The notes beneath the pieces were generated by a model. That model did not search any database and was not told the origin of the DNA. It was given only the letters and a program-made list of their open reading frames with translations. A stretch of DNA of 42,377 nt from Candidatus Treponema caballi. GTDB lineage: Bacteria; Spirochaetota; Spirochaetia; Treponematales; Treponemataceae. Of this stretch, positions 1 to 42,377 are shown piece by piece. Where the stretch lies: assembly GCA_018066285.1 (NCBI GenBank), contig JAGHRS010000025.1, positions 1 through 42,377 on the forward strand. Direction: 5' to 3'. Position 1 is the first letter of the stretch, and the number at the start of each line of letters is the position of its first letter. The position numbers and the translations under genes are program-made.

Positions 1-23
1 AAATGAAGGGAGGTCTGCCTTTG

Positions 24-395
24 ATGATAGACAACATTACAAAGGATCAGTTATCGGAGCTTATCAAAGATAAGAGGAATGAATTCAACTTTACCGCAAA
101 GGAGGTCATACAAAAGTTAAAGAGCTATGGAGTTGAAATATCTGATAAAACACTCTGGGGATATGAAAACGGTGTAAGCTCTCCTTCCGTCCCTACGTTT
201 TTGGCGCTTTGCAAAATATACGAGATGGAAGATCTTTTCTTTCAGATTCAAAACAAGTCCGCAAGAACGGTCCTCAGCGATAGAGAAAAGACAATGCTGA
301 ACTATTTCAGGCTTGCATCTATTGAACTCCAAGACGCTGCAATGCGTATGCTCGAACCTGCTGAAAAAGAAGATACAGTTTCAAAGGTAGGTTAG
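24..395 (+). CDS. XRE-family HTH transcriptional regulator, probable lysogeny repressor
   Basis: A 123-residue protein. Its N-terminal half reads as a helix-turn-helix of the XRE/Cro-CI type (a TAKEVIQKLK helix, then DKTLWGYENG as the recognition-helix region, then an SVPTFLALCKIYEM helix). The C-terminal half is short and helical (LSDREKTMLNYFRLAS), so there is no LexA-like self-cleavage domain. I place the start at the ATG at 24 because an AGGGAGGT ribosome-binding site lies at 7-14. The upstream in-frame ATG at 3 would put that site inside the gene, and the TTG at 21 is also possible. It is the first gene of the plus-strand lysogeny block, upstream of a small membrane protein and the integrase, and divergent from the early genes at the far end of the window. 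Binding to the CTTAG dyads near the minus-strand promoters is an inference from this position. Confidence 0.8.
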   Translation: MIDNITKDQLSELIKDKRNEFNFTAKEVIQKLKSYGVEISDKTLWGYENGVSSPSVPTFLALCKIYEMEDLFFQIQNKSARTVLSDREKTMLNYFRLASIELQDAAMRMLEPAEKEDTVSKVG

Positions 396-399
396 TTAA

Positions 400-663
400 A
401 TGAGCGATAATGAAAAGCAATGGGAAAAAGCCGGTCAAATACTTGTTGTCGTTATTCTCCTGTCTTTCGCTGTCGAAATAGGTGTTATCATAGGGGAATA
501 TCGGGAGAATAGAAATAAAGGAAAGGCAGCAGAAAGCCTGGCGCACGCACTTGAAGTTATAGAGATGGTGGAAGTCGATGATCTTGAAGACGTATGTCAA
601 TCATTCGATACTGTAATGGATGATATTCACGACGCTCTTGGCTGGATGGGGTGTAAAGAATGA
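400..663 (+). CDS. Small single-span membrane protein of unknown function
   Basis: An 87-residue protein with a charged N-terminus, one clear hydrophobic segment at about residues 13-32 (QILVVVILLSFAVEIGVIIG), a basic stretch just after it (ENRNKGK) and an acidic helical tail. The layout suggests an inner-membrane anchor with a cytoplasmic tail. It lies 4 bases after the repressor, and its stop overlaps the integrase start as ATGA, so the three genes form one operon that should be expressed in the lysogen. Superinfection exclusion is one role found for small lysogenic membrane proteins, but nothing in the sequence shows it. I do not recognise a family. Confidence 0.65.
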   Translation: MSDNEKQWEKAGQILVVVILLSFAVEIGVIIGEYRENRNKGKAAESLAHALEVIEMVEVDDLEDVCQSFDTVMDDIHDALGWMGCKE

Positions 664-1784
664 TCTGCCGATACTGTTCAATGGAAGTTGCAGACGGAAG
701 CATCTTCTGTTCCTTCTGTGGTGAGCGTCTCGCCCGGAAGAAGAAGGGCAAGAAAGAGGAAATCAAAGTGCCGAAGCCCCGGCAGCTTAAATCCGGTGCA
801 TGGAATATCGAACTGCGCAAGGAAGGGGAGAGCATCACAGAGGCAACCGCCGAAGCATGTACCGCCCGTGCCCGCGCTGTCCGTGCCGGGTTCCTGAAAA
901 TAGAAAAAGCCCCGCCGAAGCAGAGCTTGAAATCCGTGATCCGGAAATATATTGATGATAATGAACCGGTTCTCGCTGTTGATACCGTGCGTTCCTATGA
1001 AAGCATGATCAAAAGCAGGTTCAAGGCGTATATGGATATGGATATATCCTCTATCCCGTGGCAAGAAATGATAAGCGCAGAATCAAAAGAGAAAGCGCCG
1101 AAGACGGTGTTGAACGGCTGGCGCATGGTAACGGCAGCGCTCAACTATGCAGAATTGCCGGTTCCGAAAGTAAACCTCCCTCAAAAAGCGCAGGAAGAAA
1201 CTGAATGGCTGGATTATGAACAGATACAAATATTCATTAAAGCTATCCGGGATAAATCCTGTGAGCGGGCGTGCCTGCTTGCGCTGCACTCGCTGAGAAT
1301 ATCGGAGATCCGCGCGCTGGAGCCGGGCAGCATAAGAAACGGAGTTATCCGCGTCCGTGGTGCCGTCGTGCCGGATAAATCGGGTAAGTTGGTATACAAA
1401 CAAACCAACAAGAACGACCCTTCCCGCCGTGATATTCAAGTGATGATTCCGCGCCTGCTGGAGATCTGGCCGACGTCCGGGGAAATAAAGTTTCAGGCCG
1501 CCTCTCCGCTGCGACGTCAGATAGAGAGGATATGTGAAAAGAATGATTTGCCGATCATAACAATTCATGGGCTGCGGCATTCCTTTGCAAGCCTCGCTTA
1601 TCACCTGCGCTGGGATGAAATGACGACCTGTGCCGTCGGCGGCTGGGGAGACCCTACATGCGTACACCGGATATATACGCACCTTTCAAAGCTGGATAAG
1701 AACGACAACATTGAAAAGATGAAGCAATTCTATAACAGCGAATTTACGAACGGAATTACGAACGAAAATCAGAAGTGCCAGTAA
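660..1784 (+). CDS. int: Tyrosine-family site-specific integrase with N-terminal zinc ribbon
   Basis: A 374-residue phage integrase. Residues 3-20 hold a zinc-ribbon knuckle pair (CRYC at 3-6 and CSFC at 17-20). This is followed by a basic stretch, an arm-binding-like domain (about 40-80), a SAM-like core-binding domain (about 88-170) and the catalytic domain. The catalytic residues are visible: R213 in SLRISEIRAL, H303-x-x-R306-H307 in HGLRHSFAS, and the nucleophile Y339 in RIYTHLS. Length and motif order are normal for lambda/Tn916-type integrases apart from the zinc ribbon. It catalyses recombination between phage attP and bacterial attB. The gene overlaps the upstream membrane-protein gene by ATGA. 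Its last codons carry one pair of the TTACGAACG repeats that I read as its own arm sites. Function is confident; the zinc-ribbon role is not known. Confidence 0.93.
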   Translation: MICRYCSMEVADGSIFCSFCGERLARKKKGKKEEIKVPKPRQLKSGAWNIELRKEGESITEATAEACTARARAVRAGFLKIEKAPPKQSLKSVIRKYIDDNEPVLAVDTVRSYESMIKSRFKAYMDMDISSIPWQEMISAESKEKAPKTVLNGWRMVTAALNYAELPVPKVNLPQKAQEETEWLDYEQIQIFIKAIRDKSCERACLLALHSLRISEIRALEPGSIRNGVIRVRGAVVPDKSGKLVYKQTNKNDPSRRDIQVMIPRLLEIWPTSGEIKFQAASPLRRQIERICEKNDLPIITIHGLRHSFASLAYHLRWDEMTTCAVGGWGDPTCVHRIYTHLSKLDKNDNIEKMKQFYNSEFTNGITNENQKCQ

Positions 1785-2015
1785 TACGGGCATTTTTAGG
1801 CTGTTTGAAGAAAGTTCGAAGCCTTCTTCCCCTGCCAATACAGAAAAAGAGAGATTATAAAAATAATCTCTCTTTTTTGCTATTTTATGTACTTTTCGTG
1901 CGCTTTTCTATCCAGTAAATAAACAAATTTATTTATTTACTTTCACAAAGGAAAATCACAATTCAACATTGTAGAATAGAAATAAGCGCACATTTTACGA
2001 ACGATTTTACGAACG
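1744..2015. other. Putative attP region with paired integrase-arm repeats
   Basis: The nonamer TTACGAACG occurs four times, at 1744-1752, 1756-1764, 1995-2003 and 2007-2015. It forms two direct-repeat pairs with an identical 12-bp period, flanking about 230 bp next to the integrase gene. This is the layout of arm-type integrase sites around an attachment core. Between them are: a segment at 1810-1837 shaped like a tRNA 3' end (a TTCGAAG loop with 5-bp arms and one mismatch, a 7-base acceptor strand, a G and then CCA); the terminator at 1844-1878; and a nearly perfect 26-bp A/T-rich palindrome at 1915-1940. The core position is not proven. The tRNA-like part can also be read as a plain hairpin (1807-1814 with 1822-1829). 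The 223 bases from 1785 to 2006 hold no gene that I can support. Confidence 0.55.
1844..1878. terminator. Bidirectional rho-independent terminator
   Basis: A perfect 15-bp inverted repeat (1844-1858 with 1863-1877) around a 4-base loop, with A-run and T-run flanks on both sides, so it can stop transcripts from either direction. It sits between the end of the integrase gene (plus strand) and the end of the holin gene (minus strand), the last gene of the late operon. Confidence 0.88.
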
Positions 2016-2435
2016 GTCCTTCATTGGTGACTGGTCTGTGTTCTGTACCTCGTCAAGATCGAAGTCAATTTTGCAAAGTTCACAGTCGTCGTTAATGGGT
2101 TCCGGAAGTGCCTCGTCCTTCTTGTTGAAGCTGTCGTTAAATTCGTTTACAGCCGCTTCAATCATGGCCACAAGCTCATGTTCCGTGATGTTAATCCCGT
2201 AATCACAAAGAATGTCTGCCGCCCTGTGCATAGCCTTAAAGAGCTTTTCTTCTCCGTGCAGGTCTTTGTATACCTGTTCGACAAAGCGAACGACCGTGCG
2301 GCATACAGACTGCTTGACTTCGGTAGTCACATACTTTCCGTACAGCTTCTTTGCCTGTGCGCCGAGATAGGCCGCAATGGCAAGGAAGAATATAAGAATA
2401 AGCTGGGTAAGATACTGGTTGACAATGTTCATCAT
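2007..2435 (-). CDS. Phage holin, LLH family
   Basis: A holin of about 142 residues that should form the membrane lesions giving the endolysin access to the cell wall. The N-terminus has one hydrophobic segment (QLILIFFLAIAAYLGA), followed by a long helical, partly amphipathic region with the family pattern KQSVCRTVVRFVEQVYKDL and ELVAMIEAAVNEFN, then an acidic tail. I recognise the LLH holin pattern from family knowledge. The start is set at 2435 because AAAGGAGA lies 7 bases upstream; the longer reading from 2453 would put that site inside the coding sequence, and the adjacent ATG at 2432 is equally possible. It is the last gene of the late operon, directly before the bidirectional terminator, and the last codons overlap integrase-arm-like repeats. 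Confidence 0.8.
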   Translation of the reverse strand: MMNIVNQYLTQLILIFFLAIAAYLGAQAKKLYGKYVTTEVKQSVCRTVVRFVEQVYKDLHGEEKLFKAMHRAADILCDYGINITEHELVAMIEAAVNEFNDSFNKKDEALPEPINDDCELCKIDFDLDEVQNTDQSPMKDRS

Positions 2436-2449
2436 TTCAATTTCTCCTT

Positions 2450-2734
2450 TCAATCCAGCTGGTCATGCGCCTGCTGGTTTATGTATTTTGATAACTTCTC
2501 TTTTGCTTCCGGTACGGTGTGGTTCGCTCCGAGCTGTTGAAGCCCGTCAAGGCAAGCCTGCATAGAGTAGACTATTAAGGTCTGCTCTCTTTTTATTGCC
2601 TTAATGTCGTTGTCCTGCTCCTTCTGATGTTTCACAAGGTCATAGACTTTGTTGTAATACTTCAGAATCGCAATGACGGCAGCAATCACGGCTCCGGCGG
2701 TGATAATGTTCTGAGGGGTAATTACAACACTCAT
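2450..2734 (-). CDS. Small membrane protein of the lysis cassette, possible second holin or spanin-like accessory
   Basis: About 94 residues with one hydrophobic segment near the N-terminus (ITAGAVIAAVIAILKYY), followed by a charged helical, coiled-coil-like region (KHQKEQDNDIKAIKREQ). The same type of about 100-residue protein often sits between endolysin and holin in clostridial phages, sometimes under misleading transporter names. I choose the ATG at 2734 because it overlaps the endolysin stop as TAATG, typical of translational coupling; an ATG at 2758 would lie inside the endolysin gene. Its topology (one span, cytoplasmic coil) fits a holin-like or anti-holin role, but this rests on position and shape only. 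Confidence 0.65.
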   Translation of the reverse strand: MSVVITPQNIITAGAVIAAVIAILKYYNKVYDLVKHQKEQDNDIKAIKREQTLIVYSMQACLDGLQQLGANHTVPEAKEKLSKYINQQAHDQLD

Positions 2735-3537
2735 TACATTGTCACCAGCTTTCCCCATGTAAGACGACCGGCAATTCCGTCGGCAGCGAGATTGTTTTCA
2801 CACTGATATGCCATAAGCATATTGTGTGTCTTTGTTCCGAAGTTCCCGTCGATATTCCCGACGGGGTACCCGTGCGCGATCAATGCAGCCTGTAACACGG
2901 CGACGTCAGAGCCTACCATGCCGCTGCAAAGCATACGGGGCGGCCAGAAGGGTTTCTCCGGTGTGTCCGGTGTATCAATATCCTCCTGCGCTTTCCCGCT
3001 ATCCTGCGGCTCTCCTGCGCCATCGGTGGTAACGTCCGGAACGGTACCGGCAAACTCTCTGTAGATAGCCTGCGCGTTATTGTACCGGCCATTGATAGCA
3101 GCGTCAGACTGGTCGTAGGGATTCTCAAAGGAAACCATGTACTTCTTCGCCATGTCGTAAAGGGAAGCGCCGGACATGAGAACGTCATACACGGAGCGGT
3201 AATCGCTCTGCATTTCCTTAACCATGTAATCAATCTGCGATTGCTCGTCGGCAATGGACAGCCCGCGTGCGGTGACAAAATCGTAATACCCGGCTTTCCG
3301 GGTCCAGTAGGTAAGCTGATAGAGGCCGTAGCCGTAGGAATCGTGGATAAACTTATCCCTGCTGTAGCTGCGGTTATCAACCATAAGGGTGTACTGTTCA
3401 TCAGGAATGCCACTGCGGTCTTCTACATTGTTCGACCGGAAAGCGGATTCTGCCTGAAAGTTTCCCATAATGGCGGCTGCGGCCTCGTCTGAAAATCCTT
3501 TTTCTTTCAGCCTCGCCCAAATACTTGCTTTGCTCAT
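2734..3537 (-). CDS. Endolysin: phage lysozyme domain plus peptidoglycan-binding domain
   Basis: A 267-residue cell-wall hydrolase. The N-terminal domain (about 1-150) resembles the phage tail-lysozyme family: GNFQAESAF near residue 30 supplies the probable catalytic glutamate, followed by a YGYGLYQLTYW segment and a helical remainder. A proline- and acid-rich linker (about 165-195) leads to a C-terminal PG_binding_1 domain (about 205-265) with the pattern VLQAALIAHGY, IDGNFGTKTHNML and DGIAGRLTW. It should cleave glycan strands at lysis. There is no signal peptide, so it depends on the holin. GGAGG sits 7 bases before the ATG, and the start overlaps the preceding small gene by ATGA. The assignment is firm at the level of a peptidoglycan hydrolase; the exact bond cleaved is inferred. 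Confidence 0.87.
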   Translation of the reverse strand: MSKASIWARLKEKGFSDEAAAAIMGNFQAESAFRSNNVEDRSGIPDEQYTLMVDNRSYSRDKFIHDSYGYGLYQLTYWTRKAGYYDFVTARGLSIADEQSQIDYMVKEMQSDYRSVYDVLMSGASLYDMAKKYMVSFENPYDQSDAAINGRYNNAQAIYREFAGTVPDVTTDGAGEPQDSGKAQEDIDTPDTPEKPFWPPRMLCSGMVGSDVAVLQAALIAHGYPVGNIDGNFGTKTHNMLMAYQCENNLAADGIAGRLTWGKLVTM

Positions 3538-3692
3538 GAATAATCCTCCATATTTACTTTCGCCAGAACATTAAGCCTTTCGATGATCTGTTCACAGTAA
3601 TAGTCAACAATATCATCCGGGCACTCCCGGAGAAGGTCTTGAATGTTGTGAACCTTCTCCGCGATCTCCTCGATTACATCAGGCCTGTTCAT
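3534..3692 (-). CDS. Small hypothetical protein before the endolysin
   Basis: A 52-residue acidic helical protein (for example VIEEIAEKVHNIQDLL and DYYCEQIIERLNVLAK). The open frame continues upstream to an ATG at 3746, but that part overlaps the CD1375-like gene in another frame and reads as a shadow, so I start at 3692. There is no strong ribosome-binding site. The start overlaps the stop of the CD1375-like gene by 14 bases, and its own stop overlaps the endolysin ATG as ATGA, so expression by coupling is likely. I do not recognise a family. Confidence 0.5.
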   Translation of the reverse strand: MNRPDVIEEIAEKVHNIQDLLRECPDDIVDYYCEQIIERLNVLAKVNMEDYS

Positions 3693-3792
3693 CGTTTTCG
3701 AGTGCTTCCCGAACTTCTTCTCTCCATCTTTCCGGAACGTCGTCAATGGTCATTTTCTCGGCAAGAATCGCGCGAACATATACCTTAACCAT
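3679..3792 (-). CDS. CD1375-like small protein
   Basis: A 37-residue gene with a very strong AAGGAGGT site 7 bases before the ATG. It starts MVKVYVRAIL and continues with MTIDDVPERWREEV, the pattern of the CD1375/XkdX-like small proteins found after the tail genes and before the lysis genes in many Firmicute phages. Those proteins are conserved in place and size, but their function is not known. A second ATG at 3798 lies too close to the ribosome-binding site. The 14-base overlap with the next gene suggests coupling. Confidence 0.72.
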   Translation of the reverse strand: MVKVYVRAILAEKMTIDDVPERWREEVREALENDEQA

Positions 3793-3804
3793 AATCATAC
3801 CTCC

Positions 3805-4119
3805 TTATACGATCAATCCGGCAAGCTCGATAAGCGCGTCTGCCTGCTCGTCAAGCTGCGTCTGCTGTTCCGCTACCTGCTGCTGGAGCCTTTCAAGGTC
3901 GGAGGGGACGGGAGGAACGGGCTCCGGAATATCCTCTTCAATCTCCTGTCTGCTGCGGGAAACAACGTGCCCGTTCTGATACTTATAGATCGGAACGCCG
4001 TGTTCCTCGGTGATCGGCTCCCCGATGGTTTCAGGGACTTCTTCCCAGCCGGAATTGCCGGACATATCATTGGGGTTAAATGCAGTGATTCTCTTTTCAC
4101 CGTCTACATAAACAAACAT
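3805..4119 (-). CDS. Hypothetical late protein with coiled-coil C-terminus
   Basis: A 104-residue protein. The N-terminal half looks like a small beta domain (MFVYVDGEKRITAFNP, VPIYKYQNGHVV), followed by a proline-rich turn (PEPVPPVPSD) and a glutamine-rich coiled coil (LERLQQQVAEQQTQLDEQAD). Proteins of this build are common next to CD1375-like genes in clostridial phages and may be tail- or fibre-associated, but I know no proven role. The start overlaps the stop of the reverse transcriptase as TAATG, with AAAGGAG upstream, so it is translationally coupled to the DGR. Confidence 0.6.
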   Translation of the reverse strand: MFVYVDGEKRITAFNPNDMSGNSGWEEVPETIGEPITEEHGVPIYKYQNGHVVSRSRQEIEEDIPEPVPPVPSDLERLQQQVAEQQTQLDEQADALIELAGLIV

Positions 4120-5270
4120 TAAAAATACTCCTTTCGGTTAATCAGTGTGCTGTAACCGAACAGCTCATGAAAAAGCTTGTCCATGCTACGCACGGTTTTA
4201 TGACTGTTGTAGTCTTTCAGTATGTAACCGCGATATGAATTGTGTGCGCATGTAATCTGATCTTGACCGATAACCCCGGCGTCTTTGAATTTCTTCATCT
4301 TCTTCAGCTTTCTCCGGTGCTTTGCTGTGTTCGTCTTGCACGGCTTTACTATTACTTTCCCGGTACCGGTGAGATAGTAAACACCTTTCATGTAGGGGAA
4401 GCCTCTTGAAAGCTTCACAATCTGCGTTTTCTTCCGGTTCAGCTTTATGCCTTTCGCCTTGCACAGCCCGTCGATTTTATCAAGGCAGTGCCACAGATAA
4501 TCTTTGTTGTTGTGGATGAGATAACAATCATCCATGTAACAGCCGTATTCCTTCACGCGCAGTACCTCTTTTATGTAGTGGTCAATGCTGCTGCGATAGG
4601 AGACAGCAAGAATCTGTGATACTTGGCTGCCGATGCCTAAAGACTTTTCGCCGAAAGGCTCAATGAATTGCCGGCATAAATCGAAGATCCTTTTATCTTC
4701 AAAAGCCGCGTCCAGCATTTCATAAACCGGCTCATGCAGAATGTTATCAAAGTATCCGCTGAAATCCATAAGCAGGATATATCCTTCGTTGCCGCCGGTT
4801 CTCCGGTAGTATTGGTGCAGGTGATGTTTCAGCCGGGAACGTGCGAAAGATATTCCTTTTCCTTCCAGTGAAGCGCCATTGTCATAGATCAGGCTCCTGC
4901 TGAGTACAGGAACAAGCGCATTGTCACACAGAGACCGCTGCGCGACACGTTCTTTGAAGTGCACAGACTTGATATGCCGCTTCTTCCCACGTTCAAACAG
5001 GTCAAATTCTATAAAGCCCATTGTTACATCTTCTTCCGCGAGAAGTTTTTCACGCAGAATAATGATGTTCCGTAGCCAGCTCATAAAATATCGCTGTACT
5101 GACGCCTTCCAGCGTATAGAATTGCCGGAAAGACGCGCCGCTTTGAACAGGGCGTTGCAGGTGCACATTCTTTCGTAGTTATCATACTCCGCTATGGCGG
5201 CTCTCCGCTTTTCGTATCGCTTCTGTTTTCGCCGCAAATAGCGTGCTTGGTGTCTTTCTTCACTTGTCAT
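4119..5270 (-). CDS. Diversity-generating retroelement reverse transcriptase
   Basis: A 383-residue reverse transcriptase that copies the template-repeat RNA with adenine-specific errors. Visible motifs: MDFSGYFDN (motif A aspartates at about 169 and 175), GIGSQVSQIL at 212-221, in which the SQ replaces the usual SP and marks DGR enzymes, and the catalytic YMDD at 245-248. The basic N-terminal helix (RHQARYLRRKQKRYEKRR) and the RWKASVQRY segment are typical of the group. The open frame extends to an ATG at 5336, but I prefer the ATG at 5270 from the usual N-terminus of related enzymes; neither has a convincing ribosome-binding site. The gene follows target, avd and TR in the standard DGR order, and its stop is fused to the start of the next late gene. 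No catalytic residue is missing. Confidence 0.93.
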   Translation of the reverse strand: MTSEERHQARYLRRKQKRYEKRRAAIAEYDNYERMCTCNALFKAARLSGNSIRWKASVQRYFMSWLRNIIILREKLLAEEDVTMGFIEFDLFERGKKRHIKSVHFKERVAQRSLCDNALVPVLSRSLIYDNGASLEGKGISFARSRLKHHLHQYYRRTGGNEGYILLMDFSGYFDNILHEPVYEMLDAAFEDKRIFDLCRQFIEPFGEKSLGIGSQVSQILAVSYRSSIDHYIKEVLRVKEYGCYMDDCYLIHNNKDYLWHCLDKIDGLCKAKGIKLNRKKTQIVKLSRGFPYMKGVYYLTGTGKVIVKPCKTNTAKHRRKLKKMKKFKDAGVIGQDQITCAHNSYRGYILKDYNSHKTVRSMDKLFHELFGYSTLINRKEYF

Positions 5271-5655
5271 AATAATTTGGTACGGCGTACAGGCCTTATT
5301 ATAGAGCGCCGTTCTACCTGCGTAGCATTGGGGCATGAAAGTGAGCTGTGCGCATACTCACCCATGCAAGCAGCGTCCGCCCCTTGCATCGCCGTACATA
5401 TTTACCCTTCTTCAATAAAAAGATTCGGGGAAGGTTACCGGCTCCTTCCTAAATAAAGGCACTGAGTTCAGCCCTTTCGGGTTTACTGTGACTGGCCCTT
5501 TGATTCGGAATCAGAGCGGCACGCGGATGTTGGTGTTGGCCGCGTTGTTGTTGTTGGCATTCCCGTTGTTGTTGACATTCGCAAAGTTCGTGGCCGAGTT
5601 GGCGGTCTCCAACCACCAGTTGCTACGGTGATTTACAGCCGGTAACCTGCTGTGA
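5271..5655 (-). ncRNA. DGR template RNA region, from avd stop to RT start
   Basis: The interval between the avd stop and the preferred RT start holds the template repeat plus about 240 bases of downstream spacer without a convincing gene. In the characterised Bordetella DGR, an RNA made of TR and the following spacer is the functional template and is structured for RT-Avd binding; I infer the same here. An ORF on the opposite strand (5247-5456) looks like a shadow. Boundaries are set by the neighbouring genes, not by visible RNA ends. Confidence 0.5.
5507..5628 (-). repeat. DGR template repeat (TR)
   Basis: A 122-bp repeat matching 6129-6250 without gaps. On the coding strand, all 18 differences from that copy are at A in this copy, and all 87 non-A positions are identical. 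If translated in the frame of the target gene, it would encode 14 asparagines, all in AAC or AAT codons. This is the usual DGR design for amino-acid diversity without stop codons. It lies 27 bp downstream of avd and upstream of the RT gene. Confidence 0.95.
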
Positions 5656-6069
5656 TTATTTTGGTTTTTGTATCTTTGCGTTTTTCTTAAGGCTGCGCAG
5701 TAATTTCAGCTCCTGTATAAGCAGGGTTCCGAACTGCTCCACTCTGTCAGGAGTAACGCTTTCAATCACCCATACACAATCCTGCATCTGAGTAAACAGC
5801 GTTTCACCGGCTTCTATTGCCCGCTGCAAATATTCTTTTCTGACTTTGAGACTGTAATCATCGACCGGGAAGAGGGTTTCCGCTTTGGTAAGATTATTTC
5901 TCATTTCATGCCAGCTGTTTATCATCGGAACAACGTCGGTATAAAGTGTCCTCTTTGGAAAGATATTCGGGTTTCCGGTCAGCCGCCGGAGCTCTACATA
6001 TATCGCCGTCGCAATATCGTAGTATTCCTTCCCGGTGGCGTTTCGGTTTCTTGTGTAGACGTTACTCAT
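5656..6069 (-). CDS. avd: DGR accessory variability determinant (Avd-like four-helix bundle)
   Basis: A 137-residue, mostly helical, basic protein (YYDIATAIYVELRRLTG, VVPMINSWHEMRNNLTKAE, KEYLQRAIEAGETLF, LLIQELKLLRSLKKN). Size, four-helix pattern and position between the variable-repeat gene and the template repeat fit Avd. In known systems Avd forms a barrel-shaped pentamer that binds RT and template RNA and is needed for mutagenic cDNA synthesis. AAAGGA lies 7 bases before the ATG. The assignment rests strongly on context, since Avd proteins are variable in sequence. Confidence 0.88.
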   Translation of the reverse strand: MSNVYTRNRNATGKEYYDIATAIYVELRRLTGNPNIFPKRTLYTDVVPMINSWHEMRNNLTKAETLFPVDDYSLKVRKEYLQRAIEAGETLFTQMQDCVWVIESVTPDRVEQFGTLLIQELKLLRSLKKNAKIQKPK

Positions 6070-6087
6070 GGCAATTCCTTTCAGGAT

Positions 6088-6108
6088 AGCGCCCCATAGA
6101 GGGGCGCT
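6088..6108. promoter_or_regulatory. Perfect hairpin/cruciform between VR and avd, candidate DGR homing element
   Basis: A perfect 8-bp inverted repeat (AGCGCCCC with GGGGCGCT) around a 5-base loop. It starts 9 bp after the target stop codon and 20 bp beyond the end of the VR. There is no T-run on either side, so it does not look like a terminator. In the Bordetella phage DGR, an 8-bp-stem hairpin just downstream of the VR raises retrohoming efficiency; this is the equivalent position. Confidence 0.65.
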
Positions 6109-6117
6109 GTATAGGTG

Positions 6118-7161
6118 TTAGGTGACGAGGAAGCAGAGCGGCACGCGGATGTAGGTGTAGGCCGCGGGGTAGGGGTAGGCAGCCCCGTAGTAGCTGACAT
6201 ACGCAAAGTACGTGGCCGAGTAGGCGGTCTCCAACCACCAGGTGCTACGGCCGCCGCCGTCGCCGGCGCCTTTGATAACATGGCGGGATGTTCCGTTGAA
6301 GATAGGCCACTTGTTATAGAGGTTCCCGGCGACGTAGCCGCTTGCGCTTCCCCATGCAGGAGAACCGTAAACTTCACGCTCTTCCGGAAGGAACAGTCTG
6401 CCTCTGTCCGTCCATGCCCAGTTTGAAGGGCTTCCTGCTCCTGCCGCCATTGTAGCCAGCATCGCGCGCATACCATTGTTGTTGGGTCCTTTGTAGACAT
6501 AGGAGCCGAGAGCGGAGCCCTCCACAAGCTTGATGATGCCGTCCTCTGCGTTGTTGAGGGTTTCCCACAATGCGGAGCCGCGCCACGGGTTGACCTGCGC
6601 TGTGTCGAACCACACACTATTGTTGCATCTGTACTGAAGCGTAGGAGGCATACAGTCACGGGAACACATAAGAACGTGCTGCGCCGTAAGCTCTGTGTCA
6701 CCGTGCCTGAGATACGGATTGATTGCCGCAATTTCCATCTTCATGGTGGCGTTCATGGTTTTCACAAAGCCCGCCGTGCAGTCTGTAATTGCAGCATATA
6801 CATCAGCACCGGAAACCTTAAACTTGATTGCCGTAGCGCTCTGATATTCGCCTTCTGCGTCGGCTTCCGTGGTTCCTACTTCTGTCGTGAGATCTGCGTC
6901 GCTGTAGTATGTCGTCCCGGAAGGTACGGTGAAGCGTGCATAGTCTTTGTAGCTTCCGTTCAGGGTGATCGGGAAGTAATCTCCGATACGGATCTTTGAA
7001 AAGTCTCCTGCTGCAATGGCAGAGTGAAACTGTTCTGCTGTAAATTCCTCGCTCAGATCGTTGCCGCCGTAACCTTCGATAGCCGGGGTTCCGTTTGCTG
7101 CCCGGAGATCGTATGTGGTTCCGTCAACTTCCATCTGGTCAAGGTAAGGTCTGTTTGCCAT
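6118..7161 (-). CDS. DGR target protein, C-type-lectin-like receptor-binding protein
   Basis: A 347-residue late protein whose C-terminus is encoded by the VR. The C-terminal half (about 180-347) has the pattern of the C-type-lectin/formylglycine-like fold seen in Firmicute DGR targets (DUF6273-like: RLFLPEEREVYG, WPIFNG, STWWLETA and a final IRVPL). The diversified surface residues lie between WWLETA and IRVPL and are now mostly tyrosines, as in binding sites selected for contact. The N-terminal part (MANRPYLDQMEVDGTTYDL) resembles modules that attach such domains to the virion. A strong AAGGAG lies just before the ATG. It sits between the BppU-N-like gene and avd. I infer that it is an adhesin at the tail tip or on fibres that tracks changing host receptors. 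Confidence 0.9.
   Translation of the reverse strand: MANRPYLDQMEVDGTTYDLRAANGTPAIEGYGGNDLSEEFTAEQFHSAIAAGDFSKIRIGDYFPITLNGSYKDYARFTVPSGTTYYSDADLTTEVGTTEADAEGEYQSATAIKFKVSGADVYAAITDCTAGFVKTMNATMKMEIAAINPYLRHGDTELTAQHVLMCSRDCMPPTLQYRCNNSVWFDTAQVNPWRGSALWETLNNAEDGIIKLVEGSALGSYVYKGPNNNGMRAMLATMAAGAGSPSNWAWTDRGRLFLPEEREVYGSPAWGSASGYVAGNLYNKWPIFNGTSRHVIKGAGDGGGRSTWWLETAYSATYFAYVSYYGAAYPYPAAYTYIRVPLCFLVT
6129..6250 (-). repeat. DGR variable repeat (VR)
   Basis: This is the mutated copy of the template repeat, at the 3' end of the target gene. Nine of the 14 TR asparagine codons have become tyrosine, and the others Thr, Ser, Ala, Pro and Pro. The segment nearest the gene end (6134-6152) is unchanged apart from one A-site difference at its border and is the probable initiation-of-mutagenic-homing part. 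Confidence 0.95.
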
Positions 7162-7182
7162 AGGTTAAAAACTCCTTTCTTG

Positions 7183-7539
7183 TCAGGCCGTCGGCTTGTC
7201 CTCTACGTTGATTGCAAACGGCGGGGAAGACAGTGCCGCGCTGTCTTCCGTAAGCTGTATGCAGCATTCGAGAATGCCGACATTGGCCGTGAATGTTGCA
7301 GGAAGCACGACCTCTACGCGGTTTTCCTCGGTGATCGTGCAATCTGCGGTTATATATGTTCCGTCGGGCTTCTTTGCAGAAAGGACGGCGGCGGTGCCGT
7401 CCGTGATGATATAGGGAGTGCCGCTCTCCTTTATCAGCACGGACAGGCATTTTGCCGTGTCACCCTGCCTGACGGTTACATATTCCTGTGAATCTTGCTT
7501 GTCTAAATCAAGCGAAAAGCGATAAGTTGAAACGTTCAT
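7183..7539 (-). CDS. BppU-N-like virion adaptor protein
   Basis: A 118-residue beta-rich protein (YRFSLDLDKQ, YVTVRQGDTAKCLSVLI, VLSAKKPDGTYITADC, RVEVVLPATFTANVGILECC) resembling the N-terminal Ig-like domain of the baseplate upper protein BppU. Such domains dock receptor-binding proteins to a phage particle. The open frame runs further upstream, but that part overlaps the giant gene; AAAGGAGG 7 bases before the ATG at 7539 fixes the start. It ends 21 bp before the DGR target and probably supports or anchors it; that partnership is inferred. Confidence 0.7.
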   Translation of the reverse strand: MNVSTYRFSLDLDKQDSQEYVTVRQGDTAKCLSVLIKESGTPYIITDGTAAVLSAKKPDGTYITADCTITEENRVEVVLPATFTANVGILECCIQLTEDSAALSSPPFAINVEDKPTA

Positions 7540-7550
7540 GCTGTCCTCCT

Positions 7551-10500
7551 TTATCCGTTCATCCACTTCGCAAAGGTCTTGCTCTTTGCTTTGTTCCACT
7601 GTGCCCGCCAGATAGCGTCGCACTGTTCAAAGGTGAGCTCCCCGCTCTGCATAGACGTCATGAGCGCTACGCCCATTTCATCTTGTTTAATGCTGTCGTT
7701 CCCGTCGGTATCTGCGTTATTCAGAATTTCAATGAACCTGTCAAGGCTCATGCCGGAAGGTTGCAGCTGTGTTTCCCAGATGCCGTACATGGTCTGCTTT
7801 GCCGGAGTATCGTAAACGGGAACCTTCTTGAAGTCGTCATAGCTCTTTGCGTTGGAAACGGGCGCTGCCGCCGGTGCTTTTGCCGCCGGTGTGAACTGTA
7901 CTTCGGTAAGCTTCTGCGATGATGCAGCGGTTTCTGACTTCTTCCCTCCGTTTCTCCATTCCTCAAAGGTCTTGTTGTTATCAGCGTGCCACTTGGAGCG
8001 CCAGACGGCATTTGCCTGTTCTTCTGTAATCCGTCCGTCTTCCAGCGCAGCAACAAGCGCAGCTCCAACTTCATCCTGCTTATATTTCCCGTTGCTGTCT
8101 CCGTGAACAGTGTCCGCATCGTCAAGAATCGCCTGATAATCTTTCTGCGACATTCCGGAAGGCTGAATGTATTCCGAATAGGCTTTATCAACAGCACGCT
8201 GATAAGAAACAAGCTTTTTGCTCGGGTCGAAATAACCTACTGTGTTGTTCCACACGTCTTGCACTTCTCTCCATGCCGTAGCAAACGGGATGCCGGAAAG
8301 ATTTGAAGTCGCCTTTATCAGATTGTAGATAATGGAGTACGGTGTGTAGTTGGATCCTTTTCCCTGCTTTTTCTGAGCGATTATGTCTATTGCTTTTGTC
8401 AGATACTTCGTATACATGGACATGCCTGAATCAACATCATTACCGTACATGTCAATGTTGAGCTTGTCGAAAACTCCGAATGAATCGAGGTATTTCTTCA
8501 TCAGCTCGTAAAGCTCAGACACAAGAGGAATCTTGCCAAATATCATTTCTTCCTCAACGACGTTGCCCTTAAAGGCTTTCAGATACTTTTGCAGATAGTT
8601 GTTCAGCCAGTTTTCGCTATCCTCGTCGTCCTGATCTCTCCATGCGTCAATGACTGCCTGCATACCGGAAAGAATAACCTGCCCGATTGCGTACACGGCA
8701 ATGGTCTTTGCGATATTCCCGCCGTTGCGCTGCCATGCCTCGCTTCTGCTCATGCCCTGCTGTATATCGTCCGTGTACTTGAAGTGCGCGTCCGTGAGCA
8801 TGGACATTGTTGCGGAAGGTTCCGACATAAAAGAGCCCATCTGCCGGGCAATGCCGCCTTTGGAACGGAGGAATTGAGCTTTCGTCAGGAGGCTGTCAAC
8901 AACCTGCGTCTTGTAAATCACGTCTTCAAACAGATCTGTGACGGCCTTGAAGTATTCTTCTTCGGTCTTGTAATCGCTGCGGCGCACGGTGTCTTTCGCT
9001 GCGTACCACATAGCAGCCCATGTATACCGGTCGGCCAGCTCTGCGCCTTTGGTTCCCACTTCCATAACTCTGTCCATAACACCGGGGTTCTGCTTGATAA
9101 GGTCAGTGAGCCCGCGTGAAATGTTGGTGTCATAGAATCCGAGCGCCTTCCATGCAGCAATGCCGCTGTGCGCTTCCATTTCTTCAGCAAGCTTATTCAT
9201 TTGCAAGGTGCTCATGCTGAGCCCCTTTGTCAGCTTTGCCGGGGAAAGAATCATTGCCGCCCTCGTGATCGCCGTCGGCTGCTGGATGATAACGCGCAGG
9301 TTGTACGCAATGGCAGCGCCGTTGAAGTGATGCAGCATTTTGAGCGGGAGGGAATCATACGGGTCGCCCTGTGCGGAAGTGCCGTTGTAGGCTTTCAGAA
9401 GGTTGATAACGAACTGTTCTGCATATCCCTTTGCTCCGCTGCCGGCGCGTTCGTCAAGCGGTGCACCGAAAGCAGAGGAAAGCTTTGTGCGCACGCTGGT
9501 GTCGTCGTTCTTGTAGTTGAACCATTTCAGCGCGTCCAGCATCGGCAGGGCAAACGCCCTGTACTGCGTCATGCTTGCGGTGTGGTTGGCGAATACATCA
9601 AAGATGTTGTAAAGGATAATGCGGTTGCTGGCGTTCTCTTTCAGCTCCTTCGTGAAGCTGCTGTTCAGAAGGGCGTATAGGCCTGCATTGTCCGGGCTCT
9701 CGTCTGCCGTTGTGGAAAGATACCTGCCGTCGCTGTTGATCGGGAAATAATTTTCCTCCGTGAACTGCTCCACGTCGAAACGTGCCATAGAAACGTAGTT
9801 GCCCCATGCAGCAGTTTCCGTGCTCATGTACTTCTGAAGAGCGTCGGCAACTTCCATCTGCCGGGGTGTAAGCTCCTGAATCATCTTCTGAACGTCTTTC
9901 AGCGTTACAAGGTGCCCTTCGTCAAGCTCTACGTTCTTCCCGTTCTTGTAGTTCGCTACGCGGATCCCGTCGCCGTAAATGTGTGTGAGCGCCTGCGGGC
10001 GTTTATTCAGGCAATAAAGGCTCATAAGGTGCGTGATCGGGACCGTGACAGTCTCGCCGTCTGAAAGCTCAAAGGTCTTTGTCTGTTCGCCCCACGCCTT
10101 TACTTCTTTGCCGGTGTAGGTCTTCTTTGCAAAATCAATAATCTTGTTCGCAAGGAAAGCCTGTGTTGCCTGTCCTTCCCGGAATTCATGTTCAATGCTC
10201 TGCCCGCCTTTTCCGAAGTGCTCAAAGGCGTAGGACGGACGCATGTAATCAAAACGCATGAATTTGTATGCAAGCCCGCTCTTTTTGGATTTGCTGAACT
10301 TGCTAAGATGTTCAACCGTTTCTTCTCCGGCTTCATAGGTGTGCTGGAACATGGCGTTGTTGTGGAACATGTTCATGGTGGTAATGTACTTTTTCAGCGT
10401 CTTCAACGTCTGGGAAAGCTGTTTCAGATCTGCCGCGCTCATTTCATTTACAACGAACTGACCGGAATTGTTCTTAATATGCTCTTCCGTCTTGCTGATA

Positions 10501-13500
10501 AGCGCATTGAAGTTTTCTATGAAGTCTTCCGGCAGGTCGGCATATCCGGAGTAAAGCCCCTGAGAATCTACGTTTGCTTTGATCGCGTCGCGCATCTTCT
10601 TCATGTTCTTCAGGTACTTTTCGTCGGCCTTCGTGGTATCAAGGCCGCTTGTCCGGAGCGCCGTTTTGCTCATAAGGTTGATGCTTTCAAGGAAGTTCGC
10701 AACGGTTTTCTGAATCTCTGCCGGGACGTGTGCCCGCATATCCTTGTTGCTGGGGTTGACAAGCCACTTCCGGAGGGTTTCTACTTCCATGCGCACGCGG
10801 TCTCTGTATTTCCGGGTAGCCGCGCTCTCATTGCGGCGCTCCCGGTACCGCTTCAAATTCTCGTCGCCGCGCTTCTTTTCTTCCTGCTCCACGACACGGC
10901 GGGCTTTTTGCAGCACAGTTTTCAACACGTCTTTGTTTTCAAGACTAAGGAGACTGTTTTCAAGGCTCTTAATCTTAGAATCTAAGACAGACATTGCAGC
11001 ACGAATCCGGTCGGCTTCCTGACGGGAGCCCCCCTTTGTAAACTGCTGGTCTTTATACTGCCTGCCGAGCTCTGCGCGCTGCTCCTGCGCTTCCTGCAAC
11101 CGTGTAAGGCGTTCATTGAATATCGAAAGGGCGTTCCGCTCTACGTCGGAGAGGCTTTCCACGTCAATATCGTTCGCCGCCATGCTGAGAACTTCCCGGT
11201 CTGAAAGTCCGCTGTTCCGTCTGGTGGAATACTCTATTTCTTCCTCTTCGGTAATACGCCAAAAAGCGGAAGGAAGGTTTTCCTTCGGGTTCGTTGCGAT
11301 AATAACAGCGCCTTTTCGCTCCACGTTATCAAAGAACTCTTCGATTTCATGGACGTAATCTGCTGTAGCCCTGCTGTTCTGCCACTGGTCAGCGCCGGTC
11401 TGCACGCCGGTACCGCTCTTGTCTTTCTCATAAACAGAGAAATATGCGGTGCCGTCCTCTTTAATAGACTTCGCAACTTCAAGAATGACGTTGCGCCGGG
11501 ATTCCTGCTCTTTGATAACGTTCAGGACGTTTGCACAAGTAGCTGTGTCAGCGCGGTTTCCCGTCCTTAGATAATCCAGTGTTGCAAGGTTTTCGTCAAT
11601 TCCTCTGTTGTACGGGTCGTAAACCATGTTCGTGGTTCCGTATTCTTCGGCAAGGTATTCTGTCGTTGCGTTGAAAGCACCGCCGCCGATGTCTATATTA
11701 ACATCTTCCGGCTGGAAATGCTTGCTTTTGAACAGTGCGGCAACCTGATTCAGAGAAGTCTTTGCGCTGGAGAATTCCTGACGGACGCGGAGGGAATATT
11801 CAACATTGTCTTCGTCTTCTCCGCTGTCAATGGCCTGCTCTTCCTTCGGGTTGAGCTCTTCCATGACTTCATTGTAGCGCTTCCGCTTCTGGTCAAGCTC
11901 TTCCTGACGCGGGAAAGGAGCCTGCATTAAGGTCTCCTGCGCCTTGATCTCCTGCTCTTTCTGCTTTGCAGTCTCTTCATAGGCCTGCGCGTATGTTTCC
12001 AGCCCGTTCAATACCTTCTGCATGTTGGTAATCATCAGAGTAGTATTGTCCGGGTAGGTATTGAATTTGTACGCGCCGTCGGCTTTCAGCAGGCCGATAA
12101 CGCCTTCCTTTGCCTGCACAACGGAAATATCGAACCCGGCGAATGTTCCGATCTTCGTGTAGGTTTCCTCGGTGGCCTTTGCTGCTGCGTGAGCCATAAG
12201 GACCTTTCCTGCTTCTTTCTTGTCCTTATATGCCTTGTTGCCTACGGTAATGCTGAACTTGTCGTCTGTGCTCTCTTCCGTGCGGTTTTTGACGTCCTTC
12301 CGGGCATTGGCAGCGCGTCTTTCTGCTTCTGCCTTTTCCCGTTTGGCTTCCTGAAGCTTTCTCCCAGCCTCGACAACACTCTGCCGGTGTGCCATATAAA
12401 GGTTTTGCAGCTTCTTAATGTCTGTTTCAAGCTGAACCTGTTCAAGAATGAGCGGGCTTCCAGAGGCAAGGGCTTTCACTTCTGCCGCCGATAACGTGAC
12501 TTCGCCTGTGTCTTCTACGTCTCTGCCGACGTTCTCGCCGTTCATTATCTGGTCAATGAAGCTGCTCTTCCGGTCAATAATATCCCAGAGGCGAGCATCA
12601 AAGCTGCCGGTCGTGACATAGACATATTTGCTTACTTCCTCGTTGATATTGCCCTGACGGAATACACGTCCGTCGCGCTGCTCAACGTCGCCCGGTCTCC
12701 ACGGCGCATCAAGATGATGAATTGCAACGGCGCGCTTCTGTGCGTTCATGCCGACGCCCATTTTGCCGGTGCTTCCGATCAGCACGCGGACGCTGCCTGC
12801 GTTAACATCGTCAAAAAGCTTGCTCTTTTTCGCGTCGGTGTCTGCATCGTGGATAAAAGCGATTTCCTTTGCCGGAATGCCAAGCTTCACAAGGCGGCGT
12901 TTCAGGTCGTCGTAGAGCTTCGTGCTCTCCGCGTCCATGCCGGCATCTTCTTCAGCTCCCGCCTTTTCAACGTTGCTCTTTCCTTTCGGAGTGGCCATAT
13001 CGCAAAAGACAATCTGCGTTCCCTTCACGTCCTTGCTTGCCTTGTATTCCTCTGCGATATTCTCAGCGCATTTATACAGCTTGCATCCTTCCTCGTATGG
13101 AAGAGACGGGTCAATCATGCGCTGGGTGTAGGAAATCTTTCTGCCGTCGGAAGTGATCTTTAACATGTTGTCCTCGCTGGGGTCAACATTCTTGATATTG
13201 TCCGCTCTCTCTTCCAGTTGCTTCATGTATTCCTGCTGGAACTCTCCGGCCTCGCATTCAACAACCTTTACAGCGCCGCCCTTCATCTTCGGAATTTTCA
13301 GGCCGGGTACCTGCGTCAGAACGTCAGAGAAGTTCCGGAACAAAAGCTGCAATTCGCTCATGTTCTTGAACCGTGAAAAGCTCTGCTTTACGCGGTATCC
13401 CTGTCCGGAAGGTTTGATCTCCACGCCGTTAACCACTTCGCCGAACTGTTTTGCCCATGCGTCGAATGTGGAAAGACCGAGCTGGTCAAGAAGGTCTGGC

Positions 13501-16500
13501 TGCAAATACTTCTGCATGATATACATTTCACTCATGCTGTTCATGACCGGCGTTGCGGTGGCGAATACCACGCCGCGCCCGCCGTTGAGCTGTTGCAGGT
13601 AGCGAACCTTCGTGTAGAGGTCAAACGCTCTCTTGCTGCCGTCCTTGTTTCCGAGACCGGCGACGTTATTCATGCTGGTTGTATAGAACAGGTTCTTGAA
13701 ATTGTGCGCCTCATCAACAAATATACTGTCAATGCCGAGCTGCTCAAATTCGATACTGTCAGTGTCCTTTGCCTTATCGGAAAGCTTCTGAATCTTCGCT
13801 TCAAGCTGTTTGCGCTTCTTTTCCATGTCCTTTACGGACATAGATTTTGCGCCGGATTCTTCCTTTGCTTCCTTTATGGCCTGAATGATCTCTTCAACCT
13901 GTTCCTGATAAAGAGACAAGGCAAACTGATCTGAAATAGGAATCTTTTCAAACTGTTCATAGGAAACAATGATTGCATCATAGTTTCCGGTAGAAATACG
14001 GTTTGCAAAAGTCTTTCTGTTGTTCGGTGTGAAATCGCTCTGCTCTGCGACAAGCAGCTTTGCGGCAGGGAAGTAGGAAGAAAACTCTTTTCCCCACTGT
14101 GCAACAAGCGATTTCGGAACGGCAAACATGGGCTTCTGAACAATGCCGAGTTCTTTCAGCTTCATTGCTGCCGCCGCCATTTCAAGCGTTTTTCCTGCGC
14201 CTACGCGGTGCGCAAGCAGCGTATTTCCTCCGGAAGAAACAATACGCTGTACGGCGTCTGCCTGATGTGGGCGCAGTCCCCAGCCTGCGCGGAGGCCGTT
14301 TACAGTGAGCGTGCCGCCGTCATACTTCGGCGTAACAAGATTGTTGAAAGTCTCGTTATAGAGATATTCAAGGTCTTTCGCCCGCTCCGCGTCTTCCCAC
14401 AACCATTCCTGAAACTTCTTTGTGATCTGTTCTATTTTTTCATTGGCTGCGTCGGTTGCCACACGGTCAACAATGGTGTGTCCTTCCGCGTCCTTATAGG
14501 TTACAGTCACGCTGCGGCTGTTCATCATAGCTTCCAGAAGGTTCAGGAAAGAACGCTTCGGAGTTCCCCATTCCTGTGTATTCTGGTAATTGCTTTTCAG
14601 CCGTTTATTGGTCAGGTCGATTGTGAAGTTGCCGGTCTGATTGCTGCGGTGGATTGCAATATCGGGACCGCCGTAATACCGGTGGTTGTTCCCGCCGAGA
14701 ATATATGCGGCAAAGTCTGAATAAACGCTTTCCGGAATCCACGGGGTACCGGGCTGAACAAATATCTGCTCATGCGGAATATCAGCCGGGACAATGGCTT
14801 TCAGCGCGTCAACGTTATGTTGAAAATCCTTGTCAATTCCAACAAGCCCCTGCGCGTCGCGGAGCTTCGCCCTGACGTTTCCGGAAAGGTAGGTTTCAGC
14901 AGGTTCAAGGCTGCCGTCCTTTGTTTTGAAGGCAAGTTCGCCTTCAATAAGTTCCTGTATTACGTCCGCTTCACTCTTCCCGGTAAGGCGGGAAATAAGA
15001 GGAACGTCCACGCCGCCGGTGGTGTTTCTCGATACCGCAAGTCCGTCTTTCACGGTTTCCGCGTGCGTGACAGTCTGGTTCGGCTTTATGGTGTCGGTGG
15101 TGAATATGTCGGCCTTTGTCGCCGTCTTCTTCTCCGCGTCCCAATTCTCCAATGCAAACAGGCTGAAACGGTCTGGGTCTCCCTGAAATGCTTTTTTGTT
15201 CGCCGGGCTGTTAAGATAGCCGTACTCCTTCACGAAAGAATCATACAGCTTATTCAGATTACGGCGAATGTCCTTTATGCTCTTCTCGTCCGTGCCCTGC
15301 TGCTGCGCGTTCATGAGCTGGCGGGCAATATCACGGATTCCGAGCATACCGGTGATTCTCTTTGCAGTCTTTTCGTCCGCTTCAACCTCTACCAGAATAC
15401 CGTTGTCATTCTGATAAATCTTTCCGTCCTTCTGCACATAGCCGCCCTGCTTCGTGCCTCTTTCTGCTTTCTGAGCATTGATGTTTGCTTTCTCGGTAGT
15501 AGGACGCGCCGGGTAATCCATTTTACCGGTGATGTTCTGGAAAGCTTTATCTATCTGCTCTTCAAGGCTTCCGCGATCTGTAAACGGGTTTACCGTGTAT
15601 TCGTCGCGGTAGTGCATACCTCGGCTGGTGGCTTGTTCTCCGAGTACCATATCCGGGTGAGCTTTGAAATACTCGTTCTGATAACCGAATTTATAATCGT
15701 ATTCAGTTTCAACAAAGGGAACACCGGAATACTCTGTCCCTGCAGCTCTCTTTTTCAGAATGAGAATATCCGTTACAACGCTGGTACCTGCATTCCCTGA
15801 AAAGGCTGTGTTCGGCAGCCGGATAGCGCCGAGAAGGTCAGCCTTCTTTGAAATGTAGCTGCGAACGGTCTTGTCGTTGGCGTTCATGGTGTAGCTTGAC
15901 GTGATGAACATCACGATACCGCCGGTACGAACCTTATCAAGAGACTTTGCAAAGAAATAGTTATGAATCGCAGAAGTGATCTTCTTCGGGTACGCCCTGT
16001 CTACAACAGGGTAATTGCCGAAAGGAACGTTGCCGATTGCTACGTCCATATATCCGTCCGGAAGGATCGTGTTTTCAAATCCTTCGATACGAACGTCATT
16101 CTGCGGGTAAAGGTGCTTTGCGATAAGCCCGGTGATGTTATCAAGCTCAACCATAGTCCAGCTCTTCACGCCGCCGGTCATGTTTGCAGGCATAGCGCCT
16201 ACAAAGTTTCCTACGCCGCTGGAAGGTTCCAGCATACGGCCGCCTTTGAATCCGAGCTTTTCAAGCCCGCGATACATGGCACGGATAACCGGAATACTGG
16301 TGTAGTGCGCATTCAGCGTGCTGCCCTTCGCCGCTTTGTATTCCTCGTCGGTAAGCAGCTCTTTCAGCTCCGCAAATTCTTTGCTCCACTCCGTCTTTCT
16401 CTCGTCAAAGGCTTCCGGAATGCCGCCCCAGCCTACATAGCGGGCAAGCGCGGCCTGCTCTTCTGCGGTCGCGGTTCGCCCTTCGGCTTCGAGCTGCTTT

Positions 16501-19500
16501 ACAATGCGGATAGCTTCAACGTTCGCCTTGTACCGTGCTTTGCTGCCGCTGGGAAGGTCAAGGCTTTCGCCGATCTGATAATTGTTCCCTCCGGCGCTTT
16601 CGGTTGACTTCTGCTCAACCTGCTGCACAGTTTCTTCGTGAAGCTCTTCCTTCTGCCGGGTCTGTTCTTCCGGCGTAAGGTCTATGACAATTTCTTTTAG
16701 TACGGGTTCACGTCCGGGTTGAACTCCGCTCTCGCTATTTCCTTCGCTCCGGCTTCGTCCATTCCGTTTTGCATCATCTCTATTACGAGATCGTCCAGCT
16801 CCTCGCCCTTCCTTTGAAGGTACGGAAGAAGGCTCCCGTCCTGCTGCATCTCGCTGTACTGCTCCTTCCGGTTGTTCAGAAGATACTCGTACAGCTCCGT
16901 CCCCATTACTGTCAGTGTCGCTCTCTGCTGAAACGGGAGCGGCTTCGGGTTCGGTAATCTCGGTGCTTTCATTGGATGTTACCTCCTCTAAAAGTCTGTT
17001 GTTCTCAGCGATTCCGACGAGATCGTCAACAGCTTCTTCCCTCGTCGCAAAATTGCTGTCAAAGATACGGTTGTGTGCATTTTCAACCGGGTACACTCCG
17101 TCTTGCCCGGAAACCTTTGTAATTCTTCCGTTGTAAACGGTGTCTCCGTTCCTGCCTGCGTATGCCGTGATAGCATACTCATAGCCGTTCATGGTTACTT
17201 TCCCGACAGCAGAAAGCATGTTAAACAGCTTTTCACCTTCCGGCGTGCGTGCCACGCTTGCAGGCGCTTCTTCTGCGGGCTTTTCTTCGTTTACCGGTAC
17301 ATCTGATACCTTCTCTTCTTCCTGCGCCTCTGCGGGCTTTTGAGCGGCTTTTGGAACCATGCTTTTCAGGTCGGGCCCTTCTTCTGCCTGACTGGTGAAG
17401 TCATTGGCGGGAAAGTAGTCTCTTCCAATGCGCCGCTTTTCCGGTTCTGCTTTGCGCGGAACCATGTCTTTCAGCACGGGCGCTGTCTCGTCCACGGTCT
17501 CATATTCGCCTGTGCGGAAGAAGTCCATACCTACGCGCTTGCGCACATTTCCGGTTTCCTGAGCATTTCCGGCAGCGTTTTGAGCATTTTCCACAACAGA
17601 ACGTACATTTTTCTGCTGTGCTGAGCGTTTCGGAAGATTGTCGGGCTTTGCAGGCTGGTCTATCAGAACTTCACCGTTTGCGCCCTGATAATTCGCAACA
17701 GCGCCCTTTGCAATTCTATCCCACATCTGGACAATGCCGTCCATGTAGGCGTTGTTTTCCTTTAACGCCTGCGCCTCTCTCGGTGCCTTGCTGCTGATCT
17801 CCCGGTAATACTGCTTCATGCGTGCCGTAAACTCGCGCAGTTTCTGAAGCAGGCGACGGAAAATGTTCTGATGTTCGCTGGCAAGCTGCTGAACAAGGTT
17901 GCTGTCCGGGAGAATGTCCATCATTGCATCTGCCACAACCTCGCGGGAAGCCTGTTCATAAGTCATGTTCCCGCTCGTATCTCGCGCCTGCATGGATTCA
18001 ATCAGGTCATGTACGTTCTCGCCCCTGCTTTCCAGCGTATCAAAAACAAACTGTCTGAATTCATTATACTCTGCCGCGTTCCATTTCTCAATGAAATGCG
18101 TGAACTCGTGAGCAAACGTGCGGAGCATGGTGTAATTGCCGAGACTGTTCACGTCCTTAATGCTGTTAAGGCCGCTGTTGATGTCAATGTATATGCTGTC
18201 GTCCTTCCACTGGAAACGCCCCTGCGCTTCCGGATAAAGCCCGGTCGTGCTGTCTGCCTGTGAATTGTAAAGGACGATGTTGACGCCTGTTGTCTCCGCG
18301 TACTTCGTCAAGAGCCTGTATGCGGTGTTCTGCCGGTCGTTGAAAGCGGTTCTCATGTCGGCAATGGTCACGCCCTCGCCGCGCACGGTACCCTTGACGC
18401 GCTGCAAATTCCCGCTCCGCTGCTTGGAAGCTGTTTTCAGATCGCGGTTGACCGCCTGCGCCTCTGCGTCCGTCTGGCCGAGCTGATATGCCGCTGTGCG
18501 CTGTGCATCGGTAAGAGTGGGTACGTTGGCTTCCGTGAGATATGAAGCGCTAACGCCGCTCTGCCCCATATCGTATGCAGCGCGGAACCCGGCGGCAAAT
18601 TCATTCACGTCAACATCTGCCGCCTGATCGAATATCTCAGTAATCTTTTCCGGTGTAGGATATGTGCGGCTGAATTCCTCTATGTTTTCAAAGTCCGGAA
18701 CATTGATACCTCGCCTTGATACTTCCGGAACGTCCGTTGATACGCTGTGTCCTGATTTCTGGGCTCCGATCTCCCACGCATGTTGAAACTGTTCGCGGGT
18801 GAGCGCGTCGCTCTGCGTCGAGTTTTCAACAGCCTGTTCATAAGTAAGCCCCATTTCGCCGAGCTGAAAAGCTTCCTGTATGCCGTGTGCATAAGTCTGC
18901 GGATCCGCGTCTCCGATGTTGAGCCCGTCCATAAGAATACGCTGCTGCGCTTCCGGTATTTCCATATTGGAAACTACCTGCTGAACATACTGCGTGCCGG
19001 TTTCAAGCTCCGTCGGAATGGTCTGCTGTGTCTGCCGGTTGCGTGCCTGCTCCTGAATGGCATTCACGCCGCCTCTGATAGCTTTATCAACGGCAACCTG
19101 CCCGCCGCCGAGACCGAGACCGACGACGGCGCCTCCGGTAAACTCTCCCGCTGCGGTGAACGGGTTGAAAATCGCCCTGTCGTCCGTCGGGTCGAGTGAG
19201 GCAACAGGAACATCCACGCCGCCGAAACTCTTCAATCCGCGCTCTAAAACGCCCTGAAGAACTTCTTCTTTGCCTTCACCGAGTACAGCATCTTTGAACC
19301 ATTCAACAACGGCTTTCTTTCCTTGCTGGTTCCGCATCTGTTCAAGACGCATAGGAAGGTTCTGAATACCGCCGAGCGCTTCATCTGCGCCGCCGATTTC
19401 AACCATTGCGTTAAAGAATCCGTTTACAAGGCCGTAGGTTGCTGCGTCCTCTTCGCTCATGCCGTCGGCAAGCGCGTCTTCGTAGCCGTCACCGGCAACC

Positions 19501-20474
19501 TGCAAATAGGAAGTCCAGAACTGCGGGTTTTTTACAAGCTTTGTGAGGCCTTCCTTTGCCATCATCCCGGCAGCTTCTAAGCCGCCTGCGCTTTGCAGCC
19601 CGGAGAAATACTGTAATCCCTGCGTGGTAACGGCTCCTGCCTGCGCCGCCTGAACCGGTGCAAGAAGAAACGCTTCAATAGCCATTGGGACAGCAGCCAC
19701 AAGGGAAGTGCCGAATGTGTCAACGATCTGCGCCGCCCGGCTGCTGTTGGCGTTGTCGCCGTATTTCTTCAAGGCATTGTCATAACCGGCCTGCGCGTCG
19801 TCTGCCGCCCATTGCAGCAGGTTCTTTGAATTTTCCCCGACGTAATCAAGATTGACGCCGGGAATCATGTTTAGCCCGTCAATAACTCCGTTGACGGTTT
19901 CAAGGCCGAGATTATGAACCTCTTCGGCAAAGCCGCCGAGAAGGAAGTTTATACTCTTCCATGCAGAGGCGTTCCACTGGTTAATGCCTTTTGCTGCGGA
20001 GCCTTTAAGCAGCTGCCACCAGTTTGTTTTCTCGCCGGTAACCTGCGTGCGGTCAACACCGAGTATGCGGTCAATAACCTGATCTGCAAAGCTCATGTCT
20101 TCCGGTTTGTAGACGCCGCCTGTTTTCTTCTCCGCTGCGCGCTGACGGAGGATTTCAGCGTTATTGCTGTAATCGTGCATGTAGACGTTGCCGTCTTCGC
20201 CTTTGATGTAGCCGCCGGGAATCGCGCCGAAACCGCCGTCAAAATCAAGCGCTTTCTGTGCGTAGTCCTGATTCAGCCCGCCCATGCCGTCACTGTCTAT
20301 AATTTCTTGCAGCAGGGAAGTTCTCTGCTGCCCCTGCTGCTGTGTCGGATGCTGTACCGGCGCTACGTCCGGTACAGTGTAGCTCTTCTTTGCAGTATCA
20401 ACGACCTGCTGATTAAAGCTTGCGCCGCTGTTCTGCTCTCTGATTTCTTCTAACAAGGATTTTCTCTGTGCCAT
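7551..20474 (-). CDS. Giant polyvalent protein: metalloprotease-like, methyltransferase, SNF2-type helicase, second methyltransferase-like and EF-hand-like domains
   Basis: A 4307-residue protein, 30% of the window. In order: an N-terminal helical region with hydrophobic Gly/Ala-rich stretches (about 260-300 and 455-475); a zinc-metalloprotease motif HEFTH at about 789; low-complexity linkers (about 1000-1300); an N6-adenine-methyltransferase-like domain with LEPSSGVGNF (about 1415) and NVPFG (about 1482); an SNF2/DEAD-like helicase with Walker A AHRVGAGKT (about 2094), DEAH (about 2255) and motif VI QRDGRVFRQG (about 2602); a second SAM-methyltransferase-like stretch DIGGGAFNATTEY (about 2929); a very long helical region (about 3050-4000); and two EF-hand-like repeats at the C-terminus. 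This build matches the polyvalent proteins of phages and conjugative elements, which are thought to enter the cell with the DNA. Its place after the internal virion gene suggests that it is packaged and ejected. AGGAGGT precedes the ATG. Individual domain activities are untested. Confidence 0.85.
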   Translation of the reverse strand: MAQRKSLLEEIREQNSGASFNQQVVDTAKKSYTVPDVAPVQHPTQQQGQQRTSLLQEIIDSDGMGGLNQDYAQKALDFDGGFGAIPGGYIKGEDGNVYMHDYSNNAEILRQRAAEKKTGGVYKPEDMSFADQVIDRILGVDRTQVTGEKTNWWQLLKGSAAKGINQWNASAWKSINFLLGGFAEEVHNLGLETVNGVIDGLNMIPGVNLDYVGENSKNLLQWAADDAQAGYDNALKKYGDNANSSRAAQIVDTFGTSLVAAVPMAIEAFLLAPVQAAQAGAVTTQGLQYFSGLQSAGGLEAAGMMAKEGLTKLVKNPQFWTSYLQVAGDGYEDALADGMSEEDAATYGLVNGFFNAMVEIGGADEALGGIQNLPMRLEQMRNQQGKKAVVEWFKDAVLGEGKEEVLQGVLERGLKSFGGVDVPVASLDPTDDRAIFNPFTAAGEFTGGAVVGLGLGGGQVAVDKAIRGGVNAIQEQARNRQTQQTIPTELETGTQYVQQVVSNMEIPEAQQRILMDGLNIGDADPQTYAHGIQEAFQLGEMGLTYEQAVENSTQSDALTREQFQHAWEIGAQKSGHSVSTDVPEVSRRGINVPDFENIEEFSRTYPTPEKITEIFDQAADVDVNEFAAGFRAAYDMGQSGVSASYLTEANVPTLTDAQRTAAYQLGQTDAEAQAVNRDLKTASKQRSGNLQRVKGTVRGEGVTIADMRTAFNDRQNTAYRLLTKYAETTGVNIVLYNSQADSTTGLYPEAQGRFQWKDDSIYIDINSGLNSIKDVNSLGNYTMLRTFAHEFTHFIEKWNAAEYNEFRQFVFDTLESRGENVHDLIESMQARDTSGNMTYEQASREVVADAMMDILPDSNLVQQLASEHQNIFRRLLQKLREFTARMKQYYREISSKAPREAQALKENNAYMDGIVQMWDRIAKGAVANYQGANGEVLIDQPAKPDNLPKRSAQQKNVRSVVENAQNAAGNAQETGNVRKRVGMDFFRTGEYETVDETAPVLKDMVPRKAEPEKRRIGRDYFPANDFTSQAEEGPDLKSMVPKAAQKPAEAQEEEKVSDVPVNEEKPAEEAPASVARTPEGEKLFNMLSAVGKVTMNGYEYAITAYAGRNGDTVYNGRITKVSGQDGVYPVENAHNRIFDSNFATREEAVDDLVGIAENNRLLEEVTSNESTEITEPEAAPVSAESDTDSNGDGAVRVSSEQPEGAVQRDAAGREPSSVPSKEGRGAGRSRNRDDAKRNGRSRSEGNSESGVQPGREPVLKEIVIDLTPEEQTRQKEELHEETVQQVEQKSTESAGGNNYQIGESLDLPSGSKARYKANVEAIRIVKQLEAEGRTATAEEQAALARYVGWGGIPEAFDERKTEWSKEFAELKELLTDEEYKAAKGSTLNAHYTSIPVIRAMYRGLEKLGFKGGRMLEPSSGVGNFVGAMPANMTGGVKSWTMVELDNITGLIAKHLYPQNDVRIEGFENTILPDGYMDVAIGNVPFGNYPVVDRAYPKKITSAIHNYFFAKSLDKVRTGGIVMFITSSYTMNANDKTVRSYISKKADLLGAIRLPNTAFSGNAGTSVVTDILILKKRAAGTEYSGVPFVETEYDYKFGYQNEYFKAHPDMVLGEQATSRGMHYRDEYTVNPFTDRGSLEEQIDKAFQNITGKMDYPARPTTEKANINAQKAERGTKQGGYVQKDGKIYQNDNGILVEVEADEKTAKRITGMLGIRDIARQLMNAQQQGTDEKSIKDIRRNLNKLYDSFVKEYGYLNSPANKKAFQGDPDRFSLFALENWDAEKKTATKADIFTTDTIKPNQTVTHAETVKDGLAVSRNTTGGVDVPLISRLTGKSEADVIQELIEGELAFKTKDGSLEPAETYLSGNVRAKLRDAQGLVGIDKDFQHNVDALKAIVPADIPHEQIFVQPGTPWIPESVYSDFAAYILGGNNHRYYGGPDIAIHRSNQTGNFTIDLTNKRLKSNYQNTQEWGTPKRSFLNLLEAMMNSRSVTVTYKDAEGHTIVDRVATDAANEKIEQITKKFQEWLWEDAERAKDLEYLYNETFNNLVTPKYDGGTLTVNGLRAGWGLRPHQADAVQRIVSSGGNTLLAHRVGAGKTLEMAAAAMKLKELGIVQKPMFAVPKSLVAQWGKEFSSYFPAAKLLVAEQSDFTPNNRKTFANRISTGNYDAIIVSYEQFEKIPISDQFALSLYQEQVEEIIQAIKEAKEESGAKSMSVKDMEKKRKQLEAKIQKLSDKAKDTDSIEFEQLGIDSIFVDEAHNFKNLFYTTSMNNVAGLGNKDGSKRAFDLYTKVRYLQQLNGGRGVVFATATPVMNSMSEMYIMQKYLQPDLLDQLGLSTFDAWAKQFGEVVNGVEIKPSGQGYRVKQSFSRFKNMSELQLLFRNFSDVLTQVPGLKIPKMKGGAVKVVECEAGEFQQEYMKQLEERADNIKNVDPSEDNMLKITSDGRKISYTQRMIDPSLPYEEGCKLYKCAENIAEEYKASKDVKGTQIVFCDMATPKGKSNVEKAGAEEDAGMDAESTKLYDDLKRRLVKLGIPAKEIAFIHDADTDAKKSKLFDDVNAGSVRVLIGSTGKMGVGMNAQKRAVAIHHLDAPWRPGDVEQRDGRVFRQGNINEEVSKYVYVTTGSFDARLWDIIDRKSSFIDQIMNGENVGRDVEDTGEVTLSAAEVKALASGSPLILEQVQLETDIKKLQNLYMAHRQSVVEAGRKLQEAKREKAEAERRAANARKDVKNRTEESTDDKFSITVGNKAYKDKKEAGKVLMAHAAAKATEETYTKIGTFAGFDISVVQAKEGVIGLLKADGAYKFNTYPDNTTLMITNMQKVLNGLETYAQAYEETAKQKEQEIKAQETLMQAPFPRQEELDQKRKRYNEVMEELNPKEEQAIDSGEDEDNVEYSLRVRQEFSSAKTSLNQVAALFKSKHFQPEDVNIDIGGGAFNATTEYLAEEYGTTNMVYDPYNRGIDENLATLDYLRTGNRADTATCANVLNVIKEQESRRNVILEVAKSIKEDGTAYFSVYEKDKSGTGVQTGADQWQNSRATADYVHEIEEFFDNVERKGAVIIATNPKENLPSAFWRITEEEEIEYSTRRNSGLSDREVLSMAANDIDVESLSDVERNALSIFNERLTRLQEAQEQRAELGRQYKDQQFTKGGSRQEADRIRAAMSVLDSKIKSLENSLLSLENKDVLKTVLQKARRVVEQEEKKRGDENLKRYRERRNESAATRKYRDRVRMEVETLRKWLVNPSNKDMRAHVPAEIQKTVANFLESINLMSKTALRTSGLDTTKADEKYLKNMKKMRDAIKANVDSQGLYSGYADLPEDFIENFNALISKTEEHIKNNSGQFVVNEMSAADLKQLSQTLKTLKKYITTMNMFHNNAMFQHTYEAGEETVEHLSKFSKSKKSGLAYKFMRFDYMRPSYAFEHFGKGGQSIEHEFREGQATQAFLANKIIDFAKKTYTGKEVKAWGEQTKTFELSDGETVTVPITHLMSLYCLNKRPQALTHIYGDGIRVANYKNGKNVELDEGHLVTLKDVQKMIQELTPRQMEVADALQKYMSTETAAWGNYVSMARFDVEQFTEENYFPINSDGRYLSTTADESPDNAGLYALLNSSFTKELKENASNRIILYNIFDVFANHTASMTQYRAFALPMLDALKWFNYKNDDTSVRTKLSSAFGAPLDERAGSGAKGYAEQFVINLLKAYNGTSAQGDPYDSLPLKMLHHFNGAAIAYNLRVIIQQPTAITRAAMILSPAKLTKGLSMSTLQMNKLAEEMEAHSGIAAWKALGFYDTNISRGLTDLIKQNPGVMDRVMEVGTKGAELADRYTWAAMWYAAKDTVRRSDYKTEEEYFKAVTDLFEDVIYKTQVVDSLLTKAQFLRSKGGIARQMGSFMSEPSATMSMLTDAHFKYTDDIQQGMSRSEAWQRNGGNIAKTIAVYAIGQVILSGMQAVIDAWRDQDDEDSENWLNNYLQKYLKAFKGNVVEEEMIFGKIPLVSELYELMKKYLDSFGVFDKLNIDMYGNDVDSGMSMYTKYLTKAIDIIAQKKQGKGSNYTPYSIIYNLIKATSNLSGIPFATAWREVQDVWNNTVGYFDPSKKLVSYQRAVDKAYSEYIQPSGMSQKDYQAILDDADTVHGDSNGKYKQDEVGAALVAALEDGRITEEQANAVWRSKWHADNNKTFEEWRNGGKKSETAASSQKLTEVQFTPAAKAPAAAPVSNAKSYDDFKKVPVYDTPAKQTMYGIWETQLQPSGMSLDRFIEILNNADTDGNDSIKQDEMGVALMTSMQSGELTFEQCDAIWRAQWNKAKSKTFAKWMNG
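16697..16972 (-). CDS. Embedded gene inside the giant gene, shifted one base from its frame
   Basis: A 91-residue open frame nested in the giant gene. It has its own very strong AGAGGAGGT site 8 bases before the ATG. The product has natural composition (GTELYEYLLNNRKEQYSEM, LPYLQRKGEELDDLVIEMM, MDEAGAKEIARAEF). Over the same bases the giant protein becomes Arg/Ser/Gly-rich and low-complexity, as expected if the constraint lies on the embedded frame. The helical pattern reminds me of TnpV-like small proteins found near large helicase-methyltransferase genes in conjugative transposons, but that resemblance is from memory. The first 20 or so residues (proline- and basic-rich) are less convincing than the rest; a second ATG encodes the MGTELYEYL start. 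Confidence 0.6.
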   Translation of the reverse strand: MKAPRLPNPKPLPFQQRATLTVMGTELYEYLLNNRKEQYSEMQQDGSLLPYLQRKGEELDDLVIEMMQNGMDEAGAKEIARAEFNPDVNPY

Positions 20475-20488
20475 AGCTGGCTACCTCC

Positions 20489-21550
20489 TTATTTGCTGAG
20501 TGCCCACTTTATATCTGCCTGAACGTACTTGTCGTTCGTGTCTACGCCGCGCGCCTGCAAAGCCTTTTCAATCTGAGATTTGGAAGCACCGGCAGCCGCC
20601 GCGTCAAGAAGTTCTCCGGAATTGTAGCTTCCTTTTGTTCCGCTTCCGGAACCGCCGCCGCCCATGTACTTATCATAGGCCGCCTGCGTGAGCGGGCCCC
20701 AGATACCGTCAACGGAAAGCCCAGCGCCCATTGCGTTAAGCTGCTGCTGAATGGCAGCAACGGAAGAATCGTAGCCGGAGCCGCCGCCGGAGCTTCCGCC
20801 GGAAGAACGTCCTCCGCCGGAACTGCCGCCGCTGGAAGGTGTAACAACAGGTGTGATGCTGCGCGTGTATTCGTTTGCAAGGGAATTTGCCGCCGCTCTC
20901 GTGAGCCCTGCTGCCGCAAGCTCCTGATCTGTGGGCTGATAGCCGGAGGCCTTGATAAGCGCCACAAGGTTTGCGTATGCCTGCTGCTGGCGGCTGTACG
21001 CCGTCTTTTCCTCGTCGATACGGCGGTTATACTCCGTCTCTTCCTTCTGCCGGGCAACTTCCTGTTCATAATTCCAGTCGTCGAGACTATCTCGGTACCT
21101 GCCGTATTCTGTGTCGCGCATATCTCCGATAAGCCCGTACTGAGTAAGAAGGTCGTCGCCTTTGTCCCTGTACATGTCGTATGCCATGCCGTACAGCTCC
21201 GGGATAACCGCTCCGAGATCTTTCAGGTGCGCGTCGTACGCCTGCTGGCCTACCTGCTGCCCGTAGGTGCTGCCGTAACCGCCCGTAAGCGCTGCGGCCT
21301 GCCCCATTGTGTCTTTCATGGCAAGTTTGCCCTGCTGGATGTAGTTGTCTTTCGCTGCCTGATAGAGCGGGTCTGCGTTTACATCGTACTGAAAAGGCTC
21401 CCTGTTGGAAATCTTATCAAAGATACTCTGTAACTGGCTGTCAAAGCTCCCGGCATATACGGGTTTCTGCTGCGGTCCTGTCGGTGTCGCCTGCGTCATA
21501 GCCGCCTGCATAACCGGTTCCGGAATCTGCTCATACTCTTTTTGTGCCAT
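20489..21550 (-). CDS. Internal virion protein with peptidoglycan-binding-like domain
   Basis: A 353-residue protein. The N-terminal half is helical with the repeated look of clostridial phage internal or ejection proteins (DPLYQAAKDNYIQQGKLAMKDT in outline, then QAAALTGGYGSTYGQQ). A long charged helix follows (about 155-195), then a Gly/Ser-rich linker (about 240-262) and a PG_binding_1-like unit (IQQQLNAMGAGLSVDGIWG). The C-terminus has another small helical unit (SKSQIEKALQARG). It lies 14 bp upstream of the giant gene in the same operon and is probably packaged with it. A role in crossing the cell wall during DNA entry would fit the PG-binding part; that is inference. Confidence 0.6.
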   Translation of the reverse strand: MAQKEYEQIPEPVMQAAMTQATPTGPQQKPVYAGSFDSQLQSIFDKISNREPFQYDVNADPLYQAAKDNYIQQGKLAMKDTMGQAAALTGGYGSTYGQQVGQQAYDAHLKDLGAVIPELYGMAYDMYRDKGDDLLTQYGLIGDMRDTEYGRYRDSLDDWNYEQEVARQKEETEYNRRIDEEKTAYSRQQQAYANLVALIKASGYQPTDQELAAAGLTRAAANSLANEYTRSITPVVTPSSGGSSGGGRSSGGSSGGGSGYDSSVAAIQQQLNAMGAGLSVDGIWGPLTQAAYDKYMGGGGSGSGTKGSYNSGELLDAAAAGASKSQIEKALQARGVDTNDKYVQADIKWALSK

Positions 21551-21568
21551 TGTTGTAAGCTCCTTTCT

Positions 21569-23422
21569 TTAAGTTGCCGGAACAGCCGCCTGTGTGAATC
21601 TCCATCCAGTCCAGCCGAGTGTGCCGTTGTAAAAGTTTGACCATATTCTTCCCGGATACGGGTAGAATTCAAATACAATAACCATCTGGAAAGATGCGTT
21701 ATACCATAGAACCGTGCGGTACCCGCGCCAGTTGTAAGCGTCGTTCGTCGTCGGTCCGTTCGCCCATGAGCTGAGTTCCGAAAGCGGCCTGTAGAAAAAC
21801 GCCGACGCATTTTCAATAGACCTGCGGTTATCGTGGTTCACATTGAGGAAGTCTTTTCCGAAGGTTGAGCCGTTCAGCAGGTCGTTGTACGGTATTTCAA
21901 AAGACTGCGCCGGTATTCCTCCGATAAGGAAGTCGCCGCCGATAGGAACTTCAACCGCGCTGCCGGCCGTTCTTGTCGGTGTGGTTCCTACGCCCACGGC
22001 GGTACCGGTATTGTTCCTCTTGATAACGACGTTTCGTGTGATACTTTCCAGAACAAAGGTCTTTGTAATCGGTTCGCTAACCTTGTCCTGAATCGTGAAT
22101 GTCAGCGTGTAGTTAACCGTCTGACTGAGCGAACCGCCCTGCACGGAAGTCTGAACGCCGGAAGTGAGGTTTACTATGGTTCCGGTGTTGATCTGAACCT
22201 TGAATTGCAGCAGGCTGTTCCCGCTCAGTGCGGTGTAGTACGTTGCCGTCGCCATTGCCCGCCAGTAAGCGCCGCCGCTCTGCGGTGTGCCTGAACCGTT
22301 GCAGCGGTATGTGTAAGAGCTGTTGATGTTGATTGCAGGCTTTGAATACTGCACAACAGTAACAGTCCCGCTCGTGCCGCTCCCTGAAAGGCCTCTGCTG
22401 TCCGTCGCCTGTACGGTGAAATAAACGTTTGTTGTCAGCGCTGCCGTTGTACCTTCATATTTCCCGGTGCTGCTGTTGTACGTCATTATGACGGAGGAAC
22501 CGCCGGAGAATGAAAGACGCACAGAGGATATAGAGGCATTTGAACGGCTCGTTACGGTTGCAGATACCTTGCACTTTGATATGTTCGCAAGATATGTGGA
22601 AGGGAAGTACGTTGCCGCGCTTCCGGTCTGCACGATCTGTGTCGTGATGTTCGTGACCGTCGGCGTCATATCAGTGCCAGCCGTAACGGTGAAGGCTTGA
22701 TATAGGCTGCTGTCCTCGTCTATCCGAACCGAAACGCTGAAGCTTGTAACCGTAGTTAGCCCTGCTGTCGTAAACCAGCTCTTTGTAACCGGTATAGTCA
22801 GTGATCCGGTTGACGTACTCGCCGCATATAGCTGCGTGCTGCCGTAGTAGACGCGCACGGTGCACCATCTTCCGCTTCCGTTTCCTATGGTTGCAACCTG
22901 ATTGCCGCCCGTCGTAACGTTGGAGCTGCTCAAACTGAGAGACAGCGCCGCCGCCGTGTAGGTACCGACGGCATACGGCGTGGCGGTGTATTCGTTCGTT
23001 CCCTCGTGCCACTGATAGTCGGAAGCACCGCTCACTTGGTTGTTGAACCAGAAGTAGACGGTACCGCCGCTTGAAATATCAAGGCCGTTGATATTGAATT
23101 GCAGGTTTACGCCGTATTGCCCGAAGCTTGAATACTGAACCGCGTAACCGACATAGCCGCTCGGCGGGGAGGAATAGCCGGTCGGGTCGAACGTATACAT
23201 GTAACAGGTGATCGTTCGTGTGGACGTTGCGCCGCGTGAAACAAAGTTCGTCGTTACAGTGCATCCGGTAAGATGCTGCCCGCCGGTCAAGCCGAGACTT
23301 GCGGAGTATACGACGTGGTACCCGACGGCGCTATCCGATATATCCTGACCGCTGATAGCCGCCCAGCCGCCCCAGCCGCTTGACGTTCTCGCCCTTTTAT
23401 ATTGTAAGCTTAGAGTTCCCAT
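21569..23422 (-). CDS. Tail fibre/baseplate-like protein (DUF859-like)
   Basis: A 617-residue protein rich in Ser, Thr, Gly and Tyr with alternating beta strands, resembling the DUF859 phage proteins. The N-terminal 150 residues look like a jelly-roll module, the middle (about 150-440) like tandem Ig-like domains (LSLSLSSSNVTTGG, SFSVSVRIDEDSS), and the C-terminus carries aromatic-rich motifs (YNWRGYRTVLWYN, GTLGWTGWRFTQ) like those at fibre tips. It should be an external structural protein that binds the cell surface. The gene starts 3 bp after the collagen-like fibre gene, so both are made together. Confidence 0.65.
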   Translation of the reverse strand: MGTLSLQYKRARTSSGWGGWAAISGQDISDSAVGYHVVYSASLGLTGGQHLTGCTVTTNFVSRGATSTRTITCYMYTFDPTGYSSPPSGYVGYAVQYSSFGQYGVNLQFNINGLDISSGGTVYFWFNNQVSGASDYQWHEGTNEYTATPYAVGTYTAAALSLSLSSSNVTTGGNQVATIGNGSGRWCTVRVYYGSTQLYAASTSTGSLTIPVTKSWFTTAGLTTVTSFSVSVRIDEDSSLYQAFTVTAGTDMTPTVTNITTQIVQTGSAATYFPSTYLANISKCKVSATVTSRSNASISSVRLSFSGGSSVIMTYNSSTGKYEGTTAALTTNVYFTVQATDSRGLSGSGTSGTVTVVQYSKPAININSSYTYRCNGSGTPQSGGAYWRAMATATYYTALSGNSLLQFKVQINTGTIVNLTSGVQTSVQGGSLSQTVNYTLTFTIQDKVSEPITKTFVLESITRNVVIKRNNTGTAVGVGTTPTRTAGSAVEVPIGGDFLIGGIPAQSFEIPYNDLLNGSTFGKDFLNVNHDNRRSIENASAFFYRPLSELSSWANGPTTNDAYNWRGYRTVLWYNASFQMVIVFEFYPYPGRIWSNFYNGTLGWTGWRFTQAAVPAT

Positions 23423-23425
23423 TGC

Positions 23426-25417
23426 TTAACTCCCTACAAAGAGAAATTCAAGTTCGCTGCCATCGCCGGAGCTCTTTACCTGCCAGCTGCTTCCGATCTG
23501 CAAAATCTGCTCGATGAGCACGTTTGCAACGTGAAGCATACCGTCCTGAGAGTTGTACCAGCCCTTTTTGTATCCGTCTATCCAGAATTGCCAGCCGACG
23601 GAAGTATAAAGGCCGAATGTCTGACCGCTGTTCATGTAGTAATAGGTGTAGCCGTCGCCGGGGTTGCGCGGGTCTGACGGGCCGCATTCGCCGGAGAATT
23701 TCAGCGATTGCGCTATGGCAATGCCGGTCACATACTCGCCCGGATTATCTGGATCCTCAACAATGCCTCGCCTGATCTCGCCCTGTACGCTTGTGTAATA
23801 GCTTTGCAGAAGGTCAATGCTGTCCTGCATACTCTCAATGCTTGCGCCGTAGTCGTATGTTTCCACAACGCCGCGTGCGGTCGTCTCGATCATGCTTGTC
23901 ACGTTCTCTTGGAAGGTGCCGAAATCAGACTGAGCAACGTACAGCTCGTTGTAAACTTCCGTTTTGCTGTCAACGTACCGGATAACAGCCGCGTCACCGG
24001 ATTCAATCATTGCCTGAAGCTCTGTATCATCCGCGAAACGCTTCCACGCATAATCAGAAGTTTCCCGGCTGTCCTGCTCCGTGAAGTCGGTATACATGCC
24101 TATCCATGTACCCAGCTCTTCACCATAATTGTCAGTGAAGGTCTCGCCGCCGTCATTGGAATACTTGATATGCAGGTAAGGTGTTCTGCCGTCCGCTCCC
24201 GGAGTTCCCGGCGTGCCCTGTTCCCCGTTTTCAGCCATAAGCGTAGGTGTTGACCATTCGTTATAGGCTATTGTGTCCGTGTCTGTGCGGCTGATCGCCG
24301 TTGCAGCTGTAACATAGAGCGGGTCTGTCCCGGTTTCCGGCGGCGTTCTGCTCCAACCTGTTGGAATTCCCGACATGTTCTTTGTTGAAAATGTATAGGT
24401 AATATCCGTGCGGAAGTCGATAGTAGGAGCTGTTGCGCTGCGCTTATACAGGAACAGGATAATGTTGTTGTAACCGTCGGTACCGTCGCTCCCGTCATGC
24501 CCGTCAACTCCGTCGCGTCCGTCGCGTCCGTCCTGCCCGTTGCTCCCGTCTCTGCCCGGCAGTCCTTCACGGCCTTCCGCACCGTCTTCCACCAGCTTTT
24601 TAACCTCGCTCCACTCCGAAGGGTGAATAACGTCCGTCGCTGTGGTGGCTATGGCCGTCGCTGTGATAACCCAGCACGGCCGCCCGTCGCTGTCCGGTAT
24701 TTCCTGCGTCCAACCGGTAACGCTGATATTGTGGTTTTCCACTTCCGCGCTGTGGAAGCTGATAACATGCCCGCTTGCGGAGGCGTCCGCGTCCGTGAGC
24801 TTGTGTCCTGCCACGCTTGCGGGTCCTAAATCCAGCCGCCCGGAAGCAAATGTATATGTCAGGTCTGTTCTCGGCTTTGTCGGTGCGCTCTCTGCGCGCC
24901 GGTACAGGAATATTGTCGCACTGTTCAGGCCTGTACCGCCATTGCCTTTAATGCGGCTCCATGTATAAAGCTGCGGGTTCGTCGGCGCTGTCGGCTCTGT
25001 GGAAGAGCACACGCCCATGTAATAGGTGTCTTCCGTCGGCCTGTTGTACATTACCTCCGGATATTCTCCCGCGAAATCGTCTGCATACTTGACGTAGAAG
25101 GTGTTGTTCTCTATGTCGTCAATCTCTTGCTGAAGCTTTTTCGCGGATTTGATAATCAGAGATCTGAGCTCCTGTGCGTTTTTCCTTACGTCGGCAATAT
25201 TTTTGCTGCTTGCGTCGCCGGTACCGCCGGTCTTAAGAACCTGTGTTCCGTCTTTCTGATAGGCAATCGTCACACCTGCATTGTCCGGTATGGCGTCGGC
25301 TCCTGTCACTTCGCCGAGACTTTGAACCATGCGAAACAGATAGTCTCGGATATTCTCAATGTCCTTTTTGTTCTGACCGGTTATAATCGGCGGTTTCTCA
25401 GCGAAGGAGAAAGGCAT
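23426..25417 (-). CDS. Collagen-like tail fibre protein
   Basis: A 663-residue fibre. A helical N-terminus (KKDIENIRDYLFRMVQSLG, then a coiled-coil stretch near residues 75-105) is followed by repeated beta modules each starting like IFLYRRAESAPTKP and ILFLYKRSATAPTI. Two collagen-type Gly-X-Y tracts separate the modules: about 13 triplets near residue 280 (for example GRDGVDGHDGSDG) and a short one near 400 (GEQGTPGTPGADG). The C-terminal part returns to beta modules and helices. Collagen-like tracts trimerise and act as rigid spacers in phage fibres. The start overlaps the stop of the nozzle/stabilisation gene as TAATG. Confidence 0.78.
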   Translation of the reverse strand: MPFSFAEKPPIITGQNKKDIENIRDYLFRMVQSLGEVTGADAIPDNAGVTIAYQKDGTQVLKTGGTGDASSKNIADVRKNAQELRSLIIKSAKKLQQEIDDIENNTFYVKYADDFAGEYPEVMYNRPTEDTYYMGVCSSTEPTAPTNPQLYTWSRIKGNGGTGLNSATIFLYRRAESAPTKPRTDLTYTFASGRLDLGPASVAGHKLTDADASASGHVISFHSAEVENHNISVTGWTQEIPDSDGRPCWVITATAIATTATDVIHPSEWSEVKKLVEDGAEGREGLPGRDGSNGQDGRDGRDGVDGHDGSDGTDGYNNIILFLYKRSATAPTIDFRTDITYTFSTKNMSGIPTGWSRTPPETGTDPLYVTAATAISRTDTDTIAYNEWSTPTLMAENGEQGTPGTPGADGRTPYLHIKYSNDGGETFTDNYGEELGTWIGMYTDFTEQDSRETSDYAWKRFADDTELQAMIESGDAAVIRYVDSKTEVYNELYVAQSDFGTFQENVTSMIETTARGVVETYDYGASIESMQDSIDLLQSYYTSVQGEIRRGIVEDPDNPGEYVTGIAIAQSLKFSGECGPSDPRNPGDGYTYYYMNSGQTFGLYTSVGWQFWIDGYKKGWYNSQDGMLHVANVLIEQILQIGSSWQVKSSGDGSELEFLFVGS

Positions 25418-27168
25418 TACACGTCACTTCCTTTCTCCAATATCCTTGCAATGGAATACATGCGAATATCGCCGTGCCCGAGAAACTTAATTCGTAGATG
25501 ATCGCACCTGCGCGGCCGCACCGGGATTGTCACGGTGCCGGTAACAGGAAGGTGGAAGTATCCGGCGTAATTCCATGTTCCGCTGCTGTCGTACTCGATA
25601 AACATCCGGAACCCGCTTCCGATTCCCATGTTCACGCGGATGTTGAACCGGGAAAGGTATTTCCTGTCCGGATATTCATAGGTGAGCACGCCGGATGTGC
25701 AGCTCCACTCAAAATCTCCCTCCGGTGTTCCCTCCGTGCCGTTCAGCGCCGTTATTCCGTTGGCCACGACGGCGTACAGCTCGTCTCCCACCTGTGCAAA
25801 GCATTCCGCATGGGTGTTGTCCTCGTGCATCCAGAGGCCTTTTCCTGCGTCAAATACAAACAGGTGCCACATATTGCCGGAATCCTTCATGCTGATGTAG
25901 TACCGCTGCCCGAATACGCCGGCAACCGCGCTGTAATACTTCTCTTCTCCGAGAGCCTGTGAAATATCGGCAGGCATACCGCCCTGATAAGCCACTACGC
26001 CGGTTCTGCTCTTGTAGTACAGTGTTTCATTGACTACGCAAAGGCTCTTGTGGCTGCACTGCTGCACGCCTCTTGCGGGAATATCACCGATCTGATGTGC
26101 GCCGACAGAAGAAACAGAAACAGGGTGGATCACATTCTCTTTGAAGAACGTAGGCGTTCCGAGATAGTTGATACAGCCTGTCCACGGTCCGTCTGAACCT
26201 CTGCTTGCACGCCAGCTGTCCGTGCTGACGCCTAAATACTGTTCCCAATTCCGGAAGTCTCCGAGTGCGCAGCAGTAAACCTCGTTGATATTCTGCGTGC
26301 CGTCGTTCCCGTAGAAGCAGCCCCACAGCCTATTTTGTGCCTCGCAGACATAATCCATGTCAGGAACCTTGCGGGAAAATCGGATATTCGCGCCGGTCTG
26401 CGTGTACTGCTCTTCCTGAATGCCGATAAGCACAACGTAATCATAGCTTGTCACAGGGTCGCCGCCGACGGCATACAGGATCTTGCTTCCGTTCAAGTCT
26501 TCAAAGTACGCGCCGGATATGTTTATACCGTCGTATTCTTTGAAAGCCGTCACGAGCTGCCCCATTGTCAGGAAGTCCACGCGGGTGTAAACCGTTTCAA
26601 GAACAGTCCACGTCTCAGTGTATACGCTGTATTCCCGCACAACATTGTTCGTTATATCAATCCAGATAGCGCCGTTTGCGGGGTTTTCCGGTGCATCTGC
26701 GCTTTTTGTCACGTCTGTGTAGTATGTTCCGTCCTGATGGCACATTGTATAGGTCACAGCGCCTGTATAGCTCCATTCAGCGCCCATGCTGCCATAATCA
26801 GAAAGGTCTTGTGTGTTAATGTACTTCTTATCAGGGAAAATGCAGATATACGCGCCCATGCTGACAAGCTGTGTTTCCTTTTCGGTTTGCAGCCCTGTGA
26901 GCCCGGTCGCGTATCCATTCGCATACAGTGTTCCATTGTCAACCCAATACAGGGCGTCTTTGGCAATGATCGCCTGCAATTTGGTGAAGGACCGGTCGAG
27001 CCGCCCGCGCTTGCCTCTGTTTGCAAGCATCGGATAATGCTGTGTCGTCATGTTCTTCGTGTCAAAGAACTCTCCGTCCCTGATTTTCAGATTGTGATTA
27101 TATCCCGCAAAGGTATCAACAATCTGTCTCGATGTCGCCCTTTGCGTTAACTTCGGGTAGTATGCCAT
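25417..27168 (-). CDS. Tail nozzle/stabilisation protein
   Basis: A 583-residue protein full of short beta strands with tryptophan/tyrosine blades, like a beta-propeller (LYWVDNGTLYANGY, LWGCFYGNDGTQNINE, GVVAYQGGMPADIS, WHLFVFDAGKGLWMHEDN). In podophages this size and fold belongs to the stabilisation or nozzle protein at the end of the short tail (equivalent to T7 gp12 or P22 gp10 in role). Position after the connector gene and before the fibre genes supports this. It begins 8 bp after the connector stop with GAGGTG upstream. Confidence 0.65.
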   Translation of the reverse strand: MAYYPKLTQRATSRQIVDTFAGYNHNLKIRDGEFFDTKNMTTQHYPMLANRGKRGRLDRSFTKLQAIIAKDALYWVDNGTLYANGYATGLTGLQTEKETQLVSMGAYICIFPDKKYINTQDLSDYGSMGAEWSYTGAVTYTMCHQDGTYYTDVTKSADAPENPANGAIWIDITNNVVREYSVYTETWTVLETVYTRVDFLTMGQLVTAFKEYDGINISGAYFEDLNGSKILYAVGGDPVTSYDYVVLIGIQEEQYTQTGANIRFSRKVPDMDYVCEAQNRLWGCFYGNDGTQNINEVYCCALGDFRNWEQYLGVSTDSWRASRGSDGPWTGCINYLGTPTFFKENVIHPVSVSSVGAHQIGDIPARGVQQCSHKSLCVVNETLYYKSRTGVVAYQGGMPADISQALGEEKYYSAVAGVFGQRYYISMKDSGNMWHLFVFDAGKGLWMHEDNTHAECFAQVGDELYAVVANGITALNGTEGTPEGDFEWSCTSGVLTYEYPDRKYLSRFNIRVNMGIGSGFRMFIEYDSSGTWNYAGYFHLPVTGTVTIPVRPRRCDHLRIKFLGHGDIRMYSIARILEKGSDV

Positions 27169-27176
27169 TGCGCACC

Positions 27177-27554
27177 TCAGTAAAATATCTTCCCGCTGCT
27201 CTTTGGCAGGTGGCTTTGATTGTATGCGTTCCTGAAAGAGGAATAGATTGATTCAAACACGGCGTTGGCATTGTTGAAGTTGTCATATTCCATGTTGTTG
27301 TAGTCTATCTGCGCTTCCAGCCAGCGGATATACATCTCGTCATACGGCTGCCCGACAAGAAGTTCTTTTTCCCCGTCTCCCTCTGTGTACCCGTCAAATA
27401 CAACCTCTTCTTCTCCGGTGTTGTATTCATGCGTCAGGATGATTCTTTCATAGATGCGGGCGTCAAGGCGTGACAGCCACTTGATCTTGTCTCCCTCTCC
27501 GAACATGTTCGGTTTCAGGCTGTCAACTTCGGCAATGGCTTCATGAATTTTCAT
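27177..27554 (-). CDS. Head-tail connector/adaptor protein
   Basis: A 125-residue, mostly helical acidic protein (IHEAIAEVDSLKPN, IKWLSRLDARIYERII, DEMYIRWLEAQIDYNN, FNNANAVFESIYSSFRN). Length, helical pattern and position between capsid and nozzle genes match the small adaptors that form a ring under the portal (T7 gp11/P22 gp4 role). AAGGAGGT precedes the ATG. Confidence 0.65.
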   Translation of the reverse strand: MKIHEAIAEVDSLKPNMFGEGDKIKWLSRLDARIYERIILTHEYNTGEEEVVFDGYTEGDGEKELLVGQPYDEMYIRWLEAQIDYNNMEYDNFNNANAVFESIYSSFRNAYNQSHLPKSSGKIFY

Positions 27555-27579
27555 AGCTCATACCTCCTTATCCACGAAT

Positions 27580-27599
27580 GGGGAGCGCTGCGGCTCCCC
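27580..27599. promoter_or_regulatory. Intergenic GC-rich hairpin
   Basis: A perfect 7-bp inverted repeat (GGGGAGC with GCTCCCC) with a 6-base loop, lying between the small late protein stop (27606) and the ribosome-binding site of the connector. No T-run follows, so a modulating or mRNA-processing role is more likely than full termination. Confidence 0.45.
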
Positions 27600-27605
27600 G
27601 TCCGT

Positions 27606-27845
27606 TTACTTCTGCTTTTTCTGCTCGTACTTCATGCCCTCGACAAGCATCTTTTCAGAGTTATCAAGGACCTTCACGACGCATTCAGGAACCGTGACAG
27701 TCTCGCCGCGCTTGATAAGCCATGTTCTCTGATTCACGCGGACAAACACGTCTGCCTGATTTTCTTTCGTGAGCGGGAGCCTGATAGTAATCATCTTCTC
27801 GCCGCGCTCATTGACGTTTGTCTTAGTCTCTTTGGTCTCTGCCAT
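27606..27845 (-). CDS. Small late protein between capsid and connector
   Basis: A 79-residue basic protein with a compact beta pattern (MITIRLPLTKENQADVFV, VNQRTWLIKRGETVTVP, CVVKVLDNSEKMLVEG). Similar small proteins follow capsid genes in many clostridial phages. One possibility is head decoration or completion, but no function is proven. GAGGAGGT lies 7 bases before the ATG. It is flanked by two strong hairpins, so its mRNA level may be set separately from the genes on either side. Confidence 0.6.
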   Translation of the reverse strand: MAETKETKTNVNERGEKMITIRLPLTKENQADVFVRVNQRTWLIKRGETVTVPECVVKVLDNSEKMLVEGMKYEQKKQK

Positions 27846-27873
27846 GATATTACCTCCTCGTATAGTTTGAAAG

Positions 27874-27900
27874 GGAGAGGGGAGAAAAGCCCCTCTCCCC
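27874..27900 (-). terminator. Strong hairpin after the major capsid gene, partial terminator or mRNA 3'-end stabiliser
   Basis: A perfect 10-bp G/C-rich inverted repeat (27874-27883 with 27891-27900) and a 7-base loop start 6 bp after the capsid stop codon. On the minus strand it is followed by only three T, so it may terminate partially or protect the capsid mRNA. Confidence 0.6.
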
Positions 27901-27906
27901 GGTCGC

Positions 27907-28965
27907 TTAGTTGGCCGCTACATTCGCGGAGAAGCGCTTGGAGCAGCTTTCCACACGAATGAGATAGGACGGAATAAGGATTTCCGCAGTCTTCAGGGCT
28001 TTCCAGCCGACAGAAGAACGCTGATCGAGTGGGTCAGCGGTACCGGCGGAGCCCTTCTGTTTTACGATGGTCTGAAGGCCGCCGCCCTCGACCTCTGTAG
28101 TGCCGTATGCACCGTCGCCCATGAACAGGGTAGCGAATACGCCGTAATATGCGGGTGATGCTCCTTCCTGAGCGGGGCAGGTGCTGTCACGCCATACCTT
28201 TGCTTCGGTGGTCTGCACAAAGCGGACGCCGCCGATCTTGCCGACTTCGCCTTCGTACAGGTTCGTGGTGTCCTGATACTTGTGCGGGTCGCGCCAGTCA
28301 GGATCACGCATAAGGTCGTACATAACATACGGATGTGCGATAGCGACGTAATCGCCGTTGATGGTGGGAGCATTCTGAGCTCTCAGCTCCGCAACAACCT
28401 GTTCCACAAGGTCAACCGTAAGAACGGAAGTAAGGTCGAGATCGTCACGGGCGGTTACTTCGGTCTCCACGCCGGTGGAAGCATTGATATTGGGGGCATA
28501 CATTACGTTGGTACCGGCAACCAGAATGTTTCTGGTAATGGTATCAAGCGTAAGGCCTGCCTGTCTGCCGAGAAGCTTGGTAGCTTCCAGAATAGTATTA
28601 TCAATGGCGGTGAGCTCCAGCACGTCAGACTGCACGATGTAGTCACCGTACTGTTTGACGGTCGCTTCGATGGTCGACACGTCAAGGGAGTTGCCATCAG
28701 GGGTAACACCTTCGGTGAGTGCATCAAGCGCCTTTGCAAGCGGGGTAAAAGCTCTGAACTCAATGGTCTTGCCGCCATTGCGCGGGATAGGTCTTTTCTG
28801 GCCGAACTGGTCATGCACAAGCGCCGCCTGCGCATAATCGAGAAGACGCATATCATAAAACGTCTTCATTTCCGGGGAAAGGTCATTTCCCGGATCGTCC
28901 AGAAGCGTGGTCTGCACGGCGAAATGCTGAATGAAATCGCCGATCATGCTAAGAAACTTTTTCAT
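27907..28965 (-). CDS. Major capsid protein, N4-gp56-like
   Basis: A 352-residue capsid protein resembling the N4-gp56 family of HK97-fold capsids (YAQAALVHDQFGQKRPIP, TIEFRAFTPLAKALDALTEG, YGDYIVQSDVLELTAIDN). The start is set at 28965 because AAAAGGAGA lies just before it; the ATG at 28983 would place that site inside the gene. The N-terminus MKKFLSMIGD is followed by IQHFA at residues 12-16, matching the pattern cut by Prp-type proteases in other Firmicute phages, so mature capsid may begin at A16. It follows the scaffold gene, as usual. Assignment as capsid is firm; cleavage is inferred. Confidence 0.85.
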   Translation of the reverse strand: MKKFLSMIGDFIQHFAVQTTLLDDPGNDLSPEMKTFYDMRLLDYAQAALVHDQFGQKRPIPRNGGKTIEFRAFTPLAKALDALTEGVTPDGNSLDVSTIEATVKQYGDYIVQSDVLELTAIDNTILEATKLLGRQAGLTLDTITRNILVAGTNVMYAPNINASTGVETEVTARDDLDLTSVLTVDLVEQVVAELRAQNAPTINGDYVAIAHPYVMYDLMRDPDWRDPHKYQDTTNLYEGEVGKIGGVRFVQTTEAKVWRDSTCPAQEGASPAYYGVFATLFMGDGAYGTTEVEGGGLQTIVKQKGSAGTADPLDQRSSVGWKALKTAEILIPSYLIRVESCSKRFSANVAAN

Positions 28966-29012
28966 GTTTATTCTCCTTTTCATGTAATGGGCGCAAGGAG
29001 AATATCAGCGGT

Positions 29013-29960
29013 TTAGAATCTGATTTTCTCTCCTCGCGCAACTCTCCGGGCAATTTCTTCCCGGTCTGCACGGGTGAGCTGTGACACGTCGCTCTTGATA
29101 CTGACAGCAGCACCGGAGCCCGCCATTGCGCCTTCTGCCGGTCTCCTCTGGCCTGCACGGACGGAGTTTGCCACTTTCTCAGTGACTTTCTGTGCCGTGA
29201 AGTGCATAGCGGCAGGGATGATCTCATCCTTGTGAACGACTTCATAAGCGGTCTGGACAGGTACGTTTGAACGGAGAAGATTGCGGAACTGCTCATTCTG
29301 AAGCTCTCCTGCAAGGTCAAAGGAAGGATAAATACCCTTCACAGTTTCGGCCTGCTGCATCCATGCGGCATATAGAGCATCGGCCTGCTGCTGGTTCTTT
29401 GCCTGTTCGCGTTCTGCTCTCAGCTGCGCATTCTCGCGCTCCATCTTCCGTATTGACTTTACCTGTTCAACAGTAAGGCCCTTTTCAAGTGCTTCATCTT
29501 CGTAGAAAGTCTCGTCGTCCTCTATGGCTTTGCTGAGTGCTTCGATGTCGTCAGCCTTCACACCGTACTTGCCGGCAAGAAGGTCAAGCACCGGGGCAAG
29601 AGAATTGTACTTCTGTACGGTCGCCTCGTTGCCCTTTAAGCGCTGCCGGATCGTGTCCTGCACTCTCGCGTCATAAAGGTCTTTGTACTCTCCCTTGATA
29701 AGCTCCTCGAACTTTGCTGTCCTCTGGTCTGTGTTTACCTCCCCGGCGGCGGGGGGTGCATCCTGCCTGCCATACTGCACATTGGCAAGGGGATTGCCTT
29801 TAACGCCCTGCTGCGGCTGGGCGGGTGCCGCTGCGTTCTGCCCTGCTGCGGGTGCTGCTCCTGCTGCACCTGCGTCCCCGCCTCCGGTGCCACTTCCAGC
29901 CCCGGCACCTTCGCCGAAATGCTGAATATCAAAAAACGGGGAAAGGATAAATCTGCTCAT
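29013..29960 (-). CDS. Scaffolding protein
   Basis: A 315-residue protein with a Gly/Ala/Pro-rich low-complexity stretch (about 17-55), then acidic and helical parts with a long coiled coil (SIRKMERENAQLRAEREQAK), then a basic C-terminus (REEIARRVARGEKIRF). This is the usual scaffold layout, and it lies directly upstream of the capsid gene. Residues 12-16 read IQHFG, at exactly the same positions as IQHFA in the capsid protein, which suggests that both are trimmed by the neighbouring Prp-like protease. AGGAGGT precedes the ATG, and two tandem hairpins precede that site. Confidence 0.78.
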   Translation of the reverse strand: MSRFILSPFFDIQHFGEGAGAGSGTGGGDAGAAGAAPAAGQNAAAPAQPQQGVKGNPLANVQYGRQDAPPAAGEVNTDQRTAKFEELIKGEYKDLYDARVQDTIRQRLKGNEATVQKYNSLAPVLDLLAGKYGVKADDIEALSKAIEDDETFYEDEALEKGLTVEQVKSIRKMERENAQLRAEREQAKNQQQADALYAAWMQQAETVKGIYPSFDLAGELQNEQFRNLLRSNVPVQTAYEVVHKDEIIPAAMHFTAQKVTEKVANSVRAGQRRPAEGAMAGSGAAVSIKSDVSQLTRADREEIARRVARGEKIRF

Positions 29961-29970
29961 GCTGTACCTC

Positions 29971-30028
29971 CTGCCCGTCTGAGTGGGCGAATCTCTTAGC
30001 CTGTCCGTCAGAGTGGACGAATCTCTTT
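29971..30028 (-). repeat. Two tandem hairpins with compensating base change before the scaffold gene
   Basis: Two copies of a roughly 28-bp unit with a 30-bp period. Each forms a 4-bp stem and an 8-base loop: on the minus strand GTCC/GGAC in the first copy and GCCC/GGGC in the second. The second base pair of the stem differs on both sides (T-A versus C-G), so pairing is kept. The array fills the gap between the protease stop and the scaffold ribosome-binding site, ending right at the AGGAGG. It may control scaffold translation. Confidence 0.6.
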
Positions 30029-30389
30029 ATTCTGAATCGCCCGTAAGGGACGTTTCATACGGTATAAGTTTTGCGTAGTCCGGATATGCCTCTGAAAGAA
30101 GCCGGAAACCTACCTGCGCCACATACAGCGTGTGAACTGCCTCGCCGAAGTATTCAGGCTTCACCGTCACGGAAGCGGAAACACGCCCGTTGCTGATTGC
30201 GATCATTGCCGGGTTTTCAAGCTTCCCTTCTTCTTCCATGTTCTTGAAGCACTGAGAAATGCCGAAAGCGTACATGCTTGCACCGGCGCACACCACGTCA
30301 AAGCCTTTCGGCCCTGCTCCTGCGTGCCCGGCTATGCGCATACTGAGCTTTCTTTCCTTCGGGTCTATCCTAAATTTAGCTCTAACCAT
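30027..30389 (-). CDS. prp: Prp-like cysteine protease, probable prohead maturation protease
   Basis: A 120-residue protein with the Prp (YsxB) family pattern: GHAGAGPKGFDVVCAGAS contains the catalytic pair H22 and C34, the same positions and 12-residue spacing as I recall for Staphylococcus aureus Prp. The host enzyme removes the N-terminal tail of ribosomal protein L27 after an LQFF-type motif and also trims capsid and scaffold proteins of some staphylococcal phages. Here the gene lies between portal and scaffold, the usual place of a head protease, and both scaffold and capsid have an IQHF motif near their N-termini. GAGGT precedes the ATG, and the gene begins 4 bp after the portal stop. 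The family call is strong; the target assignment is inference. Confidence 0.82.
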   Translation of the reverse strand: MVRAKFRIDPKERKLSMRIAGHAGAGPKGFDVVCAGASMYAFGISQCFKNMEEEGKLENPAMIAISNGRVSASVTVKPEYFGEAVHTLYVAQVGFRLLSEAYPDYAKLIPYETSLTGDSE

Positions 30390-30393
30390 GTCA

Positions 30394-32442
30394 TTACCTC
30401 GGTGATGTTGATTGCGCGGCTCTCGTCCGCGCGTTTTTCGTTATGCTGCTCTCTCCGCTGGAGCTGCCCCCGATAGCGTCAAGCCTCTGCGCTGCCTGTT
30501 TTCCGGGAAGCGGGCTTCCGGGTGTTGTCTGCATCTGCATCCCTAATTCAGCCTGTACCGCCTGTGCAAGCTGGCTGCCGGTTGCCTGATCGAGCATGAG
30601 CGCCATTTTCATAGCCATCTGCTGTGCCATCATCATTCTCTGATAAAGCATGCCGTTCAGCTGTACCTTCTGCATGACGAAATCCTTCCTGTCGAAATCC
30701 ATCATGTCAAGGCAGGCAAGGGAAGCGTCTGAATTCTCCGGAGCAAAGAAGCCTGCGGAATAGAACTGCAATGCAAGCTCGTTCTGCGCCATTTTGGAAT
30801 ACGGAGACTGCTTTTCTGCCGTTACCTCAATATCGAACAGTGGCAGCCGGTAACCGACGTCTACGCCCATTTCTACGGGGAATCCGTCAACCATAGCGCC
30901 CTGCGGCTGCGGAAGAATACCGGCGTTTGAATAGCTGATAAATTCCTCCATGCCGTTCTGTCCAAGTATGCGGTAATAGCGTGGAATATCAAAGAACTGT
31001 CGTATCAGCTCAATGCAGATAAGAATCACTTCACGATACGCCCGGTAGCTGCCCTTGTTATTGTCTCGGGAAAGCCTGTTTCCGGCCTCCTGCATGGCTG
31101 CTATGGCAGATGCAGCAGTTACGCCGCCTGTTGTGCCTCCGGTTGTCACGTCGCGGTTTCCGGTGGTTTCTTTCAGCTCCGCAACCTTGTTCGCAACAAT
31201 CGTCACAAAAAGCTGATTGAGCGGGTTTGCCTGCACCGGCATAATGCTGTCCTGTCCAAGATTGCCGTCAACGTGAATGAAATCCTTTGTCACGTCTGCA
31301 AACTCTCTCTCGTTTACGCCGCCGTCCTGCCGGATGAAGTGACGCGGGCGGGCATTGAACAGCATGTTTTCAAGGATTGCCTTGTCTCCACGGTCTATGT
31401 ATTCCTGCGCGCTCTTGCCTATGTCGATATAGCCAAAGCCAGTAGGCGTGCCCTTGCAGCGCATGAGCCTGTCAAACACGAAAGGATAAAGCCCGTGATC
31501 GTACCAGCCGCGATCTGCGTATTCTTCGTCGTTCTCCGTGGCGAACAGAGGTTCATCCTGCCCGGCTACGAATTTGCAGTAATGCAGCAGCGTCTTTCCG
31601 TCTGCGCCGCGTTTCTTGTAGTACCAGTCCACAACAGCGCTCTTTTCGTTGGTGTCGATCGTGTCGTCATAGATGTACCGGGTAATATCAATCGTCGGGT
31701 TCGACAGCCTGTTTCGCAGCTGCGGGTAATCCTGTTCAAGAATGTCATTGTCCTGAAGCGTCACAAAGAACACGTTCCGGCTCTTCTGAATATCTGTGAT
31801 CCCGCTCTCCCAGAAAAGATTGATAATATCCACGCAGGTAATGTCTATGTCTCCGAGACCGTTGTTCTTGCTGGCGTCCCAAAAAACGCCGTAAACGCCG
31901 GTGCCGCTTTCAATCTTGTCGTCAAGCACCTGCGAATAGGTGTCTTCAAAGCCGCACTGGTCAAGAATAACCGGCAGGATAGAGGAAAGTGTTTTCGCTT
32001 CCTGCTTGTCTCCTTCCTCTCTCGGCAGGATATTCGCCGAAGGGAAGTTATCCATAGCGTCAGCGTGCTTGTTTGCTATGCTGTTCAGCAGCCATGCGCT
32101 TGTCGGCTCTACCTGTTCGTGCCCTTTCTCTTTGCTGGTACGCCTCATGCACTCCCATTGACGGAGCTTGTACCACTGCTGATTTTCGATCAAGCGTTGT
32201 TCAAGGTTTGCCTTGCCCTCTTTGTATTTCAAAAGGGTTTGGTACGCCTCGTTTATCTCGTATTTGCCTATCGGCATACGCTGAAACGGTTCCAGACTGT
32301 CACCGCTTGCAGGATTGTAGTCCACGGCGCTCATATCAAGGCTCTGAGCTATGGCAAGGTTCCCGGCGCTGTTTGTGTCAAAGCCGTTGCCGGTCTGCGC
32401 TGCGCCGTCCTGCGCAAGCCTCCTTTTGAAATCGTTAGCCAT
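30394..32442 (-). CDS. Portal protein
   Basis: A 682-residue portal. Typical features are the helical N-terminal wing (YQTLLKYKEGKANLEQRLIENQQWYKLRQWE in outline), the segment PTSAWLLNSIANKHADAMDN, the aspartate-rich GTGVYGVFWDASKNNGLGDI and a helical C-terminus with Met/Gln-rich crown (QRMMMAQQMAMKMALMLDQ). It forms the dodecameric ring for DNA packaging and tail attachment. I start at 32442 because GGAG lies 9 bases upstream, and the frame beyond it overlaps the terminase. The start overlaps the TerL stop by 8 bases. Confidence 0.85.
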   Translation of the reverse strand: MANDFKRRLAQDGAAQTGNGFDTNSAGNLAIAQSLDMSAVDYNPASGDSLEPFQRMPIGKYEINEAYQTLLKYKEGKANLEQRLIENQQWYKLRQWECMRRTSKEKGHEQVEPTSAWLLNSIANKHADAMDNFPSANILPREEGDKQEAKTLSSILPVILDQCGFEDTYSQVLDDKIESGTGVYGVFWDASKNNGLGDIDITCVDIINLFWESGITDIQKSRNVFFVTLQDNDILEQDYPQLRNRLSNPTIDITRYIYDDTIDTNEKSAVVDWYYKKRGADGKTLLHYCKFVAGQDEPLFATENDEEYADRGWYDHGLYPFVFDRLMRCKGTPTGFGYIDIGKSAQEYIDRGDKAILENMLFNARPRHFIRQDGGVNEREFADVTKDFIHVDGNLGQDSIMPVQANPLNQLFVTIVANKVAELKETTGNRDVTTGGTTGGVTAASAIAAMQEAGNRLSRDNNKGSYRAYREVILICIELIRQFFDIPRYYRILGQNGMEEFISYSNAGILPQPQGAMVDGFPVEMGVDVGYRLPLFDIEVTAEKQSPYSKMAQNELALQFYSAGFFAPENSDASLACLDMMDFDRKDFVMQKVQLNGMLYQRMMMAQQMAMKMALMLDQATGSQLAQAVQAELGMQMQTTPGSPLPGKQAAQRLDAIGGSSSGESSITKNARTRAAQSTSPR

Positions 32443-33946
32443 GAATAATCTCCATTCTGTGATATGTCGGGGAGGGCGTAAGATCGCTCTCCGGTATGTC
32501 AAGGAACAGGTGCATCGGGTTCTTGTTGTAGTTGTTCAGCGCCGGTGCCTGCCTCGGCTTTATCGGCCTGCTCATAAGGAAGTATCGAACCTCGTCCGCA
32601 ACATGATCCTCTCCTGTGGTATCAAGGTCTTCCGGCTTGTGCTCGTCGTATTGCAGAACGGGCATTGTGCGAATGAAAGCCTTGCAGTTGTTGAATATAT
32701 ACATCATCGGGAAGCCGTTCTCGTCGAATGCCAGCCGGTAATGTACCTGCATCCAGCCGGGAAGCCTTTCATGGTCTCCATTCTGGAAGTAAACGCCGTA
32801 TTTTGCTGCTGTCTCGGCAATGCTTATGCCGGTCTCTGCGTTCCAGATAGCCGGGTCCGCTATGCCCTGTATGGTCTTGCCCTTCAACCAGCGGTGTTCC
32901 CGCTCTATCCGGGCTATCTCTTCAAACAGCTTCGGAGGAATCCACTTGATACCCTCGTTCGGGGTCTCTGTGCAGCCGTACAGCTCCAATATGCGGTAAA
33001 CTACGCCGTCAAAGTCCACAGCCCACCAGCCGACGGAGAAGGGCTTGTTGTATCCCCAGTCGAACGACCGGTATATTTTCCAGTCCTTTGGAATCTCGAA
33101 AGGCTCAATGACGTGAACCCAGCGCCTTTGCTGTTTCAGCTCCGTGCGGGTGCTGTTGTCTCCGGAAGCGTTTGCCGCTCTCATATCCGGCTCTATGCGG
33201 AAGTCCTCAAAGAACTGCCCTTCGTAGGTGTCCCAATCGCCATACAGCAGCGCATTCTTCTCTTTCTCCGGGAGAGACGCAAGGCGGGCAAGGTAGTTCG
33301 GGTCATTTTGCAGCAGAATCTTGTTATCGAACACCGTGGACGGAACAAACGTCCTGCTCATCCACTGATTTTCTGTGTGTCCGTCCGGAAATACGACAAC
33401 AACCTTTTCCCAGATGGTTTGCATCGGCTCTCCTGCTGTGATGAATCTTTCCTTTACCCAGCCATGACCTACGCCGCCGGGGTTCGCCGTGTTCCGCATA
33501 TAAACGCGGGTGCCGGGCCCGTTCGGTCTATTTCGTGACTTCAAGTAAATGTATTCTTCAAACGTGAAGTGTGTCAGCTCGTCGAATGCTATGAAGTCAT
33601 AGGCCTTGCCCTGATAATTGAACTTGTCCTTCTCGTGCTGCAAGCTTCCGAAAATGATCTTTGCACCGGAAGGGAAAGTCCATGTATGCTTTTGGTCGTT
33701 GTACTTCGCTTTTGGAAATGCCCTCGGATAATATCTCAGGCTTTTTTCCACAAGCTCAGTGATCTGCGGGAATGTCTTTCGGAGTATCAGCCCCTTGTAA
33801 TGCGGAACAGTTACCTGCCGTAGAGCTTCCACGATCAGTGCGTCGCTCTTGCCGCCTCCTGCTGCGCCGCCGTAAAGAACCTCGTCTTCTCCGCGCTGCA
33901 TGAATGCGAATTGCCGGGGCTGTGCTTCCCAGACTGTATTATTCAT
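32435..33946 (-). CDS. terL: Terminase large subunit
   Basis: A 503-residue packaging ATPase-nuclease. Walker A is GGAAGGGKS at 26-34, Walker B with catalytic glutamate is IAFDE at 119-123, and the C-terminal RNase-H-like nuclease has acidic motifs near IQGIADPAIWN and DHVADEVRYFL. Length is normal for the family. It follows TerS with an 8-base overlap and GGAGG 9 bases before its ATG. Confidence 0.95.
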   Translation of the reverse strand: MNNTVWEAQPRQFAFMQRGEDEVLYGGAAGGGKSDALIVEALRQVTVPHYKGLILRKTFPQITELVEKSLRYYPRAFPKAKYNDQKHTWTFPSGAKIIFGSLQHEKDKFNYQGKAYDFIAFDELTHFTFEEYIYLKSRNRPNGPGTRVYMRNTANPGGVGHGWVKERFITAGEPMQTIWEKVVVVFPDGHTENQWMSRTFVPSTVFDNKILLQNDPNYLARLASLPEKEKNALLYGDWDTYEGQFFEDFRIEPDMRAANASGDNSTRTELKQQRRWVHVIEPFEIPKDWKIYRSFDWGYNKPFSVGWWAVDFDGVVYRILELYGCTETPNEGIKWIPPKLFEEIARIEREHRWLKGKTIQGIADPAIWNAETGISIAETAAKYGVYFQNGDHERLPGWMQVHYRLAFDENGFPMMYIFNNCKAFIRTMPVLQYDEHKPEDLDTTGEDHVADEVRYFLMSRPIKPRQAPALNNYNKNPMHLFLDIPESDLTPSPTYHRMEIIHG

Positions 33947-34493
33947 TGTCCGGTTCCTCCGGTGGCTGCGGACGTTCTTCCATTACCGGCATGAAGATGA
34001 TACCGCCAGTCTCTTCTGTCTCCACAATGCGCGTATCGCTGCGGAGCTTTGCTATGCGTGCCCGCTGCTCTTCAATGTCAAGCTCTGTCCGGTTCAGGTG
34101 TTTCAGGTCTCTCAGGTCTTTCAGCGCTGCCGTCAGCAGCTTAATACTGGCTGCGTCGCCTGTATTCACCACGCAGATTGCATCCTGAACCCTGTCAAGC
34201 ATTTCATCCACAATGCGGTTGAACCTCTGATTTTCCGTTTCCCGGTCAATGACTGTCACCGGGGACGCGGTGACATTTTCCGGTGACATTTCCACCGGTG
34301 ACAATTCAGCAAGCGCCGTCTCGACCTTCTTTGCCTTCTGATCGCTGCCGGAGCGTTTATTGTGCCAGCCTTTACGGGAGGCCTGCTTCTTGATTGCCGC
34401 GAGAGATACGCCGTATTTCTCCGCAAGCTGGGGATAAGTCAGGCCACTTTCGAGATAATCTTTCTCGATTTCAGCCCAATTCTGCTTTGCCAC
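33939..34493 (-). CDS. terS: Terminase small subunit
   Basis: A 184-residue DNA-binding packaging protein. The N-terminus is a helix-turn-helix (YPQLAEKYGVSLAAIKKQASRKGW), followed by a basic linker and a helical oligomerisation part (KLLTAALKDLRDLKHLNRTELDIEEQRARIAKL in outline). It starts at a GTG with GGAG 7 bases upstream; the ATG one base upstream is in another frame. It should recognise the packaging site and stimulate TerL. Confidence 0.85.
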   Translation of the reverse strand: MAKQNWAEIEKDYLESGLTYPQLAEKYGVSLAAIKKQASRKGWHNKRSGSDQKAKKVETALAELSPVEMSPENVTASPVTVIDRETENQRFNRIVDEMLDRVQDAICVVNTGDAASIKLLTAALKDLRDLKHLNRTELDIEEQRARIAKLRSDTRIVETEETGGIIFMPVMEERPQPPEEPDNE

Positions 34494-34497
34494 ATAA

Positions 34498-34818
34498 TCA
34501 CTCCTCGACCTGAGGAACGATTACTTTGTGTCCTTCAACGTGAATCGCGCTGATAGATGCTCCTTCCGGCGTGTAGATATTGCCCTGTTCGTCAACCTCT
34601 GCCGGTATACCGCCGTCGCCGGTCTTCTTCTTTGGTGCTTCAAGAGGGGACACAGCGCGTCTCTTCTCGGCTTCCTGCCCTTCGTTGTTCTCAAACAGCT
34701 CTGCAACCTCGTCGGGAACTGTCTGCACTGTGCCGGCAGGATAGCTGTAAACCTTGCCGTTCAGCTTCACAGTAATTCGGCTGCCCCTGTCGCTCGGAAT
34801 CGTGATTGTCTTTGACAT
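34498..34818 (-). CDS. Hypothetical first protein of the late operon
   Basis: A 106-residue protein with an N-terminal beta segment (ITIPSDRGSRITVKLNGKVYSYPAGTVQ in outline), a lysine-rich middle (APKKKTGDGG) and a beta C-terminus. It has AGGAGG 7 bases before its ATG and lies between the late promoter and TerS. The N-terminal pattern resembles small capsid-associated proteins, but I do not recognise a family. Confidence 0.55.
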   Translation of the reverse strand: MSKTITIPSDRGSRITVKLNGKVYSYPAGTVQTVPDEVAELFENNEGQEAEKRRAVSPLEAPKKKTGDGGIPAEVDEQGNIYTPEGASISAIHVEGHKVIVPQVEE

Positions 34819-34835
34819 TTCTTTGCCCTCCTATT

Positions 34836-34880
34836 CTTAGATACTAAGAGTAATTATAACTTATTCTTAGAATATTTCAA
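34836..34880 (-). promoter_or_regulatory. Late-operon promoter with operator-like dyads
   Basis: On the minus strand TTGAAA (34880-34875), a 16-bp spacer and a consensus TATAAT (34858-34853) form a strong sigma-A-type promoter before the first late gene. A dyad ATTCTAAGAAT lies in the spacer (34862-34872), and a second dyad CTTAG-N3-CTAAG lies just after the -10 box (34836-34848). The octamer TTCTTAGA occurs at 34834 and 34864, 30 bp apart. These look like binding sites for a phage regulator. This 101-base gap holds no gene. Confidence 0.72.
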
Positions 34881-34919
34881 TAGCGAAAAGTGCCGCAACC
34901 GAAGTCACGGCACCTAAAT

Positions 34920-35168
34920 TTACTTTTTCCTAAAATCTTTCGCGTAACGGCAGGTTTTCCAGTGCGGTATTCTGGCTACGCCGTCCGGATTGCATTGAAA
35001 ATCAAAGGTGCATTGAATCACTTCTCCTTTGTCGTCTACAACCTGATCTTCATAATCCGGCGTGTCTCCTGCCTTGTATTCAATCAGCCCTTCATTGCAT
35101 GGCATCCAGTGATTATCCGGTGTCTTAATCCACACAATGGGAGCACCGCACCGTTTACACGTCGCCAT
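34920..35168 (-). CDS. Small zinc-ribbon-like hypothetical protein
   Basis: An 82-residue protein. It has CKRC at residues 4-7 and later single cysteines (CNEG, QCTF, QCNP, KTCRY), so a treble-clef or zinc ribbon is likely. The pattern WIKTPDNHWMPCNEG is seen in small clostridial phage proteins of unknown role. It is the last gene of the early block, overlapping the MazG-like gene by 14 bases without a clear ribosome-binding site, so it is probably coupled. Confidence 0.6.
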   Translation of the reverse strand: MATCKRCGAPIVWIKTPDNHWMPCNEGLIEYKAGDTPDYEDQVVDDKGEVIQCTFDFQCNPDGVARIPHWKTCRYAKDFRKK

Positions 35169-35472
35169 GCGGAATGATTTCTGTCACGTCCATTTTGAGA
35201 CGGTCGGCCAGACGCATTACTTTGGAATCCATCTGGTCACACACCTGATCGTTCATGTTGAAGATAATCCGGAGCTGTTCCAGCATGATCGTCACGTCGG
35301 CAGTCTCTTCTGCAATGGCTTTCAGGTCTTCCTTTCCTCTGAAGAATTTGCAGAGCTCTTTTGTCAGCTCGCTCATTTCCTCAATCACCATTAAGATTTG
35401 CGGATCCGTGCCGTAATGGTCAATGGCGACGTTGTAAACCTTTTCTCTGGTAGGATATTCAATGCTGTTCAT
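35155..35472 (-). CDS. MazG-like nucleotide pyrophosphohydrolase
   Basis: A 105-residue all-alpha NTP pyrophosphatase. The metal-binding signature is visible: ILMVIEEMSELTKEL followed about 20 residues later by AIAEETADVTIMLEQL, giving the EExxE and ExxD pairs of the MazG/dUTPase-like fold. It should hydrolyse NTPs or dNTPs to monophosphates. Phage members are thought to adjust nucleotide pools or stress signals. The start at 35472 is fixed by GGAGG; the longer frame overlaps the upstream gene. Confidence 0.82.
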   Translation of the reverse strand: MNSIEYPTREKVYNVAIDHYGTDPQILMVIEEMSELTKELCKFFRGKEDLKAIAEETADVTIMLEQLRIIFNMNDQVCDQMDSKVMRLADRLKMDVTEIIPHGDV

Positions 35473-35473
35473 A

Positions 35474-36013
35474 TCATTCCTCCATGCAATGCCAGTCTTC
35501 TGCAAGCATGTCCGCTTGTGATGCAAGCCAGCCCATTTGAATACCGCTCGTTCCGACAAAAGCAATAGCCTGTGAACCTATCGCTTTGTGTATGACGTCA
35601 ATATTCAGGTCTGCTTTTGTATCGAACCGGATGTTCTTCGCAAGGATAATGTACTGCTGTTTTCCATTCCAGCCGTCACGGCTTAATTTTGCTCCATTCT
35701 TCAGAAGGTGAATAGCGTCTCCAAAATCAAAACGGTCTGTTCTGATAACCTTTTCCTCCGGCTGTTCTTCCTTCTGGAACTCGCCGCCGTCCTGCTCACC
35801 GGGAAACAGCTTGTAGCACAGCTCGTTGAAATGCCTTACAGCTTCTTCCGGGATAGCCTTTGCGTCGCTTCCTCTGTTGTGGATTGCTGCAAAGGTTTTT
35901 CCCATGTCTTCAAGCTCTGCTTTCGTATCTTCCGGAATGCCCTTTGAAAGCTCCGCTTTGAGCGCGTCAAATATTTCTTTCTGGTACTTTGCCCTGATCT
36001 TGATAATGTCCAT
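35474..36013 (-). CDS. DUF2829 (Tad2-like) protein with N-terminal extension, possible anti-Thoeris protein
   Basis: A 179-residue protein. Residues 96-175 match DUF2829: FDFGDAIHLLKNGAKLSRDGWNGK in outline at the start and GWLASQADMLAEDW at the end. A DUF2829 protein, Tad2, is known to block the Thoeris defence by sequestering its cyclic-ADP-ribose-type signal. The first 72 residues form a separate helical domain (AKYQKEIFDALKAEL, VRHFNELCYKLF), joined by an acidic linker; Tad2 itself is a single small domain. AAGGAG precedes the ATG. Activity is not proven, and many DUF2829 proteins are uncharacterised. Confidence 0.8.
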   Translation of the reverse strand: MDIIKIRAKYQKEIFDALKAELSKGIPEDTKAELEDMGKTFAAIHNRGSDAKAIPEEAVRHFNELCYKLFPGEQDGGEFQKEEQPEEKVIRTDRFDFGDAIHLLKNGAKLSRDGWNGKQQYIILAKNIRFDTKADLNIDVIHKAIGSQAIAFVGTSGIQMGWLASQADMLAEDWHCMEE

Positions 36014-36014
36014 T

Positions 36015-36275
36015 TCATATCTCCTTTTCGATAATTGAAATTGTAATACCGGGCTCTGCTGTGAATTGGTCTCCTGCTTTGGATTTGATAATAAGCTTTG
36101 CGGTGTCGTATGCTGTCAGTCTATCAGCCCCCATCCATTGAAGAGCTCCAACAATTACCCAATAATGGTACGTCGGAATCTCGTCTTTTTTCTTTCCGGA
36201 ACGGATTACAGCGAATGTAACCCGCTCCGGTTCTGCCTGCTTAGTCCTTTTCAAGCTCTGCTTTGATCGTCTCAT
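36015..36275 (-). CDS. Small hypothetical protein
   Basis: An 86-residue protein with a basic N-terminus (MRRSKQSLKRTKQ) and an alpha/beta core (VTFAVIRSGKKKDEIPTY, ALQWMGADRLTAYDTAKL). It overlaps the upstream membrane-protein gene by 35 bases and lacks a good ribosome-binding site, so the true start may be further downstream. Its stop overlaps the ribosome-binding region of the DUF2829 gene. Family unknown. Confidence 0.5.
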   Translation of the reverse strand: MRRSKQSLKRTKQAEPERVTFAVIRSGKKKDEIPTYHYWVIVGALQWMGADRLTAYDTAKLIIKSKAGDQFTAEPGITISIIEKEI

Positions 36276-36525
36276 AATCAGCTACCCACTTTTCATCAGG
36301 TTCAAAGTCCTGTATCGGTGGAAGAATCGGATTATTGTCGAATTCAAGATCGGCTCTCTGCATCCAATGACAGAAGGCATAACAGCCGCAAATATAGCCG
36401 TATACAGCAAGAATACCGACAATAACCATATAAGCTTTGATTTTCAACATAACCATGCCTGTGAGAATCATAGCCAGCATAAGCGCCACAAGGACCGTAA
36501 CAAAAATTGATTTAGGTCTGCTCAT
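36241..36525 (-). CDS. Small two-span membrane protein
   Basis: A 94-residue protein with two hydrophobic segments (about 8-25, VTVLVALMLAMILTGMV, and 30-55, AYMVIVGILAVYGYICGC) and an acidic cytoplasmic-looking tail. GGGGAG precedes the ATG, and the start overlaps the end of the replication gene. Function unknown; it lies between replication and anti-defence-like genes. Confidence 0.55.
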   Translation of the reverse strand: MSRPKSIFVTVLVALMLAMILTGMVMLKIKAYMVIVGILAVYGYICGCYAFCHWMQRADLEFDNNPILPPIQDFEPDEKWVADYETIKAELEKD

Positions 36526-37222
36526 TCTTCTGCTCCCCCTGTTTCTGAAGCTGAATTATTCTCAGCTCAATTTCAGATCTCTTGATACCTTCTGCCGCTG
36601 CAAGATTGAACCAGCAGTCTTTATCCCAGCCTTGCCTTTCGGAAAACTCCATTCTTTTTATCCAGTAATCAATCCGTTCAATCTTTTTTTGTGGGTCTGA
36701 ATAAATTGGTGACGGGTTTTCCCCCTGTACCCCTTTTCCTGTACTATCCTGATCTACACTAAACTGTTCTATACTATCCTTACCTAACCTATCCTGTGTA
36801 TCCAGTTCGTGTACATCATGTATACAGTTTGTATCCATGCTCGGAAGAGCGGGTTTATGACCTTCTCCGGGGTTCAGGGAATAAGCTTTGTTCTCGTCAA
36901 GAAATACGTCTCTCAGGAGCTCTTGAAAGGCAGAGCGCTTGTATCTGTCCTTCTGAATGTAGTTATGAATCTTCCAGTGCTTTATCAGATAGACAAAATT
37001 GTCTCCTTTCTTGAATTCAAGAACAAAGTTCTTTGACATAAGGAGCCTCATAGAATCATCAGCGAAACCGTACATTCTCATGATCGCGCGCGGGTTGGAT
37101 ACAAAACCGTCGTCGTCAGCCATCATATTCAAGCGAATATACAGCATCTGAGATTCAACCGGCATATCACTGAAAAAGTCTGACTCAATGATACTTTTTG
37201 CAAGCATTCTCCGTTCAGCCAT
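36512..37222 (-). CDS. Replication initiation/replisome organiser-like protein
   Basis: A 236-residue protein. The N-terminal 100 residues (MAERRMLAKSIIESDFFSDM, MLYIRLNMMADDDGFVSNP, NFVYLIKHWKIHNYIQKDRY) follow the winged-helix pattern of phage replisome organisers that bind the origin and load the host helicase. The middle is polar and probably disordered, and the C-terminus is a helical unit (GWDKDCWFNLAAAEGIKRSE). AAGGAGG precedes the ATG, and the start overlaps the DUF551 gene by 8 bases. No phage helicase or primase is nearby, so replication would rely on host machinery. Confidence 0.75.
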   Translation of the reverse strand: MAERRMLAKSIIESDFFSDMPVESQMLYIRLNMMADDDGFVSNPRAIMRMYGFADDSMRLLMSKNFVLEFKKGDNFVYLIKHWKIHNYIQKDRYKRSAFQELLRDVFLDENKAYSLNPGEGHKPALPSMDTNCIHDVHELDTQDRLGKDSIEQFSVDQDSTGKGVQGENPSPIYSDPQKKIERIDYWIKRMEFSERQGWDKDCWFNLAAAEGIKRSEIELRIIQLQKQGEQKNEQT

Positions 37223-37550
37223 GATCGCCCTCCTTTATGTCTGGGTAATCGCAGTAATTTCTGTCGCTGCATTTGTCGCATTTGAGATCGCATCTTATAT
37301 CTTCGTATTCCGAATTTCCGGTCTCTGTTTCCTGACGTTCTGGCAGCGGAAGGACAGATTTCCAGTGCGTGACTGTTCTCCAGTCGGCTTCCCAATAATC
37401 AAAGTCGCCGATCCACGTCTCCCCGTTCCATACAGCAGTGCAAACAATCTTGTCTTCTGTTATTACAACGACGGCCTCGCTGTACGCAGTTCCGGCATTG
37501 CAAGGGATTAAGTCCGGAAGGCGGTCATTTACACTTATCCATTCAGCCAT
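37215..37550 (-). CDS. DUF551 protein with C-terminal cysteine cluster
   Basis: A 111-residue protein. WISVNDRLPD at the N-terminus and VWNGETWIG...VTHWKSVLPLP in the middle are the DUF551 pattern common in phages. The C-terminus carries CDLKCDKCSDRNYC, a possible metal site. The start at 37550 overlaps the upstream gene stop by 8 bases with GGTGA before it. Function unknown. Confidence 0.75.
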   Translation of the reverse strand: MAEWISVNDRLPDLIPCNAGTAYSEAVVVITEDKIVCTAVWNGETWIGDFDYWEADWRTVTHWKSVLPLPERQETETGNSEYEDIRCDLKCDKCSDRNYCDYPDIKEGDHG

Positions 37551-37950
37551 GATCTTCACCGAGAAACGCTTCTCGAATCTTCCCTTCAATGTCCGTCTGC
37601 TGGTTCAGGCTTCCCTTATGAAGAATCTTCCGGGCACGTTTCAGCTTCTTGAATATCTCCTTGAACTCCGCTCTGATAAAGTGGTCAAAGTCGTTTTCGT
37701 TGGCAAGCTTAATACCTTTGCTGCCGGAGACGATGATCTTCTCATACTTTTCCTGCATATTGATAACCTCAATATCAGAAGTCAGGAGCCTCCGGGCGCC
37801 GCTGTTGTGGTAGGTGCTCTTAAAATAGGCCGGGTACAGAGATATGCTGTCCGTTGTCTGTTCCATACTTGTCCACTTGTCGCCGCGCTGAAGAAGGAAG
37901 TTATATAAAGCTTCCCGCCTCGCCGCGTTTTCCTCAGGTGTGTACTGCAT
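37543..37950 (-). CDS. Conserved hypothetical early protein
   Basis: A 135-residue basic helical protein. The N-terminal part (ENAARREALYNFLLQRGDKW, MEQTTDSISLYPAY, SGARRLLTSDIEVIN) reads like a winged-helix domain, followed by a lysine-rich helical C-terminus (FKEIFKKLKRARKILHKG). AAGGAGG fixes the start at 37950. It lies between the MBL-fold and DUF551 genes in the recombination/replication block; DNA binding is a guess from composition. Confidence 0.6.
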   Translation of the reverse strand: MQYTPEENAARREALYNFLLQRGDKWTSMEQTTDSISLYPAYFKSTYHNSGARRLLTSDIEVINMQEKYEKIIVSGSKGIKLANENDFDHFIRAEFKEIFKKLKRARKILHKGSLNQQTDIEGKIREAFLGEDHG

Positions 37951-38611
37951 TGTTATCCTCCTTATGTTCGTGCAGCCGAACCCATGTAGAATGTGGCTGC
38001 ATATTTTCTTGGAGCCATGCGCACGTTTTCTCATAGCTCATGTGGTTAATGGCAGCAGCTTCTTCGTATATGAAGCTCTCACCGCTCTCGCGTTTTCTCC
38101 GGATCCGCTCCTGTATTTCTTCCTCGCCGTGGTTCGCCTCAACAAGATACAGGTTGTAACCCTTTGCCTCTATCCCGTCCAGACTGCCGGTGTCTGTCGC
38201 GTAAAAAGCCTTGTCGCTGCTGTTGAAAGAAAAGATGTGATAACCGCAGTTCGGAACATTGTGCGTCAGCTTTTCCGGGCGTACCTTAATGCCGAGAGTA
38301 GGGTACATATATTCAACTTCCTTATCAGCCGTCGAATATATATCTATGTTCTGCGGTAGCACTCCGGCTTCTACAAGGTACTTTGCCATCCAGTCACAGC
38401 AGCCCCAGCGCAAGGCCGGATGATTCCGGGCAAGGTTTTTCACGGTGGATTTCTTGAAGTGGTCGCCGTGGCTGTGTGTCAGAAGGACAAGGCGTATATC
38501 CCGCTCAAACTCAGAAAGCTTCTTGATGCTGACGCCGCAATCTATCAGAATGCAGCCATTGAGAAGAACCGCGTTTCCGCTGCTGCCGGTGGAGATAACA
38601 TTATAGATCAT
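37934..38611 (-). CDS. MBL-fold metallo-hydrolase
   Basis: A 225-residue metallo-beta-lactamase-fold protein. The metal motif HSHGDH is at 46-51, preceded by LIDCGVSIKKL, with further ligands in THNVP and ATDTGSL. It resembles YycJ/exonuclease-like members of the fold. It directly follows the putative annealing protein gene and overlaps it by 11 bases, the place where phages usually have an exonuclease partner. Nuclease activity is therefore a reasonable inference, but the sequence alone does not fix the substrate. The ATG at 38611 is preferred to the adjacent TTG. Confidence 0.8.
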   Translation of the reverse strand: MIYNVISTGSSGNAVLLNGCILIDCGVSIKKLSEFERDIRLVLLTHSHGDHFKKSTVKNLARNHPALRWGCCDWMAKYLVEAGVLPQNIDIYSTADKEVEYMYPTLGIKVRPEKLTHNVPNCGYHIFSFNSSDKAFYATDTGSLDGIEAKGYNLYLVEANHGEEEIQERIRRKRESGESFIYEEAAAINHMSYEKTCAWLQENMQPHSTWVRLHEHKEDNNAVHT

Positions 38612-39485
38612 CAAGGCTTACCTTCTTTTTACTGCCGCTCTTCTGCGCCGGAGCGGGATTATCGGCGGGTGCTGCTTCCGGTGCCGTCTGCGGCTCCTGC
38701 TGTACGCTATCCTTCATCTTGTTAAGGAAGTAGTCATTCCCGATAATGCCGTCTTTCAGGCTTCTGTAGACCTTCTGGAGACGGATAACGTCATTCTCAT
38801 TAAAGGCCTCGACCTTCTTTCCGATAAAGCCGGAGAGCATGTCAGGCGTGATCTCAAACTCTGCATAGGCCGCGATCATCTTCTGAATGCGTTCTTCAAT
38901 CGGTGTGGCGTTCCCTGCTTTCAGCGTCAATTCACACTGCTTTTGAGCCATTTCAACCACGTCGCCGGGGATAACCGAGAGAATACAGGAGCGGACGCGG
39001 CGGGCGCTCTGGTTGGCAACCATTTCATAAATGTCTCTGCTGTCTGTCAGAGTTACGCTGCCGCTCTTTGTGTCTCTCTTGTGGGGCACGGTAAATACTT
39101 TGCTCTGGCGGGTGTTTGTTTCGAGATCCCATGCGTATGCCATGACGGTGCTTTCGCCGGTCTTCTGTTCCAGCTCGATAAATCCGAAGTCAATGTTGCC
39201 CCAGCTCTGTGCAAGGCACTCTGCAAGTCTGATACTCGGTCCCGTTACCTCGGTGCCGCCGCGCGGGAAGCTGTAAAGCGCGTTTTCTGCAAGGGTCTGA
39301 CGGCTGCACGCTTTCAGGATTCTATCTGCGCTGATTGATTCATCGCGCGGGAACCTCTTTGCTACGATCATAGCCGCCTGCACTTCCTGTGCCTGTCTGG
39401 TGGTGGCCATTGCAGACGTTACGCTTGCAAGGCTCTGTTCTCTGTTCTGCTGTCCTCCATTGAAGACGTTAAGCTCATTACTCAT
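38601..39485 (-). CDS. Putative single-strand annealing recombination protein (RecT-like group)
   Basis: A 294-residue protein of a widespread phage family (AKRFPRDESISADRILKACSRQ in outline, LYSFPRGGTEVTGPSIRLAE, MAYAWDLETNTRQSKVF, RDIYEMVANQSARRVR). I associate it with RecT-type annealing proteins mainly because of the usual neighbours: DUF1351 before it and a nuclease-like gene after it. The C-terminus has a Pro/Ala linker and a basic end (QKSGSKKKVSL). It overlaps DUF1351 by 8 bases. Confidence in the family being conserved is high, in the annealing activity moderate. Confidence 0.62.
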   Translation of the reverse strand: MSNELNVFNGGQQNREQSLASVTSAMATTRQAQEVQAAMIVAKRFPRDESISADRILKACSRQTLAENALYSFPRGGTEVTGPSIRLAECLAQSWGNIDFGFIELEQKTGESTVMAYAWDLETNTRQSKVFTVPHKRDTKSGSVTLTDSRDIYEMVANQSARRVRSCILSVIPGDVVEMAQKQCELTLKAGNATPIEERIQKMIAAYAEFEITPDMLSGFIGKKVEAFNENDVIRLQKVYRSLKDGIIGNDYFLNKMKDSVQQEPQTAPEAAPADNPAPAQKSGSKKKVSLDDL

Positions 39486-40377
39486 AATTGATACCTTCTC
39501 CTTTCAGAAAGTCTCTGATTTTAATTAACTGACTGCGTGTGCAGTTGTAGACTGTGAATGTGAACTCCGGGAATACTCTTTCGACCTGCTGTGCGACGGC
39601 GGGAGCTGCAACCGGAACGGCGGCCGGCGCTGCTGCCATGACTTTATCAGCGGCTTCCTGCACTCTGGCCTGCGCTGCTGCGCGTTCCTCTGCCGCTTTC
39701 TTCGCTTCCTCTACCTTCCTGCGCCTGTCCTGAACCGCTGCAATGGAAGCGCCGAGATTGTATGTCTTCTTGAACTCAACGTAGACTTCATCCCGGATGT
39801 TCTCGTCAAGGAACTGAATCTGATCTATGTCAGCTCCTACGCGGTTGACGATGGCAGCAAGCGCGTCCTGAAGCTTTTTCGGCGTGCGTGCCTTGGCGTC
39901 GGAAAGGTTGATCTTAATATTGCCAAGCTCCATAGCCTTTTCCAGTGAGAGACATTCCACGCTGCTGGCAATGCAAAGCTCTGTGTAATACTGCTTGATA
40001 GCTTCAAGGCACTCGTCCTTTAATCTGCCCTCAAAGGTGCCTATCTCGGTCTTAAATGCGTTATCTGCCTGCTTGAACGGCTCTGCAACACATTCTTTCC
40101 ATACCTTTTCAACCTGTTCCCATGGAGCCATATACATTGCTTTTGCCGCCTTGCGCTGCGCGTCTGCCTCGTCAAACTCCTTGCGCATCTGAGCGCGGGC
40201 GTCTTTCATGCTCTGGACGGATTCTTCTGTGCAGACAAGGCTTTCTGCCTCTGCTGCTGCCCGCTCCCAGCGGTCACGGAGCATACGCAGGTTTTCTACG
40301 ATCTGCGGGAGCTGCGTAATGGTTATCAGGGCTGTGCTCTCCTGAACCTGAATGCTGTTTTCTTCGCTCATTGACAT
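39478..40377 (-). CDS. DUF1351 protein
   Basis: A 299-residue helical protein with long coiled coils (KDARAQMRKEFDEADAQRK, RRRKVEEAKKAAEERAAAQ), an Ala/Pro/Val hinge (about 245-262) and a small C-terminal unit (FTFTVYNCTRSQLIKIRDFL). This is the DUF1351 layout, regularly found beside phage annealing proteins. It may be an accessory of recombination; no activity is known. Either the ATG at 40377 or that at 40371 could start it, with AAGGAAGG upstream. Confidence 0.8.
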   Translation of the reverse strand: MSMSEENSIQVQESTALITITQLPQIVENLRMLRDRWERAAAEAESLVCTEESVQSMKDARAQMRKEFDEADAQRKAAKAMYMAPWEQVEKVWKECVAEPFKQADNAFKTEIGTFEGRLKDECLEAIKQYYTELCIASSVECLSLEKAMELGNIKINLSDAKARTPKKLQDALAAIVNRVGADIDQIQFLDENIRDEVYVEFKKTYNLGASIAAVQDRRRKVEEAKKAAEERAAAQARVQEAADKVMAAAPAAVPVAAPAVAQQVERVFPEFTFTVYNCTRSQLIKIRDFLKGEGINYE

Positions 40378-40392
40378 ATACCTTCCTTTTCT

Positions 40393-40460
40393 GCTACAAT
40401 GAACTGTAGCCTTTCTATTGACTTAGCCGCTTTTCCCGTCCTTCACACGGGGGAGCGGCT
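40393..40460. promoter_or_regulatory. Two inverted repeats before DUF1351, regulatory or attenuator-like
   Basis: The gap holds two dyads: GCTACA-N6-TGTAGC (40393-40410) and a larger hairpin with outer stem AGCCGCT/AGCGGCT and inner stem CCCGT/ACGGG (about 40425-40460). The larger one is followed by a T-rich run only on the plus strand, so on the coding strand it is not a standard terminator. It could separate expression of the HTH genes from the recombination genes. Confidence 0.4.
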
Positions 40461-40462
40461 TC

Positions 40463-40684
40463 TTATTTTGCCGCTGCTGATAATGCCTCTTCGTATGGAA
40501 TGCCGAGTACATCACAATATCGGAGCAGCATACCGATATTCCAGTCTTTACCGGGCTTTGACATCTGCACTCTGGCGTTTTGCGGTGTGCAGCCTATCTT
40601 TTCAGCAATCTGAATGCTGGTGATCTGCCGCGCCTTCCGGTATGTGCTGAACAATGCTGCCAGCTCATTGACCTTTGGTTTCAT
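40463..40684 (-). CDS. Small XRE-like HTH protein
   Basis: A 73-residue protein with one helix-turn-helix (YRKARQITSIQIAEKIG, then NARVQMSKPGKDW, then MLLRYCDVLGIPYEEAL). It is the second of two tandem small HTH genes in the early block and resembles Cro-type regulators in size. The long open frame upstream overlaps the other HTH gene and is a shadow; I start at the ATG at 40684, though the ribosome-binding site is weak. Confidence 0.65.
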   Translation of the reverse strand: MKPKVNELAALFSTYRKARQITSIQIAEKIGCTPQNARVQMSKPGKDWNIGMLLRYCDVLGIPYEEALSAAAK

Positions 40685-40694
40685 CCACGTCACT

Positions 40695-40916
40695 TTAGGC
40701 ACTGGCTTTCCCTCCAACAACCGGAGGCACCGGATAATCAAGCGGGTTGATGCCGACAACATTGCAGATAGATATAAGCTCGTCTGCCTGCACTCTGCGT
40801 CTTCCGGTAAGGATTGCTGAAAGCTTTCTTTCCGGGATTCCTGTTTTCTCCGCAATGTACCGCTGCTTTGTTCCCCGGTCTTTGATTTCCTTGGATAGCC
40901 ACTGCTCAGGTGTCAT
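40695..40916 (-). CDS. Small XRE-family HTH regulator
   Basis: A 73-residue protein with a clear XRE helix-turn-helix (QRYIAEKTGIPERKLSAIL, GRRRVQADELISICNVV). AAAGGAGG before the ATG at 40916 fixes the start. It is a likely Cro-like or early-gene regulator and could act on the CTTAG dyads, as could the plus-strand repressor; the sequence does not decide between them. Confidence 0.75.
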   Translation of the reverse strand: MTPEQWLSKEIKDRGTKQRYIAEKTGIPERKLSAILTGRRRVQADELISICNVVGINPLDYPVPPVVGGKASA

Positions 40917-40936
40917 ACTGTTTCCTCCTTTCCTCT

Positions 40937-41242
40937 TTATTCTCTGCATTCGGTATATCCTCCTTCCTCGAAAAATCTGCAATCACGTTCGTCTTTGCCT
41001 TCACTGTATGGGCAGTCGTCTGCGCAAACCGGACTTTTTCCGTTGCAGCAAACGCCGAACCAATCATCTTTCCATTTGCAAACAGGCACATACATCAAAG
41101 ATTTGCAATAAGGGCAAAGCGCTTGTTTTTCTGCGTATTTTGCTCCGCAGTTTGAGCATTCCCATAGATGTTCTTCGCCTGTGAGGATTAATGCGCAATC
41201 TCCGGGAAGCCACAATTTCCAGTATCCTGTTTTTGTCGCCGT
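40937..41242 (-). CDS. Small zinc-ribbon protein with non-standard start
   Basis: A protein of about 101 residues with CSNCGAKY...CPYC as a zinc ribbon, followed by a second cysteine-rich part (CKWKDDW, CCNGKSPVC, CPYSEG, DCRFFEEGGY). The ribosome-binding site AAAGGAGG lies directly after the Dam stop, and 7 bases later the in-frame codon is ACG (41242), one change from ATG. The next standard alternative is a TTG at 41215, 34 bases after that site. I therefore place the start at ACG, with TTG at 41215 as the fallback. Function unknown. Confidence 0.6.
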   Translation of the reverse strand, partial: TATKTGYWKLWLPGDCALILTGEEHLWECSNCGAKYAEKQALCPYCKSLMYVPVCKWKDDWFGVCCNGKSPVCADDCPYSEGKDERDCRFFEEGGYTECRE

Positions 41243-41257
41243 TGCGTTTCCTCCTTT

Positions 41258-41677
41258 CTAATCAAATATCACAATCATGCTGGGGAACGGTGCCGGGTGA
41301 ATGCTGTCCCCAAATTTCAGCCGTCCTCTAAGGAACTCAACACGACCTTTAAGGCAATAATCGTGGAACCATGCTGTATCTGTTCTGGACGGCAGCAGCA
41401 TGACTACCTTCGTTCCCGGCTTCTTTGCTTCCTTGAATCCTTTTTCTACCCACTTTCCGATATTGCGGCCATACGGAGGATTGCAAAACACTGAATAGCC
41501 CCCCCAATTTTGAAGAAGTCCGTTTTCTTTTTCCGTGAAATGCTTATCGCACTTTGCATTATCGTCAGTGGATGCCGGGTCTAATGTGAAGCGGTGGATC
41601 TTGTTCAGCGCGTCGAAAAGGTCTTGCGGCGTTTCCCATTCCGGAGACTTTGAGCTGAACATTACTTCTTGGTTAAT
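41258..41677 (-). CDS. Dam-type DNA N6-adenine methyltransferase
   Basis: A phage-type adenine methyltransferase of about 139 residues. Visible motifs are SPEWETPQDLFDALN at the N-terminus, TLDPASTDDNAKC, and the catalytic NPPYG at 66-70. It should methylate adenine in phage DNA, possibly against host restriction. AAAGGAGG lies 7 bases before an in-frame ATT at 41677, giving the N-terminus (M)NQEVMFSSK that is usual for this family. The first ATG (41662) is 22 bases after the site and would drop five residues. An upstream ATG at 41719 lies before the site. It follows a 142-base segment with tRNA-like structure. Confidence 0.85.
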   Translation of the reverse strand: MNQEVMFSSKSPEWETPQDLFDALNKIHRFTLDPASTDDNAKCDKHFTEKENGLLQNWGGYSVFCNPPYGRNIGKWVEKGFKEAKKPGTKVVMLLPSRTDTAWFHDYCLKGRVEFLRGRLKFGDSIHPAPFPSMIVIFD

Positions 41678-41797
41678 GGTACGTCCTCCTTTCTTCTGTA
41701 ATAGGCTGTGATATTGCACCTCGCGCTGTCAGGAGTCGAACCATCAAGCTTGCGGAATCGAACCACGCTTCACACAGCCGGGACGCCCGGCGTCCGG

Positions 41798-41863
41798 TGG
41801 AGAGGGCTGCCGGAATTGAACCGGCGCGGAAGCAGCCTACACTCCCGCTCACCGGAAGCCCTC
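41798..41863 (-). tRNA. tRNA-like element with short D region
   Basis: On the minus strand a 7-bp acceptor stem (GAGGGCT/AGCCCTC), a T discriminator and encoded CCA enclose a perfect 5-bp T arm with a TTCAATT loop. The span is 66 bases, about 10 shorter than a normal tRNA; the missing length is in the D arm. An anticodon-like arm can be drawn with AGG in the loop, but the folding is not unique. A 6-bp hairpin (41781-41795) follows, and two more T-loop-like motifs lie at 41754-41764 and 41732-41742. It may be a degenerate tRNA or a tRNA mimic. Confidence 0.45.
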
Positions 41864-42053
41864 ATTTCTGATAAGTAATGCCGGGGTAATCCTTAATGGC
41901 GAAACTCTTGAGCTCTCCTTTGTCCCTGTACGTCAGAAACTTGTTCTTCACGGATCCTCGGAAGGCCACGGTGCAGATTACCGGCTCGCGGCCTTCCTTT
42001 ATTGCTTTGATCGTCATTCCGACGGGCAGCGCTCTGACTTCCTCTGCGGTCAC
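41862..42053 (-). CDS. Small hypothetical early protein
   Basis: A 63-residue basic protein (MTIKAIKEGREPVICTVAFRG in outline, KFLTYRDKGELKSFAIKDY). I place the start at the GTG at 42053 because it overlaps the upstream stop as GTGA, with GGAGG 12 bases before it; a TTG at 42077 is possible. Family unknown. Confidence 0.55.
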   Translation of the reverse strand: MTAEEVRALPVGMTIKAIKEGREPVICTVAFRGSVKNKFLTYRDKGELKSFAIKDYPGITYQK

Positions 42054-42328
42054 TTGCTCGTTACGCCTCCGCACCAAAGGCCGCCGCTTCTTTTCGCCGC
42101 CTTCATAAGCTGTAGGAAAGTGTCCATCAGATCAGCGAACTCTTCATCGCGGATGTAGTATTCAAGGTTTTCTTCATCCTCTTCGGTGACGTTCATATCG
42201 CCGTACTCGATGTCTCCGTCTGCGACGCCTTCTGAAAGCCAGAGTTCAAAAACTTCCTCGTCGTTTACCTGCCTTGCAAGAAACTCCATAGCCTTAACTG
42301 CTATGATGCGCTCTTTCGTAGAATCCAT
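42050..42328 (-). CDS. Small acidic hypothetical protein, first early gene
   Basis: A 92-residue acidic protein (EEDEENLEYYIRDEEFADLMDTF). AGGAGG lies 8 bases before the ATG. It is the first gene of the early minus-strand block and lies just after a -10-like TATAAT. Small acidic early phage proteins sometimes inhibit host factors, but I see no family or motif that shows this here. Confidence 0.55.
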   Translation of the reverse strand: MDSTKERIIAVKAMEFLARQVNDEEVFELWLSEGVADGDIEYGDMNVTEEDEENLEYYIRDEEFADLMDTFLQLMKAAKRSGGLWCGGVTSK

Positions 42329-42353
42329 TGTGTAGCCTCCTGTACTCTAAAAA

Positions 42354-42371
42354 TCTAAGAACGCCATTATA
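42354..42371 (-). promoter_or_regulatory. Putative early promoter -10 box and operator half-sites
   Basis: A consensus TATAAT lies on the minus strand at 42371-42366, 6 bp before a CTTAG-type dyad (TTCTTAGA at 42361-42354) that matches the element after the late promoter -10 box. The -35 region would lie beyond the window end or, if the molecule is circular, at its beginning; I see no good -35 there. This would be the early promoter, divergent from the repressor gene. Confidence 0.45.
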
Positions 42372-42377
42372 CTAATC

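Follow-up and report, generated by a model that had tools for sequence, protein, structure and literature searches.

The stretch of DNA that we analysed (hereafter, the window) is a whole contig of 42,377 bp (C56). Its minus strand carries a diversity-generating retroelement (DGR), made up of a target gene, an avd-like gene, a template repeat (TR), a structured spacer and a reverse transcriptase (RT) gene, together with a tail-type gene on the same strand (Table 1).

Table 1. Features of the DGR and its surroundings in the window
Feature	Position	Strand	Basis
DGR reverse transcriptase, 383 aa, motifs GSQVSQ and YMDD	4119..5270	(-)	RVT_1, PDB, BLASTP
RT-2 RNA (Rfam RF03077), structured spacer between TR and RT	5260..5500	(-)	Covariance model, covariation
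Template repeat (TR)	5507..5628	(-)	Direct-repeat search and alignment
IMH*-side fixed A, within an in-frame TGA absent from the VR	5511	(-)	Alignment, relatives
Avd-like accessory protein, 137 aa	5656..6069	(-)	Position and size; weak identity to an annotated Avd
Target-site hairpin/cruciform, 8-bp stem AGCGCCCC/GGGGCGCT, 5-nt loop TCTAT	6088..6108	(-)	Sequence, relatives
Target gene, 347 aa, C-terminal domain DUF6273-like, VR at its end	6118..7161	(-)	ORF and Pfam
Variable repeat (VR)	6129..6250	(-)	Direct-repeat search and alignment
IMH-side fixed C in the VR (GCTT), opposite A in the TR (GATT)	6133	(-)	Alignment, relatives
Tail-type gene with BppU_N domain	7623-7183	(-)	Pfam

The TR and the VR came out of a repeat search as the top direct repeat of the region (122 nt, 85% identity). 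On the minus strand they align without gaps over their whole length and differ at 18 positions (nine A>T, seven A>C and two A>G from TR to VR), all of them among the 35 adenines of the TR and none among the other 87 positions; the probability that 18 of 18 differences fall by chance on A, which occupies 35 of 122 positions, is P ~3e-12. Search and alignment thereby reproduced exactly what an earlier note on this DNA had read from it, and realignment, checked for many non-adenine differences, gave 0/87. The note's reading of the AAY codons was recovered as well: all 14 are altered in the VR, nine to Tyr, two to Pro and one each to Thr, Ser and Ala. The VR lies in frame in the 3′ part of the target gene and ends 11 nt before the end of its ORF. 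Beyond the VR, no further copy of the TR was found in the 2.9-Mb assembly, which leaves one TR and one VR.

Scans of IMG/VR and GTDB yielded about ten loci with the same module (IMG/VR contigs L003–L008, L043, L044 and L050; MAG contigs RUG11160 (L009) and RGIG3788 (L010)), with RTs about 68–86% (for the most part 72–86%) identical to that of the window. These close loci share the four-part order target–Avd–TR–RT and the hairpin, and each holds one TR/VR pair with differences at A only. Their TRs are near-identical to that of the window in some cases, but they belong to distinct phages with VRs that differ at A-sites. Up to the boundary base discussed below, ten TR/VR pairs hold 146 mismatches at TR adenines and 2/827 at other positions. 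As a stand-in for population data, we compared L003 with L004: 5 of 212 positions differ in the target flank (2%) and 16 of the 34 A-columns in the VR (47%), against 0 of 87 other VR columns. Diversification thus appears to be recent in the window's lineage. The contig from which L004 stems (IMGVR_UViG_3300032007_000165) carries two versions of the target gene at its two ends, the L041 end and the L004 start, with 20/212 flank differences and three in the VR part, all at adenines of the TR; these may be either two co-assembled strains or two target copies.

To the earlier note, the system looked intact and recently active. The ORFs and motifs do look intact and the lineage diversifies, so that the claim stands for the lineage but not for this particular genome. 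One assembled genome, in which a single VR state is seen, cannot show activity, and an intact-looking but inactive relic, its VR frozen after some past round of homing, would look similar in that respect. Such a relic is nevertheless very unlikely, given that all ORFs are open, YMDD is intact, the TR keeps all 14 AAY codons, close relatives differ almost only at A-sites, and the lack of non-adenine mismatches implies negligible drift after the most recent homing. A simple duplication shaped by biased mutation (an A-rich template and a C/T-rich copy), for which nothing speaks except the existence of two repeats, has practically no probability, as not one of the 87 non-A sites changed, a DGR RT adjoins the repeats, and the same A-restricted pattern in all relatives already refutes it.

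One of the differences has another origin. At their 3′ ends, the TR reads CTCTGATTCC and the VR CTCTGCTTCC, so that A5511 faces C6133. All ten close loci show this A/C difference, and so do, with the single exception of L073, the 27 DGRs with an RT-2 spacer (see below) that we checked, among them that of Roseburia phage Shimadzu. Because random mutagenesis of A would not always yield C, the pair is not a product of mutagenesis; it is the IMH*/IMH difference, which marks the border of the stretch that is transferred. Read in the frame of the target gene, A5511 creates a TGA (TGC in the VR), and copying it would cut off the target's last residues; with the pair as the IMH*/IMH boundary, the stop codon of the TR would never be copied. 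The hypermutated count is therefore 17/34 rather than 18/35, which corrects a reading of all 18 differences as hypermutation products. The fixed base is also a warning against counting A-to-C differences at VR 3′ ends as mutagenesis.

The change load had been described as high and as a sign of repeated homing or of selection for a tyrosine-rich site. In fact the load is ordinary: 50% of the adenines are hypermutated in the window, compared with 32–54% in the relatives and a misincorporation of about 31–51% per adenine by the BPP-1 enzyme, bRT (PMC12875486). One round of homing thus suffices, and we rejected repeated homing as an explanation. What remains unusual is the tyrosine content alone, with Tyr at 9 of 14 AAY codons in the window versus 25 of 121 in nine relatives (Fisher p = 0.001; a post hoc test and one of several possible comparisons). 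Across ten loci, first-position changes in AAY codons went to T 40 times, to G 22 times and to C 17 times, and second-position changes to C 29 times, to G 22 times and to T ten times. These preferences, for T at the first and C at the second position, match the bias towards Tyr and Ser that bRT is reported to show in the AAC context (PMC12875486). The Tyr excess of the window copy suggests that, beyond the RT's known AAC-to-Tyr preference, either selection or chance was at work; selection for Tyr may have acted on this copy.

The RT matches RVT_1 (E = 2.9e-14), finds BPP-1 bRT as its best PDB match (8ub7, E = 1.6e-13) and is 24% identical to BPP-1 brt by BLASTP. Its SQ motif, GIGSQVSQ, fits the DGR-type pattern [IV]GxxxSQ, and its YMDD fits YxDD; both motifs, and the order target–Avd–TR–RT, were as the earlier note had described them. 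Translation most likely starts at 5270 (MTSEER...) and not at 5336, where the longer ORF begins, because relatives have in-frame stops upstream; matches also begin at residue 1 when the protein is taken to start with MTSEER. One viral contig, L069, encodes two DGR-type RTs (3649-2543 and 6828-5659). The Avd-like protein is about 29% identical to a protein annotated as Avd in Roseburia phage Shimadzu. It has no Pfam match and no BLASTP match to BPP-1 Avd; the NCBIfam Avd model was matched by just one of 11 Avd-like members (E = 0.0097), and a profile search of the PDB with the Avd alignment gave chance matches only.

All 19 aligned target members match DUF6273 (PF19789; best E = 1.4e-13), the match of the window's own target being weak (E = 0.055). 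AlphaFold models of the target reached a pLDDT of 35 (full length, 6 rows) and 44 (C-terminal domain, 19 rows), too poor to search for the C-type lectin (or Ig) fold expected of a DGR target, and profile searches of the PDB with the target alignment again gave chance matches only. We take the target to be a tail-associated DUF6273-like protein; by analogy with BPP-1, its rewritten C-terminal end is probably the receptor-binding part.

The target-site hairpin begins 20 nt after the VR, and its stem is kept in all ten close loci. No T-run follows it, and on this ground we rejected an intrinsic terminator. In most RT-2 DGRs that we examined, a GC-rich stem carries a YYYRY loop (for example TTTAT, CTTGT, CCTGT or CTCGT), likewise with no T-run after it. 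In the phage set studied previously, the stem-loop after the VR has a GC-rich stem of 7–10 bp and a 4-nt GRNA loop; BPP-1 carries it after the IMH and requires a GC-rich stem of 8–10 bp with the GRNA loop (PMC3240598). The difference in loop between the lineages (YYYRY versus GRNA) was noticed post hoc. Two loci, L018 and L020, have spacers below the RT-2 cutoff and yet a CTTGT loop, and the YYYRY type may extend more widely than RT-2.

The spacer between TR and RT is a full-length member of the Rfam family RT-2 (model positions 1–222) and the sole Rfam match in a scan of the whole window (128.7 bits, E = 7.6e-30, gathering cutoff 40). It starts 7 nt after the TR and ends over the RT start codon, and RT-2 lies at the same place in the relatives. 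In the same scan the window had no match to Phage_DGR (RF03022), for which BPP-1 as the control scores 104.7 bits. Across 43 loci, 21 of 27 base pairs show two-sided changes, and 94.4% of the cells in the spacer alignment are paired, compared with 33–49% when the partners are slid, supporting a conserved fold. RT-2-bearing RTs cluster in a well-supported part of the RT tree, with three label changes versus 22 in shuffles. In Rfam, the name of RF03077 reflects nothing more than an association with reverse transcriptases, and the family has neither a clan nor an assigned function. The RT-n motifs reportedly stem from Weinberg et al. 2017. In the literature that we searched, which did not include the RT-n source paper or the text of the Rfam entry, RF03077 appeared only in a table of structure updates and RF03022 was unmentioned. 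The link between RT-2 and DGRs is made here, and we do not claim priority for it.

In a reverse test, we ran the RT-2 model, blind to DGRs, over genomes from the same family and order. A DGR-type RT lies directly downstream in 28 of the 29 matches whose surroundings were fetched, and an A-specific TR ends directly upstream in about 20 of them. Most matches without such a TR are cut by contig ends; one is a sub-threshold match without an RT, and in three (L115, L118 and L124) a TR-like sequence ends in the same CCCCGATTC, with no VR found in these incomplete assemblies. Conceivably, RT-2 is a separate regulatory or terminator-like RNA that stands before RT genes by chance, outside the DGR transcript, and the function and boundaries of the RNA are indeed predicted here from sequence. 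This is very unlikely, however, in light of the near-constant DGR-type RT behind the blind matches, the A-specific TR directly before some two-thirds of them, the truncated contigs or GATTC-ended TR-like sequences that account for most of the remainder, and the fact that the spacer of BPP-1, in the corresponding position, has an Rfam family of its own, Phage_DGR. Most parsimoniously, RT-2 is a DGR spacer RNA, the counterpart of Phage_DGR in BPP-1, where the spacer folds, recruits bRT–Avd and primes cDNA (PMC12875486).

Beyond this, we consider it more likely than not that RT-2 is the spacer RNA on which the RT docks in a large DGR lineage, represented here mainly by Bacillota phages and genomes, and that this lineage has a target-site code of its own. 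In place of the Phage_DGR RNA and the GRNA tetraloop of the BPP-1 type, it would use a fixed boundary, GATT in the TR and GCTT in the VR, and a GC-rich hairpin whose loop is a 5-nt YYYRY. Two DGR lineages would then differ in spacer RNA and hairpin loop, making target recognition testable by swapping parts. RT-2 could also serve DGR finders as a marker that is independent of the TR/VR pair, and it offers a deep covarying alignment for an RT-docking and priming spacer outside the BPP-1 type. Two further observations concern the RNA itself. L120 holds tandem RT-2 copies (272-509 and 653-895) before one RT, each after a partly degenerate TR-like sequence ending in CCCCCGATTC. A stretch that is strongly conserved in RT-2, CTTGCATGG (many members read CTTCTTGCATGG; window 5370-5362 (-), L140 2891-2883 (-)), also occurs across the TR/spacer junction of BPP-1, possibly as a shared core of the two spacer RNAs or by chance.

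The BPP-1 DGR (mtd–avd–TR–brt) has the same order of target, avd, TR, spacer and RT, adenine-only mutagenesis, a tail gene with the VR at its 3′ end, a homologous RT, a GC-rich stem-loop after the VR and, between TR and RT, a structured spacer that belongs to an Rfam family. Apart from the low RT identity, it differs from the window in its Avd, which is not detectably similar; its spacer, 144 nt of Phage_DGR compared with about 240 nt of RT-2; its hairpin loop, 4 nt (GRNA) compared with 5 nt (TCTAT; YYYRY in most relatives); and its target, Mtd as opposed to a DUF6273-like protein. Roseburia phage Shimadzu (LR596903.1) shares the order tail fibre–Avd–TR–RT-2–RT, and its RT is 48.7% identical to that of the window. 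Its RT-2 scores 144.9 bits and starts 5 nt after the TR, its repeats end in GATTCC (TR) and GCTTCC (VR), and its 8-bp hairpin has the loop CTCGT; the examined part of LR596903.1 carries no RT-2 annotation. Unlike the window, this phage has P2-type baseplate and tail genes and a different target protein.

With this anatomy, adenine specificity, divergence of relatives at A-sites only, a fixed IMH*/IMH base, a covarying spacer RNA and the hairpin, the locus is almost certainly a complete phage DGR. An avd–TR–spacer RNA would be transcribed, and its spacer would fold into the RT-2 structure and, as in BPP-1, dock the RT with Avd. cDNA synthesis, presumably primed from the spacer as in BPP-1, would run across the TR from IMH* with misincorporation at adenines. 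By the same analogy, the cDNA would integrate and replace the VR as far as the GCTT that forms the IMH boundary, and the hairpin downstream of the VR may aid this step. The outcome would be 14 rewritten codons at the C-terminal end of the tail-associated DUF6273-like protein, and binding of a receptor by this part is again proposed from BPP-1. The DGR itself is an ordinary, well-known system, from one more gut or rumen phage in a well-surveyed class; what it adds is that RT-2 RNA can be assigned to DGR spacers and that the boundary base is fixed.

The window also encodes an integrase. It has no exact terminal repeat of at least 12 nt, and a nucleotide search of phages gave no match. Because sequences matching its end and its start adjoin in a related 42.9-kb contig, the window is probably a near-complete, circularly permuted phage genome. 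Two of the close relatives come from contigs that were binned as Ruminococcaceae/Oscillospiraceae (187 kb in one case), so that the phage may be a temperate one of Oscillospiraceae; its hosts are to be sought among gut or rumen bacteria. Among the virion genes, an ORF of 4307 aa (window 7551-20474 (-)) takes up 30% of the phage genome and encodes a giant protein with SNF2-type helicase and methylase-like segments.
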